The position numbers and the translations under genes are program-made. Positions 1 to 64,000 of a stretch of 64,000 nucleotides of DNA are shown here, piece after piece. The notes under the pieces were generated by a model. That model did not search any database, was not told the DNA's origin, and saw only the letters and a list, made by a program, of their open reading frames with translations. Location of the stretch: assembly GCF_000800015.1 (NCBI RefSeq), contig NZ_JUGR01000001.1, forward strand, positions 1,550,001-1,614,000, given 5' to 3'. Origin of the DNA: Terriglobus sp. TAA 43. Its GTDB lineage: Bacteria; Acidobacteriota; Terriglobia; Terriglobales; Acidobacteriaceae. Numbering within the stretch: the first letter of the stretch is position 1; each line of letters opens with the position of its first letter.

Positions 1-295
1 GTGCATGACGATCCACTGCGTTGTAGCAAAGGTTCAGCGTGCCGCCAGTGAACCACTTCGCATGGGGAACATCCCATTCAAGCACGGTATGGAAGGGCTT
101 AAACCAGTCGAGGAGCTGCGCCTGTTCAGCCCAGAAGCCATCACTGTCTTCAATGGAGCGACGATACAGCTCATCGTACTGCTCACGGGAACGGATGCTT
201 GCCTGCGCCGCGAACTCGGCTGGTGGTGGAAAAATGCGGTCTTCGCGAAGGGACGACGTGAAGGAAGAGGGAACGCTGGTTGTCTCTGCAGCCAT
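1..295 (-). CDS. acs: Acetyl-CoA synthetase, N-terminal part (runs off the window)
   Basis: Only the first 98 codons are present, reading leftward from an ATG at 295 to the window edge. The product begins MAAETTSVPSSF and contains the segment YDELYRRSIEDSDGFWAEQA followed by LLDWFKPFHTVLEWD and KWFTGGTLNLCYNAVDRH, which is the typical ACAS_N opening of AMP-forming acetyl-CoA synthetase (acetate + ATP + CoA to acetyl-CoA, cytoplasmic). The catalytic AMP-binding core lies outside the window. It is transcribed away from the small gene at 383-580, so the 87-bp gap must hold its promoter. A propionyl-CoA or other short-chain acyl-CoA synthetase cannot be excluded from the N-terminus alone. Confidence 0.88.
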   Translation of the reverse strand, partial: MAAETTSVPSSFTSSLREDRIFPPPAEFAAQASIRSREQYDELYRRSIEDSDGFWAEQAQLLDWFKPFHTVLEWDVPHAKWFTGGTLNLCYNAVDRHA

Positions 296-382
296 GCGCG
301 ACATTCTACGTTGCCGACAATACGACTGGCCATGCCAGCACCCGAATCGTCTCAAGTATTCGGTACTTGTTACGCTTTTTGC

Positions 383-580
383 ATGTACGGATTTGCTATC
401 TCCACGTTGATCGGTGTTGCACTTGGATTCATGTTTGGCGTGGGATGCGCCCTGGCAGTGATGTATTCCATCTACATGGGCGGGTACCGCGAGGCTCTAC
501 GCGACATGGCCCTGGCGATCAAGCCCAAGCGCTGGCATGAAGAGCTGGCCAAAGTGAAGAAGATGGAAGGGAAAAAGTAA
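383..580 (+). CDS. Small single-pass membrane protein, 65 aa, unknown function
   Basis: The product starts MYGFAISTLIGVALGFMFGV and has one hydrophobic, glycine-rich segment over roughly residues 3-29, then a basic, lysine-rich amphipathic tail ending KVKKMEGKK. This is the layout of a small inner-membrane protein. I do not recognise a family. The ATG at 383 was chosen because upstream in-frame residues from 332 onward look non-coding and overlap the acs leader; no strong ribosome binding site is visible for either choice. Its stop codon (578-580) touches the stop codon of the opposite-strand DUF421 gene (581-583) with no gap. Confidence 0.5.
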   Translation: MYGFAISTLIGVALGFMFGVGCALAVMYSIYMGGYREALRDMALAIKPKRWHEELAKVKKMEGKK

Positions 581-1141
581 TCAGGCCTGTTTTAACGCCT
601 TCACTTCCGCCGTCAAGGCGTCCAGCCTCTTCAGGATTTCCTGATGCCGCGCACTGGGAAAACTTTCTTCGCGCGTCTCCACGTAAAACGTGCCGCCAGG
701 CTCCAGCGTGCATTCCTTCACATCCGCAAATCCACGCACGCTCTGCTTGTGCAGAACTTCCACCAGTTCTTCATGGGTGAGAATTTCATCGCGCATGGCA
801 GCTTCATCCACCTTGCCATTGCGAATAAGGGTCCTGCTGCTTCCCTGCAGAGCCCTATTGAGCTTCGGCATCGCGAAGAGAACACGGTTCAAGGACCAGT
901 TGGCGGCAAGCAATGCCATTGCACCGATCAGGCCACCAAGCAACGAATTGTCCTCGCCAATGATGGCGTTCTGGACTGTGTTCGACAGCGACAGCAGAAC
1001 CACCAGATCAAATGGGTTCAATTGAGCCAGTTCACGTTTGCCGAATACGCGAAGCAGGAGGATCAACGTGAAGTAGACGATGATGGGGCGAAGGATTTTC
1101 TCCAGGATGGGCAGGGGCACGTGCAACATGTCATGCAACAT
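581..1141 (-). CDS. DUF421 / YetF-family membrane protein, 186 aa
   Basis: The protein opens with a hydrophobic segment (residues about 15-32), carries the family hallmark LLLRVFGKRELAQLNPFDLV and SLSNTVQNAIIG, a further membrane segment near residues 68-84, and a soluble C-terminal domain containing LIRNGKVDEAAM and ILTHEELVEVLHKQ. This matches the YetF/DUF421 family of bacterial membrane proteins, whose cytoplasmic C-terminal domain is of unknown biochemical role. Length is somewhat shorter than the usual 210-240 aa because only one or two membrane helices precede the conserved core. A second in-frame Met lies at 1129. It ends back to back with the small gene at 383-580. Confidence 0.85.
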   Translation of the reverse strand: MLHDMLHVPLPILEKILRPIIVYFTLILLLRVFGKRELAQLNPFDLVVLLSLSNTVQNAIIGEDNSLLGGLIGAMALLAANWSLNRVLFAMPKLNRALQGSSRTLIRNGKVDEAAMRDEILTHEELVEVLHKQSVRGFADVKECTLEPGGTFYVETREESFPSARHQEILKRLDALTAEVKALKQA

Positions 1142-1169
1142 GCCGCCAGCCTACATCCTTAGGGAGCTT

Positions 1170-2141
1170 CTAAACAGCGCGAAGCTTCTGATGCCAATCC
1201 CACGCCGTGGCAAGAATCGCATCGAGCTGATCGAATTTCGGTGCCCATCCGAGTTCACGCTGAATCTTTGCGGAACTGGCGACCAGCACCGCGGGATCGC
1301 CCGGGCGGCGCGCTTCCACAATGACCGGGATCTCACGGCCCGTGACACGGCGTGCGCTATCAATCACCTCGCGTACGGTGAATCCCTGACCATTGCCGAT
1401 GTTGTAGATGGCGCTCTCCTGCGTTGCGAGCGACTCCATCGCCAATAAATGAGCTTCCGCCAGGTCGGCTACGTGAACGTAATCGCGGACGCAGGTGCCG
1501 TCCTTCGTGGGATAGTCCTCGCCGTAGATGCGAATGTTGTCGCGCAAGCCGAGTGCGGTGTCCAGAATTAACGGGATCAGATGGCTTTCTGGCTCGTGCG
1601 CCTCGCCGTAACCGGGAATGGCTCCGGCCACGTTGAAGTAACGCAGCGCAGCGTAACGAAGGCCCATACGTTCCGAGAACCAGCGCATCATGTATTCGCT
1701 GAGGAGCTTGCTTTCGCCATAGGCGTTCGTTGGCTTCAGATCGTCGGTCTCTTCAATGGGAGCGCGCTTGGGCTCGCCATAGCAGGCAGCAGTGGAGGAG
1801 AACACGAGGCGCTGTGTGCCGGTCTGCTGCATGCATTCCAGCAGGGTGAGTGTGCCCGCCGTGTTGTTGCGGAAGTAGACATCCGGGCGCTTCATGCTTT
1901 CGCCCGCTTCGATGAGAGCGGCAAAATGCAGTACGCCATCAAACTGGCCGTCCCGGAGGGTTTGGCTCAGCAGATTCGCATCGGCGATATCACCCTCCAC
2001 AAAAGTTGCAGATGAGGGGAGCGCTTCCCTCTTGCTGTGGCAAAGATTGTCATAAACCGTCACGCTATGGCCACGGTCCAACAGGAGGCGGCTGACTGTG
2101 CCACCGATATAGCCGGCACCGCCGGTAACCAAATAATTCAT
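1170..2141 (-). CDS. galE: UDP-glucose 4-epimerase, 323 aa
   Basis: Extended short-chain dehydrogenase/reductase that interconverts UDP-glucose and UDP-galactose with bound NAD, supplying sugars for polysaccharide and lipopolysaccharide. The N-terminus MNYLVTGGAGYIGG is the NAD-binding GxxGxxG loop. SSTAACYGEP and AYGESK provide the catalytic Ser and the Tyr-xxx-Lys pair. DGTCVRDYVHVADLAEAH and YNIGNGQGFTVREVI are typical GalE signatures. The ATG at 2141 was preferred over an upstream in-frame start at 2231 because the extra 30 residues are not part of the fold and MNYLVTGG is where the family normally begins. Confidence 0.95.
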   Translation of the reverse strand: MNYLVTGGAGYIGGTVSRLLLDRGHSVTVYDNLCHSKREALPSSATFVEGDIADANLLSQTLRDGQFDGVLHFAALIEAGESMKRPDVYFRNNTAGTLTLLECMQQTGTQRLVFSSTAACYGEPKRAPIEETDDLKPTNAYGESKLLSEYMMRWFSERMGLRYAALRYFNVAGAIPGYGEAHEPESHLIPLILDTALGLRDNIRIYGEDYPTKDGTCVRDYVHVADLAEAHLLAMESLATQESAIYNIGNGQGFTVREVIDSARRVTGREIPVIVEARRPGDPAVLVASSAKIQRELGWAPKFDQLDAILATAWDWHQKLRAV

Positions 2142-2243
2142 GGGTTTATCGTCACTCGTCGATGGGAATACAACGTTGCCTACGATTCTTGCATAGGCAT
2201 GTGTACGTTTTTCGTGTTTCCACCGTCTCATCCCCTGTTGGAG

Positions 2244-2471
2244 TTATGGAGGCGATTCCTGAAGTTGATTTTGCGTGAAAGTGAAACGGATTTCGATCAG
2301 GTTGCGGTCCGGCTCGCTTATCATAGCTGTTAAGTTCCGGCGCAATCCTGCCTTACACTCGATCAATCCTCCCGGATGAATTACGTGGAAGCGCCATTCG
2401 TAGAACAACGCGACCGTAATAGCGGCGCACACAAGAACCCGGTTCCAAGGCAGACCAAAGACTCTGGTCAT
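2244..2471 (-). CDS. Doubtful 75-aa ORF in the galE-tonB gap
   Basis: The 2142-2509 stretch between galE and the TonB gene has no recognised gene. On the minus strand an ATG at 2471 opens a 75-codon frame starting MTRVFGLPWNRVLVCAAITV, which has a hydrophobic N-terminal segment that could be one membrane helix, followed by a polar tail. The ribosome binding site (GATAGG, 2 nt before the ATG) is poorly placed. I do not recognise a family. It may be chance; its position divergent from the TonB gene leaves the promoter of that gene overlapping its 5' end. Confidence 0.22.
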   Translation of the reverse strand: MTRVFGLPWNRVLVCAAITVALFYEWRFHVIHPGGLIECKAGLRRNLTAMISEPDRNLIEIRFTFTQNQLQESPP

Positions 2472-2509
2472 CGCCTATCGAAACTGAATTTTTGAGGATT
2501 GCACCACAT

Positions 2510-3643
2510 ATGGCAAACCAAGTGCCTGATCACGAGCGGAACCGCGTGCCCGGGAGCCAGAATGCGTCTCCGGCAAACGATACGATTCCTTCGCAGCGGG
2601 ATTTAGCCTTTAAGACTTTTGGCGTGATGGAAGACACAGAGAAGCGCAAGAACCGCTTCTTGGCTGCGTTTTTCATCAACACCACTCTGGCTGCGCTCCT
2701 CATCTGGATCAGCGTTCTGACGGCGAGGCGCGTCGTCGAGCAGCATATCGAGAAGACCATCACATTCAACAATGTGAAGCCACCAGAACCTCCGAAGCCG
2801 GTGCCACCTCCAAAGCTCCCCAAGCCGCCGGTGGTGAAGGTCGAGCCGCCGAAGATCCTGCCGAATGTTCCAAAGATTGAGGTCCCGGAGCCACCGAAGA
2901 TCCAGCCGCAGCCTGTTCTGAAGGCGCAGCCGATCATCACGCCCGCGCCGCCGAAAGCGGTAACGCCTCCTCCCGCGCCGAAGCCGGTAGCTATCAGCAT
3001 TGCGCAGGCAGCATCCGTTCCAAATCACGATGCTCACCCGTCCGCTGTTCGCCTGGGAAGCATGACCAATCCGATCAACAACACCAGTGGCCCTGCAGTG
3101 TCTCCGGTAAACCTGGGACACAGTGGCGCACCGGGAATGCCCGCAGGCAATACCGGCTATGGCCCGCCATCGGCCATTGCCATTGCCGGTTCCGGCTCGC
3201 CGAACGGTCAGATGGGTGGCCACGACCGGGCTGCACAGCCGATCAAGGGCATCAATACTGGCGTTCCAGGAGGCACCGGCCCTCTGACCGCGAAGCCCGT
3301 GGGTGCCATTGCGATTGCAAAGGGACCTACCCCTCCGGCAATCCCGCAAGCGCAGGTCAATACCGGTCCAGCCAAGAGTGCGCCGAAGGTTATCTATAAA
3401 CCGAAGCCGGAATATACGGAAGAAGCCCGAAGCCTACGCCTTGAAGGCACCGTTTACATCAAAATTCACGTCTCAGCATCCGGATCTGTTTCCGTGATGG
3501 GCGTGCAAAGCGGTCTTGGCCATGGCCTGGATCAAGCTGCGGTGAGAGCGGTACAGGGCATGCGTTTCCAACCCGCAATGGCCAATGGTCAACCGACCGA
3601 TTGGGACGGCGTGGTCAACATTAACTTCCAGCTCGCCGGTTGA
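2510..3643 (+). CDS. TonB-family energy-transducing protein, 377 aa
   Basis: Inner-membrane-anchored periplasmic protein of the TonB type. Residues about 50-72 (FLAAFFINTTLAALLIWISV) form the single membrane anchor. They are followed by a long proline/lysine-rich stretch (PPEPPKPVPPPKLPKPPVVK and similar) that can span the periplasm, then a Gly/Asn/Ser-rich linker, and a C-terminal TonB_C domain from about residue 280 (KPEYTEEARSLRLEGTVYIK, then GLDQAAVRAVQGMRFQPA). It should couple the proton motive force through ExbB/ExbD to outer-membrane receptors, although no exbBD or receptor lies nearby. ATG 2510 was chosen over a TTG at 2492 because GAGG at 2494-2497 can then serve as ribosome binding site. 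An unusually long cytoplasmic N-terminus (about 48 residues) is present. Confidence 0.88.
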   Translation: MANQVPDHERNRVPGSQNASPANDTIPSQRDLAFKTFGVMEDTEKRKNRFLAAFFINTTLAALLIWISVLTARRVVEQHIEKTITFNNVKPPEPPKPVPPPKLPKPPVVKVEPPKILPNVPKIEVPEPPKIQPQPVLKAQPIITPAPPKAVTPPPAPKPVAISIAQAASVPNHDAHPSAVRLGSMTNPINNTSGPAVSPVNLGHSGAPGMPAGNTGYGPPSAIAIAGSGSPNGQMGGHDRAAQPIKGINTGVPGGTGPLTAKPVGAIAIAKGPTPPAIPQAQVNTGPAKSAPKVIYKPKPEYTEEARSLRLEGTVYIKIHVSASGSVSVMGVQSGLGHGLDQAAVRAVQGMRFQPAMANGQPTDWDGVVNINFQLAG

Positions 3644-3753
3644 GGGGAGATGGATCTTCTGCACAGAGCCGGAGATTCTGACCCAATTCCGCTTAGATTT
3701 TTGTACGCTGAAACAGTTCCCTACCCGGGACTTTCATAGGAGCCATCCAAACC

Positions 3754-5688
3754 ATGAGGAACCTTCGCAGGTCTTGCATCGCGGGTGTTGCCGCCACACT
3801 TCTTACCGCATCAACGGTGCCGGCGCTGGCATTTCCAATCCTAGGCAAGAAGAAAAAGGATGATCTACCCGCACGCAAGCTCACCCCGACCCAGTCCGCT
3901 CTTCTGGACAAAGCCATTGCGCGCGAGCAGGAAGTCATCAAAGTCATTCAGGAGCGCGCACCACTCGTTGAGACTTATATCCAGAACATGAAGCCCGATC
4001 CGGCGCTTCTACAGGTTCCTGTCTCCGATCAGCACTTCCTGGGCCGTGTGGAGTTCAAGAAGGTTCTCAACGGAGAGACCTACGAGACCGTTGACAATCA
4101 CAAGGCAAAGGGCAAGATGGGATTCTTCAAGAATTCCGTTTCCTTCATCACGGGCATCAACAAATCGTTCCACCTGCAGTTCAATGAAGTGGGCTTTGTC
4201 CAGATGATCCTGGTGGATGCCCACGGGTTCGACAAGACGAATTACAACTTCGGCTTTGTTCGCAATGACTTTCTCGGTTCGGTTCCAACGATGGTGTTCG
4301 ACGTGGAACCCGCTAAGGGCAGCAGCCGCGGACGCTTCTTTGGCCGCATCTGGGTGGAACGCCGGAACGGAAACATCGTTCGCTTCAACGGCTCCTTTGC
4401 TGGCAGCGAGAAGGACTTCCGCGAGTTCTATCACTTCGATTCCTGGCGCACGAACGTACAGGAGAACCTGTGGCTGCCGACGTCGTTCTACGTAGAAGAG
4501 AGCGATCCCAAGAGCACCGAAAATACGGTGAAGTTCAAGGCTGTGAATCACGTGTGGGGGTACGCTCTGAAGGTTCCCACCAGCGATGCCGAGAACGTCG
4601 ATGTGGAGGTTCAGGGCGCAACCGACGTCTCGAACGATGCACAGGATACATCGCCTCTTGGCGCGCAGCGCGCTTGGGTACAGCAGGCAGAGGATAACGT
4701 TGTAAACCGGCTCTTCCAGGCGGGCTTGCTGGATGCTCCCTCAGACTTCGACAAGATTCTGGAGCAGGTTGCCGGAAACATCTTGGCCTACAACAACATT
4801 CAGGTGGCGCGCCCCATTCGTGTGCGTACGTTGCTGACGGAACCACTGGAATCGTTGGCCATCGGCAACACGATCGTGCTTTCGAAGGGTCTGATTGATA
4901 CCACGGCGATTCCTGGCAATAACAACGAACAGGTGAACAACCTGTACGCGATTATCGCCTTCCAGGTGGCGCACATCATCCAGGGACATCGCCTGGATAC
5001 GAAGTACGCGTTCAACGATCGCCTCCTCTTCCCCGATACTTCGACCTTCGAGAAGATCCCGATGCATCACACGGATAAGGACAACGAAGAGGCAGCGAAG
5101 AAGGCTCTGGAATTGCTCCAGCCGAAGGAACTGAACGACGCTGGAAGTCAGTTCGGTCTCTATCTGGCAGAATTGCAGACTCGCTCGAAGGCCCTTACGG
5201 CGCTGAACGAGCCGATGGTTGGCGATTCGTTGGTAAAGGACGTGAAGACGAATACCTTCTGGCTTCAGCCGCTGATTGGCAAAGGTCCGAAGCTGGATCC
5301 AAACGACCTGAAGCAGAATGCGGCTATGCCACTGTCATCGTTCCTGCGCTTCGACCCTTGGACCGATCAAGTGGTACAGATGCACGCGTCCTATGAACCT
5401 CTGCTGTCGTCGCGCGACAAGATGCCGTTTGAAGTTACTCCGGTGTACCTGAAGCTTAGCTACTACAAGCCTGCAGCGGACGGAGCAGCTGCAGCAGCCG
5501 CGGGCGCCAATGCAACGACCGATGCCAACGGCAATGCCATCAGCGCACCACCGGCAGGAACAGGGACCACGGCAGTTCCCGCACAGGCTCAACCTTCTGC
5601 AGGAGCACCTCCTGCGGACACAACACTTACGCCGGCTCCAGCTGCTGGCACAACTGGAACGGCGAACCCGCCGGCACCACGACAGTAA
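3754..5688 (+). CDS. Secreted M48-like protein with degenerate zinc motif, 644 aa
   Basis: A signal peptide (MRNLRRSCIAGVAATLLTAS to about ALAF) directs export. The N-terminal half (residues about 60-290) is a globular domain with no family I can name. Residues about 330-480 resemble the M48 (Ste24/HtpX/LoiP-like) peptidase fold: IRVRTLLTEPLESLAIGNTI, then a helix that should hold HExxHxxxxH. Here the helix reads F403-Q404-V-A-H407-I-I-Q-G-H412, so the first zinc-binding His and the catalytic Glu are replaced while the two later His remain at exact spacing. It is therefore probably not an active protease. The C-terminal 90 residues are Ala/Pro/Gly/Thr-rich low complexity. It follows the TonB-like gene by 110 nt. 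Function unknown. Confidence 0.7.
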   Translation: MRNLRRSCIAGVAATLLTASTVPALAFPILGKKKKDDLPARKLTPTQSALLDKAIAREQEVIKVIQERAPLVETYIQNMKPDPALLQVPVSDQHFLGRVEFKKVLNGETYETVDNHKAKGKMGFFKNSVSFITGINKSFHLQFNEVGFVQMILVDAHGFDKTNYNFGFVRNDFLGSVPTMVFDVEPAKGSSRGRFFGRIWVERRNGNIVRFNGSFAGSEKDFREFYHFDSWRTNVQENLWLPTSFYVEESDPKSTENTVKFKAVNHVWGYALKVPTSDAENVDVEVQGATDVSNDAQDTSPLGAQRAWVQQAEDNVVNRLFQAGLLDAPSDFDKILEQVAGNILAYNNIQVARPIRVRTLLTEPLESLAIGNTIVLSKGLIDTTAIPGNNNEQVNNLYAIIAFQVAHIIQGHRLDTKYAFNDRLLFPDTSTFEKIPMHHTDKDNEEAAKKALELLQPKELNDAGSQFGLYLAELQTRSKALTALNEPMVGDSLVKDVKTNTFWLQPLIGKGPKLDPNDLKQNAAMPLSSFLRFDPWTDQVVQMHASYEPLLSSRDKMPFEVTPVYLKLSYYKPAADGAAAAAAGANATTDANGNAISAPPAGTGTTAVPAQAQPSAGAPPADTTLTPAPAAGTTGTANPPAPRQ

Positions 5689-5693
5689 TGGGT

Positions 5694-5729
5694 TAAGCCG
5701 GACGGGTGCGTACCTACTCGTCCGGCTTA
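5694..5729 (+). terminator. Inverted repeat, probable terminator
   Basis: An 11-bp perfect stem (TAAGCCGGACG with CGTCCGGCTTA) closes a 14-nt loop immediately after the stop of the M48-like gene. There is no long T run, so it may be a weak or factor-assisted terminator. Confidence 0.5.
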
Positions 5730-5849
5730 GAACGTTCCAAAGATGGTCGACCCAAGAAACTGTTTGTTCCTCTGTAAGCTCCCACGGTGTGTGCAAGGGC
5801 TGAAGTAAAAGCCCAGACGGAATTGAGCTACAGGCATAAAGGAGTCCTC

Positions 5850-6440
5850 TTGCCGCTACGAATCCAAAAAGCCAAATTTGCTGCGGTGCTTGCCACCGTA
5901 TTCTTGTTTTCACAATTTTCGGCGCGTGCAAACGGTCAGGCCACTACCGCCACCGCTTATCGCAACTCCGATCTTCAAGTCGGCGGATATTTTTCAGTCG
6001 TGCACCCGGACTATGGGCGGCGTTTTCTAGGCTACGGCGCATATGCCGCTTACGACTTCAAGCCTCACTGGGGCGCGGAATTCAATTTCCGCCAGGCGAA
6101 CTCCAGCGACAATGACCTCTCCGAGCGCACCTATGAACTCGGAGTACGCTACGTCATTACACGGAAACACCGTTTCAATCCTTATGCGCGTGCTTCGTAT
6201 GGTCGAGGCGTATTCAACTTCCCTCCGGGCTACAACGGCTTTCCGTTCGGCGCTAACCTCGCCTTCAACCTGATGGCGTTCGGCGGTGGCGTGGATTACA
6301 ACCTCACCCGCTCAATCAACATCCGCGGAGATTACGACTATCAACACTGGTTTAGTTTTCCGGATAACACCGGTTTTAACTACAACCGTTCCCTCTCTCC
6401 GCAGGCCCTCAGCGTTGGCGTGGCGTACCACTTCCACTAG
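5850..6440 (+). CDS. Outer-membrane beta-barrel protein (OmpA/Opacity-like), 196 aa
   Basis: Small outer-membrane barrel. A signal peptide with hydrophobic core FAAVLATVFLFSQFSA precedes alternating aromatic strands such as YFSVVHPDYGRRFLGYGAYA, HWGAEFNFRQ, YELGVRYVITR, FNPYARASYGRGVF and the C-terminal ALSVGVAYHFH, which ends in an aromatic-rich strand as BAM substrates do. The TTG at 5850 was chosen because AAAGGAG (5838-5844) sits 5 nt before it; upstream in-frame residues show no signal-peptide character. Its partner at 6509-7111 on the other strand has the same design, and the two end at a shared terminator. Ligand or role is unknown. Confidence 0.8.
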   Translation: MPLRIQKAKFAAVLATVFLFSQFSARANGQATTATAYRNSDLQVGGYFSVVHPDYGRRFLGYGAYAAYDFKPHWGAEFNFRQANSSDNDLSERTYELGVRYVITRKHRFNPYARASYGRGVFNFPPGYNGFPFGANLAFNLMAFGGGVDYNLTRSINIRGDYDYQHWFSFPDNTGFNYNRSLSPQALSVGVAYHFH

Positions 6441-6455
6441 ATCGTGGTTCAAGCG

Positions 6456-6501
6456 ACAACGTTAAAAAGCCCCGGATTGCTCCGGGGCTTTTTAACGTTG
6501 T
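6456..6501. terminator. Bidirectional intrinsic terminator
   Basis: A near-perfect long hairpin, ACAACGTTAAAAAGCCCCGG paired with the reverse complement ending at 6501, with a 6-nt loop. The A-run and T-run flank the GC core on both strands, so it can end the two convergent barrel genes. Confidence 0.9.
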
Positions 6502-6508
6502 GCGAGGC

Positions 6509-7111
6509 TTAGAAGTGGTATGCCACACCGAGCGTCGGCATGGAGATCACTTCGTAGCGGCCCGTGTTGTAGGCGTCCGACGGCAGCTTGAAGCTGGGCG
6601 TCTTCACTACGGCACCGCGATAGCCCAAGCGGATGTCGTAGCTGGGGCTGATCTCATACGCAACACCGGCTCCAAAGAAGCCGCCAAGGCTCAACTGACG
6701 CTTGGCGTCCAGCGACTGCGTGTCGAAATCGCGAATGGGCGAAAACACGTACGCGCCAATACCGACTTCCGCAAACGGATTGTAGTTACGGTAATTGCGG
6801 CTATACACGTAGCCAAACGAGACTTCCTGCTGACGCGTGTGGATCTGGTAGGTGTTAAAGCTGGTGTTCCGCAGCTGCGTCATGTACTGCGAGAAGGAGT
6901 AATTCGCTTCCAGCGCGCTACGCGGCGTGAGCATGAAACGGTAGCTTGCCAGCGCACCCAATGCCATATCTGCATTGACCTGAATACCGCGTCCGTTGAC
7001 CTGGGGAGGAATATTCCCCAAAGCGCTGATGCTTACATCCTGCCGGCTCTCCTGAGCATGAGCCGCTAACGCGCCAGCGAGCAGGGCGCACATCCACATC
7101 GATTTCTTCAT
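6509..7111 (-). CDS. Outer-membrane beta-barrel protein, 200 aa
   Basis: Begins MKKSMWMCALLAGALAAHAQ, a clear signal peptide with an AHA-Q cleavage site. The mature part alternates short amphipathic strands (ALASYRFMLTPRSALEANYS, EVSFGYVYSRNYRNYNPFAE, GGFFGAGVAYEI, YDIRLGYRGAVV) and ends MPTLGVAYHF with terminal Phe, the classical barrel-assembly signal. It resembles the barrel at 5850-6440 in size and in its final GVAYHF. ATG 7111 was chosen because the signal peptide starts there; the upstream in-frame extension is not hydrophobic. Role unknown, likely a structural or adhesion-related porin-like protein. Confidence 0.8.
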   Translation of the reverse strand: MKKSMWMCALLAGALAAHAQESRQDVSISALGNIPPQVNGRGIQVNADMALGALASYRFMLTPRSALEANYSFSQYMTQLRNTSFNTYQIHTRQQEVSFGYVYSRNYRNYNPFAEVGIGAYVFSPIRDFDTQSLDAKRQLSLGGFFGAGVAYEISPSYDIRLGYRGAVVKTPSFKLPSDAYNTGRYEVISMPTLGVAYHF

Positions 7112-7263
7112 TCGTATGACCAACCTCAACGTCGTTCGGTGTGGCGCCCTTTGGGCGCGCGCAGAGGACGTACAGCTTCTGATTGTACCTGTTAGGACTG
7201 CGGCGCTGCCATTCGGTGAGCAGCGAATCTTGCAGAAATGAAACTTTCCTTCTACTCGGAAGC

Positions 7264-8187
7264 TTAATCTCCACGTTCTGGAAGGAAACAATAGGACCCT
7301 CCGGTGAGCTCCGCATACTCTCGGACGCCACGCAGAAACTCAATCGCGGCATGAGACAGGTTCGCCTCACGGCGATGAACCAGCCTCAGTTTACGTTCCA
7401 TCTGTAGCTCTTTGACCCGAACGCGAGTGAGAGCCCCTGATTTCAGCTCGCGCTCCACCGTCAGCGCAGGAACCAGCGCCACTCCATTTCCTAGCTCCAC
7501 GAAACGGCGAACCGCCTCCAGGCTAGGCAATTCCACATCAATGCGAAGATTCGTACGATGCCTGCGGAAAGCCTCAAACACCTTGTCGCGCTGCGGTGAC
7601 GGCACGTTGTGCGCAACAAAGTGCTGGCCGCCGAGGTCGCGGATCGACACCTCCTCGGTTTTCGCCATCGGATGTCGAGGATTCACGACGAACGCAAGCT
7701 CATCCCGATAGACGACGATCGATTTCAGTGCCCGGTCTTCCGGCTTGAAGCTGAGCACTCCAATCTCCACCGAATGCAGAAGCACATCATCCGGGATGCG
7801 GCTGGCCAGACTACGCTGCACGCTGACCTTGACGCGCGGATGCACTCGCCGGAAACGATCCAACACAGGCAGCAGATAAAGGCAGGTGTATTCGTTCGCG
7901 GCGAGATTCAGGCTCCCGCGATGCAGGCTGCGGAGCTCACCCAGGGCGTGCTTTGCCTCCACACGCAGATTGAGCAACTTCTGGGCGTATTCGCGAAGCA
8001 CTTCGCCCGCGTCCGTCAATGAGGCTTCACGCGCTGCCCTGTCAAAAAGCGCCTCGCCAAGTTCGCCCTCCAGCTTTGAGATGGCCTGGCTGATAGCAGG
8101 CTGCGTTCGGTGCAGGCGGACGGCAGCGCGAGAAAAACTGCGCTCTTCCGCTACTGCGAGAAAGGTTTCCAGGGCAAACAGGTCCAC
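7264..8187 (-). CDS. LysR-type transcriptional regulator, 307 aa
   Basis: Residues 1-60 form the LysR winged helix-turn-helix (MDLFALETFLAVAEERSFSR, AAVRLHRTQPAISQAISKLE, LFDRAAREASLTDAGE). Residues about 90-300 form the periplasmic-binding-like effector domain (GSLNLAANEYTCLYLLP, VEIGVLSFKPEDRALKSIVV, FVELGNGVALVPALTVEREL). It is transcribed divergently from leuA, and the 121-bp gap holds a T-N11-A palindrome (8267-8281). By analogy with LeuO and IlvY, which sit beside and control leu and ilv genes, it is likely the regulator of the downstream branched-chain amino acid cluster, perhaps with a pathway intermediate as effector. That role is inference. Confidence 0.93.
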   Translation of the reverse strand: MDLFALETFLAVAEERSFSRAAVRLHRTQPAISQAISKLEGELGEALFDRAAREASLTDAGEVLREYAQKLLNLRVEAKHALGELRSLHRGSLNLAANEYTCLYLLPVLDRFRRVHPRVKVSVQRSLASRIPDDVLLHSVEIGVLSFKPEDRALKSIVVYRDELAFVVNPRHPMAKTEEVSIRDLGGQHFVAHNVPSPQRDKVFEAFRRHRTNLRIDVELPSLEAVRRFVELGNGVALVPALTVERELKSGALTRVRVKELQMERKLRLVHRREANLSHAAIEFLRGVREYAELTGGSYCFLPERGD

Positions 8188-8266
8188 GGCGTATCTCCGA
8201 AGAAGCCGACACTCAATCCGGCCGCTCTCTCCACTATAAGCACTTCTGATGACGCTATCACTGCAT

Positions 8267-8290
8267 ATAAGGATTCCTTATCGCTATACT
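8267..8290 (+). promoter_or_regulatory. LysR box and leuA promoter
   Basis: ATAAGGATTCCTTAT at 8267-8281 is a perfect 7-bp inverted repeat around one base and contains the LysR-type T-N11-A pattern. A good -10 hexamer TATACT follows at 8285-8290, with a poor -35 (TGCATA, 8262-8267), as expected for an activator-dependent promoter, though the box lies in the -35/-10 spacer, where bound protein could also repress. Ribosome binding site GAGGAAAA lies at 8299-8306. Confidence 0.65.
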
Positions 8291-8308
8291 GTGTCTCAGA
8301 GGAAAACG

Positions 8309-9475
8309 ATGAGCACTGCTTCCGATCGCGTGTATTTCTTCGACACAACGTTGCGTGACGGTGAACAATCACCGGGCTGCACCATGCACCATGCGGAGAA
8401 GCTCCGCTTTGCCCACCAGCTTGCATCGCTTGGCGTGGACATTATTGAAGCCGGGTTTCCAATCGCATCCGATGGCGATTTTGAGTCTGTCCGTGCGATT
8501 GCGAGCGAGGTCAAAGGACCGCGCATTGCCGCACTCGCCCGCTGCAAGACCATTGACATTGAACGCGCCGGAAAAGCCGTTGAGTCGGCCGCCTCAAATC
8601 GCATTCACACCTTCATCGCTTCCAGCGATCTGCACCTGGAAGCGAAGCTCCGCATCACGCGCCAGCAGGCGCTGGACCAGGCTGCGGAATGCGTTCGCCT
8701 GGCCAGGACCTACACCGACGACGTGGAGTTTTCCGCGGAAGATGCTACTCGCTCTGATCCAGATTTTCTGGTGCAGATTGTGCAGGCGGCGATTGACGCA
8801 GGAGCAACCACCATCAACCTGCCAGATACCGTGGGCTACTCCACGCCAGCGGAATACCGCGCCATGTTTGAAATGATCCGCAGCCGCATTCCCAATGCTG
8901 ACAAGATCATCTTCTCGACGCACTGCCATGATGACCTTGGCCTTGCCGTAATCAATACAGTGGCAGGCCTGCAAGGCGGCGCGCGCCAAGTGGAAGTGGC
9001 AATGCATGGCATTGGCGAACGTGCCGGCAATGCATCTCTGGAAGAGGTTGCGGCCATTCTGAAGATTCGGAATGACGTATTCCCGTACACCAACAATCTG
9101 GTTCTGGACCAGATTGGACCAACGAGCCGCATGTTGGACGAGATCATCTCCTTCACGCCTTCGCCCAACAAGGCAATCGTAGGCAAGAATGCATTCGCGC
9201 ATGCCAGCGGCATTCACCAGCACGGTGTGCTGGCCAACCCGCTAACGTACGAGATCATGTCCGCCGCGCACTTTGGTGTGGATGCCAACACGATTGTGCT
9301 GGGCAAGCACAGCGGTCGCCGCGCACTGGAACATCGCCTGAAGGAACTTGGATTCAACCTGACGAAGGAAGAACTGGACCAGGTATACACGCGCTTTACC
9401 GCGTTGGCTGATCGCAAGAAGGATATCTACGATCAGGACATTACGGCGCTTGTGCCGCAAACTACCACTGTTTAG
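8309..9475 (+). CDS. leuA: 2-isopropylmalate synthase, short form without regulatory domain, 388 aa
   Basis: Condenses acetyl-CoA with 2-ketoisovalerate, the first committed step to leucine. DTTLRDGEQSPGCTM (residues 11-25) gives the substrate Arg and metal Asp of the HMGL-like TIM barrel, and H205-C-H207-D-D supplies metal-binding His residues. GKNAFAHASGIHQHGVL and the flanking region belong to the linker/subdomain I. The protein stops at about residue 388, where the usual family (about 510-560 aa) would begin the C-terminal LeuA dimer domain that binds leucine for feedback inhibition. Start ATG 8309 follows GAGGAAAA by 2 nt. Position before leuBCD argues for isopropylmalate synthase rather than homocitrate or citramalate synthase, but these share the fold. 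Confidence 0.9.
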   Translation: MSTASDRVYFFDTTLRDGEQSPGCTMHHAEKLRFAHQLASLGVDIIEAGFPIASDGDFESVRAIASEVKGPRIAALARCKTIDIERAGKAVESAASNRIHTFIASSDLHLEAKLRITRQQALDQAAECVRLARTYTDDVEFSAEDATRSDPDFLVQIVQAAIDAGATTINLPDTVGYSTPAEYRAMFEMIRSRIPNADKIIFSTHCHDDLGLAVINTVAGLQGGARQVEVAMHGIGERAGNASLEEVAAILKIRNDVFPYTNNLVLDQIGPTSRMLDEIISFTPSPNKAIVGKNAFAHASGIHQHGVLANPLTYEIMSAAHFGVDANTIVLGKHSGRRALEHRLKELGFNLTKEELDQVYTRFTALADRKKDIYDQDITALVPQTTTV

Positions 9476-9530
9476 TTCTTGTTCCTAACCGTTTCATCGC
9501 AACCATTTTGCAAGGAAAGTTTCGACCACG

Positions 9531-10631
9531 ATGAATCTGAAGATTGCGCTCCTCGCCGGTGACGGCATCGGCCCGGAAGTTACCAACGAAGCAGTGAATG
9601 TACTGAACACCGTTGCAGCCGCGGGTGGAGACACCTTTACGTACACCTCGCTGCTGATTGGCGGCGCAGCGATTGACGCACACGGAACGCCGCTACCGGA
9701 AGAGACACTGAAAGAGACACTTGCCAGCGACGCTGCATTCCTTGGCGCCGTTGGTGACAACAAGTTCAATTCCCTTCCGCCCAGCGAGCGTCCGGAAGCT
9801 GGCCTCCTGAAGATTCGTGCGGAGCTTGGCGGCTTTGCAAATCTTCGCCCTGCGACGGCGTACAAGGCTCTTGCGGATAACTCGCCGCTGCGCCCTGAAA
9901 TCACCGAGGGCGTGGATATTCTCTTTGTTCGGGAACTGTTGGGCGGTCTTTATTTTGGCCAGCCACGCGCATGGGACAAGACGACCGACCGCGCGCACAA
10001 CACGATGGTCTACACACGCCATGAAGTAGAGCGCGTTGCCAGGATCGCATTCGATATCGCCGCGAAGCGCGATAAGAAGAAGGTCACCAGCGTTGACAAG
10101 GCGAACGTGCTGGAATGCTCGCAGTTGTGGCGCGCAGTTGTTACAGAAGTTGCGAAGGACTATCCCACCGTCACCCTCGAACACCAGTTGGTGGATTCGA
10201 TGGCGATCCATCTGATGAATCGTCCGCGTGATTTTGATGTAGTGCTTACGGAGAATCTGTTCGGCGACATCCTCTCCGACGAGAGCGGCGTCATCACTGG
10301 ATCGCTCGGCATGCTTCCCTCTGCCACGCTTGGCGGCAAGGTAAACCTGTACGAGCCCGTGCATGGCTCCGCACCGGATATTGCAGGACAGGGGAAGGCT
10401 AATCCGATTGGCGCGATCCTCACTGCTGCGCTTGTTCTTCGTCATTCCGCCGGCTTGAATGCCGAAGCAAAGATCATCGAGGACGCTGTGGTGAAGGTAT
10501 TGGAGGCGGGATATCGCACGACCGACATTGCACGTGGCGACATTCCCGGACAGCAGACCGTCAGCACCTCAAAGATGGGTCAACTCGTCCTTGACCAGGT
10601 CACTGCCGAGTTGGGCGCTGCTGCGTCCTAA
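9531..10631 (+). CDS. leuB: 3-isopropylmalate dehydrogenase, 366 aa
   Basis: NAD-dependent oxidative decarboxylation of 3-isopropylmalate to 2-ketoisocaproate. [20 protein letters not shown] is the conserved start; [13 protein letters not shown] and [14 protein letters not shown] carry the substrate-binding Arg residues and Glu of the LeuB-specific loop; [20 protein letters not shown] and [19 protein letters not shown] are the metal and NAD regions. Length matches the family (about 360 aa). It lies 55 nt after leuA, with AAGGAAAG upstream of the ATG. Confidence 0.97.
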
Positions 10632-10679
10632 ACATTTCTGTTGAGCAACACCGGGCTTTTGCCCCAGAGGTAAGCCACA

Positions 10680-12185
10680 ATGTCCGCACCAAAGACACTG
10701 TTTGAAAAAGTCTGGCAGCAGCATCTGGTTGCAGAACCGGCAGGCGAACCTGCCATTCTGTACATCGATCTGCAGCTTGTGCACGAAGTGACCTCGCCGC
10801 AGGCTTTCGACGGTCTGCGCATGACAGGCCGCAAGCTGCGCCGTCCAGATCGTCATATTGCAACGGTGGACCATAACGTTCCTACCACCAGTGCAGCAGA
10901 TCGCCTTGTGATTGCCGACCAGGTCAGCGCTGCGCAGGTGAATGCGCTGCGTAAGAACTGCGCTGAGTTTGGCATTGAGTTCTTCGATGTGCAGGATTCG
11001 TCGCAGGGCATTGTGCACATGATTGGACCGGAACTTGGCGCAACCAAGCCGGGCATGACGATTGTCTGCGGCGACTCGCACACATCGACGCATGGCGCTT
11101 TCGGTGCGCTCGCCTTTGGTATTGGCACCAGCGAAGTGGAACACGTGATGGCCACGCAGACGCTGCCCCAATCCAAGCCAAAGACCTTCCGCATTACGGT
11201 GGATGGCGAGCTTCCTTTCGGCATTACGGCAAAGGACATCATCCTGGACATCATTGGCCGCATTGGCACCGATGGTGCGACAGGATATGCGATTGAGTAC
11301 GCCGGTTCTGCCATCCGCGCGCTGAGCATGGAAGGCCGTATGACAGTGTGCAACATGAGCATTGAAGCTGGTGCGCGCGCCGGCATGATTGCTCCGGATG
11401 AAAAAACCTTTGCATATCTGAAGGGTCGCCGCTTCTCTCCGGGAACGCGCCCTACGAATCTTGATGCACGTCCTCCGCGCTCTGTGCCCGATGGGCAACA
11501 GCTTGGATCTGCAACAGACGCCTACGACAATCAGTGGGAAGAAGCCGTTGCGCACTGGAAGACATTGCCTACGGATGAAGGCGCTGTCTTTGATCGTGAA
11601 CTGTTCATCGATGCTGCAACACTGGCTCCCGCAGTAACGTGGGGAACATCGCCGGGTATGCACGCCACCATTGATGGCAAGGTGCCGACGCTGGACGATG
11701 CGCCAACCGAGGCTGATCGTAAGAGCTTTGCCAAGGCCTATGAGTACATGGATCTGAAACCAGGCACGCCGATGGAAGAGATCAAGATTGACACCGTCTT
11801 TCTTGGCTCCTGCACGAACGGCCGCATTGAAGATCTTCGCGCCGCCGCTGAAGTGATCAAAGGACACCACATTGCCACGAAGGTTCGTGCGATGGTGGTT
11901 CCCGGCTCGCAGCATGTGAAGAAGCAGGCTGAAGAAGAAGGTCTGGATGCCATCTTCAAGGAAGCAGGCTTTGAGTGGCGTGAACCCGGCTGCTCCATGT
12001 GCCTGGGCATGAACCCTGACATTCTGCAGCCCGGCGAGCGTTGCGCTTCTACATCGAACCGCAACTTTGAAGGTCGTCAGGGACGTGGTGGACGTACGCA
12101 TCTTGTTTCGCCAGAGATGGCCGCAGTTGCCGCAATCACCGGGCACTTCACCGACATTCGTAAGTGGAAGAAGGAGGCGCGCTAA
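10680..12185 (+). CDS. leuC: 3-isopropylmalate dehydratase large subunit, 501 aa
   Basis: Aconitase-family 4Fe-4S subunit that isomerises 2- to 3-isopropylmalate with LeuD. The N-terminal part [20 protein letters not shown] and [20 protein letters not shown] are typical; the cluster cysteines lie in [20 protein letters not shown] and in [11 protein letters not shown]. It is about 30 residues longer than the E. coli enzyme; the extra length is in the hydrophilic segment around residues 250-300 ([20 protein letters not shown] and following). The stop TAA overlaps the leuD ATG by one base, so the two subunits are probably translationally coupled. Confidence 0.97.
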
Positions 12186-12814
12186 TGGAACCGATTAACG
12201 TTCTTACATCGAAAGCAATGCCGCTGCCGCTGCCGAACATCGACACGGACCAGATCATTCCGAAGCAGTTCCTCAAGCGCATTGAGCGTACAGGTTATGG
12301 CGACTTTCTGTTCTACGACTGGCGCTACAACCTGGACGTTCCGGATGATGTTTCGCCGAACAAGGACTTCGTGCTGAACAAGCCGGAATATCAAGGCGCA
12401 GAAATTCTGATTGCAGAAAAGAATTTCGGCTGCGGTTCGTCGCGTGAGCATGCGGCGTGGGCCATTTTCCAGTATGGCTTTCGCGTGGTGATTGCACCAA
12501 CGTTTGCAGACATCTTCTACTCCAATGCAGGCAAGAACGGCATCATCCTTGTTCGTCTGAGCGAAGAAGATGTGACCGCGCTGATGACGCATTGCACGGA
12601 AGATACGAACAACCAGGTCACAGTAAATCTGGAAGCGCAGACGGTCACCGACGAACATGGCTTCTCAGCGCATTTTGACATTGATCCCTTCCGCAAGTAT
12701 TGCCTGCTGAATGGACTGGATGACATCGGCCTGACACTGCGCCATGTAGATGCGTTGAACGATTTTGAAGCGAAGCACGATAACGAATTCTGGTCCGCGC
12801 CGAAAACGGCATGA
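12185..12814 (+). CDS. leuD: 3-isopropylmalate dehydratase small subunit, 209 aa
   Basis: Swivelling-domain partner of LeuC. NIDTDQIIPKQFLKRIERTG, then FLFYDWRYN and the hallmark EKNFGCGSSREHAAWAIFQY are diagnostic. Length fits the bacterial small subunit (about 200 aa). The start ATG at 12185 overlaps the leuC stop (TAATG), and its own stop overlaps the ATG of the next, 61-codon gene (ATGA, 12811-12814). Confidence 0.97.
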   Translation: MEPINVLTSKAMPLPLPNIDTDQIIPKQFLKRIERTGYGDFLFYDWRYNLDVPDDVSPNKDFVLNKPEYQGAEILIAEKNFGCGSSREHAAWAIFQYGFRVVIAPTFADIFYSNAGKNGIILVRLSEEDVTALMTHCTEDTNNQVTVNLEAQTVTDEHGFSAHFDIDPFRKYCLLNGLDDIGLTLRHVDALNDFEAKHDNEFWSAPKTA

Positions 12815-12996
12815 ACACATTCGGCTCATCCCTAAAGCTTCTCAACCAGACAACCTACCAAGAGGGTTGGGATGCAAAAATGCGGGGTGATCGTTTGGGA
12901 TTGTTTAGCTACTGGACAGATTACAGTTGGCGAGCTGGATGGCGAGACGCCAAGAACGAGCTACAAGCTCGAGAAAAATTAGAGGATTGCAAGTGA
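12811..12996 (+). CDS. 61-aa protein coupled to leuD and ilvD; ribosome modulation factor/CrpP-like pattern
   Basis: The gene starts inside the leuD stop (ATGA at 12811-12814) and its TGA at 12994-12996 overlaps the ilvD GTG start (GTGA at 12993-12996), so it is embedded in the operon and likely translated by coupling. The protein has YQEGWDAKMRGDRLG and then YSWRAGWRDAKNEL. This fits the pattern G-x2-A-x3-G ... W-x2-GW-x2-A seen in ribosome modulation factor (RMF) and CrpP-like small proteins, and the Tyr-to-Trp distance differs by one residue from E. coli RMF. The usual Cys-Pro-Tyr of RMF is not present. Homology is my inference from pattern; the real function may be different. Confidence 0.6.
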   Translation: MNTFGSSLKLLNQTTYQEGWDAKMRGDRLGLFSYWTDYSWRAGWRDAKNELQAREKLEDCK

Positions 12997-14720
12997 GCAA
13001 CGAACTCGATCCCGGTAAACGTAATTCCATCGTCCTTACTGAAGGCCCCAATCGTGCAGCTGCACGCGCCATGCTGCGCAGCGTTGGTTTTACCAAGGAT
13101 GACCTGCACAAGCCCATCATTGGCATTGCAAACACTTGGACAGAGATTGGTCCTTGTAACTATCACCTCCGCGACATTGCTGAGGCAGTGAAGGAAGGTA
13201 TCCGCGCTGCAGGCGGCACACCGATGGAATTCAACACCATCACCATCTCCGACGGCATCACGATGGGCACGGAAGGCATGAAGGCATCGCTCATCTCGCG
13301 CGACATGATTGCTGACTCCATTGAACTGGTCTCGCGTGGCAATAGTTTTGATGGACTGGTATGTATCGCAGGATGCGACAAGAACATGCCCGGCGCAATC
13401 ATGGCGCTGGCGCGCCTGGATATACCCGGCATGATGCTGTACGGCGGTTCGATTGCCCCGGGCCACATGCATGTGGGTGCGGATGGCAAGACGCCGCAGC
13501 CCGGTAGCGACAAGACCATCGACATCACGATTCAGCAGGTGTTTGAAGCTATTGGCGCGCACGCAGCGGGCAAGATTGACGATGCGCAATTGGAAGAAGC
13601 CGAAGGCACCGCATGCCCCGGACCCGGCGCATGTGGTGGCCAGTTCACGGCGAACACTATGGCTATGGCGGGTGAATTTCTGGGCATCAGCCCCATGGAA
13701 ATCACCGGCGTCCCGGCGATGAGTAAGGACAAGCACGCCGCGAGCCGCGAAGCTGGCAAGCTGGTGATGGATCTGGTGCGCAAGAACATTAAGCCTTCAG
13801 ACATCCTCACGCGTCAGTCCATGGAGGATGCCATTGCTGCAGTGTGCGCCAGCGGTGGCAGCACCAATGCTGTGCTTCACCTGATCGCCGTTGCGCATGA
13901 ACTGAAGATGCCACTCACCATGGACGACTTCGACATCATCAGCGAGAAGACTCCGTTCATCTGCGATCTGCAGCCGGGTGGCAAGCGTGTCGCACGCGAT
14001 TATCAGGACGCTGGTGGATCGCGTGTGTTGGCAGCGCGTCTGGTTGAAAAGGGATTGCTCCACGGCAACACCCCAACCGTGAGCGGCAAGACAGTTCGCG
14101 AAGAAGCAAAAGCTGCACAGGAAACTCCGGGACAGGATGTGATCCTTCCTTGGTCGAACCCGCTGAAGCCTACTGGCGGACTTGTGATCCTGAAGGGCAA
14201 TCTTGCACCCGATGGTTGTGTGGTGAAGGTAGCGGGACATGAACGCGTTCTCCACACTGGCCCTGCACGTGTGTTTGATTCGGAAGACCTTTGCTTCAAG
14301 GCTGTGGAAGCTGGTGAGATCAAGCCGAACGATGTCTGCGTGATTCGCTACGAAGGACCGAAAGGTGGTCCCGGTATGCGCGAAATGCTCGCTGTTACCG
14401 CTGCGATCAAGGGCATTCCTGAGTTGAGCGAGACGGTTGCTCTGCTTACCGACGGACGTTTTTCCGGCGCAACGCGTGGCCTGATGGCTGGTCACGTGGC
14501 ACCGGAAGCGTTTGACGGTGGACCGATCGCCTTTGTACACGAAGGCGACACCATCACTTTCGACATCAAGGCACGCGAACTCCGCGTGAACATCAGCGAA
14601 GAAGAGCTTGCCAAGCGGAAGGCGAACTTCAAGAGGCCGGAACCTCGCTATAAGCGTGGCGTGTTTGCGAAGTATGCCAACACAGTCAGCTCGGCCAGCC
14701 TTGGCGCAGTGACCAGCTAG
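12993..14720 (+). CDS. ilvD: Dihydroxy-acid dehydratase, 575 aa
   Basis: Fe-S dehydratase common to valine and isoleucine synthesis. CIAGCDKNMPGAIMALARLD and CPGPGACGGQFTANTMAMAG contain conserved cysteines for the cluster; LLTDGRFSGATRGLMAGHVA and GPKGGPGMREML are family signatures. Start GTG at 12993 is chosen because AGAGGA (12981-12986) precedes it by 6 nt and VSNELDPGKRNSIVLTEGPN is the usual N-terminus; the upstream in-frame ATG at 12927 lies inside the 61-codon gene. Overlap with that gene's stop (GTGA) suggests coupled translation. Confidence 0.96.
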   Translation: MSNELDPGKRNSIVLTEGPNRAAARAMLRSVGFTKDDLHKPIIGIANTWTEIGPCNYHLRDIAEAVKEGIRAAGGTPMEFNTITISDGITMGTEGMKASLISRDMIADSIELVSRGNSFDGLVCIAGCDKNMPGAIMALARLDIPGMMLYGGSIAPGHMHVGADGKTPQPGSDKTIDITIQQVFEAIGAHAAGKIDDAQLEEAEGTACPGPGACGGQFTANTMAMAGEFLGISPMEITGVPAMSKDKHAASREAGKLVMDLVRKNIKPSDILTRQSMEDAIAAVCASGGSTNAVLHLIAVAHELKMPLTMDDFDIISEKTPFICDLQPGGKRVARDYQDAGGSRVLAARLVEKGLLHGNTPTVSGKTVREEAKAAQETPGQDVILPWSNPLKPTGGLVILKGNLAPDGCVVKVAGHERVLHTGPARVFDSEDLCFKAVEAGEIKPNDVCVIRYEGPKGGPGMREMLAVTAAIKGIPELSETVALLTDGRFSGATRGLMAGHVAPEAFDGGPIAFVHEGDTITFDIKARELRVNISEEELAKRKANFKRPEPRYKRGVFAKYANTVSSASLGAVTS

Positions 14721-14802
14721 TTTTCTTAACGAACTACATACGAAACCTGTGGCGTGTCTGCTGAATGCAGGCACGCCACAGGAACCAGCAGGAGCCGCAC
14801 GC

Positions 14803-16581
14803 ATGAGCGACACAGCGAACACTGCCCATCACGCACCCACTCTCACCGGATCAGAAATTCTGTGGGCCACACTTGCGGGTGAGGGCGTCACCACAGTCTT
14901 TGGCTATCCCGGCGGAGCCATCCTTCCCATCTACGACGCGCTGCGCAAGTTTCCATCGATTCACCATGTGCTCACACGCCACGAACAGGGCGCGGCTCAC
15001 ATGGCCGACGGATACGCGCGCGCCAGTGGCAAAGTAGGCGTGTGCATGGCCACCAGTGGCCCCGGCGCGACGAACCTTGTTACGGGTCTTGCGACGGCCA
15101 TGCTCGATAGCATTCCCATGGTCGCCATCACAGGCCAGGTTGCGTCGAAGGTGCTGGGCACCGATGCATTTCAGGAAGTAGACATCACCGGCATCACGCT
15201 GCCCATTACGAAACATAACTTCGTAGTCACAAAGGCGGAGGACATCGCATCCGTTGTACGCGAGGCTTTTCAGATTGCACGTAGTGGACGCCCCGGCCCC
15301 GTGTTGGTAGACATCACGAAGGATGCACAGCAGGCCGCGTGCTCATTCGACTTTGGAATGTCGAAGCCGCGTGCCTATCGTCCGCACCCCATGTTGAAGG
15401 CCGAGTCGGAAGAGATGCAGGCTGCGATTGAGCTGATGCGCGCTTCTTCCCGTCCGGTAATTCTCGCTGGTCACGGCATCATCCACTCTGAAGCAGAGGC
15501 TGAAGTACTTGCCTTTGCAGAGCGCCACAAGATTCCTGTTGCCACAACTCTGCTTGGGCTTGGTGCCTTCCCTGCTTCGCATCCGCTGGCACTGGGCATG
15601 ATGGGCATGCACGGCGAATCGTGGGTGAACAATGCGATTCAGAACGCGGATCTGCTGCTTGCGTTCGGCATGCGCTTTGACGATCGAGTGACCGGCAACC
15701 TGGCTCACTACGCGCCCAACGCGAAGAAGATTCACATTGAGATTGATCCGAGCGAGATCAACAAGAATGTGCGAGTCGATGTTGCGCTCATCGGCGATCT
15801 GAAGCAGGTGCTGCAGACGATGGCTCCGCTGATCGACGCAACTGGCGCACCCGCAACGCAGGATGCCACTAAGCAGTGGCGTGAAGAGATTCGCGCGATG
15901 AAGGGCGACGCCAGTGTGCGCGACATCATCAACCTGCCTGACAACGGCCACCTGTATGCCGCGCATGTCATTAACGACATCTGGCAGGAAGCAAAGGCTG
16001 CAGGACGCCTGAGCAACACCATCATTGCAACCGATGTAGGCCAGCACCAGATGTGGGAGGCGCAGTACTTCAGGCATGAAGACTCGCGCTCACTGGTGAC
16101 CAGCGGTGGTCTTGGCACTATGGGTTTTGCATTGCCTGCAGCTATCGGGGCGAAGATTGCATGCCCCGAGAAGGATGTGTGGATGATCGCTGGCGACGGT
16201 GGTTTCCAGATGACTGCTGCTGAACTTTCCACCATTCAGCAGGAAGGTCTGCACATCAACATCGCTGTCATCAACAACGGCTTTCTGGGCATGGTGCGGC
16301 AGTGGCAGGAAGCGTTCTATGACAAAAACTATTCCTGCTCTCCGATTCTGTCGCCGGACTTTGTGAAGCTTGCCGATGCCCACGGTATTCCGGGAGCGCA
16401 TGTCACAGAACGTAAGGATGTTGTGCCGACCGTTACGAAGGCACGCACGGGGACTTCGTCATACCTGATCAACTTCTCGGTTGAGAAGGAAGACGGTGTG
16501 TACCCGATGATTGCGCCGGGATCGGCTCTGCATGAAATGGTGCGTCGTCCGAATCCGTTGATTGAGACGAGCGAGGACTAA
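14803..16581 (+). CDS. ilvB: Acetolactate synthase large (catalytic) subunit, 592 aa
   Basis: Thiamine-diphosphate enzyme making 2-acetolactate and 2-aceto-2-hydroxybutyrate. The N-terminal TPP domain has VFGYPGGAILPIYDAL and RHEQGAAHMADGYARASG with the catalytic Glu; the C-terminal one has GDGGFQMTAAELSTIQQEG and AVINNGFLGMVRQWQE, the GDG...NN thiamine motif. Length is normal. ATG 14803 follows AGGAG (14790-14794) by 8 nt. The regulatory subunit gene ilvN is not adjacent: a leftward transposase gene and a GNAT gene separate them by 1.08 kb. Confidence 0.96.
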   Translation: MSDTANTAHHAPTLTGSEILWATLAGEGVTTVFGYPGGAILPIYDALRKFPSIHHVLTRHEQGAAHMADGYARASGKVGVCMATSGPGATNLVTGLATAMLDSIPMVAITGQVASKVLGTDAFQEVDITGITLPITKHNFVVTKAEDIASVVREAFQIARSGRPGPVLVDITKDAQQAACSFDFGMSKPRAYRPHPMLKAESEEMQAAIELMRASSRPVILAGHGIIHSEAEAEVLAFAERHKIPVATTLLGLGAFPASHPLALGMMGMHGESWVNNAIQNADLLLAFGMRFDDRVTGNLAHYAPNAKKIHIEIDPSEINKNVRVDVALIGDLKQVLQTMAPLIDATGAPATQDATKQWREEIRAMKGDASVRDIINLPDNGHLYAAHVINDIWQEAKAAGRLSNTIIATDVGQHQMWEAQYFRHEDSRSLVTSGGLGTMGFALPAAIGAKIACPEKDVWMIAGDGGFQMTAAELSTIQQEGLHINIAVINNGFLGMVRQWQEAFYDKNYSCSPILSPDFVKLADAHGIPGAHVTERKDVVPTVTKARTGTSSYLINFSVEKEDGVYPMIAPGSALHEMVRRPNPLIETSED

Positions 16582-16590
16582 GCGTTGCAT

Positions 16591-17043
16591 TCACTTCCAC
16601 ACAAAACGCTCGTCGAAGCCGACATCGTACTTTGCGAACATGGCCAGCAATTCCTGCTGGAAGGTTCGCGCGCGATGGACTTCTTCCTGCGTTTGCACGT
16701 AGTGGATGAGCGCATCACGGTCCGCAAGGCCAACCGAGAAGACCATGTAACTCTGCTGCCATTTGAAGAAGGCGTTCGGTTCCCCGCTCTGACGAACAAC
16801 GGGAACCGTGACCTTCTTCAGATGATCGACAAGCTTGTGCGCAGTCATCTTGCGCGAAAGGAACAGTGCAACGTGAACATGATCAGCTGTTCCTCCAACC
16901 GCGAGGCAGATGTTCTCGGAATGACTGAGCCGGTCGCGAATGGCCGCATACACAGCGGCGCGAAGCGCATCGTCCTTCAGCACCGGCTGCTGCCGTTGCG
17001 TGCTGAAGATCACGTGCAGCAACACATGATCAATGATCTGCAT
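16591..17043 (-). mobile_element. IS200/REP-associated-type tyrosine (Y1) transposase, 150 aa
   Basis: Single-domain HUH transposase of the Y1_Tnp family. VLLHVIFSTQRQQPVL is the characteristic first strand, GGTADHVHVALFLSRK holds the metal-binding H55-x-H57, and YVQTQEEVH holds the presumed nucleophile Tyr115. All catalytic positions look intact and length (about 150) is normal. It lies on the minus strand, 9 nt after the ilvB stop and divergent from the GNAT gene, inside the otherwise plus-strand leu/ilv cluster. No partner tnpB is present. I saw no obvious subterminal hairpins or REP array at its edges, so it is better read as a domesticated or stranded single gene than a complete insertion sequence. 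Confidence 0.85.
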
Positions 17044-17078
17044 GGTGGCACGAGTATAGCCGCGGAAAGGGTAGCGGC

Positions 17079-17654
17079 GTGACCACTACCTTCCAGCTTG
17101 AAACTGACCGGCTGCTGCTCCGTCCGTTGAACGAAGCCGACCGCGATGATTTCGCCGCCATGAACGCCGATGCAGACGTGATGACCTACTTCGTTTCACC
17201 GATGACACGCGAAGAGAGCGACGCAGCGTTCACACGCTACACCACTCACTTTCAGCAGAACGGATTTGGCTTCCTTGCAGCGCGGGCACGTTTCACCGGC
17301 GAATTCGCAGGCATCATCGGCATGCAGGTGATGCGCTTCGCCGTCCCAAATCTGCCTCAGCCTGCGGTTGAAATCGGATGGCGGCTAAACCGCGCCCAGC
17401 ATGGTCGGGGCTACGCCACTGAGGGTGCACGCGCCATCCTAAACTCGGCATTTCAGGAACATGGTCTCGCTGAAGTCGTCGCGATTACCGCTGTAAACAA
17501 CACTCCATCTCGCCACGTCATGGACAAGCTTGGCATGCATCATGACGCATCACTGGACTTCGATCATCCCAACGTGCCAACCGGTCACACACTTCAGCGG
17601 CACGTTCTTTACCGTCTCGTCAATCCGCGCAGCACAACCCGAGAAGAGGTTTAA
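17079..17654 (+). CDS. GNAT-family N-acetyltransferase (RimJ/RimL-like), 191 aa
   Basis: Starts TTTFQLETDRLLLRPLNEAD, the RimJ/RimL-type opening, and contains EIGWRLNRAQHGRGYATEGA, the acetyl-CoA pyrophosphate loop (Q/RxxGxG/A form), then ITAVNNTPSRHVMDKLGMHH, the conserved Asn-x-x-S-x-x-x-x-x-K-x-G segment. It should transfer acetyl from acetyl-CoA to an amine, possibly a ribosomal protein N-terminus or small molecule; the substrate is not evident. GTG 17079 is preceded by GGAAAGGG at 7 nt. It ends 6 nt before ilvN, so it is co-transcribed with ilvN, an unusual partner for this operon. Confidence 0.9.
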   Translation: MTTTFQLETDRLLLRPLNEADRDDFAAMNADADVMTYFVSPMTREESDAAFTRYTTHFQQNGFGFLAARARFTGEFAGIIGMQVMRFAVPNLPQPAVEIGWRLNRAQHGRGYATEGARAILNSAFQEHGLAEVVAITAVNNTPSRHVMDKLGMHHDASLDFDHPNVPTGHTLQRHVLYRLVNPRSTTREEV

Positions 17655-17660
17655 CGCACT

Positions 17661-18284
17661 ATGCTTCACACCTTCATCGCACACGTTGATAACCGGCCCG
17701 GCGTCCTCACGCGCGTGGCTTCCCTGTTTCGCCGCCTGAACATCAATATTGTTTCGCTCACTGTGGGCGAGACAGAGCGTGAAGATGTTTCGCGCATGAC
17801 CATCGTCTGCGACGCACCGGAGAACGCTGCGTTCCGTGTGAAGGCATCGCTGTACAAGCTGGAGATTACGCGCGACGTGGACGAAGTGGGCCGCAGCGAA
17901 GCTGTCATCCGTGAGCTTTGCCTGGTCAAAGTTGCCGCTGGCCCCAACGCACCGCACGGGGTACACTCACGCACGCAGATCTTCGAACTGGCACAGGTCT
18001 TCCGTGCACGCATTGTCGATCTTGCTCCTGAGAGCGTCATGCTCGAGATGACCGGCAGCGCCAGCAAGATTGAAGGCCTGATCCAGGTGTTGCGTGAGAG
18101 CGCGTACGAGATTCTCGAAGTCAGCCGTACCGGACGTATGGCGATGCGTCGTGGACATCACAGTGGCAAGGTAATGAAAGCGCTTGGCAGCAAGGCGCAT
18201 CAGACTGTTTTTCAGATCAACGAACCAGGCGAGTTGGATCCTATGGATGCACTGCCAAATCAATTTGCGGAACACGATGTTTAA
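17661..18284 (+). CDS. ilvN: Acetolactate synthase small (regulatory) subunit, 207 aa
   Basis: MLHTFIAHVDNRPGVLTRVA and SLFRRLNINIVSLTVGETER form the N-terminal ACT domain that binds valine; RELCLVKVAA and LAQVFRARIVDLAPESVMLE, then MTGSASKIEGLIQVLRESAY form the second ferredoxin-like domain. It activates IlvB and confers feedback inhibition. At 207 aa it is longer than the 160-180 aa norm; the additional C-terminal tail after VSRTGRMAMRRGHHSGK is hydrophilic and of no evident function. Confidence 0.95.
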   Translation: MLHTFIAHVDNRPGVLTRVASLFRRLNINIVSLTVGETEREDVSRMTIVCDAPENAAFRVKASLYKLEITRDVDEVGRSEAVIRELCLVKVAAGPNAPHGVHSRTQIFELAQVFRARIVDLAPESVMLEMTGSASKIEGLIQVLRESAYEILEVSRTGRMAMRRGHHSGKVMKALGSKAHQTVFQINEPGELDPMDALPNQFAEHDV

Positions 18285-18345
18285 GCCATCGGAAATTCCG
18301 ATAACAGGATCATGCACACGTCGGTAACGACGACTACACTTTTAG

Positions 18346-19395
<1,050 letters not shown>

Positions 19396-19424
19396 ACGTC
19401 TTAGGTACGAGGAATAGAATGGTG

Positions 19425-19459
19425 GGCCGCGGGAGATTTTCTCCGCGGCCTATCTTTTT
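19425..19459 (+). terminator. Intrinsic terminator after ilvC
   Basis: GGCCGCGG pairs with CCGCGGCC across a 10-nt loop, followed by TATCTTTTT. It closes the leu/ilv transcription unit. Confidence 0.85.
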
Positions 19460-19546
19460 GGTGGTTGGGATGAATCCTTCGATATCGAAGTACATCTGAT
19501 TGTCTGTAAGCGCAGAGAATGTGCTGCTGCGAAAAGGAGTTTCGTC

Positions 19547-20185
19547 ATGAAGGTTGTTCTTTACGGTGCTACTGGAAAATCCGGCAAGGTGATTTTGAAA
19601 GAGTTGGTGGATCGCGGTCATACGGTCGTTGCCGTGGCGCGTAATCCGCAGAACGTGGACAAACTGGCGAACGTCAGCGTGGTGCAGGATGACCTGACGA
19701 ACGTTGCCAAAACCGCACAGATCCTGAAGGATGCGAATGCGGACGCGGTTGTTTCCGCACTTGGCCCGCCGTTGGATAACACAGATGCCCTGCTGCCCAT
19801 CTCTGCAAATCTGGTGGAAGCGATCAAGCAGAACAACGGACCTCGCTTGATTGTGGTTGGCGGTGCTGGCGGATTGTTCGTGGCTCCCGGCGTAACGCTG
19901 CGTGACAGCGGCTATCTGCCGGAGGCATGGCTTCCCATCGTGGACACGCACATCAATCTTTACAACAGCCTGAAGAATGGCACCGGCATCACCTGGACGT
20001 ACTTTGCCCCCGCAGGCTTCTTCGAGCCGGGTGAGCGCACCGGCAAGTTCCGTCTGGATACGGACAATCTTGTGGCAGATGCACAGGGCACCAGCCGCAT
20101 TTCGTTTGAAGACTATGCCATCGCACTGGTGAATGAGTTGGAAGCACCGAAGCATCTGAACCAGCGCTTCACCATCGGCTACTAA
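19547..20185 (+). CDS. NAD(P)-binding (YwnB/NmrA-like) oxidoreductase, 212 aa
   Basis: Atypical short-chain dehydrogenase. MKVVLYGATGKSGKVILKEL is the dinucleotide-binding GxxGxxG loop; VVAVARNPQNVDKLANVSVV and LIVVGGAGGLFVAPGV are typical of the NAD(P)H-binding family that includes YwnB and flavin reductase-like proteins. The usual SDR Tyr-xxx-Lys pair is not visible, so it may act as a redox sensor or an NADPH-dependent reductase of quinones or flavins. AAAGGAG precedes the ATG. It is monocistronic, bounded by terminators on both sides. Confidence 0.83.
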   Translation: MKVVLYGATGKSGKVILKELVDRGHTVVAVARNPQNVDKLANVSVVQDDLTNVAKTAQILKDANADAVVSALGPPLDNTDALLPISANLVEAIKQNNGPRLIVVGGAGGLFVAPGVTLRDSGYLPEAWLPIVDTHINLYNSLKNGTGITWTYFAPAGFFEPGERTGKFRLDTDNLVADAQGTSRISFEDYAIALVNELEAPKHLNQRFTIGY

Positions 20186-20205
20186 ACCGCATTCGCAACG
20201 ACCCC

Positions 20206-20240
20206 AAAGACGCCTCATCGTTTTTCGGTGAGGCGTCTTT
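20206..20240 (+). terminator. Intrinsic terminator
   Basis: AAAGACGCCTCA pairs with TGAGGCGTCTTT around a short loop holding a T run, directly after the oxidoreductase gene. Confidence 0.85.
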
Positions 20241-20258
20241 CTGTCTGCATGCATCCAA

Positions 20259-21287
20259 GTGAACATGACTGCCACAGCACTTCGCCTGAGTGGAGACTTC
20301 TCCATCGACGCATTGACCTTTGATGATGTGACGCTGCCCGAGCCTGCGCCGCATGACGTTCTGGTGAAGATTCACGCAGCATCGCTGAACTATCGCGACC
20401 TGATGCTGGTGCAGGGTCGGTACGATCCGCATGTGCAAAAGCCGCGGATTCCCTGCTCCGACGGCGCAGGGGAAGTTGTTGCGATTGGCTCTGCTGTCAC
20501 CACGTTTCGCAAGGGCGATCGCGTTCTGGCGCCCTTCTTTCTCGACTGGCTTGACGGTCCCCCGACTGCTGCGGCGCCAGCCTCTGCATTGGGTGGCGCA
20601 ATCGACGGCACACTAACGACGCACCAGATTTTTCCAGAACGTGCGCTCGTCGCCATTCCCGAAAAGTTCAGCTATGCAGAAGCTGCCACCTTCCCATGCG
20701 CCGCAACCACCGCATGGCACGCGCTGGTGAGTACGGCGAACATTGGCCCGCAGGATACGGTGCTGTTGCTAGGCACAGGCGGCGTCAGCATCTTCGGTCT
20801 TCAAATCGCAAAGTTGCGCGGTGCACGCATCCTTATCACCAGTAGTTCTGACGAGAAGCTGGGACGTGCCTTGTCACTGGGTGCAGACCATGGCATCAAC
20901 TACCGTCGTCATCCTGATTGGGACAAACAGGTGCGTGACATCACTGGTAAAGTCGGCGCTACACACGTACTTGAAGTGGGAGGCGCAGGTACGCTGCCGC
21001 TATCGCTACGCTCCGCAGCCATCGGTGCGCAAGTGAGTGTGATCGGCGTACTCACAGGCCTCGAAGAGCCGCTGAACATCGGGCAGATCCTGATGAAGAC
21101 ACTGCGTGTTCAGGGCATTTATGTTGGATCGCGAGCAATGTTGGCGGAATCGCTCCAGGCGTTCGCAGACAACGATATCCATCCCATCATTGATCGCTCG
21201 TTTGAGTTTGAACGCTCAAAAGAGGCATTTCACGCACTTGAGAAAGCCCACCACTTTGGCAAGACTGTTATCACTTTTCCGTCTTAG
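20259..21287 (+). CDS. Zinc-free-type medium-chain NADPH dehydrogenase/quinone oxidoreductase, 342 aa
   Basis: MDR-superfamily enzyme. The N-terminal GroES-like domain includes HAASLNYRDLMLVQGRY and IPCSDGAGEVVAIGSAVTTF; the Rossmann domain has LLLGTGGVSIFGLQIAKLRG with a GxGGV loop. The catalytic zinc Cys of alcohol dehydrogenases is replaced by Asn (SLNYRD), as in quinone oxidoreductase and enoyl reductase subgroups, so an NADPH-dependent reduction of quinones or alpha,beta-unsaturated carbonyls is likely. GTG 20259 and ATG 20265 are both possible starts. Its stop overlaps the stop of the opposite-strand MFS gene by four bases. Confidence 0.88.
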   Translation: MNMTATALRLSGDFSIDALTFDDVTLPEPAPHDVLVKIHAASLNYRDLMLVQGRYDPHVQKPRIPCSDGAGEVVAIGSAVTTFRKGDRVLAPFFLDWLDGPPTAAAPASALGGAIDGTLTTHQIFPERALVAIPEKFSYAEAATFPCAATTAWHALVSTANIGPQDTVLLLGTGGVSIFGLQIAKLRGARILITSSSDEKLGRALSLGADHGINYRRHPDWDKQVRDITGKVGATHVLEVGGAGTLPLSLRSAAIGAQVSVIGVLTGLEEPLNIGQILMKTLRVQGIYVGSRAMLAESLQAFADNDIHPIIDRSFEFERSKEAFHALEKAHHFGKTVITFPS

Positions 21288-22903
21288 TGCGCGCCACCTC
21301 CGCCGCCACCAACGCGGAAGTTACGCACAAGAAACAGAAGCGGTACTGCTGCCAGCGTCATGACCCCGATAAGGAAGAAGCAATCCATGAAGGCAAGCAA
21401 CTCGCTCTGCGCCTGTAGCTGCCCATAGATACGCGCATACGCTGCGGACACCGCATCCGCATGTGAGAATCCGTGCGTCTGTAAGTAGGCCGTCGTTTGT
21501 TGCACGGTGTTCTGCAATGCAGCGGAAGATCCATTCAACCAGGAACCAACATTGCTTTGGTGCAGATTCTCACGCCGTTCTGCAAGTGCCGTGGCAAACG
21601 CGATTCCGAAGGACCCGCCCCAGTTGCGGAAGAAATTGGTCAGGCTGGAAGCTCGATTGTTTTGATCAGGCCGTAACTCCGAATAAGCCAGCATAGTCAG
21701 CGGCACAAAGAAGAAGGCATATCCGAGTCCCTGCAAAGCACGCGCCCAAGCATAGTGCGCATAATCCGTCTGCAGGGTAAAGCTGCTGTAGTGAAGGAAC
21801 GATATGCCAACAACAGTAACTGCACCGAAGAGGAGTACGCGTGGATGAATAATGTGCCGCTGCACAAGCTGCGCACCCACCGGAGCGAGAACTGTAATCA
21901 CAAACGCGCCCGGTCCAAGTACGAGCCCAGCATCAATGGCGCGATATCCATAGAGCGATTGCAGTATCTGCGGTATGAGGGTGGTAGATGCGAAGAGGCC
22001 AACACCAAAGAGGAAATAGAATGCGCACGCGATAGCGAAGTTGCGCACCTTTAATAGACGGAAATCGATCACCGGGTCCGTCTGTCGCAACTCCCATATC
22101 ACTGCAGACCCAAGACAGACGATTGCAGCGATGGCCATCCACACAATGAAGGTTGAGCCGAACCAGTCTTCGATCTGGCCTCTATCCAACAACACTTCCA
22201 GTGCAGCCGATCCAAGTCCGATGAGAGCGATTCCCACGCCATCCACCTTGAGGCGGCCATTCGGCTTATACACCGTTGCGCGTTCTGCGGCGAAGCTCTC
22301 CGGATCATGTACAAAGCGGTTGGTGAGAAAGAGCGACAGGATTCCGATGGGGATGTTGATGAGAAAGACCCAGCGCCAGTCATAGTTGTCTGTGATCCAT
22401 CCGCCCAAGACGGGGCCAATAGCAGGAGCAGTGACGATAGCGACGGTGTAAAGCGCGAAGGCCGATGCTCGTTTTGCTGGTGGAAAGGTATCTACCAGAA
22501 TGGCTTGTTCCACAGGAGCCAATCCGCCACCACCCACGCCCTGCAAAATCCGCGCCATCAGCATGAACGGCAGAGTGGGAGCGATACCACACAGTAACGA
22601 AGTCACGGTAAACAGAGCAACGCACGCCATGTAATAGTTCTTGCGGCCAAAGACACGGCTAAGCCATGCCGACATAGGGAGCACCACGGCATTCGCCACC
22701 AGATAGGTCGTCAACACCCATGTCACTTCATCGAAACTGCGCCCCAGACCGCCAGCAATGTGCGGCAACGACACATTCGCAATCGAGGTATCCAGAAGCT
22801 CCATAAAAGTCGCCAGGGTGACCGTCAATGCCACCACCCATGGGTTTACTGCAGGCCGCTTTACATTAGGCTGTGAAAGAACGGCCACAGCTTCAGAATT
22901 CAT
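21284..22903 (-). CDS. DHA2-family (EmrB/QacA) MFS drug exporter, 539 aa
   Basis: Fourteen-helix proton antiporter. VVALTVTLATFMELLDTSIA and NVSLPHIAGGLGRSFDEVTW carry the DHA2 motif D1 (Leu-Asp-Thr-Ser/Thr-Ile-Val-Asn-Val-Ala-Leu-Pro type) in helix 1. WLSRVFGRKNYYMACVALFT is motif A, and LMARILQGVGGGGLAP is motif B with the conserved Arg. APAIGPVLGGWITDNYDWRWVF is motif C of antiporters. The C-terminus ends in a run of Gly and His. It is divergent from a TetR gene with an intervening palindrome, which suggests substrate-induced expression. The full system would need an EmrA-like and outer-membrane partner, which are not here. Confidence 0.94.
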   Translation of the reverse strand: MNSEAVAVLSQPNVKRPAVNPWVVALTVTLATFMELLDTSIANVSLPHIAGGLGRSFDEVTWVLTTYLVANAVVLPMSAWLSRVFGRKNYYMACVALFTVTSLLCGIAPTLPFMLMARILQGVGGGGLAPVEQAILVDTFPPAKRASAFALYTVAIVTAPAIGPVLGGWITDNYDWRWVFLINIPIGILSLFLTNRFVHDPESFAAERATVYKPNGRLKVDGVGIALIGLGSAALEVLLDRGQIEDWFGSTFIVWMAIAAIVCLGSAVIWELRQTDPVIDFRLLKVRNFAIACAFYFLFGVGLFASTTLIPQILQSLYGYRAIDAGLVLGPGAFVITVLAPVGAQLVQRHIIHPRVLLFGAVTVVGISFLHYSSFTLQTDYAHYAWARALQGLGYAFFFVPLTMLAYSELRPDQNNRASSLTNFFRNWGGSFGIAFATALAERRENLHQSNVGSWLNGSSAALQNTVQQTTAYLQTHGFSHADAVSAAYARIYGQLQAQSELLAFMDCFFLIGVMTLAAVPLLFLVRNFRVGGGGGGAH

Positions 22904-22923
22904 CTCGGAGCATCTCCCATAAA

Positions 22924-22980
22924 AGACCGAACGGTCTCTTTACTGCATCTGATGAAATAGAGAAAGCGACCGATTCGTCT
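22924..22980. promoter_or_regulatory. TetR-type operators in the divergent promoter
   Basis: AGACCGAACGGTCT at 22924-22937 is a perfect 6-bp inverted repeat with a 2-bp centre, 20 bp upstream of the exporter ATG. A weaker copy, CGACCGATTCGTCT at 22967-22980, matches it at 10 of 14 positions and lies 24 bp upstream of the regulator ATG. Such AGACCG half-sites are typical for operators of this TetR group. Two sites would let the regulator repress the exporter and itself. Confidence 0.7.
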
Positions 22981-23004
22981 TTTTTGGCGACAAGGAGGAT
23001 CGAA

Positions 23005-23589
23005 ATGACAAAAGGTGAAGAAACGCGCCAGCGCATTGTGGAACTGGCCGCGCCCTTGTTCAATCAGCGCGGTTACGCCGGTTGCTCCGTCGCGGACATC
23101 ATGGAGGCGACGGGGCTGGAAAAAGGAGGCATCTACCGGTACTTCGAATCGAAAGAAGAACTTGCCGCAGAGGCCTTCAGATTTTCTGTAAAAGAGATCC
23201 GAAAGCTGCGTACTGATGATCTTGAGAGCATCCCGGGATCGGTGGGAAAGCTGCGGTACATAATGGATCGTTTCGTCAGCGAACCATCGCCCATGAAAGG
23301 CGGGTGTCCATTGATGAACACTGCGATCGACGCAGACGATGGTAATGCCGCCCTGCGCGATCTGGTGCGAGAAGCATTCGTCGACTGGAGACGCCGCGTC
23401 GCAGCCATTGTCCGTCAAGGGATTCGTGACGGCGAGATCAGCAAGTCGACTGATCCTGCGGAACTTGCGGACACTATCATCGCCACGCTGGAAGGGGCAC
23501 TCATGTTGGTCAGGCTGGACGGCAACAAACGGGCGTTGAAGCACGTACGCCAATCCATGGAACTGCTTCTGGCCGCTCACAAGACATGA
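23005..23589 (+). CDS. TetR/AcrR-family repressor, 194 aa
   Basis: TKGEETRQRIVELAAPLFNQ, then GYAGCSVADIMEATGLEKGG and IYRYFESKEELAAEAFRFSV form the N-terminal helix-turn-helix. The C-terminal helices (residues 60-190, including SPMKGGCPLMNTAIDADDGN) are of the TetR_C type seen in regulators with a GGCP(L/F) motif. ATG 23005 has an excellent AAGGAGG at 22992-22998. It probably represses the divergent DHA2 exporter. Confidence 0.93.
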   Translation: MTKGEETRQRIVELAAPLFNQRGYAGCSVADIMEATGLEKGGIYRYFESKEELAAEAFRFSVKEIRKLRTDDLESIPGSVGKLRYIMDRFVSEPSPMKGGCPLMNTAIDADDGNAALRDLVREAFVDWRRRVAAIVRQGIRDGEISKSTDPAELADTIIATLEGALMLVRLDGNKRALKHVRQSMELLLAAHKT

Positions 23590-23731
23590 CGAGATGCGCC
23601 ACGGCCATCGGAGAAGGAACCTTCCTCTCGGTGCAGGCGTTTCACCATTGAATCGAAAAAAGTAGCCGTTCGCCGCAATCTGCTGGTGCGAGGCAGCTTA
23701 TCCGATATCCTGAAGACTCAGGAGGCGAACC

Positions 23732-25243
23732 ATGGCAACCGCCGCAGTCGCCAATCCGGCAAACGGTGCCCTATCTGGGGACGACCTGATTTTCGCGCAG
23801 CTTGCACCGGAAGAGCCCACAAGCATTCCGGATCGTGTAGCGGCACTGCGTCGCGTGAAGGCTTTGGATACTCTCAGCCACGACGATCTTGTGTGGCTGG
23901 CCGAACATGGCACCGAACGCAAAGCCCATGATGGCACGCTCATCTTCCACGGCGGCGCTCCGGTTCACCACATGACCATCCTTCTTCAAGGCGAAGTGCA
24001 TGTGCGCCGTGCCAGCGGACCTGTTGCCTTCTTCATTGGCCGCAGCGGTGCTGTCACCGGCAAACTTCCGTTCAGCCGTATGAAGAGCTACGGCGGCGAT
24101 GGTTATGCCGCAGGCGAAGTCTGGACACTGGATTTTGAAGAGAGCTCATTCCCCGAGATACTTCATGCTGTTCCGGGCTTCACGCAGATCGTTGTCTCCA
24201 CACTGCTGGACCGCACACGCGAAGTCACACGTATGGAGCAGCAGGCAGAGAAGCTGAATGCGCTTGGCAAGTTGGCCGCCAATTTGTCGCATGAACTGAA
24301 CAATCCAGCTTCCGCAGCTCGGTCCGCAGCGAACAATCTGTGGACGGAATTGCGCAACTACGGATATCAGAAGTTTCGGTTGGGTGCACTTTGTATCGGT
24401 GGTGATATCAAGGTCGCATACAACGATTGGATCGCCTCCATGCAGCATTTGTTGCAACCCGATGGACGGCCACATCGTTCTGACGCTGTCGATGTAGCAG
24501 CGCGCGAAGACGTCATGCTGCGTTGGATGGAAGCGCACGGCGTTGAAGACGCATGGCGCATTGCTCCTGTGATTGCCGAGACGGTCATTGAGACCTCACA
24601 TCTCGACTCGCTCGCAGCGGTTCTTCAGGGTGAAGCTCTTACCGTTGCACTTGCGTCCTTCGCTTCTGGCATGAATGCCGAACGCATGACCGATGCAGTG
24701 ATTGATTCCACGCGTCGTATCTTCGAATTGATCACCGCCATCCGTGGTTATTCCTACATGGATCAGGCTCCCATCCAGGAGATTGATCTGCGTGAAGCAT
24801 TGGACAATACGTTGGCGATGCTTAATTCGCGTTTGGGTTCCGTGGAAGTGGATCGTAGTTATGGCGATGAGGTTCCACAGATCCTGGCCTACGGTGGCGA
24901 ATTGAATCAGGTGTGGACTGCACTGATTGAAAACGCGCTGGACGCCATGGGACAGTGTGAGGCTTCCTACACGCCCAAGCTCACTCTGCGTACATCGCTC
25001 AGCGGCAGCACAGTCCTGGTGGAAGTCTGCGACAACGGCCCTGGCATTCCCCAGGAGATTGGTTCACGCATCTTCGAACCCTTCTTCACGACCAAGGGCA
25101 TCGGACAGGCTCTTGGACTGGGACTGGATACGGCAAACCGCGTCGTAACTAAGCACAAGGGACAACTCAGCGTGTTGCATAGCAAACCCGGCGACACCTG
25201 CATTCAAGTGCGTCTGCCCATCGAGCAGACGGGCGCGTACTAA
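23732..25243 (+). CDS. Sensor histidine kinase with N-terminal cyclic-nucleotide-binding-like domain, 503 aa
   Basis: Residues about 35-145 resemble a CAP/cNMP-binding fold: ALDTLSHDDLVWLAEHGTER, then LIFHGGAPVHHMTILLQGEV. The typical phosphate-binding Arg cassette is altered. A HisKA helix contains LSHELNNPASAA with phosphoacceptor His187. The ATPase domain shows QVWTALIENALDAMG (N box), DNGPGIPQEI (G1), FEPFFTTKG (F box) and GLGLDTANRV (G2). A 120-residue insert of unknown fold lies between HisKA and ATPase regions. No membrane helix or adjacent response regulator exists, so it is a cytoplasmic orphan kinase. TCAGGAGG lies before the ATG. Confidence 0.9.
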   Translation: MATAAVANPANGALSGDDLIFAQLAPEEPTSIPDRVAALRRVKALDTLSHDDLVWLAEHGTERKAHDGTLIFHGGAPVHHMTILLQGEVHVRRASGPVAFFIGRSGAVTGKLPFSRMKSYGGDGYAAGEVWTLDFEESSFPEILHAVPGFTQIVVSTLLDRTREVTRMEQQAEKLNALGKLAANLSHELNNPASAARSAANNLWTELRNYGYQKFRLGALCIGGDIKVAYNDWIASMQHLLQPDGRPHRSDAVDVAAREDVMLRWMEAHGVEDAWRIAPVIAETVIETSHLDSLAAVLQGEALTVALASFASGMNAERMTDAVIDSTRRIFELITAIRGYSYMDQAPIQEIDLREALDNTLAMLNSRLGSVEVDRSYGDEVPQILAYGGELNQVWTALIENALDAMGQCEASYTPKLTLRTSLSGSTVLVEVCDNGPGIPQEIGSRIFEPFFTTKGIGQALGLGLDTANRVVTKHKGQLSVLHSKPGDTCIQVRLPIEQTGAY

Positions 25244-25339
25244 ACGCAGACGTCCTTCTCACTTTCTTATATCTGCTATACCCTTCCGGTGATCTCGCAG
25301 TTGGCTCCACGCCGCTGCGAAATCATCGGAGGATTCGTC

Positions 25340-26254
25340 ATGCGTCTTGCACGTTGGGTTTGTGCTTTCTCACTGTTTGCGCTGGTGCCTTGCGCGTCAT
25401 TCAGCCAACAACAGACGCTGCCGATCTGGCCCAATGGCAATCCCGAATCGTCGACAATCACTGGCCCCGAAACCGATCCGACAACGGACGCGAATCGCAT
25501 TGTCTCTGGCAAGGTGACAGTGCGTATCACGAACGTGAGTAAGCCGACGCTCTCCGTTTACCTGCCGCCGAAAGGGAAAAACACAGGAGCCGCAGCACTG
25601 GTGCTTCCCGGCGGAGCCTATCTACGGCTGGCATGGAATTTGGAAGGAACTGAGGTCTGTGATTGGCTCAATTCCATTGGAATGACGGGCCTTCTCGTAA
25701 AGTATCGCGTTCCGGAGACAGGCCATTATCCGGACAACGCGGAAGATCTGGAAGATGCGCAGCAAGCCATGCGTATTGCGCGTTCCCATGCTGTCGAATG
25801 GGGCATTGATCCGCAACGCATTGGTGCGATTGGTTTCTCTGCCGGAGCGCATCTTGCAGCGGCGCTCAGTACGCATTCGGATTTCCAAGGCAAGAACGTT
25901 CCATCATCGACCGCAGACGCCAAACCAAATTGGCAGATGCTGCTCTACCCCGGTTGGTTGAACGGCGCCGATGGCAAGGTGAACCCCACAGTAAAGCCCG
26001 TGACTGACACACCTCCAACATTTCTGGTAATGGCCGAGGATGACTACACTGCACACGTCGAGAACGCATTGGTATATTTTCAAGCGCTGAAAGACGTGAA
26101 AGTTCCGGCGGAATTACACCTGTTTACACAGGGTGGACATGGCTTCGGCCTGCGTCCTACGGAACTTCCCATCTCACGATGGCCAACACTGGCGGAAGCG
26201 TGGTTGCACACCATTCACGTTCTCGGCAAACCCGGCCCTGTTCCGCGTCCATAA
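25340..26254 (+). CDS. Secreted alpha/beta hydrolase (esterase, acetyl-xylan-esterase-like), 304 aa
   Basis: Signal peptide MRLARWVCAFSLFALVPCAS followed by an alpha/beta-hydrolase domain. VLPGGAYLRLAW resembles the oxyanion loop (HGGG variant); IGAIGFSAGAHLAAALSTHS contains the nucleophile Ser of GxSxG; MAEDDYTAHVEN and TQGGHGFGLRPTELP give the acid and the catalytic His. The arrangement is that of BD-FAE/Axe2-like esterases that deacetylate plant polysaccharide. ATG 25340 follows GGAGGA (25328-25333). Substrate is not established. Confidence 0.87.
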   Translation: MRLARWVCAFSLFALVPCASFSQQQTLPIWPNGNPESSTITGPETDPTTDANRIVSGKVTVRITNVSKPTLSVYLPPKGKNTGAAALVLPGGAYLRLAWNLEGTEVCDWLNSIGMTGLLVKYRVPETGHYPDNAEDLEDAQQAMRIARSHAVEWGIDPQRIGAIGFSAGAHLAAALSTHSDFQGKNVPSSTADAKPNWQMLLYPGWLNGADGKVNPTVKPVTDTPPTFLVMAEDDYTAHVENALVYFQALKDVKVPAELHLFTQGGHGFGLRPTELPISRWPTLAEAWLHTIHVLGKPGPVPRP

Positions 26255-26280
26255 AATAATCGATCACTAAAGTTTTTCTG

Positions 26281-26317
26281 TTGCTTCAACGGGTGTACTA
26301 GTTGTACTACTACACCC
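26281..26317 (+). promoter_or_regulatory. Promoter and operator of the GntR-ABC operon
   Basis: TTGCTT (26281-26286) and TACTAC (26305-26310), 18 bp apart, form a plausible promoter. GGGTGTA at 26291-26297 is repeated inverted as TACACCC at 26311-26317, and GTACTA occurs twice in between. The inverted repeat spans the spacer and the start point and ends one base before the GTG start of the regulator, so it is the likely autoregulatory operator. Predicted transcription would begin at or next to the GTG, giving a leaderless message. Confidence 0.6.
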
Positions 26318-26710
26318 GTGACACCATTTCGGGTACGCTTACAACCCGGCCAGCCCATACACGAACAGGTGGTCTATGCCGCAACGCGCGCGATTGTGGC
26401 GGGACAACTTCGCCCAGGCGACCTCTTTCCTTCTGTACGTGCGCTTTCCCGCGATCTCTCGATCAATCCCAACACCGCGCACAAAGTTATCAGTCAGTTG
26501 ATTGCCGATGGCCTGCTGCAGGCCGTGCCCGGTATTGGCACCGTCGTCGCCGAGCCTCCACGCTCCACCGCCTCACAGCGAACAGAATTGTTGGGCAAAC
26601 AGATGGAAGAGTTAGCGGTGGAAGCAAAACGCCTCTCTATTCCTTTGGGAGACCTGACAGCAGCGCTGGAAAAACACTGGAGCCGACTTTTCCCTGGAGA
26701 TGCCGAATGA
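26318..26710 (+). CDS. GntR-family (YtrA-type) transcriptional regulator, 130 aa
   Basis: Short GntR protein with only the DNA-binding domain and a C-terminal dimerisation helix. FRVRLQPGQPIHEQVVYAAT, then AIVAGQLRPGDLFPSVRALS and RDLSINPNTAHKVISQLIAD are the winged helix-turn-helix typical of the YtrA subgroup, which lack an effector domain and control adjacent ABC transporter operons. The GTG start has no ribosome binding site; an operator lies directly upstream. Its stop overlaps the ATG of the ATPase gene (ATGA, 26707-26710). Confidence 0.93.
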   Translation: MTPFRVRLQPGQPIHEQVVYAATRAIVAGQLRPGDLFPSVRALSRDLSINPNTAHKVISQLIADGLLQAVPGIGTVVAEPPRSTASQRTELLGKQMEELAVEAKRLSIPLGDLTAALEKHWSRLFPGDAE

Positions 26711-27618
26711 CATCGGACGCCGTTATTCAGACGCACCAACTCACCATGCGCTTTGGCAAACACACTGCGCTTGCACCGCTGGATCTGGCCATCCCACGAG
26801 GATCGGTGTATGCGCTGGCAGGCCACAACGGCGCAGGCAAAACCACTTTACTGAAGCTTCTGTTGAACGTCCTTCATCCGACAGCGGGTTCTGTGACATT
26901 GCTTGGAACGGATTCCACTGAACTGACCAGCGAGATGTTCACACGCGTTGGCTATGTGGCGGAGGGCCAGGAGATGCCAGAGTGGATGACGGTGCGTGAG
27001 TTCATGGACTATCTGCAGCCGTTCTATCCAACATGGGAAGAAGGCTCGCTACTCACTGATCTTGATCTGCCGGAAGATCGGCGCATCCGCGACCTCTCAC
27101 GCGGCATGCGAATGAAGCTGGCTTTGGCCAGCGTGCTTGCGTTTCGTCCAGAACTCATCCTGATGGACGAACCCTTCTCTGGCCTTGATCCTTTGGTGCG
27201 CGATGAACTAACACGCACGCTGATTGACCGGCTTGCTACGGAAGACGGCACACCGCCAACTGTGCTGATCTCCACACATGACCTTGCAGAGATTGAGCCA
27301 TTTGCAACGCATGCAGCGATGTTGCACAACGGTCACCTGATGTTTGCTGAGCCTCTGGATATGCTGCTCGACCGCTTCCGCGAGGTCACAGTCACACTCG
27401 CAGACGGATCGCATGGTGTTCGGACGTTCCCGAAAGATTGGCTATGTCCTGAAAGCTCTGGCGCTGTTGTGCGATTCGTTCATGCCAACGGAAGTTCCGA
27501 GTCATTGCCACAACAGATTCGCAGCGCATTGCCTTCGACGCAGACGATCGAATCCACATCCATCGGGCTGCGCGAGATCTTTCTGGCTGTAACCCGCACA
27601 CAACGGAGCGTCGCATGA
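26707..27618 (+). CDS. ABC transporter ATP-binding protein, 303 aa
   Basis: AGHNGAGKTTLLKLLLNVLH is Walker A (residues 38-46); DLSRGMRMKLALASVLAFRP is the ABC signature; LILMDEPFSGLDPL is Walker B and D-loop; ISTHDLAEIEP is the switch His. The Q-loop region reads VGYVAEGQEMPEWMTVREFM. A 70-residue C-terminal extension follows. The start was set at the ATGA overlap with the GntR stop. With the GntR regulator and the downstream permease it makes a three-gene cassette like ytrAB, often linked to envelope stress or antibiotic response. Confidence 0.94.
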   Translation: MTSDAVIQTHQLTMRFGKHTALAPLDLAIPRGSVYALAGHNGAGKTTLLKLLLNVLHPTAGSVTLLGTDSTELTSEMFTRVGYVAEGQEMPEWMTVREFMDYLQPFYPTWEEGSLLTDLDLPEDRRIRDLSRGMRMKLALASVLAFRPELILMDEPFSGLDPLVRDELTRTLIDRLATEDGTPPTVLISTHDLAEIEPFATHAAMLHNGHLMFAEPLDMLLDRFREVTVTLADGSHGVRTFPKDWLCPESSGAVVRFVHANGSSESLPQQIRSALPSTQTIESTSIGLREIFLAVTRTQRSVA

Positions 27619-29075
27619 CACAGGCCCTGCACATCTTCCGTAAAGATCTTCTCCATCAGAAAGTTGATCTTGTTATCTATTTCGCGCTGCTGATGTTGAC
27701 GGGCTTCTTGGTGCCGACGGGGTGGCCTGGGCGCTGGTACTCCAACGAGATGCTGCCGCTGTTGCGATCACTATTGCAGGTGGCTGTGCCGGTGTTCTGG
27801 CTGGTGATGATTGCGCGGCTTGTGCACGAAGAGGCAATCGTAGGTGACCGGCAGTTCTGGACGACGAGGCCTTATCGCTGGAGCAGTCTGCTTGGAGCCA
27901 AGCTGCTGTTCGTGGTGGTATGCATTGCGCTGCCGCACTTTGTGATGCAGTGGTGCCTTGCCTTTTACGGCGGCGTATCGCCATTCGTACGAGGGTTCCC
28001 CATGTCAGTGGCAATGCATCTGCTCATCGTGTGGATCCCGATGTTCCTCTTTGCATGCGTTACATCCACACTCGTCTCCACCTTCTTCACCACGCTTGGA
28101 AGCGTTGTCGCTTGGATGGGAGTGGTCGCCTTCATTCTGGGCGGCAACGGTCCTGAAGCCGATGCACCGTTCGCCCGGTGGTTTCTCGCGGTCTTCTTCG
28201 CGGCTATCTTCGCATTCCTTCTGGTGCTGCTGTATCGCAAACGGTCGTTCCAGCTGGGCCGCATATTGATGGGCTCTGCCGGAGTGTTCTTTCTGCTACT
28301 GATCTTCTCGGTATCGAAGATGTCTCCTGCATCATTGGGGACGCTGCTACTGAAGGCACGCTATCGCGATGGAGCTGCACCACAGCTTCATCTGCAATAC
28401 GTTCCAGGACGCTTCTCGGGACATGCGGGCCAGAACAGCTCGTGGCTGCTTGCCGTTCCCGTTCCGATTGAACTTCTTGGTTTGCCAGAAGGACATCGTC
28501 TGCATAATGCGGCGATGCAGTACCGCCTGGAGGCGGGTGGGTATAGCTACACGTCACCATGGCGGCCTACAGCGCTGACACCGGAGGGCATGACGTTCCG
28601 CGTGCCGACATCCGTCATGGATCATGCGGGGCAGGCAGATGCGCACCTTTCCGTGTCTCTCGCTGCCGAGGAGATTGCACCTGACCAACCGCAGACTACC
28701 GCTATCCGCAACCGCTTCGCCATTCCCGGAGGAGGTAGCTGTGACGCGACCAATCCACCCTACGAGGGGCGTTCCGCCGCAACGAGCGTGGTCTGCCACT
28801 TTGCCTACTCGGTTCCGTACCCGATAGAGACCGACGCCACGATGACGCAGGCTTGCCCAGTCCCCAAGGTGCCCATGCAGGTGCCATCGTATGACGGAGG
28901 CACAGGGTTCGACCCTTTGACGCATTGGCCTGTCCGAACTGGTGCAACTGGCCCATCAAGAGGCGGAAGTTGCGAGGTACAGTCGCTGACTACAACCATC
29001 TATCGTCCTGTCACGCGCTTCCGCACGTCGCTGGACATTCCATCCATCCGACTTGCTGACTATCTTGGGCACTGA
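27615..29075 (+). CDS. ABC transporter permease, 486 aa
   Basis: Starts by ATGA overlap with the ATPase gene. Six or so hydrophobic segments fill residues 18-230 (VIYFALLMLTGFLVP, LLQVAVPVFWLVMIARLV, LLFVVVCIALPHFVMQWC, LLIVWIPMFLFACVTSTL, VVAWMGVVAFILGG, FLAVFFAAIFAFLLVLLY, ILMGSAGVFFLLLIFSV). The last 240 residues are soluble and likely extracytoplasmic, with several Cys and an Ig-like or beta-rich look. This layout is an ABC-2-type permease with a large exported domain, as in some bacitracin- or lantibiotic-type exporters. The substrate is unknown. Confidence 0.85.
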   Translation: MTQALHIFRKDLLHQKVDLVIYFALLMLTGFLVPTGWPGRWYSNEMLPLLRSLLQVAVPVFWLVMIARLVHEEAIVGDRQFWTTRPYRWSSLLGAKLLFVVVCIALPHFVMQWCLAFYGGVSPFVRGFPMSVAMHLLIVWIPMFLFACVTSTLVSTFFTTLGSVVAWMGVVAFILGGNGPEADAPFARWFLAVFFAAIFAFLLVLLYRKRSFQLGRILMGSAGVFFLLLIFSVSKMSPASLGTLLLKARYRDGAAPQLHLQYVPGRFSGHAGQNSSWLLAVPVPIELLGLPEGHRLHNAAMQYRLEAGGYSYTSPWRPTALTPEGMTFRVPTSVMDHAGQADAHLSVSLAAEEIAPDQPQTTAIRNRFAIPGGGSCDATNPPYEGRSAATSVVCHFAYSVPYPIETDATMTQACPVPKVPMQVPSYDGGTGFDPLTHWPVRTGATGPSRGGSCEVQSLTTTIYRPVTRFRTSLDIPSIRLADYLGH

Positions 29076-29119
29076 GGCTGCGCTTATACGCCCACGTTGT
29101 ATGTTGGCGACCGAAGCGT

Positions 29120-29815
29120 CTACGAGTCCTGGAACTTGATTGCGGCGTGAGTGCCGTCGCAGAACGGCTTGTTCCTGGACTCTCCGCAACGGCAGAGCGT
29201 GACGCGATTACGCACCTCATACTCGAATCCATCTGCAGAGGTGACCTGTATTCCTCCGCGCAGCCAAAGCGGCCCACTGCATTGCTGTGCCGGGTCTTCC
29301 ACCAGACCTATTGATATCGGCAACGCGTGTTCAATGGGTTGTCCTGTGGCTTTGTCCCAGGCTACGAGGCGTCCTGAAGGACAGTTATTCACCTGGTGGA
29401 TGAACAGCTCCTTGATGTGCGGACGATCGGTTCTTTCCACCTGGTTCCAGACCTGACCGTTCGGGTCGCAGAAGCGGGCGAATGCGCAGAGCTTTTCTGC
29501 GTCGGTGAGCTGAAGTACTGGACCATCCAGCACCTGCGCCTGATTGACGTAGGGTTCACGACTGGCTGTCTCCGCTCCCTTGAATCCAACCTTCGCATGT
29601 GTGCCGTCACAGAAGGGTTTTGATCCCGAATGGCCGCACCGACAGAGTGCGTAGGTCCCTTTATGGGGGATGGCCTCGCCTTCCCGCCACTCCTCAGAGC
29701 CGCCTTTAGCATCCGTGATGATGGTCTGCTTGCTGAGAGGTATGTCACCTGTGACGATGTACGGACCGTTCTCAGAGACAGTGACGCTTACCTTACCCTT
29801 CGTCGGCGAAGTCAT
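29120..29815 (-). CDS. Double CDGSH iron-sulfur protein with central Fer4_19-like segment, 231 aa
   Basis: Two CDGSH motifs are present: CRCGHSGSKPFCDGTH near residues 58-73 and CRCGESRNKPFCDGTH near 207-222. Each gives the C-x-C-x(n)-C-x3-H ligand set for one 2Fe-2S cluster with a labile His ligand. The middle section contains LCAFARFCDPNGQVW and NNCPSGRLVAWDK, four Cys arranged like the divergent 4Fe-4S (Fer4_19) domain that accompanies CDGSH proteins in bacteria. The protein is cytoplasmic and probably redox-active in electron transfer or cluster handling. It stands alone as a transcript. Confidence 0.88.
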   Translation of the reverse strand: MTSPTKGKVSVTVSENGPYIVTGDIPLSKQTIITDAKGGSEEWREGEAIPHKGTYALCRCGHSGSKPFCDGTHAKVGFKGAETASREPYVNQAQVLDGPVLQLTDAEKLCAFARFCDPNGQVWNQVERTDRPHIKELFIHQVNNCPSGRLVAWDKATGQPIEHALPISIGLVEDPAQQCSGPLWLRGGIQVTSADGFEYEVRNRVTLCRCGESRNKPFCDGTHAAIKFQDS

Positions 29816-29901
29816 GGATCAGCTCCCTGTGATGAACCTTGCTGAAGCATTAGCGCGACAGCCTTCGGTGGCATCAATATATTCCCGAGTCGCCTAAAAG
29901 C

Positions 29902-29929
29902 ACAGAGGCGGCCCTTAGGCCGCCTCTGT
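29902..29929. terminator. Hairpin between divergent and tandem genes
   Basis: ACAGAGGCGGCC pairs with GGCCGCCTCTGT over a 4-nt loop, just 3' of the DUF427 gene on the minus strand (stop at 29951). It probably terminates that gene before the CDGSH promoter; the T-run is short. Confidence 0.7.
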
Positions 29930-29950
29930 CAATACTGAGTCGTCGGATAA

Positions 29951-30235
29951 CTACTTAGAGACTTCTACGCCGCGCCAGAAGGCGATGTGGTGCTTTACCT
30001 GTCGCGCCGCGGGCTTGGGATCGGGGTAGTACCAGGCAGCGTCGGGATTCTCCTGGCCATCGACCAGCAGGGTAAAGTAGCGCGCCTGACCCTTCCACGG
30101 GCAGGACGAGGAGGTGGAACTGGGGCGCAGGAATTCGCGCTTCACCGTCTCCTCGGGGAAGTAAACATTGCCTTCAACGGTTTCGAAGCTCTCGCTTTCG
30201 GCCACCGTCTGGCCATTCCAGATTGCCTTTGCCAT
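29951..30235 (-). CDS. DUF427-domain protein, 94 aa
   Basis: MAKAIWNGQTVAESESFETV, VYFPEETVKREFLRPSSTSS and SCPWKGQARYFTLLVDGQ, then AAWYYPDPKPAARQVKHHIA and FWRGVEV are all hallmarks of the DUF427 beta-rich fold (the conserved Cys-Pro-Trp-Lys-Gly and Ala-x-x-Tyr-x-x-Pro). The family is widespread in soil bacteria and fungi without a known reaction. ATG 30235 was preferred to a TTG six codons upstream because GGAG then precedes it by 12 nt and the family starts near MAKAIW. Confidence 0.9.
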   Translation of the reverse strand: MAKAIWNGQTVAESESFETVEGNVYFPEETVKREFLRPSSTSSSCPWKGQARYFTLLVDGQENPDAAWYYPDPKPAARQVKHHIAFWRGVEVSK

Positions 30236-30898
30236 TGCTGACTTTTTCTCCAAAGAAATCGACCGGGCGAAACTCTACAAGCACCCGTCGGGATGCGCAG
30301 CGCGGCCCAAAGTTCGGGCCTTCTACTAGGGTATCAGTCCTGTGGATTAGATGGAAGATGGTCCCTGTCGGATTCAGACCTTGGTACCCTCCCCCTCCCC
30401 CCTGTTTTCTAAAATCGTCTTTCTATTGGGTTTACGGAGCCAGTGGCTGTAAAATCGTCTTCCTATTGGAGTTAGAGGCAAAATCTTCTATCTAAAGGAG
30501 TTAGCCGCGACGTCTCCCGACCGGCAAAGCCCTGCGAATCAGTCCTTTCTCTATTTTAGAAGTTTGGAAGAAATACCATGCCAACTCTATTTCTTTTGGT
30601 TTGTTTGACTTGAGTGACATCAGGGCTTGACAGGTTTCTCCGGTAGTTCCCAAAGGCAGCCAGTCTTAGCGGCCTGCTATACGCGGATATGACTTGCGCC
30701 ATGCGCCTCAGATTTTCTTTGGAACGCAGGGCCTTTCTTTTGACAGCGCATCACCCAAGAGATAGGTTGTGTTCAAGCGCGAAGGGCGCATCCGGTCCGC
30801 GGAAAGGGCAGTGCCCACCTTACCAATTGATGCTGTAACGAAACTTCTTTCGTGCCTGATGAGAGCGGACTCCAGGCGAACCGTGAAAGGAGCTTCGT
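30236..30898. repeat. Gene-free stretch with a three-copy degenerate repeat and a C/G-run
   Basis: No convincing gene lies in these 660 bases, which are visibly more AT-rich than their surroundings. At 30388-30402 there is a pyrimidine tract (CCCTCCCCCTCCCCC; on the other strand runs of G able to form a quadruplex). It is followed by three related units that begin AAAATCGTCTTTCTATTGGG (30411), AAAATCGTCTTCCTATTGGA (30451) and AAAATCTTCTATCTAAAGGA (30480), the last two continuing GTTAG. The layout (G/C-run then short tandem units) looks like a dispersed intergenic repeat rather than a promoter. The ankyrin gene's own ribosome binding site is AAGGAG at 30887-30892. Confidence 0.65.
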
Positions 30899-32506
30899 AT
30901 GACCGCTAAACAATCCCCTTCGCTTTCCGGCCTGCCTGCCCGTCCAGACCTGGACCAGTACAAAAAGCAGGCGAAAGAACTCCTGAAACAACTGAAGATT
31001 GGTAATGCTGCCGCAGTCTCGCGCGTTCATGCGCAGGTGGCTGTGCCTTCCCTCGAAAGCCTAGGACTGAGCGACGCCCAGTTTGTGATTGCCCGTGAAC
31101 ATGGTTTCGCAAGCTGGCCAAAGTTTGCGCGGGAGATCGAGCGACGCAGGTTACAACTCCTTGTTGAAACGCAGGGACCGGTTGCGGCCTTCCTGATTGC
31201 CGCCAGTGTGCCGGTGGGCGGGGCTGGTCACACGTCAGGAAACCTGATTGGCGCTGATGAGCTGCTTGCGACGCATCCGGAGATTTGTAACGCAAGCATC
31301 TATGTGGCAGCGGTGCTGGGCGACGCCACCGAAGTTCGGCGATGGCTGAGTGAGGATGCTTCCCTGGCGACCGCCAAGGGTGGTCCGCATGGGTGGGATG
31401 CTTTGACCTACCTTTGCTTCTCGCACCATCTGCGTCTCGACAAGACGAAGAGCGAGGACCTGGTGGAGACCGCGCGGCTTCTTCTGGAAGCGGGTGCCGA
31501 TGCCAAGACCGGATGGTGGGAGACGGAGACTGGCGAGGAGCGCAACTTTTGGGAGAGCGCCATCTACGGCGCGGCCGGCATTGCACAGCATGCCGAGCTG
31601 ACTCGGCTTTTGCTGGAATACGGCGCTGATCCGAATGATGAAGAGACGCCGTACCACGTACCTGAGAGCTACGACCTGAGCGTGTTGCGTGTGCTACTGG
31701 AGAGTGGTGCGTTGCAGCCGGAGAGCCTGACGACGATGCTGCTGCGTAAAGCCGACTGGCATGACCATGACGGCATCAAGCTGTTGCTGGAACATGGGGC
31801 AGAGCCCAGCCGCGCAACGCGGTGGGGCTATACAGCGCTGCATCAGGCGATCCGACGGGACAATGCGCTGGCCAACATCCGGCTAATGCTGGAACACGGT
31901 GGCGATATGTCACTTGCCGATAAGGATGGTCACACCGGATTTGCGTTGGCTGCGCGGCGTGGGCGCAGCGATGTTCTGGCGTTGTTGAAAGAGCGTGGCA
32001 TTGCGATTGAGGTTACGGGTGTGGATGGGTTGCTGGCGGCTTGTGCCTTAGGGGATAAGGCCACGGCGCACTCGATTGCAAGGGAAGATGCGGCAGCACT
32101 GCAGCGGCTGAAGGCGCATGAAGGAACGTTCCTGGCGGAGTTTGCAGGGACGGGGTGCCGCGAGGGAGTGAAGCTTCTGCTGGATTTGGGAGTGGACGTG
32201 TCGGCCCGGTATGCAGGCGATGGCTACTACCAGATTGCAAAAGACAGCACTGCTCTGCATGTAGCCGCATGGAAGGCCTGGCCGCAAACCGCAAAGCTGC
32301 TGATCGAACGCGGATGCCCCGTACATGCGCTGGATAGCTGGGGACGAACTGCACTGCAACTTGCAGTAAAGGCCTGCGTGGATTCTTACTGGATGAACCG
32401 CCGCACGCCGGAGATTGTGAAGATGCTGCTGGAGGCGGGAGCCTCAAAGGAAGGTATCTCGTTGCCGACCGGCTATGACGAGATTGATGTGTTGCTGGGC
32501 GGCTGA
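30899..32506 (+). CDS. Ankyrin-repeat protein, 535 aa
   Basis: An N-terminal 75-residue helical region (ARPDLDQYKKQAKELLKQLK, VIAREHGFASWPKFAREIER) is typical of bacterial ankyrin proteins. It precedes about eight to ten ankyrin units, for example ARLLLEAGADAKTGWW, LTRLLLEYGADPNDEE, IKLLLEHGAEPSRATRWGYT, ALHQAIRRDNALANIRLMLE, VKLLLDLGVDVSARYAGDG and AKLLIERGCPVHALDSWGRT. No signal peptide or catalytic domain is seen, so it is probably a cytoplasmic protein-protein interaction scaffold. It ends before a bidirectional terminator shared with topA. Confidence 0.93.
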   Translation: MTAKQSPSLSGLPARPDLDQYKKQAKELLKQLKIGNAAAVSRVHAQVAVPSLESLGLSDAQFVIAREHGFASWPKFAREIERRRLQLLVETQGPVAAFLIAASVPVGGAGHTSGNLIGADELLATHPEICNASIYVAAVLGDATEVRRWLSEDASLATAKGGPHGWDALTYLCFSHHLRLDKTKSEDLVETARLLLEAGADAKTGWWETETGEERNFWESAIYGAAGIAQHAELTRLLLEYGADPNDEETPYHVPESYDLSVLRVLLESGALQPESLTTMLLRKADWHDHDGIKLLLEHGAEPSRATRWGYTALHQAIRRDNALANIRLMLEHGGDMSLADKDGHTGFALAARRGRSDVLALLKERGIAIEVTGVDGLLAACALGDKATAHSIAREDAAALQRLKAHEGTFLAEFAGTGCREGVKLLLDLGVDVSARYAGDGYYQIAKDSTALHVAAWKAWPQTAKLLIERGCPVHALDSWGRTALQLAVKACVDSYWMNRRTPEIVKMLLEAGASKEGISLPTGYDEIDVLLGG

Positions 32507-32523
32507 CCTTCGCTGGTAACGGC

Positions 32524-32558
32524 GAAGCCCCGAATCCGTTTGGCGAATTCGGGGCTTC
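32524..32558. terminator. Bidirectional terminator between ankyrin gene and topA
   Basis: GAAGCCCCGAAT pairs with ATTCGGGGCTTC across an 11-nt loop between two convergent genes. Confidence 0.85.
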
Positions 32559-32583
32559 GATGTTTTGGCTAACAGCTAGATGC

Positions 32584-35421
32584 TTACGCTACCGATTCCA
32601 CGATGGGCCGCGTTGCGTTCGGGTCCGGGCGCTGGAGGGTTGGGATTTCTACCGGCGCTTTGGCTTCGATCTTGCGGTTGGTCTTGTGGTCGTAGTCGCA
32701 GGTGATGGGATCTTCCACCGGCTCCTCAACCTTGGCACCCTTCTTTGGGCGGCGCTTGGGTAGGGCGTCGTGGTTGTGCGGGCAGACCTCGTGGATGTAG
32801 CCGTCCTGCTTGTTGGGCACTTCGATTAGGTATGACGAGTTGCCCTTGGGGCACGGCTTGGCGATCAGCTTCTGGTTGCTGCTGAAGTCGCACTTGGGAT
32901 AGTTTGTGCAGCCGTAGAAGACGTTGCCCATTTTCGACTTGCGTTCGGCGATGGGCGCTCCGTCCTTCGGGCATGGGACGTCAAGCAGTACCTGCTTCAC
33001 GTACTTGCACTTGGGATAGCCGGAGCACGAGGTGAACTCGCCGTAGGCACCCTGGCGCTTGACCAGTTCCATGCCGCACTGCGGGCAGGGTTCGCCGGTG
33101 GGTTCTGGCGGTTTCTGCTGGACCTTCTGGTTCAGGCGGCGCACCGTTTTGCAGGGCGGGTCGGCGCTGTAGTCCGGGCAGGACATGAAGGGACCCCACG
33201 GGCCGTTCTTCAGGACCATCTGCTTGCCGCAGTTTTCGCAGAACTCCTCTTCCTCGGTGTCGCCTGCTTCCATGGCGGCGAGGTCGGGCTTGTCTGCGAA
33301 GTTTTCCTTGGTGAAGTCGCAGCTTACGGGGTCGATGAGGATGCTCTTGCCGCGTTCCGCAGCAACCTTGAGGGCTGAGAGCAGTTCCTTATCGCTGTGG
33401 ACTTCCTCGCTGGAGGCCTCTGCGTCGTCCACCATGCCCTTGACGGTGATGGGATAGGTAAAGGCATCGGTGACGCGCTTGACGACCGCCTTGGCGTCTT
33501 TCTTGAAGGCGGAGACGGCAATGGTCTTCGGCTTGGTCTTCGTGAAATTGCTACACGAATAGAACGAGCCAAACTTGCCCCACTTGAGGACGAGCGGCGA
33601 GCCGCACTTTTCACAGACTTCTTCTGTGGGGTGTTCCATCCGCTTGATGTCTTCCATGGACTTTTCGGCGACCTTGATTTCGTCGCTGAGATGGCCGTAG
33701 AAACCGCCGAGCAGATCGGTCCACTTCTCGTTGCCCGCTTCGATTTCGTCGAGCTCGTCTTCGAGCTTGCGGGTGTAGTCCATGTCGAAGATGTATGGGA
33801 AGTTCTTCACCAGCAACGTGGTGACGACCATACCGATTTCGGTGGGCACGAACTTGCGCGCGAGCTTCTTGACGTAGTCGCGGTCCTGGATGGTGTTGAT
33901 GATGGACGCGTAGGTGCTGGGGCGGCCGATGCCGCGCTCTTCCAGTTCCTTGACCAGCGATGCTTCGTTGAAGCGCGGCGGCGGTTCGGTGAACTTCTGT
34001 TCTGTGACAACGCCGAGCAGGTCGAGGGCATCGCCACTCTTGAGGCCGGGCAGGCTCACGCCACCCTCATCAGCATCTTCGGACTTGGTTTCCTGCGCGC
34101 TAGTTCCCTGGTTGGGATTATTGACGCGGAGGAAGCCGTCAAATTTCAGCACAGAACCGGAGACGCGCACGGAGTAGGTCTTGTCACCACGACCGGTGAT
34201 GTCGACGTTGGTCTGGTCGTAGACGGCAGGCGTCATCTGCGAGGCGACGAAGCGCGACCAGATGAGGTTATAGAGGCGGAACTGCTCGTCGCTGAGGTAC
34301 TTGCGGATGCTGTCCGGCGTGTACGCGACGTTGGTGGGACGGATGGCTTCGTGGGCGTCCTGCGCGTCCTTCTTGCCCTTGAACTGGTTGGGCTTTTCGG
34401 GCAGGTAGTCCTTGCCGAGCGTCTTAATGTAGTCACGCGCCATGTCGATGGCGACGGGGGCCACACGCGTGCTGTCGGTACGCATGTAGGTGATGAGGCC
34501 GACGGTACCTTCGTTGCCGATCTCAATGCCTTCGTAGAGGCGCTGGGCGACGCCCATGGTGCGCTTGACGTTGAAGCCGAGACGGTTGGAGGCCTGCTGC
34601 TGGAGCTGGCTCGTCGAGAAGGGCGCGGGGGCGTAGCGGCGGCGTTCCTTCGCCTCTACCGAGGCAACGGACCACTTTGCCTTCTCCATGCCTGCCTTGA
34701 CTGTGGCGGCGGTTGCGCCGTCGGGAAGGGCCGGTGGACTTACTGTGTCGACGCTGATCTTGGTGCCGTCGATGGCGTAGAGGCGGGCGAGGAACTCCTG
34801 CTTCTTGCCGGCGGGGGTCAGCTTCGCGTCGACGGGCCAGTATTCGACGGGGTTGAAGGCCTTGATTTCGTTTTCGCGGTCGACGATGAGGCGGAGCGCC
34901 ACCGTCTGCACGCGTCCGGCGGAGAGACCGCGGCGAACCTTATCCCAGAGCAGGGGCGAGATTTCGTAGCCCACCAGGCGGTCGAGGACGCGGCGCGTCT
35001 GCTGCGCGAGCATCAGGTTCTGGTCGACGTCGCGGGCCCGCTTGAAGGCGTCGGTAACGGCCGCCTTGGTGATTTCGTTGAACGTGACGCGCTGAATCTT
35101 GCCTGAGCTCTTAATGGATGGCTTAAGCTGCCACTGAAGATGCGCGGCGATGGCCTCGCCTTCGCGGTCAGGATCGGGCGCCAGATAGACGGCGTCGGCC
35201 TTGGCGGCGAGCTTCTTCAGGCGGTCGACGAGCTTTTCCTTGCCAGGCGAGATGATGAGCTTGGGCTCAAAAGTACGCTTCTTCAGTTCGACGCCAATGT
35301 CGTTCTTCGGCAGGTCCATGATGTGGCCCAGCGAGGCCTCCACCGTGAAATCGTTGCCGAGATATTTGTTGATCGTCTTCGCCTTTGCCGGCGATTCCAC
35401 GATCACGAGATTCTTTGCCAT
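32584..35421 (-). CDS. topA: DNA topoisomerase I, 945 aa
   Basis: Type IA topoisomerase relaxing negative supercoils. MAKNLVIVESPAKAKTINKY is the Toprim start; PDPDREGEAIAAHLQWQL contains the DxDxE-type metal site; VGLITYMRTDSTR holds catalytic Tyr312; RPSTYASIINTIQDRDYV is the typical C-terminal core motif. The tail has four or more Cys4 zinc ribbons (CEKCGSPLVLKWGKFGSFYS, CENCGKQMVLKNGPWGPFMS, CPQCGMELVKRQGAYGEFTS, CPKDGAPIAERKSKMGNVFY), followed by a basic region. Length (945) is slightly above the usual 800-900 because of the zinc-ribbon tail. It lies downstream of dprA on the same strand, the common dprA-topA order, with a 219-nt gap. Confidence 0.97.
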   Translation of the reverse strand: MAKNLVIVESPAKAKTINKYLGNDFTVEASLGHIMDLPKNDIGVELKKRTFEPKLIISPGKEKLVDRLKKLAAKADAVYLAPDPDREGEAIAAHLQWQLKPSIKSSGKIQRVTFNEITKAAVTDAFKRARDVDQNLMLAQQTRRVLDRLVGYEISPLLWDKVRRGLSAGRVQTVALRLIVDRENEIKAFNPVEYWPVDAKLTPAGKKQEFLARLYAIDGTKISVDTVSPPALPDGATAATVKAGMEKAKWSVASVEAKERRRYAPAPFSTSQLQQQASNRLGFNVKRTMGVAQRLYEGIEIGNEGTVGLITYMRTDSTRVAPVAIDMARDYIKTLGKDYLPEKPNQFKGKKDAQDAHEAIRPTNVAYTPDSIRKYLSDEQFRLYNLIWSRFVASQMTPAVYDQTNVDITGRGDKTYSVRVSGSVLKFDGFLRVNNPNQGTSAQETKSEDADEGGVSLPGLKSGDALDLLGVVTEQKFTEPPPRFNEASLVKELEERGIGRPSTYASIINTIQDRDYVKKLARKFVPTEIGMVVTTLLVKNFPYIFDMDYTRKLEDELDEIEAGNEKWTDLLGGFYGHLSDEIKVAEKSMEDIKRMEHPTEEVCEKCGSPLVLKWGKFGSFYSCSNFTKTKPKTIAVSAFKKDAKAVVKRVTDAFTYPITVKGMVDDAEASSEEVHSDKELLSALKVAAERGKSILIDPVSCDFTKENFADKPDLAAMEAGDTEEEEFCENCGKQMVLKNGPWGPFMSCPDYSADPPCKTVRRLNQKVQQKPPEPTGEPCPQCGMELVKRQGAYGEFTSCSGYPKCKYVKQVLLDVPCPKDGAPIAERKSKMGNVFYGCTNYPKCDFSSNQKLIAKPCPKGNSSYLIEVPNKQDGYIHEVCPHNHDALPKRRPKKGAKVEEPVEDPITCDYDHKTNRKIEAKAPVEIPTLQRPDPNATRPIVESVA

Positions 35422-35640
35422 AACACTTCCTGAACTTCCTGGAGCGTTCTTCGCGCTCCCTTGCAGGACCGAAACCGCCCGCCCGGCAGCCCTGCCCTTT
35501 TCAACGTCACTACTCAGTGTGAGAACCTAACACGGTTTAAGACGAACGTCACGCACAGCCAACCTTCCCTTCGACTCTTACGGATCGAAAAAGTCGCAAG
35601 TTCCGTTATTCGGGAGGGGTTTTCCACAGAGGTTCGACGG

Positions 35641-36843
35641 CTAGAACGTCCTCACATAATTCTTGCCGGGGAGCTGGCGAACTCGGCCTGCAAGCTCGAG
35701 TTCAAAGAGCGCCGTGAAGATCTCCGGCGACTGCAACTTCCCTTCCAGGCGTTCAATAAGATCATCGAGTTGCACGCTTTCGTCGGCTCGAAGCTGCTCG
35801 AAGACAACGCGTTCGACCGGCGGCAGCTCCCGCTCGTCGAATAGAGATGCCGTGACAGCCGCCGCGGATTCAGACTTGCCCTCGCGCTTCTCCAACTTCT
35901 CTTCCAGGTAGAGGCGGACCTGCGTGGGCAAATCTTCCCAGACGTCTTCCCAGGTGGCGGTGAGGCGAGCGCCCTGTTTGATGAGGGTGTTGGGCGTCCA
36001 GGAACCTTTGTTCGTGACGTTGCCGGGGACGGCGTAGACGTCGCGGTTCTGCTCCATCGCGCAGCGCGCGGTGATGCGGGTGCCGCTGTGTTCCGCTGCC
36101 TCAATGACGAGGACACCGACGCTCATTCCAGAGAGGATGCGGTTGCGGACGGGGAAATTCTGCGGTGCGGGGAAGGTGCCCAGCGGGTACTCCGACAGGA
36201 TGCAGCCGCCGTACATGAGGATTTGCTCGGCGAGACGTTTGTTTTCTTTGGGATAGATAACGTCGATGCCCGTACCCCAGACCGCCACGGTTCTGCCGCG
36301 GCCGTCGAGCGCTCCCTTGTGTGCCTCGGTATCCACGCCGCGGGCCATGCCACTAAGGATGACCATGCCGCGCGCGGCGAGTTCGCGGGAGAGCATCTGG
36401 GCCATGCCTGCTCCGTAGACCGAGGGATGGCGCGTGCCGACGACGGCAATGCCGGGCTCGGCGAGGATGCTGACGTCGCCGCGGTACCAGAGGACGGCGG
36501 GTGGGTCGTAGATTTCGCGGAGGCGGTCAGGGTACTCCGGGCAGCCATGAGTAATGTAGTTAGCGTTCTGCTCTTCGAGTCGCTGGACTTCTTCCAGCGC
36601 GGCGGCTTTCGCTTTGCCCTCGTGGATGAAGCGCGCCGAAGCTGCGGGCATCTGGAGGGCTTCCAACTCTGTGAGCGACATGGAAAAGACTGTCGCAGGC
36701 GACGAGGCCAGGGACATGGCGCGGATGGTGCGTGTGGCACCCATGCCGGGCGTGAGCACCAGCGCGAGCCAGGCCAGTCGATTCAGATCATGCTGTGCGC
36801 TTTCCAGACGAGGCGCAGCCTCTCCCACTACAGTTGTCGCCAA
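35641..36843 (-). CDS. dprA: DNA processing protein DprA, 400 aa
   Basis: Loads RecA on incoming single-stranded DNA during natural transformation. After an N-terminal SAM/helical region (AWLALVLTPGMGATRTIRAM), the Rossmann core shows YPDRLREIYDPPAVLWYRGD, GIAVVGTRHPSVYGAGMAQM, LSGMARGVDTEAHKGALDGR and TVAVWGTGIDVIYPKENKRL, all canonical. FPVRNRILSGMSVGVLVIEA and GSWTPNTLIKQGARL follow. The C-terminal winged helix (VVFEQLRADESVQLDDLIER, ELELAGRVRQLPGKNYVRTF) is the DprA_WH domain. Next to topA. The presence of DprA implies competence potential, but no other com genes are in this window. Confidence 0.96.
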   Translation of the reverse strand: MATTVVGEAAPRLESAQHDLNRLAWLALVLTPGMGATRTIRAMSLASSPATVFSMSLTELEALQMPAASARFIHEGKAKAAALEEVQRLEEQNANYITHGCPEYPDRLREIYDPPAVLWYRGDVSILAEPGIAVVGTRHPSVYGAGMAQMLSRELAARGMVILSGMARGVDTEAHKGALDGRGRTVAVWGTGIDVIYPKENKRLAEQILMYGGCILSEYPLGTFPAPQNFPVRNRILSGMSVGVLVIEAAEHSGTRITARCAMEQNRDVYAVPGNVTNKGSWTPNTLIKQGARLTATWEDVWEDLPTQVRLYLEEKLEKREGKSESAAAVTASLFDERELPPVERVVFEQLRADESVQLDDLIERLEGKLQSPEIFTALFELELAGRVRQLPGKNYVRTF

Positions 36844-36913
36844 AACCCAATGTCTCCGGTGCGATGGTTATACAACACCGCCCTGTGGAGTCGAAATTGG
36901 GCAAAAGAATCAG

Positions 36914-36974
36914 TTGACAGCTGATAGTCGGATGTCTACCCTCAGTACAAATTCGAGGGTAGACATCCGACTAT
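36914..36974 (+). promoter_or_regulatory. padR promoter with perfect 20-bp inverted repeat operator
   Basis: TTGACA (36914-36919) and TACCCT (36937-36942) with 17-bp spacing form the promoter. A perfect 20-bp inverted repeat has arms 36924-36943 and 36955-36974, separated by 11 bp. The left arm covers the spacer and -10, the right arm covers the GAGGG ribosome binding site and ends inside the ATG (36973). It contains ATGTCTAC/GTAGACAT, the PadR-type operator core, so autorepression is likely. Confidence 0.8.
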
Positions 36975-37329
36975 GGCGAAAGAGATCACGCAACGATCAA
37001 GCCTGTTGCAGGGCACGCTGGACATGCTGATTCTGCGCACACTGCTGTACGGCGCGGCGCATGGCCACCAGATTGGTAAACACATTCAAGCCACAACGAA
37101 TGACTTTTTGCAGATGCAGCATGGGTCGCTGTATCCCGCGCTGCACCGCATGGAGAAGAAGGGCTGGATCACCGCGAAGTGGGAGACGGCGCCGGATCGC
37201 AATCGTGAGTTCAAGTACTACCGCCTGACGGCTGAGGGTAAGAAGCAGCTTGTGGTGGAAGAGTCGCAGTGGAAGCAGATGGCTGAGGCCGTGGCGCGTG
37301 TGATGTGGCCCGCGGCAGAGGAGAACTGA
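36973..37329 (+). CDS. PadR-family transcriptional regulator (acidobacterial type), 118 aa
   Basis: Winged-helix repressor. SLLQGTLDMLILRTLLYGAA and HGHQIGKHIQATTNDFLQMQ, then HGSLYPALHRMEKKGWITAK form the PadR DNA-binding domain; the C-terminal helix mediates dimerisation. The start codon is part of the operator arm. It is followed 1 nt later by a large ABC permease, the standard acidobacterial PadR-ADOP pairing, so it presumably controls that permease in response to an unknown signal. Confidence 0.95.
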   Translation: MAKEITQRSSLLQGTLDMLILRTLLYGAAHGHQIGKHIQATTNDFLQMQHGSLYPALHRMEKKGWITAKWETAPDRNREFKYYRLTAEGKKQLVVEESQWKQMAEAVARVMWPAAEEN

Positions 37330-37330
37330 C

Positions 37331-39946
37331 ATGAAATGGCCCACGAGCAAACAGAATGCTGACCTGGAGCGCGAACTTCGCGCCGACCTGGAACTGGAAG
37401 AGGAAGAGCAGCGCGAGAGCGGACTGGATGCAGAAGCCGCGAAGCATGCGGCGTTGCGCGCCTTTGGCAATCCTCTTCTGATTCGTGAGCAGACTCGTTC
37501 GACGTGGGGTTGGGGTTGGCTGGATTCGTTGTGGCGCAATGTTCGCTACGGCGTGCGCACGCTGATGCGCGCTCCAGCATTTGCGCTGGTTGCGATTGCC
37601 GTGATGACGCTGGGCATCAGCACAAATGTGGCGATGTTTACTGTGGTTCGCAATGTTCTATTGAAGCCATTGCCCTTTCAAGAACCTGAGAGGCTCATCC
37701 AGTTGTATGAGCAATTAGGTAACGGTGCGCGTCCGTTCAGCTATGTAGCAGGCGGTATGTACGCTGCGTGGAAGAGCGATATGCCCAGCGTGGAACAGAT
37801 GGGTGTTTATGGCACGGACAGCAACAACCTTTCTGATAGTGGCGGACAGTTACCAGAGCGCATCCGGTCTGCGTATGGATCGTGGGATCTGTTTACCACG
37901 CTGGGTGTGCAGCCAGAGTTAGGACGCTCATTCACAAAGGATGAAGATAAACACGATGCGCCTGGAACGGTAATGCTGACGCATAGTTTGTGGATGCGTC
38001 GGTATGGCGGCGACCGCAACATTGTTGGCAAGATCATTCAACTGAACTCGCAACCTTACACCGTGGTGGGCGTGTTGCCTGCGTGGTTCATGTATCCCGA
38101 TACTGAGACGCAACTGTGGACTCCCATCTATCACGAGCAGGATCCGAAGGCGATGGAGAGCCCTCAGATTCATAACTATTTCGTGATCGCGCGTCTGAAG
38201 CCCGGGGCAACGTTAGCGCAGGCGTTAAGCGAAGTGGATACGGTGACGAAGCGCGTTCATCAGAACAGTTCGTCGCGCTTTGTAAGCAACAACGCGAATG
38301 CACGAAGCATGTTGGAAGGCGTGGTGCATGATGCGCGAACGCAACTCTATGTGCTGTTTGGTGCGACGGGATGCGTGCTACTCATCGCATGTTTGAATGT
38401 GGCCAACCTGTTGGTGGCGCGATCTGCAGCGCGACGCAAAGAGATTTCAATTCGCGCATCGCTGGGCGGCAGCCGATGGACGCTGCTTGGAGAACAAGTA
38501 ACGGAGAGCGTGTTGCTTGCGCTGGCCGCAGGTGCAATTGGTATTCCGCTGGCGTGGGCGGAGGTGCGATGGCTGATGGTGGCAAGACCGGACATGGCAC
38601 GCATCGACTCTGTGCAGATGGATGGCACAGTGATGATATTCGCCGTGGGCATTGTGGCGTTGTGCGCAGTACTGGCGGGCATTATTCCCAGCCTGACGCT
38701 ACTGCGCGGGCCGCTGCTGGAGAATCTGCAGGAAGCATCGCGCGGCAGTAGCAAAGGATTATCAGCAGCTCGTTTGCGCAAAGCATTGCTCGTGACCGAA
38801 GTGGCAGTGACGATGGTGCTGCTGGTGAGCGCAGGTTTGTTGCTGAAGAGCTATCGACAGATGCGCTCCACCGATATCGGCTGCACCACGCAAAACGTAT
38901 TGACCATGCGAGTGGGGCTACCGGATGCGATCTACAAAACGGATCAGCAGATCACTGCGTTTTACTCGCAGTTGATTGAGCGTATCCGCGTGTTGCCCGG
39001 TGTTACTGCGGCTGGCATTTCTACTGCATTGCCAGGACAGGGTTATGGTGGTGATACTCCTTTCAGCATTCCTGAAAATCCATCGTTGGGACAGAATCAG
39101 CATGTGGCAATGCTGCGCGGCGTGGACCCTGGATACTTCAAGTCGGTACAGATTCCGCTGAAGCAGGGCCGCTTCTTTGAAGATCGTGAACGTCTGAAGA
39201 ATGCGCGCAGTGTGATTGTGAGCGAGTCGTTCGCTCGACAGTTTTTTCCCCATGGAGATGCGCTAGGAAAACACATTCAAGCGATAAACTTTGGCAATTT
39301 TCCCGAGGGTGGATTTGAAGTTGTGGGCGTGGTGGGCAACACGCTTTGGCATCTGGATGAGCAGGAAGGCCCCACGATGTACTTCCCCCTGTACTACGGC
39401 GGATGGAACAACGCGACCATTGCAGTGCGCGCAGACCATAACGTGGAAAGCCTTGCGCTGCCAGTGCAGAAACTGATTGCGCAGATTGACCCAGGCCTGC
39501 CTGTTGCGAACGTATTGACGATGGAGCAATCGCTTGGCAAGGCGACGATGGATGCCAACGTTACGTCGATGCTGGTGCTGGCGTTTGCAGTGATTTCGTT
39601 GATACTTGCAGCAGTTGGCTTGTATGGCGTGTTGTCTTACCTCGTTACGCAGCGCACCGGCGAGATTGGTATTCGCATGGCTCTGGGCGCGCAGCGGCAA
39701 GACGTGCTGCAACAGATGCTGGTGGATGGTCTGCGGCCTGCGCTGCTGGGTGTGATTGTGGGCCTGGTTGCAAGCGCGGTGTGTGTGCAGTGGATTCGTT
39801 CCATGCTGTACGGCACAAAGCCGCTTGACCCTGCGGTGTTTGCTTCCGTTACAGGATTGCTCCTGGCTGTAGCCGCGTTCGCATGCTTTCTGCCTGCGTG
39901 GCACGCTGCTCGACTGGACCCGATGCAGGCGCTACGTAATGAATGA
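37331..39946 (+). CDS. MacB/FtsX-like ABC permease, acidobacterial duplicated permease (ADOP) type, 871 aa
   Basis: The N-terminus (residues 10-50, LERELRADLELEEEEQRESG, AAKHAALRAFGNP) is the permease-prefix domain of this family. Membrane helix RAPAFALVAIAVMTLGISTN leads into a MacB periplasmic core domain, then an FtsX domain, and the pair is repeated, giving eight membrane helices in all. The end LGLLLAVAAFACFLPAWHAA and RLDPMQALRNE is a classic FtsX C-terminus. There is no ATPase gene beside it, as is usual for this group, so a shared ATPase elsewhere is needed. It probably exports or senses a peptide, toxin or lipoprotein. It starts directly after padR. Confidence 0.93.
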   Translation: MKWPTSKQNADLERELRADLELEEEEQRESGLDAEAAKHAALRAFGNPLLIREQTRSTWGWGWLDSLWRNVRYGVRTLMRAPAFALVAIAVMTLGISTNVAMFTVVRNVLLKPLPFQEPERLIQLYEQLGNGARPFSYVAGGMYAAWKSDMPSVEQMGVYGTDSNNLSDSGGQLPERIRSAYGSWDLFTTLGVQPELGRSFTKDEDKHDAPGTVMLTHSLWMRRYGGDRNIVGKIIQLNSQPYTVVGVLPAWFMYPDTETQLWTPIYHEQDPKAMESPQIHNYFVIARLKPGATLAQALSEVDTVTKRVHQNSSSRFVSNNANARSMLEGVVHDARTQLYVLFGATGCVLLIACLNVANLLVARSAARRKEISIRASLGGSRWTLLGEQVTESVLLALAAGAIGIPLAWAEVRWLMVARPDMARIDSVQMDGTVMIFAVGIVALCAVLAGIIPSLTLLRGPLLENLQEASRGSSKGLSAARLRKALLVTEVAVTMVLLVSAGLLLKSYRQMRSTDIGCTTQNVLTMRVGLPDAIYKTDQQITAFYSQLIERIRVLPGVTAAGISTALPGQGYGGDTPFSIPENPSLGQNQHVAMLRGVDPGYFKSVQIPLKQGRFFEDRERLKNARSVIVSESFARQFFPHGDALGKHIQAINFGNFPEGGFEVVGVVGNTLWHLDEQEGPTMYFPLYYGGWNNATIAVRADHNVESLALPVQKLIAQIDPGLPVANVLTMEQSLGKATMDANVTSMLVLAFAVISLILAAVGLYGVLSYLVTQRTGEIGIRMALGAQRQDVLQQMLVDGLRPALLGVIVGLVASAVCVQWIRSMLYGTKPLDPAVFASVTGLLLAVAAFACFLPAWHAARLDPMQALRNE

Positions 39947-39987
39947 CGTTTATCCGATATGCTTCGCTGTGCTGGAGGATGAGCCAC

Positions 39988-40368
39988 ATGGCGGAGTATC
40001 AAAGCCCGAATGACATGCGTTATGCGAAGAAGCTGATTGAGGGAGCACCAGCAGAAGCTGAGGCTTTCTTCAAACTAAAGGCAGTTACGGAACGCAGCGA
40101 TGGTGTGATTCCGGCGAAGTATCGCGAGTTGATTGCGCTTGCAGTGGCGCTTACGACGCAATGCGCTTACTGCCTGGATTCACATACGCGCAATGCGGCG
40201 AAGGCCGGTGCCACACGCGAAGAAATTGCCGAGACCGTATTTATGGCAGCGGCATTGCGCGCAGGCGGGGCCGTGGGGCATGGCCTGTTGACGATGAAGT
40301 TATTTGAAGATGCAGTCGGAAAGTTAGAGCACGATCCGACAGCGCTGGACCGCGCTCCGTGGGAATAG
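39988..40368 (+). CDS. AhpD-like carboxymuconolactone decarboxylase-family protein, 126 aa
   Basis: AKYRELIALAVALTTQCAYC and LDSHTRNAAKAGATREEIAE carry the CxxC-x3-H motif (C59, C62, H66) of the AhpD/CMD alkylhydroperoxidase core; EEIAETVFMAAALRAGGAVG follows. Such proteins reduce peroxides or partner redoxins. ATG 39988 lies 9 nt after GGAGG (39974-39978); an ATG at 39979 overlaps the ribosome binding site and is less likely. It follows the ADOP gene by 42 nt and may share its transcript. Confidence 0.93.
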   Translation: MAEYQSPNDMRYAKKLIEGAPAEAEAFFKLKAVTERSDGVIPAKYRELIALAVALTTQCAYCLDSHTRNAAKAGATREEIAETVFMAAALRAGGAVGHGLLTMKLFEDAVGKLEHDPTALDRAPWE

Positions 40369-40369
40369 G

Positions 40370-40753
40370 CTAGATCTTTCCAGCGTCGCGTAACGTATGA
40401 ATCTCGTCATCTGTGAAGACGCGGGAACGTGTGTGGAACTGCAAACCGCCCGGGCCTTCAAGTGAAAACGCAGCGCCGAAGCCGGGCACCACGTCGATGA
40501 TGATCTGCGTGTGTTTCCAGTACTCAAACTGCTGTGGCGAGATGAAGAACTCTGCGCCACCGATTTCACCGACTTTTTTATCGCGCGAACCGATGCGAAA
40601 CTCGCCGACAGGAAAGCACATGGGCGCGCTGCCTTCACAGCATCCACCCGATTGATAAAACATGATGGGGCCGTGCTGGCCCTGAAGCTCATCGATGAGC
40701 TTCAGGGCTTCAGCCGTGGCCGTTACCTGTTCCGGCAATGTAGCAGTGGCCAT
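40370..40753 (-). CDS. DUF779 protein, aldehyde dehydrogenase partner, 127 aa
   Basis: Contains ELQGQHGPIMFYQSGGCCEG, SAPMCFPVGEFRIGSRDKKV and DVVPGFGAAFSLEGPGGLQF, then HTRSRVFTDDEIHTLRDAG, which are the signatures of DUF779. The family is almost always next to an AldA/AldB-type aldehyde dehydrogenase and has a conserved Cys pair (GGCC). Its exact role is unknown; a metal or redox partner of the dehydrogenase is plausible. Its ATG overlaps the TAA of the aldehyde dehydrogenase (minus strand, 40751-40755), so the two are coupled. Confidence 0.92.
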   Translation of the reverse strand: MATATLPEQVTATAEALKLIDELQGQHGPIMFYQSGGCCEGSAPMCFPVGEFRIGSRDKKVGEIGGAEFFISPQQFEYWKHTQIIIDVVPGFGAAFSLEGPGGLQFHTRSRVFTDDEIHTLRDAGKI

Positions 40754-42288
40754 TAGAACAATCCCAATGCCTTGGTGCTGTAGCTGATGAGTTGGTTCTT
40801 CGTCTGCTGATAGTGGTTCAACATCATCAGGTGGTTCTCGCGCCCGATGCCGCTCTGCTTGTATCCGCCGAAGGCTGCGTGTGCGGGATACATGTGATAG
40901 CAGTTAGTCCAGACGCGGCCTGCTTCAATGTTGCGACCAAAGCGGTAGGCGCGATTGATGTCGCGAGTCCACACGCCTGCGCCCAGGCCGTAGAGCGTGT
41001 CGTTCGCAATCTCAAGAGCTTCGTCATCGTTCTTGAAGGTGGTCACGGAGAGTACCGGTCCGAAGATTTCCTCCTGGAAGATGCGCATCTTGTTGTTGCC
41101 CTTGAAGACTGTCGGTTGGATGTAGTAACCACCAGCAAGATCGCCTTCGAGCTTGGCTGCATTGCCGCCGACGAGAAGCTCCGCACCTTCCTTGCGACCG
41201 AGGTCGAGGTAGGACAGGATCTTTTCATACTGCTGCTTCGATGCCTGTGCGCCCACCTGCGTGGAAGGGTCAAACGGGTTGGCCTGCTTGATAGCAGCAA
41301 CGCGCTTGATGGCGCGATCCATGAACTTGTCGTAGATCTTTTCGTGGATGAGTGCGCGTGACGGGCAGGTGCAGACTTCACCCTGATTGAAGGCGAAGAG
41401 AACCATGCCTTCAATCGCCTTGTCGATGTAGTCCTCGTCGGCATCCATCACATCTTCGAAGAAGATGTTGGGCGATTTGCCGCCGAGTTCCAGCGTGAGC
41501 GGGATGATGTTTTCCGATGCGTACTGCATGATCATGCGTCCCGTGACCGTTGATCCGGTGAACGCAACTTTGTTGATACGCGGATTGGTGGCGAGTTCCT
41601 TGCCCACTTCACGACCGAAGCCATTCACCACGTTGAGTACGCCGGCGGGCAGGATGTCGCCGATGAGTTCCATCAGGATGAGGATGGATACGGGCGTTTG
41701 TTCTGCAGGCTTGAGCACGACACAGTTGCCTGCGGCGAGTGCCGGAGCCAGCTTCCATGCGGCCATGAGCAGCGGGAAGTTCCACGGAATGATCTGGCCG
41801 ACGACGCCGAGCGGCTCGTGGAAGTGATAGGCGACGGTGTCGTGATCGATCTCAGAGATGCCGCCCTGCTGTGCGCGAATGGCGCCTGCAAAATAGCGGA
41901 AGTGGTCGGCGCTGAGCGGCACGTCTGCTGCGGTGGTTTCGCGGATGGGCTTGCCGTTGTCCCATGTTTCCGCTGCGGCGAGAAGGTCTGAGTTTTCTTC
42001 AATGACCTGTGCGATGCGGATGAGCAGATTGGAACGTTCCGTTACGGATGTTCTGCCCCATGCGGCCTTTGCCTTGTGGGCGGCATCAAGCGCCTTCTCA
42101 ACATCCTTCGCACCGGAACGCGGCACTTCGCACAGGACTTTGCCGGTAACCGGCGTGATGTTTTCAAAGTATTGCCCCTCAACGGGCTCTACCCACGCGC
42201 CGCCGATGTAGTTGCCGTAACGCTTACGGAAGGGGACGGGGGTTGCACCGGAATGCGTGGGATCCAAGGTGACTTCTGCTGTTGCCAT
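40753..42288 (-). CDS. NAD-dependent aldehyde dehydrogenase (AldB-like), 511 aa
   Basis: Oxidises acetaldehyde or other short aldehydes to acids. [40 protein letters not shown] and [20 protein letters not shown] form the NAD-binding part; [19 protein letters not shown] contains the general-base Glu; [17 protein letters not shown] contains catalytic Cys306. The C-terminus [20 protein letters not shown] is typical of the AldB/ExaC group. ATG 42288 was preferred to an upstream in-frame ATG at 42432 because AAGGAGCAGC sits just before it and upstream residues are non-homologous. The 135-bp gap to padR2 is divergent. Confidence 0.95.
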
Positions 42289-42389
42289 GTGCTGCTCCTT
42301 CAGAAGAGACGCGATCAGGGCGTCTTTTTGATGGTGTACATCCTGCTCCTTTCTATTGACGTTTGCCAAGCGCGAACGTTGTTGTGTTT

Positions 42390-42422
42390 TATAGTCGGAT
42401 TCCGATATAGTCGGGAACCGAC
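42390..42422 (+). promoter_or_regulatory. Putative operator of the second padR gene
   Basis: TATAGTCGG occurs twice (42390-42398 and 42406-42414), and TCGGATTCCGA and GTCGGGAACCGAC (42410-42422) are small inverted repeats. The first unit ATAGTCGGA is identical to the outer part of the first padR operator arm. The array ends one base before the padR ATG and lies between padR and the divergent aldehyde dehydrogenase, so it may control both. Confidence 0.55.
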
Positions 42423-42423
42423 C

Positions 42424-42777
42424 ATGGCACACGCTGAAAACGAAACCGTAACTCCTTTACCTGCCGCCACACTCTACGTCCTGCTTGCGCTGGCGTCTGA
42501 GGATCGGCACGGGTACGGAATCATCCAGGAGGTGAGTCGGCTTTCGTCCGCCTCGTATCGCGTTGGTTCCGGGACGCTTTATGACAATTTGAAGAAATTG
42601 CTCCAGCAAGAGTGGGTGGAGGATTACGAGTCGCAGGAATCCGGCAGCGGCGAAACGCGAAGGATGTATCGCATCACCGACGAGGGCCGTCGCGTTCTGG
42701 CAGCAGATGTCACGCGCATGAAACGTATTGTGCGTGTGGCCAATCGCATGTTGGCTGACGAAGGTGGTCGAGCATGA
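42424..42777 (+). CDS. Second PadR-family regulator, 117 aa
   Basis: [20 protein letters not shown] and [20 protein letters not shown], then [20 protein letters not shown] are the PadR winged helix; [20 protein letters not shown] follows. It differs clearly from the first PadR (for example [14 protein letters not shown] against QMQHGSLYPALHRM). The ATG at 42424 was chosen over upstream in-frame ATGs because the family core begins a few residues in and an operator-like array ends just before it. Its stop overlaps the start of the 141-codon gene (ATGA). Confidence 0.93.
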
Positions 42778-43199
42778 TGCGGATTCGCTGCGCACGCCGG
42801 GCGTACCAGTTACTGCTGGCGCTGCATCCTGCTGGGTTTCGCGAACGTTTTGCGCAGGAGATGCTTTGGGTGTTTGACCAGAGCGTTGCGGACACCGGAG
42901 TGTGCCATGCGCTGGCTGACGGCACACTGTCTGTGATGAAGCAGTGGGTGGCAAACGATGTGAGTCCGCGTGCGGACGACGGCATGTTTGGAAGAGTGCC
43001 AACGCAATCTCTCAGCCCGCAGCTTCTGGCGCAGGTAACGATATTGGCCACTCTTGTTGCGTTGGGATTTTTCAAGTTGCTGACGCAGTCTGTTCCATTG
43101 CCCAAGCCGGCGAAAACCTTTGAAGTGCGACGTGCGGGATGGGGTCTGTGCGAAGCGAGAAGACAGCATCCGGAACGTGTTGCTGTTCCTTGCGAATGA
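42774..43199 (+). CDS. 141-aa protein with permease-prefix-like N-terminus, unknown function
   Basis: Coupled to padR2 by ATGA. The first 40 residues, RRAYQLLLALHPAGFRERFA and QEMLWVFDQ, match the prefix region of acidobacterial duplicated permeases and related small proteins that follow PadR genes. A single membrane helix lies at LAQVTILATLVALGFFKLLT. The remaining tail (residues 110-141) is basic and has no recognisable family. No permease domain follows, so this could be a truncated ADOP permease remnant or a small membrane partner of its own. The following gene is a TIGR03435 protein. Confidence 0.6.
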   Translation: MMRIRCARRAYQLLLALHPAGFRERFAQEMLWVFDQSVADTGVCHALADGTLSVMKQWVANDVSPRADDGMFGRVPTQSLSPQLLAQVTILATLVALGFFKLLTQSVPLPKPAKTFEVRRAGWGLCEARRQHPERVAVPCE

Positions 43200-43231
43200 T
43201 TTTTCATCACCAATGAAGACGGGGTGTTTGC

Positions 43232-44104
43232 ATGATGCTTTCGAAACTGTTTCTGCTTGGCTTTGTCTTTGTGGCGGAGCAAGCGCCTGTGCCATTGCTG
43301 CATCCTGTTTCGCCTATGCCGAGCTTTTCCGTGGTGAGTGTGCGGCTTAGCAAACCAGACGAGCAAGGCACAAACAGCGGTGTGAACCAGGACAGCTATC
43401 ACGCCGAACGTACCACCATGAAAGATGTGTTGGCGTATGCGTTTGGCATGGGTTACGACCAGGAGTTGGATGGCGGGCCCTCATGGATGCGCAATGAGCG
43501 CTTCGACATCAATGGCAAGTTGGATCCAGAGGAAGCCGCGAGCATTAAGTCGATGAGCCGCGATGATCGCGAAGAGCAGATGCGCCTGATGGTGCAGTCG
43601 CTACTGAAGGAACGTTTTCATCTGACGTATCACTTTGAAGCGCGGGAGATGCCGGTGTATCGACTGCAGATTGCGAAAGGCGGATTCAAGTGTCCTCGCG
43701 ATACGACTTCGCAACCAGCTATTCCTGATCCTTCAAAGCCGCGTTTTCGCTGGTCCGCAGCGCCTGCTCCTCCGCCTCCGCCGCCGGGATGGCATCAGCC
43801 TGCACCTGCGGAGTGGAAGAGAATGATGGGATCGTTGCACATGCACACGAAGGGCTGGCCGTGGTGGTTGATTGCAACTTCGTTGAGCCATCAGCCCGAG
43901 TTGAACGGTAAGCCGGTGATTGACGATACAGGTTTGGAAGGGCCTTACGAATGCGACCTTCAATGGTCGCAGGAAGGCTCTGAAGGCACGAACCAATTCT
44001 TCTTCCAGGCGATACAGGATCAGATGGGATTGAAGATGACGCCGTCGCGCGGTCAGGTTGAGGTGCTGGTGGTGGACAGCATCGATCGTCCTTCAGAAAA
44101 CTAG
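43232..44104 (+). CDS. TIGR03435-family soil-associated protein, 290 aa
   Basis: N-terminal hydrophobic segment then a domain opening PSFSVVSVRLSKPDEQGTNS, the family signature being a Phe-Glu/Ser-Val-x-Ser-Val/Ile-Arg start. ERTTMKDVLAYAFGM, LKERFHLTYHFEAREMPVYR and LQIAKGGFKCPR continue the fold; GKPVIDDTGLEGPYECDLQW and VEVLVVDSIDRPSEN are the characteristic close. It is probably secreted or periplasmic. A proline-rich insert (APAPPPPPPGWHQPAPAEW) breaks the middle. Function is unknown; the family is restricted largely to acidobacteria and soil bacteria. It sits downstream of padR2. Confidence 0.88.
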   Translation: MMLSKLFLLGFVFVAEQAPVPLLHPVSPMPSFSVVSVRLSKPDEQGTNSGVNQDSYHAERTTMKDVLAYAFGMGYDQELDGGPSWMRNERFDINGKLDPEEAASIKSMSRDDREEQMRLMVQSLLKERFHLTYHFEAREMPVYRLQIAKGGFKCPRDTTSQPAIPDPSKPRFRWSAAPAPPPPPPGWHQPAPAEWKRMMGSLHMHTKGWPWWLIATSLSHQPELNGKPVIDDTGLEGPYECDLQWSQEGSEGTNQFFFQAIQDQMGLKMTPSRGQVEVLVVDSIDRPSEN

Positions 44105-44115
44105 ACGCGCATGGC

Positions 44116-44901
44116 TTAGTGCGTGATGTATTCCTTGGGCGATGCGTTCAGTATTCGCTTGAAGACCGTCGTAAACGCCGCGGGGTTTTCATAGCCAAGA
44201 TCCAGCGCTGTGTTTGTTACAGATGCACCTGATGCCAGCATTGGCAATGATGCGAGAACGCACGCCTGCTGTCGCCATGCGACGAAGCTCAGACCTGTTT
44301 CGCGGCGGAAGAGGCGTGTGAAGGTGCGGCGGCTGAGATAGAGCGCTGCGGCCCAATCATCAATGTTGTCTTTCGCTGTAGGGTGTTGCAGGAATCTGCG
44401 GCACAGGCGCGCAAGGTTCTTGTCTGTGGGCAACGGGAGTGAAAGCGGCAGTTCCGGCAGCGTTCCGATTTCGTATTGAATTAACTGCATCAATGCGCCC
44501 GAACGGCCATCATGACTGTAGCGAACAGGCAGCGTCACAGCTTCATCCATGAGGCTTCGCATCAGTGGTGAAACATCGACCACCTGGCAGTGATCGGGCA
44601 TGGGCACCAGCGTGTCTGGCTCGAAGTAAAGGCTCTGCATCTTGACCTCGCCCTGTGCGCGAAGTTCGTGACGCACTCCCGCTGGAATCCATAAAGCGCG
44701 ACGTGCTGGGACGGCCCACGTTCCCTGCGATGTGGATGCAATCATCATTCCCGTAAGCGGGCAGAACAACTGGCTGCGACGGTGTCGATGGGGACGAACA
44801 CGATGCGAGGCGGGATAGGTTCCAGCCAAGGCGAGCACAGGGCGTGTGCGATCCGTGAAGTATTTATCGATGTCGACGCTGAAACGGTGGCCCATTCGCA
44901 T
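44116..44901 (-). CDS. AraC-family transcriptional regulator with cupin sensor, 261 aa
   Basis: N-terminal cupin (residues 15-110, GTYPASHRVRPHRHRRSQLF, WAVPARRALWIPAGVRHELR) and C-terminal double helix-turn-helix (NIDDWAAALYLSRRTFTRLF, RRETGLSFVAWRQQACVLAS, VTNTALDLGYENPAAFTTVF, KRILNASPKEYITH). It is divergent from the Fsr-type exporter gene (start codons 94 nt apart), the same arrangement seen for many Fsr genes, so it likely activates that exporter. Confidence 0.93.
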   Translation of the reverse strand: MRMGHRFSVDIDKYFTDRTRPVLALAGTYPASHRVRPHRHRRSQLFCPLTGMMIASTSQGTWAVPARRALWIPAGVRHELRAQGEVKMQSLYFEPDTLVPMPDHCQVVDVSPLMRSLMDEAVTLPVRYSHDGRSGALMQLIQYEIGTLPELPLSLPLPTDKNLARLCRRFLQHPTAKDNIDDWAAALYLSRRTFTRLFRRETGLSFVAWRQQACVLASLPMLASGASVTNTALDLGYENPAAFTTVFKRILNASPKEYITH

Positions 44902-44994
44902 AGAAATTTGTCCCAGCTCAGGTGGTGGGCCTCATAACCAACATTGTATTGTCCAGACATAAGCTTCGAAACACCAGAGAAAGCAGATGATGCC

Positions 44995-46239
44995 ATGAGC
45001 CAGAACTCAAAGGAATCCACCACTGCGTATCGCGTGTTAGGCGCAGCAAGCCTGTGCCACATGCTGAATGACATGCTGCAATCGCTTTTTGTTGCAGCCT
45101 ATCCGCTGTTCAAAGGGAACTTCAATCTTTCCTTCGGACAGATTGGCACGTTGACGCTGGTGTTTCAGATCACCGCTTCGTTGCTGCAGCCCTTTGTGGG
45201 CTTTTACACGGATCGTAAGCCGAAACCGTATTCGCTTCCCTTTGGCATGGCGATCTCCATGACTGGTTTGCTGGTACTTGCGTTTGCAACGAACTACAGC
45301 ATGTTGCTGGTGGGCGGTGCGCTGATGGGCATTGGCTCGTCCATCTTTCATCCGGAATCGTCGCGGTTGGCGCGGCTGGCATCGGGTGGTGCGCATGGCA
45401 TGGCACAGTCAGTGTTTCAAGTGGGTGGCAACTTTGGATCTTCGCTTGGGCCACTGTTGATTGCGTTTGTTGTGTTGCCGCGCGGGCAGAAGAGCATGGC
45501 GTGGTTCACGCTGGCGGCACTGTTCGGCATCATTCTGCTGACGGGATTGGGCCACTGGTACAAGCTGCATGGACGCGCTATCCAGAAGAAACAAACTGTG
45601 GCCACCGTGCTTACGCTGAACCGGAAAAAAGTGGGCGGTGCGCTTGCTGTGCTGGTGGTGCTGACACTTTCGAAGTACTTCTATCTGGCAAGCATTACGA
45701 GCTACTACGTGTTCTACCTGATGCAGCATTTTCATCTGGGGCAGAAGGATGCGCAGTTCTACCTGTTCCTGTTCCTTGCCGCGGTGGCTGCAGGCACGGT
45801 GATTGGTGGGCCGGTGGGTGACCGCATTGGACGCAAGAAAGTTATCTGGATTTCAATCCTTGGCGTGCTGCCGATGACGCTGCTGTTGCCTTACGTCACT
45901 CTGCCAGTCACGGTTTTTCTCAGCGTTCTGATTGGATTGGTGCTGGCTTCAGCATTCTCCGCCATCCTGGTGTATGCGCAGGAACTGATGCCGGGACGCG
46001 TGGGCATGGTGTCAGGATTGTTCTTCGGACTGGCGTTTGGCCTGGGTGGATTGGGCGCGGCGCTGCTGGGCAAGCTGGCTGATCATACGAGCATCGACTA
46101 TGTCTATAAGGTGTGCTCGTTCCTGCCTGCGCTTGGATTGCTGACCGGCTTCCTGCCTGACACCAGCAAGAAGCACGATGGCGGATCGACGAACGCCGAG
46201 GCGATTGCGTTGATGAACACTGAAGAACAATCAGCCTAA
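44995..46239 (+). CDS. fsr: Fosmidomycin-resistance-type MFS transporter, 414 aa
   Basis: Strong resemblance to E. coli Fsr: RVLGAASLCHMLNDMLQSLF, QITASLLQPFVGFYTDRKPK, GIGSSIFHPESSRLARLASG and VFQVGGNFGSSLGPLLIAFV. Twelve hydrophobic segments are countable. Fsr exports fosmidomycin (DXP reductoisomerase inhibitor) and related phosphonate or dipeptide compounds. ATG 44995 lies behind AGAGAAAG; the in-frame ATG at 44944 would add residues with no match. Divergent from the AraC-type regulator. Ends at a bidirectional terminator. Confidence 0.92.
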   Translation: MSQNSKESTTAYRVLGAASLCHMLNDMLQSLFVAAYPLFKGNFNLSFGQIGTLTLVFQITASLLQPFVGFYTDRKPKPYSLPFGMAISMTGLLVLAFATNYSMLLVGGALMGIGSSIFHPESSRLARLASGGAHGMAQSVFQVGGNFGSSLGPLLIAFVVLPRGQKSMAWFTLAALFGIILLTGLGHWYKLHGRAIQKKQTVATVLTLNRKKVGGALAVLVVLTLSKYFYLASITSYYVFYLMQHFHLGQKDAQFYLFLFLAAVAAGTVIGGPVGDRIGRKKVIWISILGVLPMTLLLPYVTLPVTVFLSVLIGLVLASAFSAILVYAQELMPGRVGMVSGLFFGLAFGLGGLGAALLGKLADHTSIDYVYKVCSFLPALGLLTGFLPDTSKKHDGGSTNAEAIALMNTEEQSA

Positions 46240-46259
46240 GTATCCGCTGCTGATGTTGA

Positions 46260-46290
46260 AACGCCACCTTGCTTGCTGCTCGGTGGCGTT
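46260..46290. terminator. Bidirectional terminator between fsr and esterase genes
   Basis: AACGCCACC pairs with GGTGGCGTT around a 13-nt loop, followed by CTTCTTT, between two convergent genes. Confidence 0.75.
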
Positions 46291-46299
46291 CTTCTTTGG

Positions 46300-47142
46300 T
46301 CAGGGAGCGACGAACCCTAACGAATGCAGGAACGCTATGATCTGCGCGTTGGTTTCCGTGAGGTACGGCTCGTTGCGATAGAAGGTGTGGACCTGATCGG
46401 GATAGATGTGCAGATCACACCGTGCGCCTGCGGCATTTAATTTCTGCGCATAGTCACGCAAAAGGTCGGCATGGATCACTTCATCCTTGCTGCCGCTGAG
46501 GATGAGTGTTGGCGGAACGTCTTTGTTGATGTAACTCATCGGCGAAAGCTTTTGATCGTTATGAAACATCGCGGCGGAGTAGTGAATGTCCAACGCGGGG
46601 TTTAACAGCACCAATGCATCGGGGCGTGCGGAGATACGAAGGTCGTCGTGCGAGTCGTCCCAACCGGGGCCGACTGCAGCATAGGCTGCGTTGTACCCAC
46701 CTGCGGAACTGCCTCCTGCTGCGATCTTGTTCGGATCGAGATGAAGCTCAGCGGCATGTGCGCGAAGCCAGCGCATCGCGCTCTTTGTATCTTCGACGCA
46801 GATGCGCGGCTCTTCATGCGGATTCGGTGGCAGCAGGCGGTATTGCAACAGAATTGCCACAGCACCATGTTGCGCGATGGCCTTTGCCTGTTCGTTGTGC
46901 ACGCCTGCAGCGCCGTTGGTCCAGCCTCCGCCATGCACCAGCAATACAGCGGGACGCTTCGCTGCGTAGTCCTTCGCGCCCATGTCTTTCGGCTCTACGA
47001 TCCACATGCCGAGATCGCGGCCATCGACGGTCTTATATGTAACGCGATAGCCGATGGGCGGGTCCCATGTTTGCGCATGTGCAGAAATGTTCAGAGCGGC
47101 AAGCAGAACAAACATGCACCAGCGAATCATGAGCTTCTCCAC
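46300..47142 (-). CDS. Secreted alpha/beta hydrolase (HSL/esterase type), 280 aa
   Basis: Signal peptide IRWCMFVLLAALNISAHAQ, then an alpha/beta-hydrolase-3 domain: AVLLVHGGGWTNGAAGVHNE is the HGGG oxyanion loop; KIAAGGSSAGGYNAAYAAVG contains the nucleophile Ser (GGSSAGG); SGSKDEVIHADLLRD supplies Asp; YPDQVHTFYRNEPY supplies His. The family hydrolyses short-chain esters. Two candidate start Mets, 47142 and 47130, both fit the signal peptide. It is unrelated in sequence to the esterase at 25340-26254 beyond the fold. Confidence 0.88.
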   Translation of the reverse strand: MEKLMIRWCMFVLLAALNISAHAQTWDPPIGYRVTYKTVDGRDLGMWIVEPKDMGAKDYAAKRPAVLLVHGGGWTNGAAGVHNEQAKAIAQHGAVAILLQYRLLPPNPHEEPRICVEDTKSAMRWLRAHAAELHLDPNKIAAGGSSAGGYNAAYAAVGPGWDDSHDDLRISARPDALVLLNPALDIHYSAAMFHNDQKLSPMSYINKDVPPTLILSGSKDEVIHADLLRDYAQKLNAAGARCDLHIYPDQVHTFYRNEPYLTETNAQIIAFLHSLGFVAP

Positions 47143-47265
47143 ATAGGAAGTCGTTACTTGGGGTGGCTTGTCTCAAGCTAAAGAATGACACGCCGGATTT
47201 CCAGAGATCGAGTTTCAAGCCATTTTATGAGTAACGAGTAGCATGTTCTCGAATGCGGGGACGTC

Positions 47266-47670
47266 ATGATGATGAGGACAGAATTGTTCCGTTTGAATGG
47301 AACGGTTGAGCATGATCCTGCGATTGACCGTTGGCTACAGGAACGAGGTGCGCTTGGCGCCATCGCGGGGCAGTGGTTTGAGGTCATGCGAAAGTGCGGC
47401 GATGAGGTCAGAGAAGTTTTTCATGACGGTTGCCCGGTGGCGTGTGTGGGTGATGTTGCTTTCTGCTATGTGAATGTCTTCAAATCTCACGTCAATGTGG
47501 GGTTTTATCAGGGCTCATCATTGCCAAATCATGCAGGCCTGTTACAAGGTACGGGGAAGTTCATGCGGCATGTAAAGCTGCAACCCGGAGCGGACGTCGA
47601 CGCCTCGTCACTGCGAAAGCTGATCGAACGAGCGTATTCCGATGCGAAGGAACTTGTAGAACGCGGATAG
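47266..47670 (+). CDS. DUF1801-like protein, 134 aa
   Basis: AIDRWLQERGALGAIAGQWF, VREVFHDGCPVACVGDVAFC and YVNVFKSHVNVGFYQGSSLP, then NHAGLLQGTGKFMRHVKLQP and DASSLRKLIERAYSDAKELV match the YdhG/DUF1801 fold, a small alpha-beta domain of unknown function common in soil bacteria. No signal peptide. It is near other small stress-type genes (DUF1801, YCII) that often travel together. The reaction is not known. Confidence 0.82.
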   Translation: MMMRTELFRLNGTVEHDPAIDRWLQERGALGAIAGQWFEVMRKCGDEVREVFHDGCPVACVGDVAFCYVNVFKSHVNVGFYQGSSLPNHAGLLQGTGKFMRHVKLQPGADVDASSLRKLIERAYSDAKELVERG

Positions 47671-47797
47671 CCGTCACTGGCGCCACACATTTAAATCGAA
47701 AATTTCGTTGATCGTTGTCGAATTGCGAAACCACCGTTCGTCGTAGAGATAGAAGCAGAAAACAGTCCTGCCCGACCCAAACTTATGGAGAAAGACG

Positions 47798-48145
47798 ATG
47801 CCACAGTATTTTGTTGCTGGATACCTCCCCGATGACTTCGACATGTCCACGATGGATGCATCCGTTGGCCCTGCGATCCATGCGCTCAACCAGGAGATGC
47901 TGGCTGCCGGGGTCAGGAAATTTGCCTGCGGCCTTGGTGCCACGAAATCCCTGCAAAAGCAGAGCGACGGCGAAATGCTGATCACCGATGGGCCGTATCT
48001 GGAAGCCAAGGAACACATCGGCGGCTTCTGGATACTGGAATGCGCGGATATGGACGAGGCGGTGACATGGTCGCGCAAAGGTATCGCCCTGACAGGTGGG
48101 CGAGGCGAGGTACGGGAGATTTTCTTTGTTCCGGCAGGCGAATAG
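47798..48145 (+). CDS. YCII-related (DGPF-domain) protein, 115 aa
   Basis: MPQYFVAGYLPDDFDMSTMD opens, and ITDGPYLEAKEHIGGFWILE is the DGPF motif, with CADMDEAVTWSRKGI after it. Members of this family are small dimeric proteins, often beside ECF sigma factors, with a possible redox or ring-cleaving role. No sigma factor is nearby here. GGAGAAAGACG precedes the ATG. Confidence 0.93.
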   Translation: MPQYFVAGYLPDDFDMSTMDASVGPAIHALNQEMLAAGVRKFACGLGATKSLQKQSDGEMLITDGPYLEAKEHIGGFWILECADMDEAVTWSRKGIALTGGRGEVREIFFVPAGE

Positions 48146-48159
48146 CGAACTCAAAAACA

Positions 48160-48187
48160 GGAGAGGGGCGCTTGCGCGCCCCTCTCC
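48160..48187. terminator. Intrinsic terminator
   Basis: GGAGAGGGGCGC pairs with GCGCCCCTCTCC around TTGC, between the convergent YCII and DUF1080 genes. Confidence 0.85.
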
Positions 48188-48207
48188 TTGCTTCGTTATT
48201 TCAGACG

Positions 48208-49029
48208 TTACTTCGTCATGGGTTCGGTCCAGGGCTTTACTTCGCGAGCCCAGACATTGCGGAAGCTGATGGGCTCGCTCTTGTCGCCGTGAGCCTGCAG
48301 CTTGATGGGCGCTGTGTCGTAGGCCTTGTATTCCGCATGGCCGACATAGGCGGTTTCGCCCTTCAATTCAAAGTGGTTCTCCACCAGAACGCCATTCAGG
48401 AAGACGGTGACGTAGGCCGGGGTCTTCAGGCTGCCGTCGGAGTTGAAGCGGGGGGCGGTCCAGACCACGTCGTAGCAGGACCATTCGCCGGGCTTGCGGG
48501 CGGCATTGGCCAGCGGCACAGCCTGCTTGTAGACGCTGCCGAGCATACCGTTGGTGTAGGTGGGGTTGTTGTAGCTGTCCATGATCTGGACTTCGTAACC
48601 TGCGTCGCCCTTGCCGGTGGAGGCCAGGAAGAGTCCGCTGTTGCCGCGACCCTGACCTTCGCCGGTGATGCTGGCGGGAATCTTCCACTCCAGGTGAAGC
48701 TGGTAGTCCTTAAAGCGGTGCTTGGTCTCGATGTTGCCCACGCCGCCCTTCTTTACAGTCATGACGCCGTCATGCACTTCCCAGTCGGCGGGGGTGGTGC
48801 TGTCTTTGGCGGCAACCCACTGCGAGGTGTCCTTGCCGTCGAAGAGGACGATGGCGTCCGATGGCGGCTGGCCAACGGTAGCTGCCGGGGTTACGACGGG
48901 CGGAACCGGGTGGTAAAACTCGGTATCTTCGTGGGACGGCTTGGGAGCAGCCGTCTGGGCCGTGGCGCTGACGGCCAGAAGAGACGAGGCAGCAAGAAGA
49001 CTCAGAGCGAAAAAGCGTGCGGGCATCAT
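48208..49029 (-). CDS. Secreted DUF1080 (3-keto-disaccharide hydrolase-like) protein, 273 aa
   Basis: Signal peptide MMPARFFALSLLAASSLLAV to about SATAQ. The mature domain, FDGKDTSQWVAAKDSTTPAD, then WEVHDGVMTVKKGGVGNIET and FKDYQLHLEWKIPAS, GNSGLFLAS and GYEVQIMDSYNNPTYTNGML, has the concanavalin-like fold of DUF1080, whose members cleave 3-ketoglycosides or bind glycans. It lies far from the Gfo/Idh/MocA gene at 56.8-58.2 kb, although such pairs commonly act together in soil bacteria. Confidence 0.92.
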   Translation of the reverse strand: MMPARFFALSLLAASSLLAVSATAQTAAPKPSHEDTEFYHPVPPVVTPAATVGQPPSDAIVLFDGKDTSQWVAAKDSTTPADWEVHDGVMTVKKGGVGNIETKHRFKDYQLHLEWKIPASITGEGQGRGNSGLFLASTGKGDAGYEVQIMDSYNNPTYTNGMLGSVYKQAVPLANAARKPGEWSCYDVVWTAPRFNSDGSLKTPAYVTVFLNGVLVENHFELKGETAYVGHAEYKAYDTAPIKLQAHGDKSEPISFRNVWAREVKPWTEPMTK

Positions 49030-49317
49030 GGTGCAGCGAAGAATACCGCATCTGGAGCGCCGTAGACAGCCAGCAAAGCAAAAATGGCGTCCTTACAGCT
49101 TTCCACGGCCGCGGCCCCTCGAAGATTCGACAGAACTTCTGCTGCCAGGCGGTGGGGTCGTCCGTCTTAATAGGAAGAAAACATTCGGATCGCCGGGTGC
49201 CTCCGAATGTTTCTCCGACTCTGATTTACACTGAACCGTAGACATTTCCGGGCACTTTTCCGTCCCAGGTACAGACCGCAGCGCCACTACGCATCAGGCA
49301 CTGCGGGGAGGTTTTCT

Positions 49318-51672
49318 TTGCGTCGTCGTTTCCTCTCGTTGTTCATCCTGTTGTTCTTCGCTTTGCCTGTCGGGATTTCGCTTTCCGGCTGCGCCAAGGG
49401 AACCAGCTCCGCGTTTTGCAGCGGCACCATTGGGCCTCGGGTCGGCGACCCGCAGACCATCACCCTGAATCCGACTGTTGGCGGCCTCAGCATGAGCTAC
49501 GGTCAGACGCAGAACGTGACCACGCCCACCGCAGTGGATTGCAAGAACAACACGGTAAGTATTTCGAAGATCACCTACTCCACGGTGGATCCGAACAACG
49601 CCTCCAATATCCCTGTGGCGGACGTAAACCCGACCACCGGCCAGCTTTGCGCCGGCACGTGGAACCGCAATAACCCGGGCGGTGTGGCGGACTACACCTA
49701 TTGCACCTCCAGCGGCAAGTCCGGCGTAGCCGAACTGACTGCGGCTGGCAGCGGCGCAAACAGCAATAAAGTACTGGTCTATGTGCATCCGCTGATCACG
49801 GCCATTACGCTGGGAACGGCGTCAACCGACTGTGTCAACGACCCTGCGACCAACTGCCCACAGTACACGGCTTCCGCTGTGACGTCTGCTTCTCCTTATG
49901 TGCCGAATACCTGCATCTCCTTCGGCCAGAGCGCGCAGCTTGTCACGCGTTTCTTTGCGGGAGCGCAGAACGTCACCTACTCCGCCGGCCATGCGACCTT
50001 TACCGCACAGACCGCCGGACTGCTGAACTTTGAAGACACCAGCGGTGTGGCAACTGCGATCGCTCCTGGAACGACGATTGTGACCGCGAACATCGCGCAG
50101 TCCACTTCGACGGCCGGCCTGATGTCCGTCTGCCCGCCGAAAACGATCACCATCAGCACGGCGAACGCCACGAACGGCAACGTCATCATCAATCCGAACA
50201 CCACGGAACCCCTCACCGCCGTGGTGAAGGATGTGAACGGCGTTACGCTGACGGGTCTGACCCTGACGGTAACTTCGACCAACCCGGTTGCCGCCCCGGC
50301 ATCGTCTTCTTCGATTGCCCCGGTCTTCCCTGGCGTCGCAGCGATTAATGCATTCTGCCTGCCGCCGAGCTGCAACCCAGCTCCCTACGGCAATGTGGGC
50401 CTGCTGGGCACGGGCAAGCCGGTGGCCTCCAACACCATTACGTCCACCACGCCGGGTAGCAACAGCACCCGTCTCTGGGTGGGTAGCACCGACTCGCAGT
50501 ACCTGGTGCCGATCGATCTGACGACCAACGTCATTCCCTCGCCCATCAAGCTGCCGTACACGCCGACCTCGATGATCATGGCCCAGAACGGCACCACGAT
50601 CTTTATGGGATCGCCTGAAGCGCTGATGACGTTCGGCACTACGAACAACGCACTACTGGCTTCGTACCCAACGATCCAGGGTTCGTTGCTGACGGTCTCA
50701 CCTGACAGCGCGACAGCCGTTATCTCCGATAGCAGCCGCAAGGTCATCACGGTCTTCAACACGGCGACGCCCGCGATTGTTACCACCTATAACGGTGTAG
50801 CGACCCGCGCGGCATACACGCCGGATGGCTCCACGCTGTACGTTCTGACCACGGACAACCACCTGCTGGTGTACTCGGCCTTCACAAGCTGGCAGAACTA
50901 TGACCTGTCTGCAACTGGCACTACGGATGTAGCAGTTGCCATCCCGTCGGTAGGTGCGTTTGTCACCGGCAATACGGCAGTCAATGCGCGTTCGTACTGC
51001 GCAGCCGTCGGGACCCCAACCATCTTCTATCCGCAGGCAGGAAACCTGACACTGTCCGCTGCAGTAAACGATCGTGCGGCTACCACCAACGATGGCAAGC
51101 ATCTGCTGGATGTTCGCCTGGCCACCTCTGGCGGAACGCCGGTCGTGAACGACATCACCTTCCCGACCTCGACGGCGAATGACGGCGCTAACGGAACGCG
51201 CACCTTCACTGGTGTGCTTCCCACAGGCGACTGCCCTGAAGCTGGAGTTGCTCCGGTATTTGGTATGGCAGCGAACACCACGGCATCGACCAGTGTGACG
51301 ACGACCTCTGTCACGGGAATCTATCCCACGTCAGATTCGACCCAGGCATTCACCACCTATCTGGCGGTGAGCGGTGCAGCTTCTAACGGCACCAAACTGC
51401 CGGTCTACTCGACCACTGGAGCTACCGCTGGAACAGTCACTTCCGTGACGCTGGCGAACGGAGCGACTGCACCGGTAACGGGTGTGTTGTCTTCGGACAA
51501 CAAGTTCTTCTTTGCAGGTACGTCCGGCGACAACCAGGTGCATCAGATCACGCGTTCCACGCTGACCGATTCCACCCAGTTGAATCCGAAGCTGCCCAGC
51601 CTGACGACGACCGGTGGCACTGCGGTTCCGAATCTGCTGGTCCAGTACCCGCGTTCGGTCACCAACAACTAA
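49318..51672 (+). CDS. Large secreted lipoprotein with Ig-like and beta-propeller-like domains, 784 aa
   Basis: The lipobox is SLSGC with Cys25, so the protein is probably anchored in the outer membrane. The first 330 residues are Ser/Thr/Asn-rich strands that look like bacterial Ig-like domains. From about residue 370 the segments STRLWVGSTDSQYLVPIDLT, TSMIMAQNGTTIFMG, AYTPDGSTLYVLTTDNHLLV and SSDNKFFFAGTSGDNQVHQI are spaced as blades of a YVTN/lactonase-type propeller. TTG 49318 was chosen because GGGGAGG (49305-49311) lies upstream. Amino-acid use is strongly biased to Thr, Ala, Ser, Val. Function unknown; surface binding is plausible. Confidence 0.82.
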   Translation: MRRRFLSLFILLFFALPVGISLSGCAKGTSSAFCSGTIGPRVGDPQTITLNPTVGGLSMSYGQTQNVTTPTAVDCKNNTVSISKITYSTVDPNNASNIPVADVNPTTGQLCAGTWNRNNPGGVADYTYCTSSGKSGVAELTAAGSGANSNKVLVYVHPLITAITLGTASTDCVNDPATNCPQYTASAVTSASPYVPNTCISFGQSAQLVTRFFAGAQNVTYSAGHATFTAQTAGLLNFEDTSGVATAIAPGTTIVTANIAQSTSTAGLMSVCPPKTITISTANATNGNVIINPNTTEPLTAVVKDVNGVTLTGLTLTVTSTNPVAAPASSSSIAPVFPGVAAINAFCLPPSCNPAPYGNVGLLGTGKPVASNTITSTTPGSNSTRLWVGSTDSQYLVPIDLTTNVIPSPIKLPYTPTSMIMAQNGTTIFMGSPEALMTFGTTNNALLASYPTIQGSLLTVSPDSATAVISDSSRKVITVFNTATPAIVTTYNGVATRAAYTPDGSTLYVLTTDNHLLVYSAFTSWQNYDLSATGTTDVAVAIPSVGAFVTGNTAVNARSYCAAVGTPTIFYPQAGNLTLSAAVNDRAATTNDGKHLLDVRLATSGGTPVVNDITFPTSTANDGANGTRTFTGVLPTGDCPEAGVAPVFGMAANTTASTSVTTTSVTGIYPTSDSTQAFTTYLAVSGAASNGTKLPVYSTTGATAGTVTSVTLANGATAPVTGVLSSDNKFFFAGTSGDNQVHQITRSTLTDSTQLNPKLPSLTTTGGTAVPNLLVQYPRSVTNN

Positions 51673-51682
51673 TCGAAATAAC

Positions 51683-51728
51683 AGACAAAGAGAAAGGCCG
51701 CCATCGCTGGCGGCCTTTCTCTTTGTCT
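51683..51728. terminator. Strong bidirectional terminator
   Basis: A perfect 20-bp stem (AGACAAAGAGAAAGGCCGCC with its complement) closes a 6-nt loop between the lipoprotein gene and nusB, with A and T runs on both sides. Confidence 0.9.
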
Positions 51729-51766
51729 TGTTGCGAATCAGGAGCGCGTTCGCTGCGTTCGGTACA

Positions 51767-52207
51767 TCACGAGTAGCGCTGTTCCATCACGGCACGCGAG
51801 ATGGCATCCAGCACGCCGTTGAGGAAAGTGATGCTCTCCGGAGCGGCATATTTGCGACCGATTTCAAGCGCTTCGTTGATGATGATGGGGTGCGGCGTTC
51901 CGTTGAACGCAATCATCTCCGCAACTGCCGTACGCAGCAGGTTACGATCCACCACGGCCATGCGATGCACGCGCCAGTTCTGCGAGTGCTTGTCGATCAG
52001 ATCGTCGATCTCATTGCTCCGTTCCATCGCCACGCGAAACAGGTCTTCTGCAAAAGACTGCGTCTCCAGATCGACGGTGGGATTCCCCTCATCGTCCTGA
52101 CGGCTCTTCCAGAACACGCGACGCACTTCCACGGCGGTCTGCTTGCCCAGGTCCGATTGATAGAGCATCTGCATGGCAAGTTCGCGAGCTTTTCTACGTT
52201 GTCCCAT
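51767..52207 (-). CDS. nusB: Transcription antitermination factor NusB, 146 aa
   Basis: MGQRRKARELAMQMLYQSD, WRVHRMAVVDRNLLRTAVAE and TPHPIIINEALEIGRKYAAP, then ESITFLNGVLDAISR are the NusB fold. With NusE it binds boxA RNA and prevents premature termination in rRNA operons. It starts inside the stop of the RibH gene (TAATG at 52205-52209), the usual ribH-nusB order. Confidence 0.97.
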   Translation of the reverse strand: MGQRRKARELAMQMLYQSDLGKQTAVEVRRVFWKSRQDDEGNPTVDLETQSFAEDLFRVAMERSNEIDDLIDKHSQNWRVHRMAVVDRNLLRTAVAEMIAFNGTPHPIIINEALEIGRKYAAPESITFLNGVLDAISRAVMEQRYS

Positions 52208-53175
52208 TACTTTTGAAATCCTTCCGAGGCACGGTCGACGTCGACCTGTGCCAGCTTTCCTGCGGTCACGCCGCTGCCTTCGTGTTCACCGGCAGCCGCA
52301 TGACCAATCTTGCGAGCGATGCTGACCATCTCAATGGCCGCGACCGCTGCTTCAAATCCCTTGTTGCCCGCCTTGATGCCAGCGCGGTTCAACGCCTGCT
52401 CCAGTGTCTCGCAGGTGAGTACGCCGAAGGCATGTGGCAATCCGGTGTCCTGCTGCGATTGACCGATGCCACGGGCGGCTTCGTTGTAAATCGCCTCATA
52501 GTGCGCCGTTTCACCGCGCAGCAGGCAGCCCAGCGTGATGATGGCGTCAAACTTGCGCTTGCCGCTGTCATCGCGAAGGTCCGCCATCATGCGCGCGGCA
52601 GCGGGAATCTCCCATGCTCCGGGTGCGCGGACAATCTGTACGTCGGTCAGTTTGCCACCGCTGCGTGCAATCGCATCGAGCGATCCCTGCAGCAAGCGAT
52701 CTGTGATGACGGCGTTCCAACGTGCGACCACGATGCCAAACTTCATGCCAGCGGCCGACAGATCGCCTTCGATGGCAATGGGGCGCCCGGCCAGAATGTC
52801 TTCGCGCTCCCAGAAGCCGAAGACAAGGCCATCGCCCAGATCGACCGTGAACAGGCGCGATTTCCAATGTGTTTCTGCAACACCCGACAGGCGTCCGCTG
52901 ATCTCTTCCGTGCGCAACTCGGCGCTGAGCCAGCGCTTTACGATGCCGTGCACAATGTCGAGCTGCGTGCATTCAATCAGCAGCTCCGGCACTGCAGGCG
53001 GTCGGCCAGTGACGAACTCCGCGTTTCCGAGAGGCGCGAGGAAGCTGACGCCACGGCCTGTGCCGTCGTCCCATCCCTTGCCCGGTTCGAAGCCAAGCTC
53101 CGAAAAAAGCGTGCTGAGCCGCTCCCACGCCGCCGACGAACCCACCGGCTTCACTACGGTCAAACCCTTGATCAT
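52207..53175 (-). CDS. ribH: Lumazine synthase fused to an N-terminal VOC/glyoxalase-like domain, 322 aa
   Basis: Residues about 135-322 are 6,7-dimethyl-8-ribityllumazine synthase: KFGIVVARWNAVITDRLLQG, IVRAPGAWEIPAAARMMADL, ITLGCLLRGETAHYEAIYNE with the catalytic His, and GVLTCETLEQALNRAG with the conserved Thr. Residues 1-125 form a separate domain with two beta-alpha-beta modules (GLTVVKPVGSSAAWERLSTL, GVSFLAPLGNAEFV; ELLIECTQLDIVHGIVKRWL, SRLFTVDLGDGLVFGFWE), like a vicinal-oxygen-chelate fold. Usual RibH is 155-165 aa. The last 30 residues are an extra hydrophilic tail. ATG 53175 was chosen; an in-frame ATG at 53202 would add nine residues and leave 6 bp to the divergent redoxin gene. 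It catalyses the penultimate step of riboflavin synthesis. Confidence 0.9.
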   Translation of the reverse strand: MIKGLTVVKPVGSSAAWERLSTLFSELGFEPGKGWDDGTGRGVSFLAPLGNAEFVTGRPPAVPELLIECTQLDIVHGIVKRWLSAELRTEEISGRLSGVAETHWKSRLFTVDLGDGLVFGFWEREDILAGRPIAIEGDLSAAGMKFGIVVARWNAVITDRLLQGSLDAIARSGGKLTDVQIVRAPGAWEIPAAARMMADLRDDSGKRKFDAIITLGCLLRGETAHYEAIYNEAARGIGQSQQDTGLPHAFGVLTCETLEQALNRAGIKAGNKGFEAAVAAIEMVSIARKIGHAAAGEHEGSGVTAGKLAQVDVDRASEGFQK

Positions 53176-53208
53176 TCTTTGATTGTAGAAGAGCGGTAGC
53201 ATCTATTC

Positions 53209-53847
53209 ATGGCACGTACGGAATCGAACACCGAACTTCCCCTGGGCGCGGTTTGCCCGGCGTTTGAACTGGAATGCGTTCTCTGCGATAAAGCGCTGGG
53301 GCGCGACGATATTTACGCCGGACCAGACGATCCGTACAACCGAAAAGGCCTGCTGGTGGCGTTCGTCTCCGTCCACTGCCCGTTTGTAAAGCACATGGAA
53401 GTGGCCTTCACCGCACTGGCCAAGAAGTATGCCGGTGAAATCGCCACCGTGTGCATCTGCTCGAACGATGAGATTGCCTTTCCGGAGGACGGCCCCGAAG
53501 GCATGCGTGAGCAAGGAGAACGGCTGGGATGGGACAAAGGCGCCGATCTCTGCACAATTCCCTATTTGCAAGACAGTTCGCAGGAGACGGCTCGGGAATT
53601 TCACGCGGCCTGCACGCCTGACCTGTATCTTTTCGATCAGGATCGGAAGCTGGTGTACCACGCGCAGTTTGACCGCACGCGCCCCTACCGCGAGAGCGAC
53701 GGCAAGGCTGGTGTGGAACGGCATCCCGAAATCCACCAGGCAGCGCATGGAGCCGATCTGGAAGCGGCGATCAAGAACCTGATCGCGGGAAATCCGCCGC
53801 TGGAACACCAGGTGCCTAGCCTGGGTTGCAACATCAAGTGGAAGTGA
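53209..53847 (+). CDS. Thioredoxin-fold redoxin, 212 aa
   Basis: GLLVAFVSVHCPFVKHMEVA contains the single active-site Cys57 of the CPFVKH subgroup, followed by FTALAKKYAGEIATVCICSN. FHAACTPDLYLFDQDRKLVY is the thioredoxin-fold cis-Pro strand, and PPLEHQVPSLGCNIKWK is the typical C-terminus. Such proteins resemble peroxiredoxins but their partner is unknown. An extra pair CVLC at residues 25-28 may assist thiol exchange. It is transcribed away from the RibH gene with a very short intergenic space. Confidence 0.9.
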   Translation: MARTESNTELPLGAVCPAFELECVLCDKALGRDDIYAGPDDPYNRKGLLVAFVSVHCPFVKHMEVAFTALAKKYAGEIATVCICSNDEIAFPEDGPEGMREQGERLGWDKGADLCTIPYLQDSSQETAREFHAACTPDLYLFDQDRKLVYHAQFDRTRPYRESDGKAGVERHPEIHQAAHGADLEAAIKNLIAGNPPLEHQVPSLGCNIKWK

Positions 53848-53882
53848 GATCGTCAGGTTCGAAGTAAAGGGAGTGCTTCGGA

Positions 53883-54740
53883 ATGCGCAGAGCAGTTTTC
53901 TCACAGCTGGTATGGATTGCCCTTGCTGGTTCGCAAGCCTTTGGCCAGTCGAGCCCTCTTGGAACTTCGTCGACGGACTATCACCCGACTATGACCTTCG
54001 ATGTCGCTTCGATTCGAGAATCGAAGGTGGGCAACGAGATTGTCCACTCAACCTTCTACCCGCCTCATACAAGCACGTTTCGCACGCAGAACATCAACCT
54101 GTCCAATCTGGTAACTCTGGCCTACGGTGTGCAGTATTACCAGCTGTCGGGAAACCCGAGTTGGGATTTTGAGACGCTGTACACCATCCAAGCAAAATCG
54201 GACGCCGACGCGGATGCAAAGCTCGCACAACTGAGCGATCGTAATGCGCGGCTGGAAAAGCAGCACATGCTGCAGGTTCTGCTTGCGGAGCGGTTTCATC
54301 TTCAGGTGCACTGGGAAACTCGGCAAGGCCCTACTTATGACTTGGTGGTATCAAAGCTGGGGCTGCTTAAAGAAACGAGCGATGCATCTTCTCAAGAGGA
54401 AAATAACGGGAGGACCTACCCACCGCTGTACCAACGCAGCAGCAGTAAAGCCGGGTACGAGTTGGTCGCACATGGTGCTTCCATGGCCATGCTTTGCGAT
54501 GTACTAAACGGCCAGTTTGGACGTCCCGTGGTGAATCAAACGGGCCTTTTGGGGAAGTACGATTTCGTGGTGCCGTACTACGGGCGCTTCGATGCGGATC
54601 GAAGGCCAGATGATACGAATCCGATGCCGACACTCGACCACAGCCTGGAAGAGAATCTCGGGCTACGCGTGAAAGCATCGCGCGGGGACATTCCAGTTGT
54701 TGTGATCGACCACGTCGATCAACATCCCCCGGAGAATTAA
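53883..54740 (+). CDS. TIGR03435-family protein, second copy, 285 aa
   Basis: Signal peptide MRRAVFSQLVWIALAGSQAF, then FDVASIRESKVGNEIVHSTF, NINLSNLVTLAYGVQYYQLS and LLAERFHLQVHWETRQGPTY, then DLVVSKLGLL, which is the family fold. GRPVVNQTGLLGKYDFVVPY and SRGDIPVVVIDHVDQHPPEN close it. It shares the ERFHL...GPTYDL/MPVYRL and VxD/NxTGLxGxYxxxL/V elements with the copy at 43232-44104. It lies 35 nt after the redoxin gene. Function unknown. Confidence 0.9.
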   Translation: MRRAVFSQLVWIALAGSQAFGQSSPLGTSSTDYHPTMTFDVASIRESKVGNEIVHSTFYPPHTSTFRTQNINLSNLVTLAYGVQYYQLSGNPSWDFETLYTIQAKSDADADAKLAQLSDRNARLEKQHMLQVLLAERFHLQVHWETRQGPTYDLVVSKLGLLKETSDASSQEENNGRTYPPLYQRSSSKAGYELVAHGASMAMLCDVLNGQFGRPVVNQTGLLGKYDFVVPYYGRFDADRRPDDTNPMPTLDHSLEENLGLRVKASRGDIPVVVIDHVDQHPPEN

Positions 54741-54764
54741 ACGTCCACGTTGCAACCCGAAAAT

Positions 54765-54799
54765 AAAAGGCCCCACGATCTTTCGTCGTGGGGCCTTTT
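54765..54799. terminator. Bidirectional terminator
   Basis: AAAAGGCCCCACGA pairs with TCGTGGGGCCTTTT around a 7-nt loop between convergent TIGR03435 and sedolisin genes. Confidence 0.9.
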
Positions 54800-54823
54800 G
54801 TTACTGGATTATCCAACTTCAGA

Positions 54824-56611
54824 CTACGGGTTGCTGGGGGTCTGCGGCGTTCCGGCCGAAGGAACCAGCGGGGCAAGAAGGAATTGCTTGCCGATCACCG
54901 TGCCGTTGCCGAGAACGCGGTTGTAGCCCTTGTTGGTGGTGGAGTACAGGCCGTTGAAGCCGGGGATGCCCTGACGATAGACCTTCGTCAGACCCAGGTT
55001 CTGCAATGCAGCCAGAGCGTAGATGTAATAGTTCTCGTTGCCAATGCGTCTGCCGTAGCGCTGTACCGCGAGAGCCGTCAGTCCTGCGAAATCCGGCGCA
55101 GAAGCGCTGGTGCCAATGACCGAGTAATTAAAGCCGCCAATGGTGACGATGTCCGAACTATCGTCGGCACTGCAGGTGATTGCGCCCTGAGGGCAACCGC
55201 CCATGTGCAGCGATACATCCGGCACGGTGCGGTATTTTGCATTGCCGGTGTTTACCAGCGCCTGGAAGAGCGGCTTGCGGAAGTAAACACTGTCGCCGCC
55301 GCCCGAACCCCAGTACTGGCCGGTGGATGACGTGCCATAGAAGATGTCGCCTTCCAGCGGGTCAGCATAAGCCTGCTCGCGAACGTAGACAGAGTTCAAA
55401 TCGGTGGACGAGGTTTGCGTTGTCACCAGGTTCGTTCCGCCGACACCGACGACATGCGGGCTGGATGCGGGGAAGCTGACCGCCGCGATGGCAGGTCCGC
55501 AGTCCGGGACGCCGTCAAAGCAGGCTGGCGGGAAGGCGGTCAACGCGCCTGCATCGCCCGAACTGGCAATGAAGGTAATGCCCTGCGCCGTTCCCTGCGC
55601 AAGCAGGTCATTCTCTTCCTTCAGCAGGTAGCTGAAGTCCGTGCCGTCGTTGTATTCCGCCTTGTAGAAGATCTCTGGCGAACCGAAGGACATGCTGACC
55701 ACGTCGGCCTTGTTGTCGTTCACAATTTGCGACAAGCCCGCCATGATGCTGTCATCGGACAGGTCTGGCATGTTGTACAGGATCAGCTTCGCCTGCGGCG
55801 CCATACCGCCGGACTGCTGCAGATCAAGATGCGTCTCCGTGGAACCAACAGGATCATACGGCGCACCACCATTGATCTGCACCGTGGAGATCTTTGGCGT
55901 AGCGATCTTCTCGTGAGTGAAATATGCGTTCACATCCGTCGGGTTGTAATCGCCCGTCATCAGAATGCCGATAGTGACGCCCTTGCCGGTGTACGCGGTA
56001 TACGACGGCCAGCCGTACGCCTGCTTCAGGTCCGTGAACCAATAGGGGCCTGCCGTGCTGTAACGATTCTGCGGGTTTGCCGCGGGTGCAGTGTGTACAT
56101 ACGAACGCGCGCGCACAAAACCGGAGAGACCAGACACGATTGCGCCGCTCTGCGAGAGCGCACCGGTGAGTGTCGGAGCCTGCGCCGCCATCACAGTCTT
56201 ACGGCCATTGTGGAACGCTCCATCGTGCAGCGTAGTGCGCAACGCCGCTTCCACTGCGGATGCCTTGCCGCTGCAATGCAGCATTTGTGGACCGGCAACG
56301 GTCACATCAATTCCCTGCGCTGCCAGTTGAGCAAGAACCTCCTTTAGCAGCGAGGTGGAAGGCATGTACTTCGCCTTAAACTCGTCCGGCGTCAGCCATT
56401 TCTGATAGCGGGATGAGGTCGAGTCGTGTAATGCGGCGATGTCATTGTCGAGCGCATCGCGGTTCTGCAGAGGCAGGTAGATATTGAATCCCACCTGTTC
56501 TGAAGACGGCGCGCGGCCTTTGTCCAGCGCCTTTTCCGCAGCAAATGCGCTGGTAACGGTGAGTGCGATGGCAGCAGCGGCGACGTATCGGCAAGTCTTT
56601 ATGGTGTTCAC
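54824..56611 (-). CDS. Secreted sedolisin (S53) family serine peptidase, 595 aa
   Basis: Signal peptide TIKTCRYVAAAAIALTVTSA precedes a pro-kumamolisin activation domain (residues 40-180, NRDALDNDIAALHDSTSSRY, QKWLTPDEFKAKY). The catalytic domain has the sedolisin triad: Glu259 and Asp263 in ETHLDLQQSGG, and Ser502 in IGTSASAPDFAGL; the oxyanion Asp is in IASSGDAGA. Sedolisins act at acidic pH, fitting an acidophilic soil habitat. The C-terminal calcium-site residues are only partly recognisable (GYNRVLGNGTVIG). GTG 56611 was selected because GGAGG lies 8 nt before it and the signal peptide begins there; upstream in-frame residues are not homologous. Confidence 0.93.
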   Translation of the reverse strand: MNTIKTCRYVAAAAIALTVTSAFAAEKALDKGRAPSSEQVGFNIYLPLQNRDALDNDIAALHDSTSSRYQKWLTPDEFKAKYMPSTSLLKEVLAQLAAQGIDVTVAGPQMLHCSGKASAVEAALRTTLHDGAFHNGRKTVMAAQAPTLTGALSQSGAIVSGLSGFVRARSYVHTAPAANPQNRYSTAGPYWFTDLKQAYGWPSYTAYTGKGVTIGILMTGDYNPTDVNAYFTHEKIATPKISTVQINGGAPYDPVGSTETHLDLQQSGGMAPQAKLILYNMPDLSDDSIMAGLSQIVNDNKADVVSMSFGSPEIFYKAEYNDGTDFSYLLKEENDLLAQGTAQGITFIASSGDAGALTAFPPACFDGVPDCGPAIAAVSFPASSPHVVGVGGTNLVTTQTSSTDLNSVYVREQAYADPLEGDIFYGTSSTGQYWGSGGGDSVYFRKPLFQALVNTGNAKYRTVPDVSLHMGGCPQGAITCSADDSSDIVTIGGFNYSVIGTSASAPDFAGLTALAVQRYGRRIGNENYYIYALAALQNLGLTKVYRQGIPGFNGLYSTTNKGYNRVLGNGTVIGKQFLLAPLVPSAGTPQTPSNP

Positions 56612-56763
56612 GTCCAGTTCCTCCGGGAGACGACACAAGAAAAGGGGGACGCAGCCAGAGCGATACTCCGCTCCGTGATGCGGACCCATGGATAGGGGTG
56701 CCTGCGAGAGTCGCATGCACCATTTGGCAAAGCAATGCACAAGAGGCTTAAGCCCCAACCGCA

Positions 56764-56802
56764 TAAACAAAAAGCGCAGCCTTTCGCTGCGCTTCTTGTT
56801 TA
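56764..56802. terminator. Intrinsic terminator downstream of the MocA-type gene
   Basis: TAAACAA.AAGCGCAG pairs with CTGCGCTT.TTGTTTA around CCTTTCG, 12 nt downstream of the minus-strand stop at 56815. Confidence 0.8.
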
Positions 56803-56814
56803 TGGATTGTTGAT

Positions 56815-58152
56815 CTAGCTCTTCAGCTTCATGGCATCGGCGTCCCAATGAACGACGGTGCCCTTCTCCATACTGAGCAGGCTGAGCAAAGCTGCGCCAG
56901 CCGCACGATAGCCGAAGACCGCGTTTTCCGTGGGCTGCTGGCGGGTGCGCATGCAGTTGAAGAAGGTACGGAAGTGGTCGGCGGTGTCGTCGTAACCGGC
57001 GGGAGCGATGTAACGCTCCACACCCGTTCCAATCAACGCAGCACGGGCAGCGGCGTCTTCCGCATGCTTCTGCGCGTAGTCGGCCTTCAGGCGAGCCTGC
57101 ATCTCGTTGGTGAACGAGCCAATGCTCATACCCGGTCCCTTTTCGCGCGGGACCTTGTTCACGATGACGCCGCGGCTGGTGATCTCCATGCTGCCTTCCG
57201 TGCCAACGAAGGTGAAGCCTTCGCTCTCTTCGCCACCATCGACGAAGTTCACACGCAGTTCCAGGTTCCAGTCACCGTAGTCATACAGGCCCAGCAGAAC
57301 ATCGGGAACATCGCGGCCATCCTTCCAGTAACGCAGACCACCAGTGGCATAGGCTCGCGAAGGGCCGTTGGTGCCGGTGATGAAGTGCGTTCCGCTGAAC
57401 AGGTGGACAAATAGATCGCCCGCCACACCGGTGCCGTAATCCTTGTACTTGCGCCATTGGAAGAAGCGTTCCGGGTCCCATGCATGCTTGGGCGCGGCGC
57501 CCTGGAAACGCGGCCAGTCGCAGGTCTGTTCGTTGGCATCCAGCGGCACGGTGTATTCCCATGCGCCCTGCGCGGAGTTGCGATCCCAGTGGCCCTGGAC
57601 CAGGTTCAGCTTGCCGATAGCACCGGCAGCCAGCAGTTCCTTCGCCTTGATGTAGATCATCGACGACACGCGCTGCGATCCGATCTGGATGACGCGGTTG
57701 TACTTCTTGGCCGCGTCAATCATCAGCGGGCCATCCGCGTATTCGTGGATCATCGGCTTTTCGCAGTAGACGTCCTTGCCCGCAGCCATCGCATCGATGG
57801 CAACCTTGCGGTGCCAGTGGTCCGGCGTGCCGATGATGACAGCGTCAATGTCGCTGCGCTTCAGGATTTCGTTGTAATCCTTGGTCGTCTGCAGGTCATT
57901 GCCCCACATCTCCTTGGAGTGGGCCAGTCGACCGTCGTAGCAATCGGCCACGGCCAGCAGTTTGACGTTGGGCAACGTCAGCGCGGATTTCGTGATCGAC
58001 TGACCGCGTCCGCCCGCACCAATCAGGGCAACGTGGATCTGGTCGTTTGGCCCCAGGCGGCGTTCCTGGGCAAAGGTCCTCAACAGCGGAATCTGTGTTC
58101 CCGCAGCAGCAAGGCCGGCATTCCGCAAAAATGAGCGGCGATTCAATGACAT
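56815..58152 (-). CDS. Tat-exported Gfo/Idh/MocA-family oxidoreductase, 445 aa
   Basis: The N-terminus MSLNRRSFLRNAGLAAAGTQ has a twin-arginine motif (RRSFL), so the folded, cofactor-loaded enzyme is exported. IHVALIGAGGRGQSITKSAL is the NAD(P) Rossmann loop; AVIIGTPDHWHRKVAIDAMA and GKDVYCEKPM carry the EKP motif of the family. The C-terminal part has DLFVHLFSGTHFITG with a conserved His. It is of the type that occurs with sugar-phosphate isomerases or DUF1080 enzymes in polysaccharide use. Substrate unknown. ATG 58152 was used because the Tat motif starts there. Confidence 0.92.
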   Translation of the reverse strand: MSLNRRSFLRNAGLAAAGTQIPLLRTFAQERRLGPNDQIHVALIGAGGRGQSITKSALTLPNVKLLAVADCYDGRLAHSKEMWGNDLQTTKDYNEILKRSDIDAVIIGTPDHWHRKVAIDAMAAGKDVYCEKPMIHEYADGPLMIDAAKKYNRVIQIGSQRVSSMIYIKAKELLAAGAIGKLNLVQGHWDRNSAQGAWEYTVPLDANEQTCDWPRFQGAAPKHAWDPERFFQWRKYKDYGTGVAGDLFVHLFSGTHFITGTNGPSRAYATGGLRYWKDGRDVPDVLLGLYDYGDWNLELRVNFVDGGEESEGFTFVGTEGSMEITSRGVIVNKVPREKGPGMSIGSFTNEMQARLKADYAQKHAEDAAARAALIGTGVERYIAPAGYDDTADHFRTFFNCMRTRQQPTENAVFGYRAAGAALLSLLSMEKGTVVHWDADAMKLKS

Positions 58153-58305
58153 GCTTTGTATTCCTCCAGCAGCACCCGTCATCGTAAGCGATGCGCCTAT
58201 CATCTGCCCAACAGGGCGAATGAAAATGCTGCACTGACAGGTGAAATTCCAATACAGTATGGGGTACGTTTCCACTTCACTCCAAACGCACCAGAAGGAC
58301 CCCGC

Positions 58306-60381
58306 ATGAAGTTTCCCGCCTGTTCTGCGATTGCCGCCGTTGCCGTATTTGGCCTTGGTATGACCGCCTCTGCCCAGCAGATGTCTCTTGCTCTGGATGG
58401 GCAGGAAGCTTCCATCACCGTTCCGAAGCCTGCGGTATCCATGGACCTGGCCGCCATCGATAAGACGGCCGATCCCTGCACTGACTTTTACGCCTACGCC
58501 TGCGGCAACTGGCGCAAGGATCATCCCATCCCCGCAGACAAGGTGCGCTTTGGCCGCTTTGACGAACTGCAGGAGCGCAACGTCTATACCGTCTACGCGC
58601 TGCTGAAGGACGCCGCCGCCAGCCCGAAGACACCGTTGCAGACCAAGTACGGCAACTTCTTCGCAGCCTGCATGAATGACGATCTGGCAGAGAAGCTGGG
58701 CGCAAAACCAATCCAGCCCGTGCTGGCTCAGATCGACGGCTGGAGCGACAAGAAACAGTTGGCAAAGCTGGTGGGTACGTTGGAAGACGTTTACGGCACA
58801 TCGCTGTTTTACGGCTTCGGTTCGCAGCAGGACCAGAAGGACAGCAGCAAGCAGATTCCCGGACTGTTCCAGGGCGGTATATCGCTGCCCGATCGTGACT
58901 ACTATCTGCAGGACGACGAGCGCATGGTCACGCTGCGCAAACAATATGTGGAGCACGTAACGAAGATGTTCGTCCTTGCGGGCGACTCACCGGAGAAGGC
59001 CGCCGCCGAAGCTCAGGCCGTGCTGAAGATTGAAACGGCACTGGCGCAGGCCTCGATGCCACGCGTGGAACTGCGTGATCCGGCGAAGCGTTATCACCCG
59101 CAGCCGATCACCGAACTGCAGGGCTACACGGCGAACTTCCAGTGGAGCGACTACTTCACTGCCATCAAGACGCCGGTGACAAACCTGAACGTGGGCACGC
59201 CGGATTTCTTCAAGGGATTCAACGATCAGATCGCTTCGTCCAGCACCGACGACCTGAAGAGCTATATGCGCTGGCATGTGATTCACGGCTCGGCGGGCGC
59301 ATTGAGCAAGGCGTTTGATCAGGAGAACTTCCGCTTCTTCGCGCAGACACTGCAGGGCCAGAAGGAACAGGCACCGCGCTGGAAGCGTTGCACGCAGCAG
59401 ACCGATGCCGCACTGGGCGAAGCTGTTGGTGCGGACTGGGTGGCAAAGTACTTCACCCCCGAAGCCAAGAAGAACATGCAGGAACTGGTGCACCAGCTTG
59501 AAGCAGCGCTGGGTGATGACATCAAGAACCTGGATTGGATGAGCGCCACCACCAAGCAGGAGGCGCTGAAGAAGCTCTCAGCCTTCCGCGACAAGATTGG
59601 TTATCCCGAAGTCTGGCGCGATTACAGCAAGCTCGAAGTGAAGCGCGATGATCGCCTGGGCAATCTGCAGCGCGTCGATATCTTTACGGATCGTCGTGAC
59701 CTGAACAAGATCGGCAAGCCGGTAAACGAGAAGGAATGGGGCATGACACCGCCCACCGTCAACGCCTATTACAGCCCGGCGATGAACGACATCAACTTCC
59801 CTGCCGGCATTCTGCAGCCGCCGTTCTATGACCTGAAGATTGATCCGGCTGTGAACTACGGCGCCATCGGCGTGGTGATTGGCCACGAGATGACGCACGG
59901 CTTTGACGATCAGGGCAGCAAGTTCGATCCGCAGGGCAACGTACGTTCCTGGTGGACAGACGCCGACAAGGCTGAGTTCGACAAGCGCACCCAGTGCGAA
60001 GTGGACGAGTACGGATCGTTTGAACCGGTTCCGGGCACCAAGCTGAACGGCAAGCTGACGCTGGGTGAAAACACCGCGGACAACGGTGGCCTGCAGGTAG
60101 CCTACATGGCCATGCAGAAGGAACTGGACAAGCTGGGTCCGGATTCGCGCAAGTCCATTGACGGTTACACACCGGAGCAGCGCTTCTACCTGGGCTACGC
60201 GCAGGTGTGGTGCGAAAACACCCGCGACGAAGCAGCACGCGTTCGCGCCAAGACCGATCCGCACTCGCCCGGCCGCTTCCGTACCAACGGCGGCGTACAG
60301 AATCAGGCGAACTTCGCAAAGGCGTTCTCCTGCAAGCAGGGACAGCCGATGGCACCGGTAAACGCTTGCCGCGTCTGGTAA
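58306..60381 (+). CDS. Secreted M13-family (neprilysin-like) zinc metallopeptidase, 691 aa
   Basis: Signal peptide MKFPACSAIAAVAVFGLGMT to ASAQ. KTADPCTDFYAYACGNWRKD is the classic M13 start. The zinc motif is H527-E-M-T-H531 in VIGHEMTHGFDDQGSKFDPQ, and E588-N-T-A-D592 in LGENTADNGGLQVAYMAM is the third ligand region. The C-terminus APVNACRVW is the conserved family ending. It probably degrades peptides in the periplasm or outside. ATG 58306 follows AGAAGGA. It is divergent from the Tat-exported oxidoreductase with a 153-bp intergenic region. Confidence 0.95.
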   Translation: MKFPACSAIAAVAVFGLGMTASAQQMSLALDGQEASITVPKPAVSMDLAAIDKTADPCTDFYAYACGNWRKDHPIPADKVRFGRFDELQERNVYTVYALLKDAAASPKTPLQTKYGNFFAACMNDDLAEKLGAKPIQPVLAQIDGWSDKKQLAKLVGTLEDVYGTSLFYGFGSQQDQKDSSKQIPGLFQGGISLPDRDYYLQDDERMVTLRKQYVEHVTKMFVLAGDSPEKAAAEAQAVLKIETALAQASMPRVELRDPAKRYHPQPITELQGYTANFQWSDYFTAIKTPVTNLNVGTPDFFKGFNDQIASSSTDDLKSYMRWHVIHGSAGALSKAFDQENFRFFAQTLQGQKEQAPRWKRCTQQTDAALGEAVGADWVAKYFTPEAKKNMQELVHQLEAALGDDIKNLDWMSATTKQEALKKLSAFRDKIGYPEVWRDYSKLEVKRDDRLGNLQRVDIFTDRRDLNKIGKPVNEKEWGMTPPTVNAYYSPAMNDINFPAGILQPPFYDLKIDPAVNYGAIGVVIGHEMTHGFDDQGSKFDPQGNVRSWWTDADKAEFDKRTQCEVDEYGSFEPVPGTKLNGKLTLGENTADNGGLQVAYMAMQKELDKLGPDSRKSIDGYTPEQRFYLGYAQVWCENTRDEAARVRAKTDPHSPGRFRTNGGVQNQANFAKAFSCKQGQPMAPVNACRVW

Positions 60382-60407
60382 ACGAACACGCACTCCCTTA
60401 AAGGAAG

Positions 60408-60435
60408 GGCGCGGCTCACGTAGCCGCGCCTTTTT
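60408..60435 (+). terminator. Intrinsic terminator after the M13 peptidase
   Basis: GGCGCGGCT pairs with AGCCGCGCC around CACGT, followed by a T run. Confidence 0.9.
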
Positions 60436-60659
60436 CTGAGGAAAACAATTCCTTTTCGAGCCAGAACTTAGGGCTAACCTTTGCCACAAATCGCCGTCTA
60501 CTCGGCACAGTAATAAGAAGCGGTAAAGGTTCTGACAGCGGCGGTGGCGGAAATCCCCCGCGGCGCATACAATCAACAGAGCATTTTCACTTCCCAGGCG
60601 AACGTGTGTCTTGCCGGTGGCATGTGTCCGGGGCCGCCCATGGGAATCGAAGGAAACAC

Positions 60660-61898
60660 ATGAAGTTGAGTGGAATCGGCCGGAACGTTCTGGCCTGTGC
60701 GGCAACAGTAGGTCTCTCCCTGGGAATCACCTCGTGCGGCAGCTATACGGTTGGCTACCTGTGGGTAATGGAAGGCCAAACCAGCAGCAATAGCGCCGCG
60801 GGCACCATTACCGGCTACAAGATTGATAACTACTCCGGCAACCTGACGGAGATGGTGCATTCGCCCTTCCCGGCCGGTGGCAGCAACCCTGTTATGGGCG
60901 TTGTGAAGCCCGGCGGACGCTACCTGTATGTTCTGAATCAGGGCGACGCGAATAATTCCGTTTCTCAGTTCAGCGTCGGCGGCGACGGTGTACTGACTTT
61001 CCAGCAGGCATTTGCCAGCCAAGGCGGAACCCCCGTCTGGATGGACATCAGCACTGGTGGCGACTATCTGTATGTTCTGGACAAGGTGTCCCCGGACAGC
61101 AAGACCACCTGCGCTTCTGCGACCGGCTTGCTGACGGCTGCATGCGGCGCCATCACAGTTTTCGCGATTGACGCCGACACTGGTCGTCTGTCGCTGGTGC
61201 AGAACCAGTCCGTGAAGAACAACGGCACGTACCTGACCTACACCTCGACCGGCCCTCAGCCGACCCGCATCAAGACCACTTCGTCTGCCTCTGTCATCGT
61301 CGTCAACGGCGACCAGACGGTGACCTCACTCGCAGTGGGCACTGGCGGACAGCTGACGGTGAATGCGAACTCGACGCAGGTCATCGACCAGACGCAGACC
61401 ATCAACATCACCTCCATCACTCTTGGTGGCAGCTACCTGTACCTGACCGATGGTGCAAACAACCGCATCCTGCAGTACACGGTTTCCAGCGCAGGCGTTC
61501 TGCAGCCTGTAACCGGTGGCCAGGTGGCCAACTTCGTCAGCGGCGCGACCCCGGTCTGGACCCTGACGGATTCCGCCAACAAGTGGCTGTATGTTCTGAA
61601 TCAGAACAATACCTCCACCTCCACGTCCAAGAGCTCCGTCGGCGCGTACCAGATTCTGAGCACCGGCCAGCTGCAGCAGCAGGGTGGCCAGTTGAACCCG
61701 TATTCTGTAGGTTCCGGTCCGGTTTGCATGGTGGAAGACCCCTCCAAGCAGTGGGTGTACACCTCCAACCAGGATGGAACGGTGACGGGTTACCACATCG
61801 ATCACAATCAGGGCACGCTGCAGGTTCTGCAGCACGGCTCCACCTTCCAGGCAACGGGACGTCCGGCCTGCCTGGTCGTCAGCGGCATCACGAGCTAG
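60660..61898 (+). CDS. Beta-propeller (lactonase-like) lipoprotein, 412 aa
   Basis: Lipobox LGITSC with Cys26 marks lipid attachment. The mature protein has blades of the YVTN/lactonase type: GNLTEMVHSPFPAGGSNPVM, GVVKPGGRYLYVLNQGDANN, TVTSLAVGTGGQLTV, YLYLTDGANNRILQYTVSSA and WVYTSNQDGTVTGYHIDHNQ. Seven repeats can be traced. It may bind sugars or lactones at the cell surface; enzymatic activity is not evident because the lactonase active residues are not clear. AAGGAAAC lies before the ATG. It shares the layout and N-terminal GSYTVGYLWV with the next gene. Confidence 0.88.
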   Translation: MKLSGIGRNVLACAATVGLSLGITSCGSYTVGYLWVMEGQTSSNSAAGTITGYKIDNYSGNLTEMVHSPFPAGGSNPVMGVVKPGGRYLYVLNQGDANNSVSQFSVGGDGVLTFQQAFASQGGTPVWMDISTGGDYLYVLDKVSPDSKTTCASATGLLTAACGAITVFAIDADTGRLSLVQNQSVKNNGTYLTYTSTGPQPTRIKTTSSASVIVVNGDQTVTSLAVGTGGQLTVNANSTQVIDQTQTINITSITLGGSYLYLTDGANNRILQYTVSSAGVLQPVTGGQVANFVSGATPVWTLTDSANKWLYVLNQNNTSTSTSKSSVGAYQILSTGQLQQQGGQLNPYSVGSGPVCMVEDPSKQWVYTSNQDGTVTGYHIDHNQGTLQVLQHGSTFQATGRPACLVVSGITS

Positions 61899-61952
61899 CA
61901 CGGGAATATGCGGGATGGTCGCAAGGTCATCCCGCAACCGGCAACACGATTT
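60660..61952 (+). other. Lipoprotein gene with leader spacing to the next gene (see CDS entry 60660-61898)
   Basis: The 70 nt after the stop at 61898 contain no terminator and lead directly into the next lipoprotein gene, whose ribosome binding site GAGGAAA lies at about 61953-61959. The two genes are therefore likely one transcript. Confidence 0.5.
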
Positions 61953-61967
61953 GAGGAAATGCAACGC

Positions 61968-63272
61968 ATGAAGTTCAACCAGATCAGCCGTTTCGGCGCC
62001 GCTTCCGTTCTCTCGCTGGCAGCCTGCCTCGGCCTTACCGCCTGCTCACGCGACTATACGGTCGGCTTTCTCTATGTGACCTCGTCCAAGGCCAGCACGA
62101 CGACCAACCAGAACGGCGTGCTCAACGAGTTCGGCATCGACTACCAGACCGGATCGCTGATCCGCCTGGCATCGTCCGGCCAGGACACCGGCGGCCGTAA
62201 CCCTGTGGCGCTTGCCATCACTTCTAACCAGAAGACCGTTTTCGTGGTGAACAAGGACGATAGCAATATCGTCAACTTCGCCATCGGCACGGACGGCAAG
62301 CTGTACGCGCAGAAGACGGTCACCGTAGCGGGTTCGTTCCCCACGGCGCTCGCCATCTCTGGCGACAGCAAGTTCCTGTACGTCACCTTTACCTATCAGC
62401 CGGGCTACACCACGGCGAACCCGGGTCCCGGCGGCGTGGAAGTCTTCCCGCTGTCGACAGATACCAGCACGGGTACGGTTTCCCTGGGAACCCCGCTCTC
62501 CAACGGCGGCCTGAACTACTTCCCGCTTGGTTTCAACCCGGCAGGCATCTCCGTCACGAGCAACGTGAATAACAACACGCCGAGCTCCATCAACGGAACC
62601 GATTGCACCGATAGCAGCTGCTCGTCGTATGTCTACGTCATTGACCAGGACGCCAACACGACGAACAACCTGCTGGCATTCCGCCGTACGCTCAGCAGCG
62701 GCGTGATCACTGCCATCGGCCAGACGACCATCGCTCCTGGAACGGGTACCTCCACCGGTTACAACTCCGGCGTTCTGGCATCCGGTATCGCAGCTGTTCC
62801 GCTCGGCAACCGTCTGTACATCACGGATAAGAGCGCGAACCAGATCATCGGGTACACGATTCCGTCGAGCGGCATCCCGCAGGCTATCCTGACCGGCCCG
62901 TTCGCGACACAGTCGCAGCCAGTGGGCCTCACGATTGATCCTCGCGGCCAGTTCCTCTACACCGCGAACTACAACTCCAACACCGTGGGCGCTTACGCGA
63001 TCGCAAGCAACACCGGTGCTCTGTCCTCCACCAGCACCGGCGCACAGTCCACCGGTGGCGTGGGACCGACATGCGTGACGATTGAAAACGCGCTGGGCAT
63101 CTACCTGTACACGTCGAACTTCCTGGATAACACCGTTGGTGGCCTGCAGTTGAAGCCCGCAACCGGTGAACTGGTGAAGATCCGCAACACGCCGTTCCCG
63201 GCATCGTCGGGCCCGTCGTGCGCAGCGGCTGTCGCCAACGGAACGCACTCGACACAGTTGGTCACACAGTAA
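61968..63272 (+). CDS. Beta-propeller (lactonase-like) lipoprotein, 434 aa
   Basis: Tandem paralogue of the preceding gene: lipobox LGLTAC, Cys26 at the same position, then SRDYTVGFLYVTSSKASTTT, matching SYTVGYLWV upstream. Blades include GRNPVALAITSNQKTVFVVN, FPTALAISGDSKFLYVTFTY, SGVLASGIAAVPLGNRLYIT and QPVGLTIDPRGQFLYTANYN, with GIYLYTSNFLDNTVGGLQ near the end. The ribosome binding site is GAGGAAA. Ser, Thr and Asn content is high, as in surface-exposed proteins. Ligand is unknown. Confidence 0.9.
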   Translation: MKFNQISRFGAASVLSLAACLGLTACSRDYTVGFLYVTSSKASTTTNQNGVLNEFGIDYQTGSLIRLASSGQDTGGRNPVALAITSNQKTVFVVNKDDSNIVNFAIGTDGKLYAQKTVTVAGSFPTALAISGDSKFLYVTFTYQPGYTTANPGPGGVEVFPLSTDTSTGTVSLGTPLSNGGLNYFPLGFNPAGISVTSNVNNNTPSSINGTDCTDSSCSSYVYVIDQDANTTNNLLAFRRTLSSGVITAIGQTTIAPGTGTSTGYNSGVLASGIAAVPLGNRLYITDKSANQIIGYTIPSSGIPQAILTGPFATQSQPVGLTIDPRGQFLYTANYNSNTVGAYAIASNTGALSSTSTGAQSTGGVGPTCVTIENALGIYLYTSNFLDNTVGGLQLKPATGELVKIRNTPFPASSGPSCAAAVANGTHSTQLVTQ

Positions 63273-63290
63273 CCATCAAGTCAGAACAGA

Positions 63291-63323
63291 CGAAAGGGAT
63301 GCGATCAACTCGCATCCCTTTCG
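63291..63323 (+). terminator. Intrinsic terminator
   Basis: CGAAAGGGATGCGA pairs with TCGCATCCCTTTCG around TCAAC, followed by CTTTTG, between convergent lipoprotein and DUF899 genes. Confidence 0.9.
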
Positions 63324-63365
63324 CTTTTGCGCTTCAATTCCCTTCCCTGAAGAGCTCGTTCGAAT

Positions 63366-64000
63366 CTATTTAGCAGGTGGGTTTGCGTCGAGGTCGATCT
63401 GGTGGAGTATGCCGCCCACACCATCGAGGCTCGGATACCACTTGGGGTCGCGTCCTTCCGGCGTCATATCAAACATCGTCCACAGCGTGTCAGGATCCGG
63501 TGCACCACGCGGGTCCTGTTCCGGGTCGTTCATCTCCATGCTCATTTCAGGAGCCCAGAAGTGAAAGATACGGCCATCGCGACGAGCAAAAACGTTCATG
63601 CCGGGTACGTCGGCATCCTCAGGTGAAACGTAGGTGCGCGTGAAGGCACCATCGGAATCGGAATACAGCTTCAGGTACTTCCAGCCACGTTCTTTCTTCC
63701 AGTCCTCAAGCCGTTCGATGGGCGAACGTGCGAACACCGCAAGAGAAGCCTTCTGCATGAAGTTGCGTGCCGCGGCTTCCCATGAACTGAGCATGGACGT
63801 GCACATGGGGCAGGGACGTTTCCGTTGCGGCCCGAACATGTAGCTATAAACCAGCAGCGTGTCCTTGTCGCCGAAGAGGTCGGAGAATTTCACCGGACCA
63901 TTGGGGCCAACGAGTGTGTAGTCCTCGGGGATTTCACCTCCCATCGGCAGGGCGCGGCGCTTCTCTGCTACGGCTGCAATGTGGCGCCGCAGTTCAATCT
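63366..64000 (-). CDS. DUF899 (thioredoxin-like) protein, N-terminus beyond the window
   Basis: The readable part (about 211 codons) begins in frame at the window edge with IELRRHIAAVAEKRRALPMG and continues EIPEDYTLVGPNGPVKFSDL, LLVYSYMFGPQRKRPCPMCT and SWEAAARNFMQKASLAVFAR. DUF899 proteins start 40-60 residues earlier, so the true start is outside. The CPMC pair (PCPMC) resembles a thioredoxin-like active site and the family is sometimes called AAL/redoxin-like. An ATG at 63944 is internal, not the start. Confidence 0.85.
   Translation of the reverse strand, partial: IELRRHIAAVAEKRRALPMGGEIPEDYTLVGPNGPVKFSDLFGDKDTLLVYSYMFGPQRKRPCPMCTSMLSSWEAAARNFMQKASLAVFARSPIERLEDWKKERGWKYLKLYSDSDGAFTRTYVSPEDADVPGMNVFARRDGRIFHFWAPEMSMEMNDPEQDPRGAPDPDTLWTMFDMTPEGRDPKWYPSLDGVGGILHQIDLDANPPAK

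Follow-up and report, generated by a model that had tools for sequence, protein, structure and literature searches.

A probable RMF-superfamily accessory gene in a variable leuD-ilvD junction of an Acidobacteriaceae operon

INTRODUCTION

The closest described protein to the one studied here is RMF of Escherichia coli (b0953; PF04957; PDB 2jrm, 4v8g, and 6h4n), which is likewise small and which is described as highly conserved among gammaproteobacteria (PMC8126665). As reported in the same work, replacing C29, G16, W40, or W44 with alanine, or removing five N-terminal residues, abolishes ribosome binding, while the R3A, K5A, R11A, G23A, P30A, and G43A variants still bind but have nearly or fully lost their dimers. 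R3 and K5 contact helix 28 of the 16S rRNA (PMC8126665).

We analyzed a 61-codon gene located in the leu/ilv operon of Terriglobus sp. TAA 43, in a stretch of 64,000 nt (the window). Its product carries both RMF motifs in register. Unlike RMF, it has neither the N-terminal KRQKR-type basic stretch nor the Cys-Pro loop, and its inter-motif stretch is three residues shorter. Further differences from RMF are that the RMF-like proteins encoded at this junction are neutral to acidic, that their genes are set in a leu/ilv operon, and that they are patchily distributed. CrpP is another small protein that shares the RMF-type fold and, as paper titles indicate, is reportedly carried by integrative elements.

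RESULTS

The small gene overlaps both of its neighbors

The open reading frame (ORF) comprises 61 codons, begins with ATG, ends with TGA, and sits between two genes which we take to be leuD (3-isopropylmalate dehydratase small subunit) and ilvD (dihydroxyacid dehydratase), names also used in an earlier, sequence-only reading of this DNA. By family resemblance, the operon presumably starts with leuA-type, leuB, and leuC genes and continues after ilvD with ilvB (Table 1). The sequence-only reading had described a gene locked between leuD and ilvD by an ATGA and a GTGA overlap, and both overlaps, of 4 nt each, are indeed present.

Table 1. Features in and around the small gene, in window coordinates (names of the operon genes are presumed)
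Feature	Position	Strand	Basis
leuA-type gene	8249..9475		family resemblance
leuB	9531..10631		family resemblance
leuC (leuC-type ORF)	10680..12185		family resemblance
leuD	12185..12814	+	ORF; comes after the leuC-type ORF
61-aa gene, probable RMF-superfamily accessory gene	12811..12996	+	ORF, slot homologues, and profile tests
ATGA overlap, small-gene start/leuD stop	12811..12814	+	sequence
Conserved core codons Y16 to A47 (Y-x2-G-x2-A ... W-R-x-G-W-x-D-A)	12856..12951	+	12-member alignment
GTGA overlap, ilvD start/small-gene stop	12993..12996	+	sequence
ilvD, starts with GTG	12993..14720	+	ORF
ilvB	to 16581		family resemblance

By eye, a GAGG is seen 5' of the ilvD GTG (TTAGAGGATTGCAAGTG), and no clear Shine-Dalgarno site was found upstream of the small gene. 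Promoter-like and terminator-like sites were looked for between positions 12600 and 13100 and none was found, which fits with a dependence of the small gene on the operon. Judging from the overlaps, its translation would be coupled to that of its neighbors in an ordinary-looking manner.

Homologues occupy the same junction in two other genomes

Among 398 genomes of the family, the window protein clearly matches two other proteins, in genomes G327 (E = 3.2e-7) and G274 (E = 8.5e-7), both of which belong to another genus than the window. The two homologues, 37% and 32% identical to the window protein, respectively, are placed between leuC/leuD and ilvD. Residues Y16, G19, A22, R25, D37, S39, W40, R41, G43, W44, D46, and A47 are common to all three proteins of this position (the slot proteins), and synonymous codons differ at these shared residues. 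In G327, the stop of the small gene and the ilvD ATG have a four-base overlap, and in G274 the stop abuts the ilvD GTG, so that in none of the three genomes does a gap separate the small gene from ilvD. The starts of the two homologues lie 19 and 117 bases past the leuD stop. The sequence-only reading had made its proposal depend on the conservation of the ORF and of its overlaps in relatives; the ORF is conserved, and so is the contact with ilvD (two genes overlap it by four bases and one abuts), but the ATGA start is found only in the window among the three.

The openness of the frame alone is weak support for a gene, since 2.8% of 100,000 shuffles that preserve the composition of the stretch remain open as well. 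A profile built from nine relatives encoded elsewhere gave the window protein 23.7 bits, a value reached by none of 2,000 shuffles (1,893 gave a score; the best was 12.9). Searching a collection of named genomes with the window protein returned no relative; with the A2 profile, two loci out of 91 pattern matches were confirmed in this collection (RYN_15 and KBS 89), and none out of 62 in viral contigs. Taken together, the small gene encodes a conserved protein.

Kinship with RMF runs through the relatives

The window protein gave no real match in Pfam, NCBIfam, or PADLOC, and the place of the small gene was not among the matches of a PF04957 search of the window's genome. Any kinship with RMF therefore runs through the relatives. 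In the HMM check with PF04957 suggested by the sequence-only reading, the G274 homologue scored 26.6 bits (E = 6.1e-6), just below the curated Pfam cutoff of 27.9 bits, but neither the window protein nor the G327 homologue scored. The NCBIfam RMF model, with a cutoff of 40, gave the G274 homologue 14.3 bits.

Profiles built from several members were then compared with proteins of known structure. A four-member profile found one PDB sequence at E values up to 10, which was RMF 2jrm (E = 0.034). A twelve-member profile (A4) found seven, and ranks 1 to 3 were the RMFs 2jrm, 4v8g, and 6h4n (E = 0.012 to 0.04), the fourth match appearing only at E = 1.7. Alignment with four RMFs by hhalign gave a probability of 72 and an E value of 3.3e-5, and none of 200 column-shuffled RMF alignments reached its score (27.5 versus a best of 20.1). 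The resemblance proposed from the sequence is thus borne out by profiles, and membership of the small gene in the RMF superfamily is well supported by them.

G19, A22, W40, G43, W44, and A47 are invariant in all 12 members, and Y16 and D46 are nearly invariant. Residues G19, A22, G26, W40, G43, W44, and R45 of the window protein are in register with G16, A19, G23, W40, G43, W44, and R45 of E. coli RMF, that is, the RMF glycines and tryptophans between the two helices, G16, G23, W40, G43, and W44, all have their counterparts. In the G327 homologue, the counterpart of G23 is an aspartate. Of the motifs pointed out earlier, G-x2-A-x3-G and W-x2-GW-x2-A therefore agree with RMF, whereas the distance from tyrosine to tryptophan (24 residues versus 23) is off register. 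Indeed, Y16 of the window protein aligns with His13 of E. coli RMF, and Tyr17 of RMF aligns with W20 of the window protein, so that the similar spacing is a coincidence.

Structure modeling was in both cases of poor confidence. The first model (pLDDT 63.4) has its main helices at residues 13 to 24 and 32 to 60, and its top Foldseek match was 2jrm (E = 5.8, TM 0.34); for the second, of a KBS 89 relative (pLDDT 61.6), Foldseek returned no RMF.

The cargo of the leuD-ilvD junction differs between near relatives

ilvD N termini were found at the set cutoff in 286 of the 398 family genomes. We read 111 loci, one per genome, in a nonrandom sample made up of the 30 top-scoring loci, 80 hand-picked ones favoring one genus, and that of G327. 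Both genes were readable in 101 loci, and the other 10 had no leuD on the stretch examined. The gap between leuD and ilvD measured at most 60 nt in 40 of the 101 junctions, 61 to 200 nt in 33, and more than 200 nt in 28, with a range of -1 to 942 nt (L076-L185, L021).

An insert ORF of at least 60 aa was present in 28 of the 101 readable junctions, two of these ORFs (L124 and L141) looking doubtful by eye. According to blastp, they form a 10-member family, a 5-member family, the three RMF-like genes, a 2-member family, and eight single cases. By eye, the 10-member family is of secreted type and the 2-member family is lipoprotein-like; the 5-member family has a subthreshold resemblance to uracil-DNA-glycosylase (E = 0.087). 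For 10 of the 28 ORFs, the start codon and the leuD stop share a 4-nt overlap. The position of the RMF-like gene, for which the sequence-only reading had asked a synteny search, is thus conserved in two other genomes, but the gene accounts for only 3 of the 101 readable junctions.

Of the 19 junctions from the window's genus, we could read 16. Ten of these are without an insert, and the remaining six hold inserts that all differ in kind. The nearest relative, G005, has an empty site of 23 bp versus 180 bp in the window, with flanks that are 89.4% and 91.9% identical to those of the window. What the junction holds differs, therefore, even between near relatives.

We placed the insert classes on a leuD tree, using 97 of the 101 rows because leuD was incomplete in the other four, and found them scattered. 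All classes together needed 24 changes versus a shuffled mean of 25.2 (a value as low was seen in 38 of 200 shuffles), and the RMF class needed three changes for its three rows. The empty class and the secreted-type class were mildly clustered (as low in 32 and in 22 of 500 shuffles, respectively). For the RMF-like gene, a single origin in the slot, followed by losses or by exchange through the conserved flanks, would fit; repeated gain may also have occurred.

A search for recombination tracts at the 3' end of leuD showed that identity between the window and G005 is 84% at positions 12551 to 12700 versus 89 to 97% elsewhere in 10601 to 12550. A clearly better donor for 12551 to 12700 was not found, G013 being about 89% identical there versus 87 to 89% for G005. 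In G013 (L089 / L224), the leuD protein is 95.7% identical to that of the window and the ilvD N terminus 82%, a contrast which may reflect exchange near the junction.

Leftover copies of the flanks were found in 1 of the 47 junctions with a gap of at least 100 nt, that of G051. There (L085), the 42 nt lying 118 to 159 nt past the leuD stop, at the start of the insert ORF, repeat the ilvD start with 88% identity. Such a footprint would be expected had recombination near the start of ilvD brought in the insert, which possibly happened in this genome.

Relatives elsewhere include double-unit proteins next to resolvase-like genes

Among the 12 members, the RMF-like slot proteins are mutual best matches and cluster with one another (93/93, 95% of bootstrap trees), in a tree that is small and weakly supported, built from short proteins, with no starred branch and a program warning of long branches. 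The G+C content of the small gene is lower than that of its region in all three genomes (47.8 versus 57.3%, 50.9 versus 57.1%, and 48.9 versus 61.8%). Since leuD itself has 51.7% G+C, this is weak evidence of a recent arrival.

Relatives elsewhere are concentrated in one genus, with matches at E values up to 1e-3 in 19 of 62 genomes, three of which had supplied rows of the profile. Over the phylum, relatives occur in 5 of 297 genomes, the window's own counted in. RMF-like matches at E values up to 1e-3 are found in six places in Acidobacteriaceae bacterium KBS 89 (G339; L187-L191) and in eight in G398; some have internal stops, and several in G339 are intact single-unit ORFs.

Two RMF-like units are present in the longer relatives, whose genes are preceded at three loci by a resolvase-like gene, in what looks like a mobile cassette. 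At L199 (positions 3305 to 4733), genes for a serine resolvase (PF00239, E = 1.6e-35), an RMF-like double unit, and an HNH-like protein (PF01844, E = 0.02, below cutoff) follow each other end to end with 4-nt overlaps. Resolvase-like and RMF-like genes are also found at L197 (119 to 1170) and L201 (3272 to 4663), where the neighbors were named by resemblance to L199, the only locus analyzed with Pfam; L201 also has an HNH-like gene, its RMF-like protein is shorter, and the gene ends mostly overlap.

Relatives gave weak to moderate profile matches to PHROG families of unknown function (20222, 23350, 21177, and 10492): PHROG 20222 matched the second unit of double proteins (5.4e-7 and 3.8e-6), and PHROG 23350 matched the G274 homologue (0.0065). 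The window protein matched no PHROG at E values up to 1, and it has no relative in 50,697 phage and 72,556 plasmid records. The G274 homologue had one weak place in phages (Rhizobium phage RHph_I42, E = 0.4) and no match in plasmids, the double-unit protein had no match in phages or plasmids, and E. coli RMF had none in phages.

DISCUSSION

We favor, with a probability of roughly two in three, the reading that the small gene is an acquired RMF-superfamily accessory gene that occupies a permissive cargo slot within the leu/ilv operon. Ribosomes terminating on leuD would reinitiate at the ATG that overlaps its stop, translate the small gene, and then reinitiate at the ilvD GTG, aided by its GAGG. 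Such a slot would give a newcomer steady coexpression and leave ilvD unharmed. The most likely fold of the product is a two-helix hairpin of the RMF type, and its most likely role is that of a small binding module; because residues that RMF needs for ribosome binding and for dimers are missing, a protein partner or another 16S rRNA site is likelier than the classical RMF site.

The sequence-only reading had proposed that the gene links leucine and valine synthesis to translation. This proposal is weakened because the slot holds unrelated genes, because the overlap with leuD recurs in 10 of the 28 insert ORFs, and because the nearest relative has an empty site. As relatives carry varied unrelated small genes or none, position alone does not tie amino acid synthesis to ribosomes. 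Rather than that of an RMF-specific leucine/valine link, the junction has the appearance of a cargo slot that is permissive and coupled by translation, and a link of leucine/valine to the ribosome is unlikely. The gene would owe its position more to the site being favorable for landing than to any regulatory tie to leucine or valine, although the three slot copies at one junction could also have been retained vertically since long ago, for a role selected at that place.

An alternative that we consider improbable is that of a working ribosome-binding factor, which would inactivate ribosomes together with the host HPF, as does RMF, which binds ribosomes and promotes 100S dimers with HPF, in E. 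coli, and whose level would be tied to leuD-ilvD. The profile-based kinship and the retained counterparts of RMF G16, G23, W40, G43, and W44, joined in the window by R45, are in agreement with this idea. Furthermore, an S30AE (HPF) protein, about 157 aa long, is encoded in the host genome, in which PF16321, the long-HPF C-terminal domain, found no match. An HPF with no recognized PF16321 leaves room for an RMF-like partner, but S30AE is present in 18 of 19 genomes of the window's genus, where 1 of 16 readable junctions has the RMF-like gene. Moreover, alignment with RMFs showed that the basic residues R3, K5, and R11 are missing (the N terminus of the window protein is MNTFGSSLKLLNQTT), and the Cys-Pro of the loop (C29 and P30) is missing from the window protein and both homologues. 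In E. coli, C29A or loss of five N-terminal residues abolishes binding and P30A abolishes dimers (PMC8126665). In addition, R45 is absent from the two slot homologues, and the three slot proteins have predicted pIs of 7.9, 4.8, and 6.7 and predicted charges of about +0.5, -5.3, and -0.3. The ribosome or RNA binding put forward in the sequence-only reading thus finds no support in the sequence, and with a neutral to acidic charge and neither the basic N-terminal residues nor the Cys-Pro loop, the protein is RMF-like but not a demonstrated ribosome binder. We are still more doubtful of a variant in which an RMF-type factor outside proteobacteria, rebuilt without the rRNA-contact residues and translated with the branched-chain amino acid enzymes, acts on ribosomes or HPF. 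If it were true, translation would become directly linked to leucine/valine supply in strains gaining the gene in this slot.

Descent from a mobile element is also unlikely to be the better account. Here, the small gene would be a domesticated single-unit relative of the proteins from resolvase - RMF-like - HNH-like cassettes in the same bacterial family, and its original task would have been with that element, for example in the control of a nuclease or recombinase. The end-to-end arrangement with 4-nt overlaps at L199 and the resolvase-like and RMF-like genes at L197 and L201, named by resemblance to L199, are consistent with this view. However, no recombinase adjoins the window gene or its slot homologues, the phage and plasmid records gave no match to the window protein, and the slot proteins group apart from the cassette proteins, in the small, weakly supported tree with its long-branch warning. 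As for an untranslated chance frame, the share of composition-matched shuffles that stay open and the missing ORF in the near relative G005 would agree with it, but a protein core that two other genomes keep in the slot while differing in synonymous codons, and a score versus relatives from elsewhere that no shuffle reached, make it highly improbable.

In the open literature searched by title and abstract opening, we found no report of a leuD-orf-ilvD gene, of an acidobacterial RMF, or of RMF-fold relatives. A diverged Acidobacteriaceae branch with single and double units and without the rRNA-contact residues suggests that ribosome hibernation is not the only role of this fold. The leuD-ilvD junction, with constant flanks, different cargoes, and near relatives with empty sites, offers a natural series of how overlaps of start and stop may let new small genes join a core biosynthetic operon and be coexpressed with it.

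The junction after ilvB varies too. In the window, ilvB is followed by an IS200-like transposase gene (16591 to 17043, minus strand; PF01797, E = 1.5e-14) and a GNAT gene (17079 to 17654, plus strand; PF13302, E = 4.9e-32), and positions 17061 to 17659 are replaced by about 44 nt in G013 and G004.
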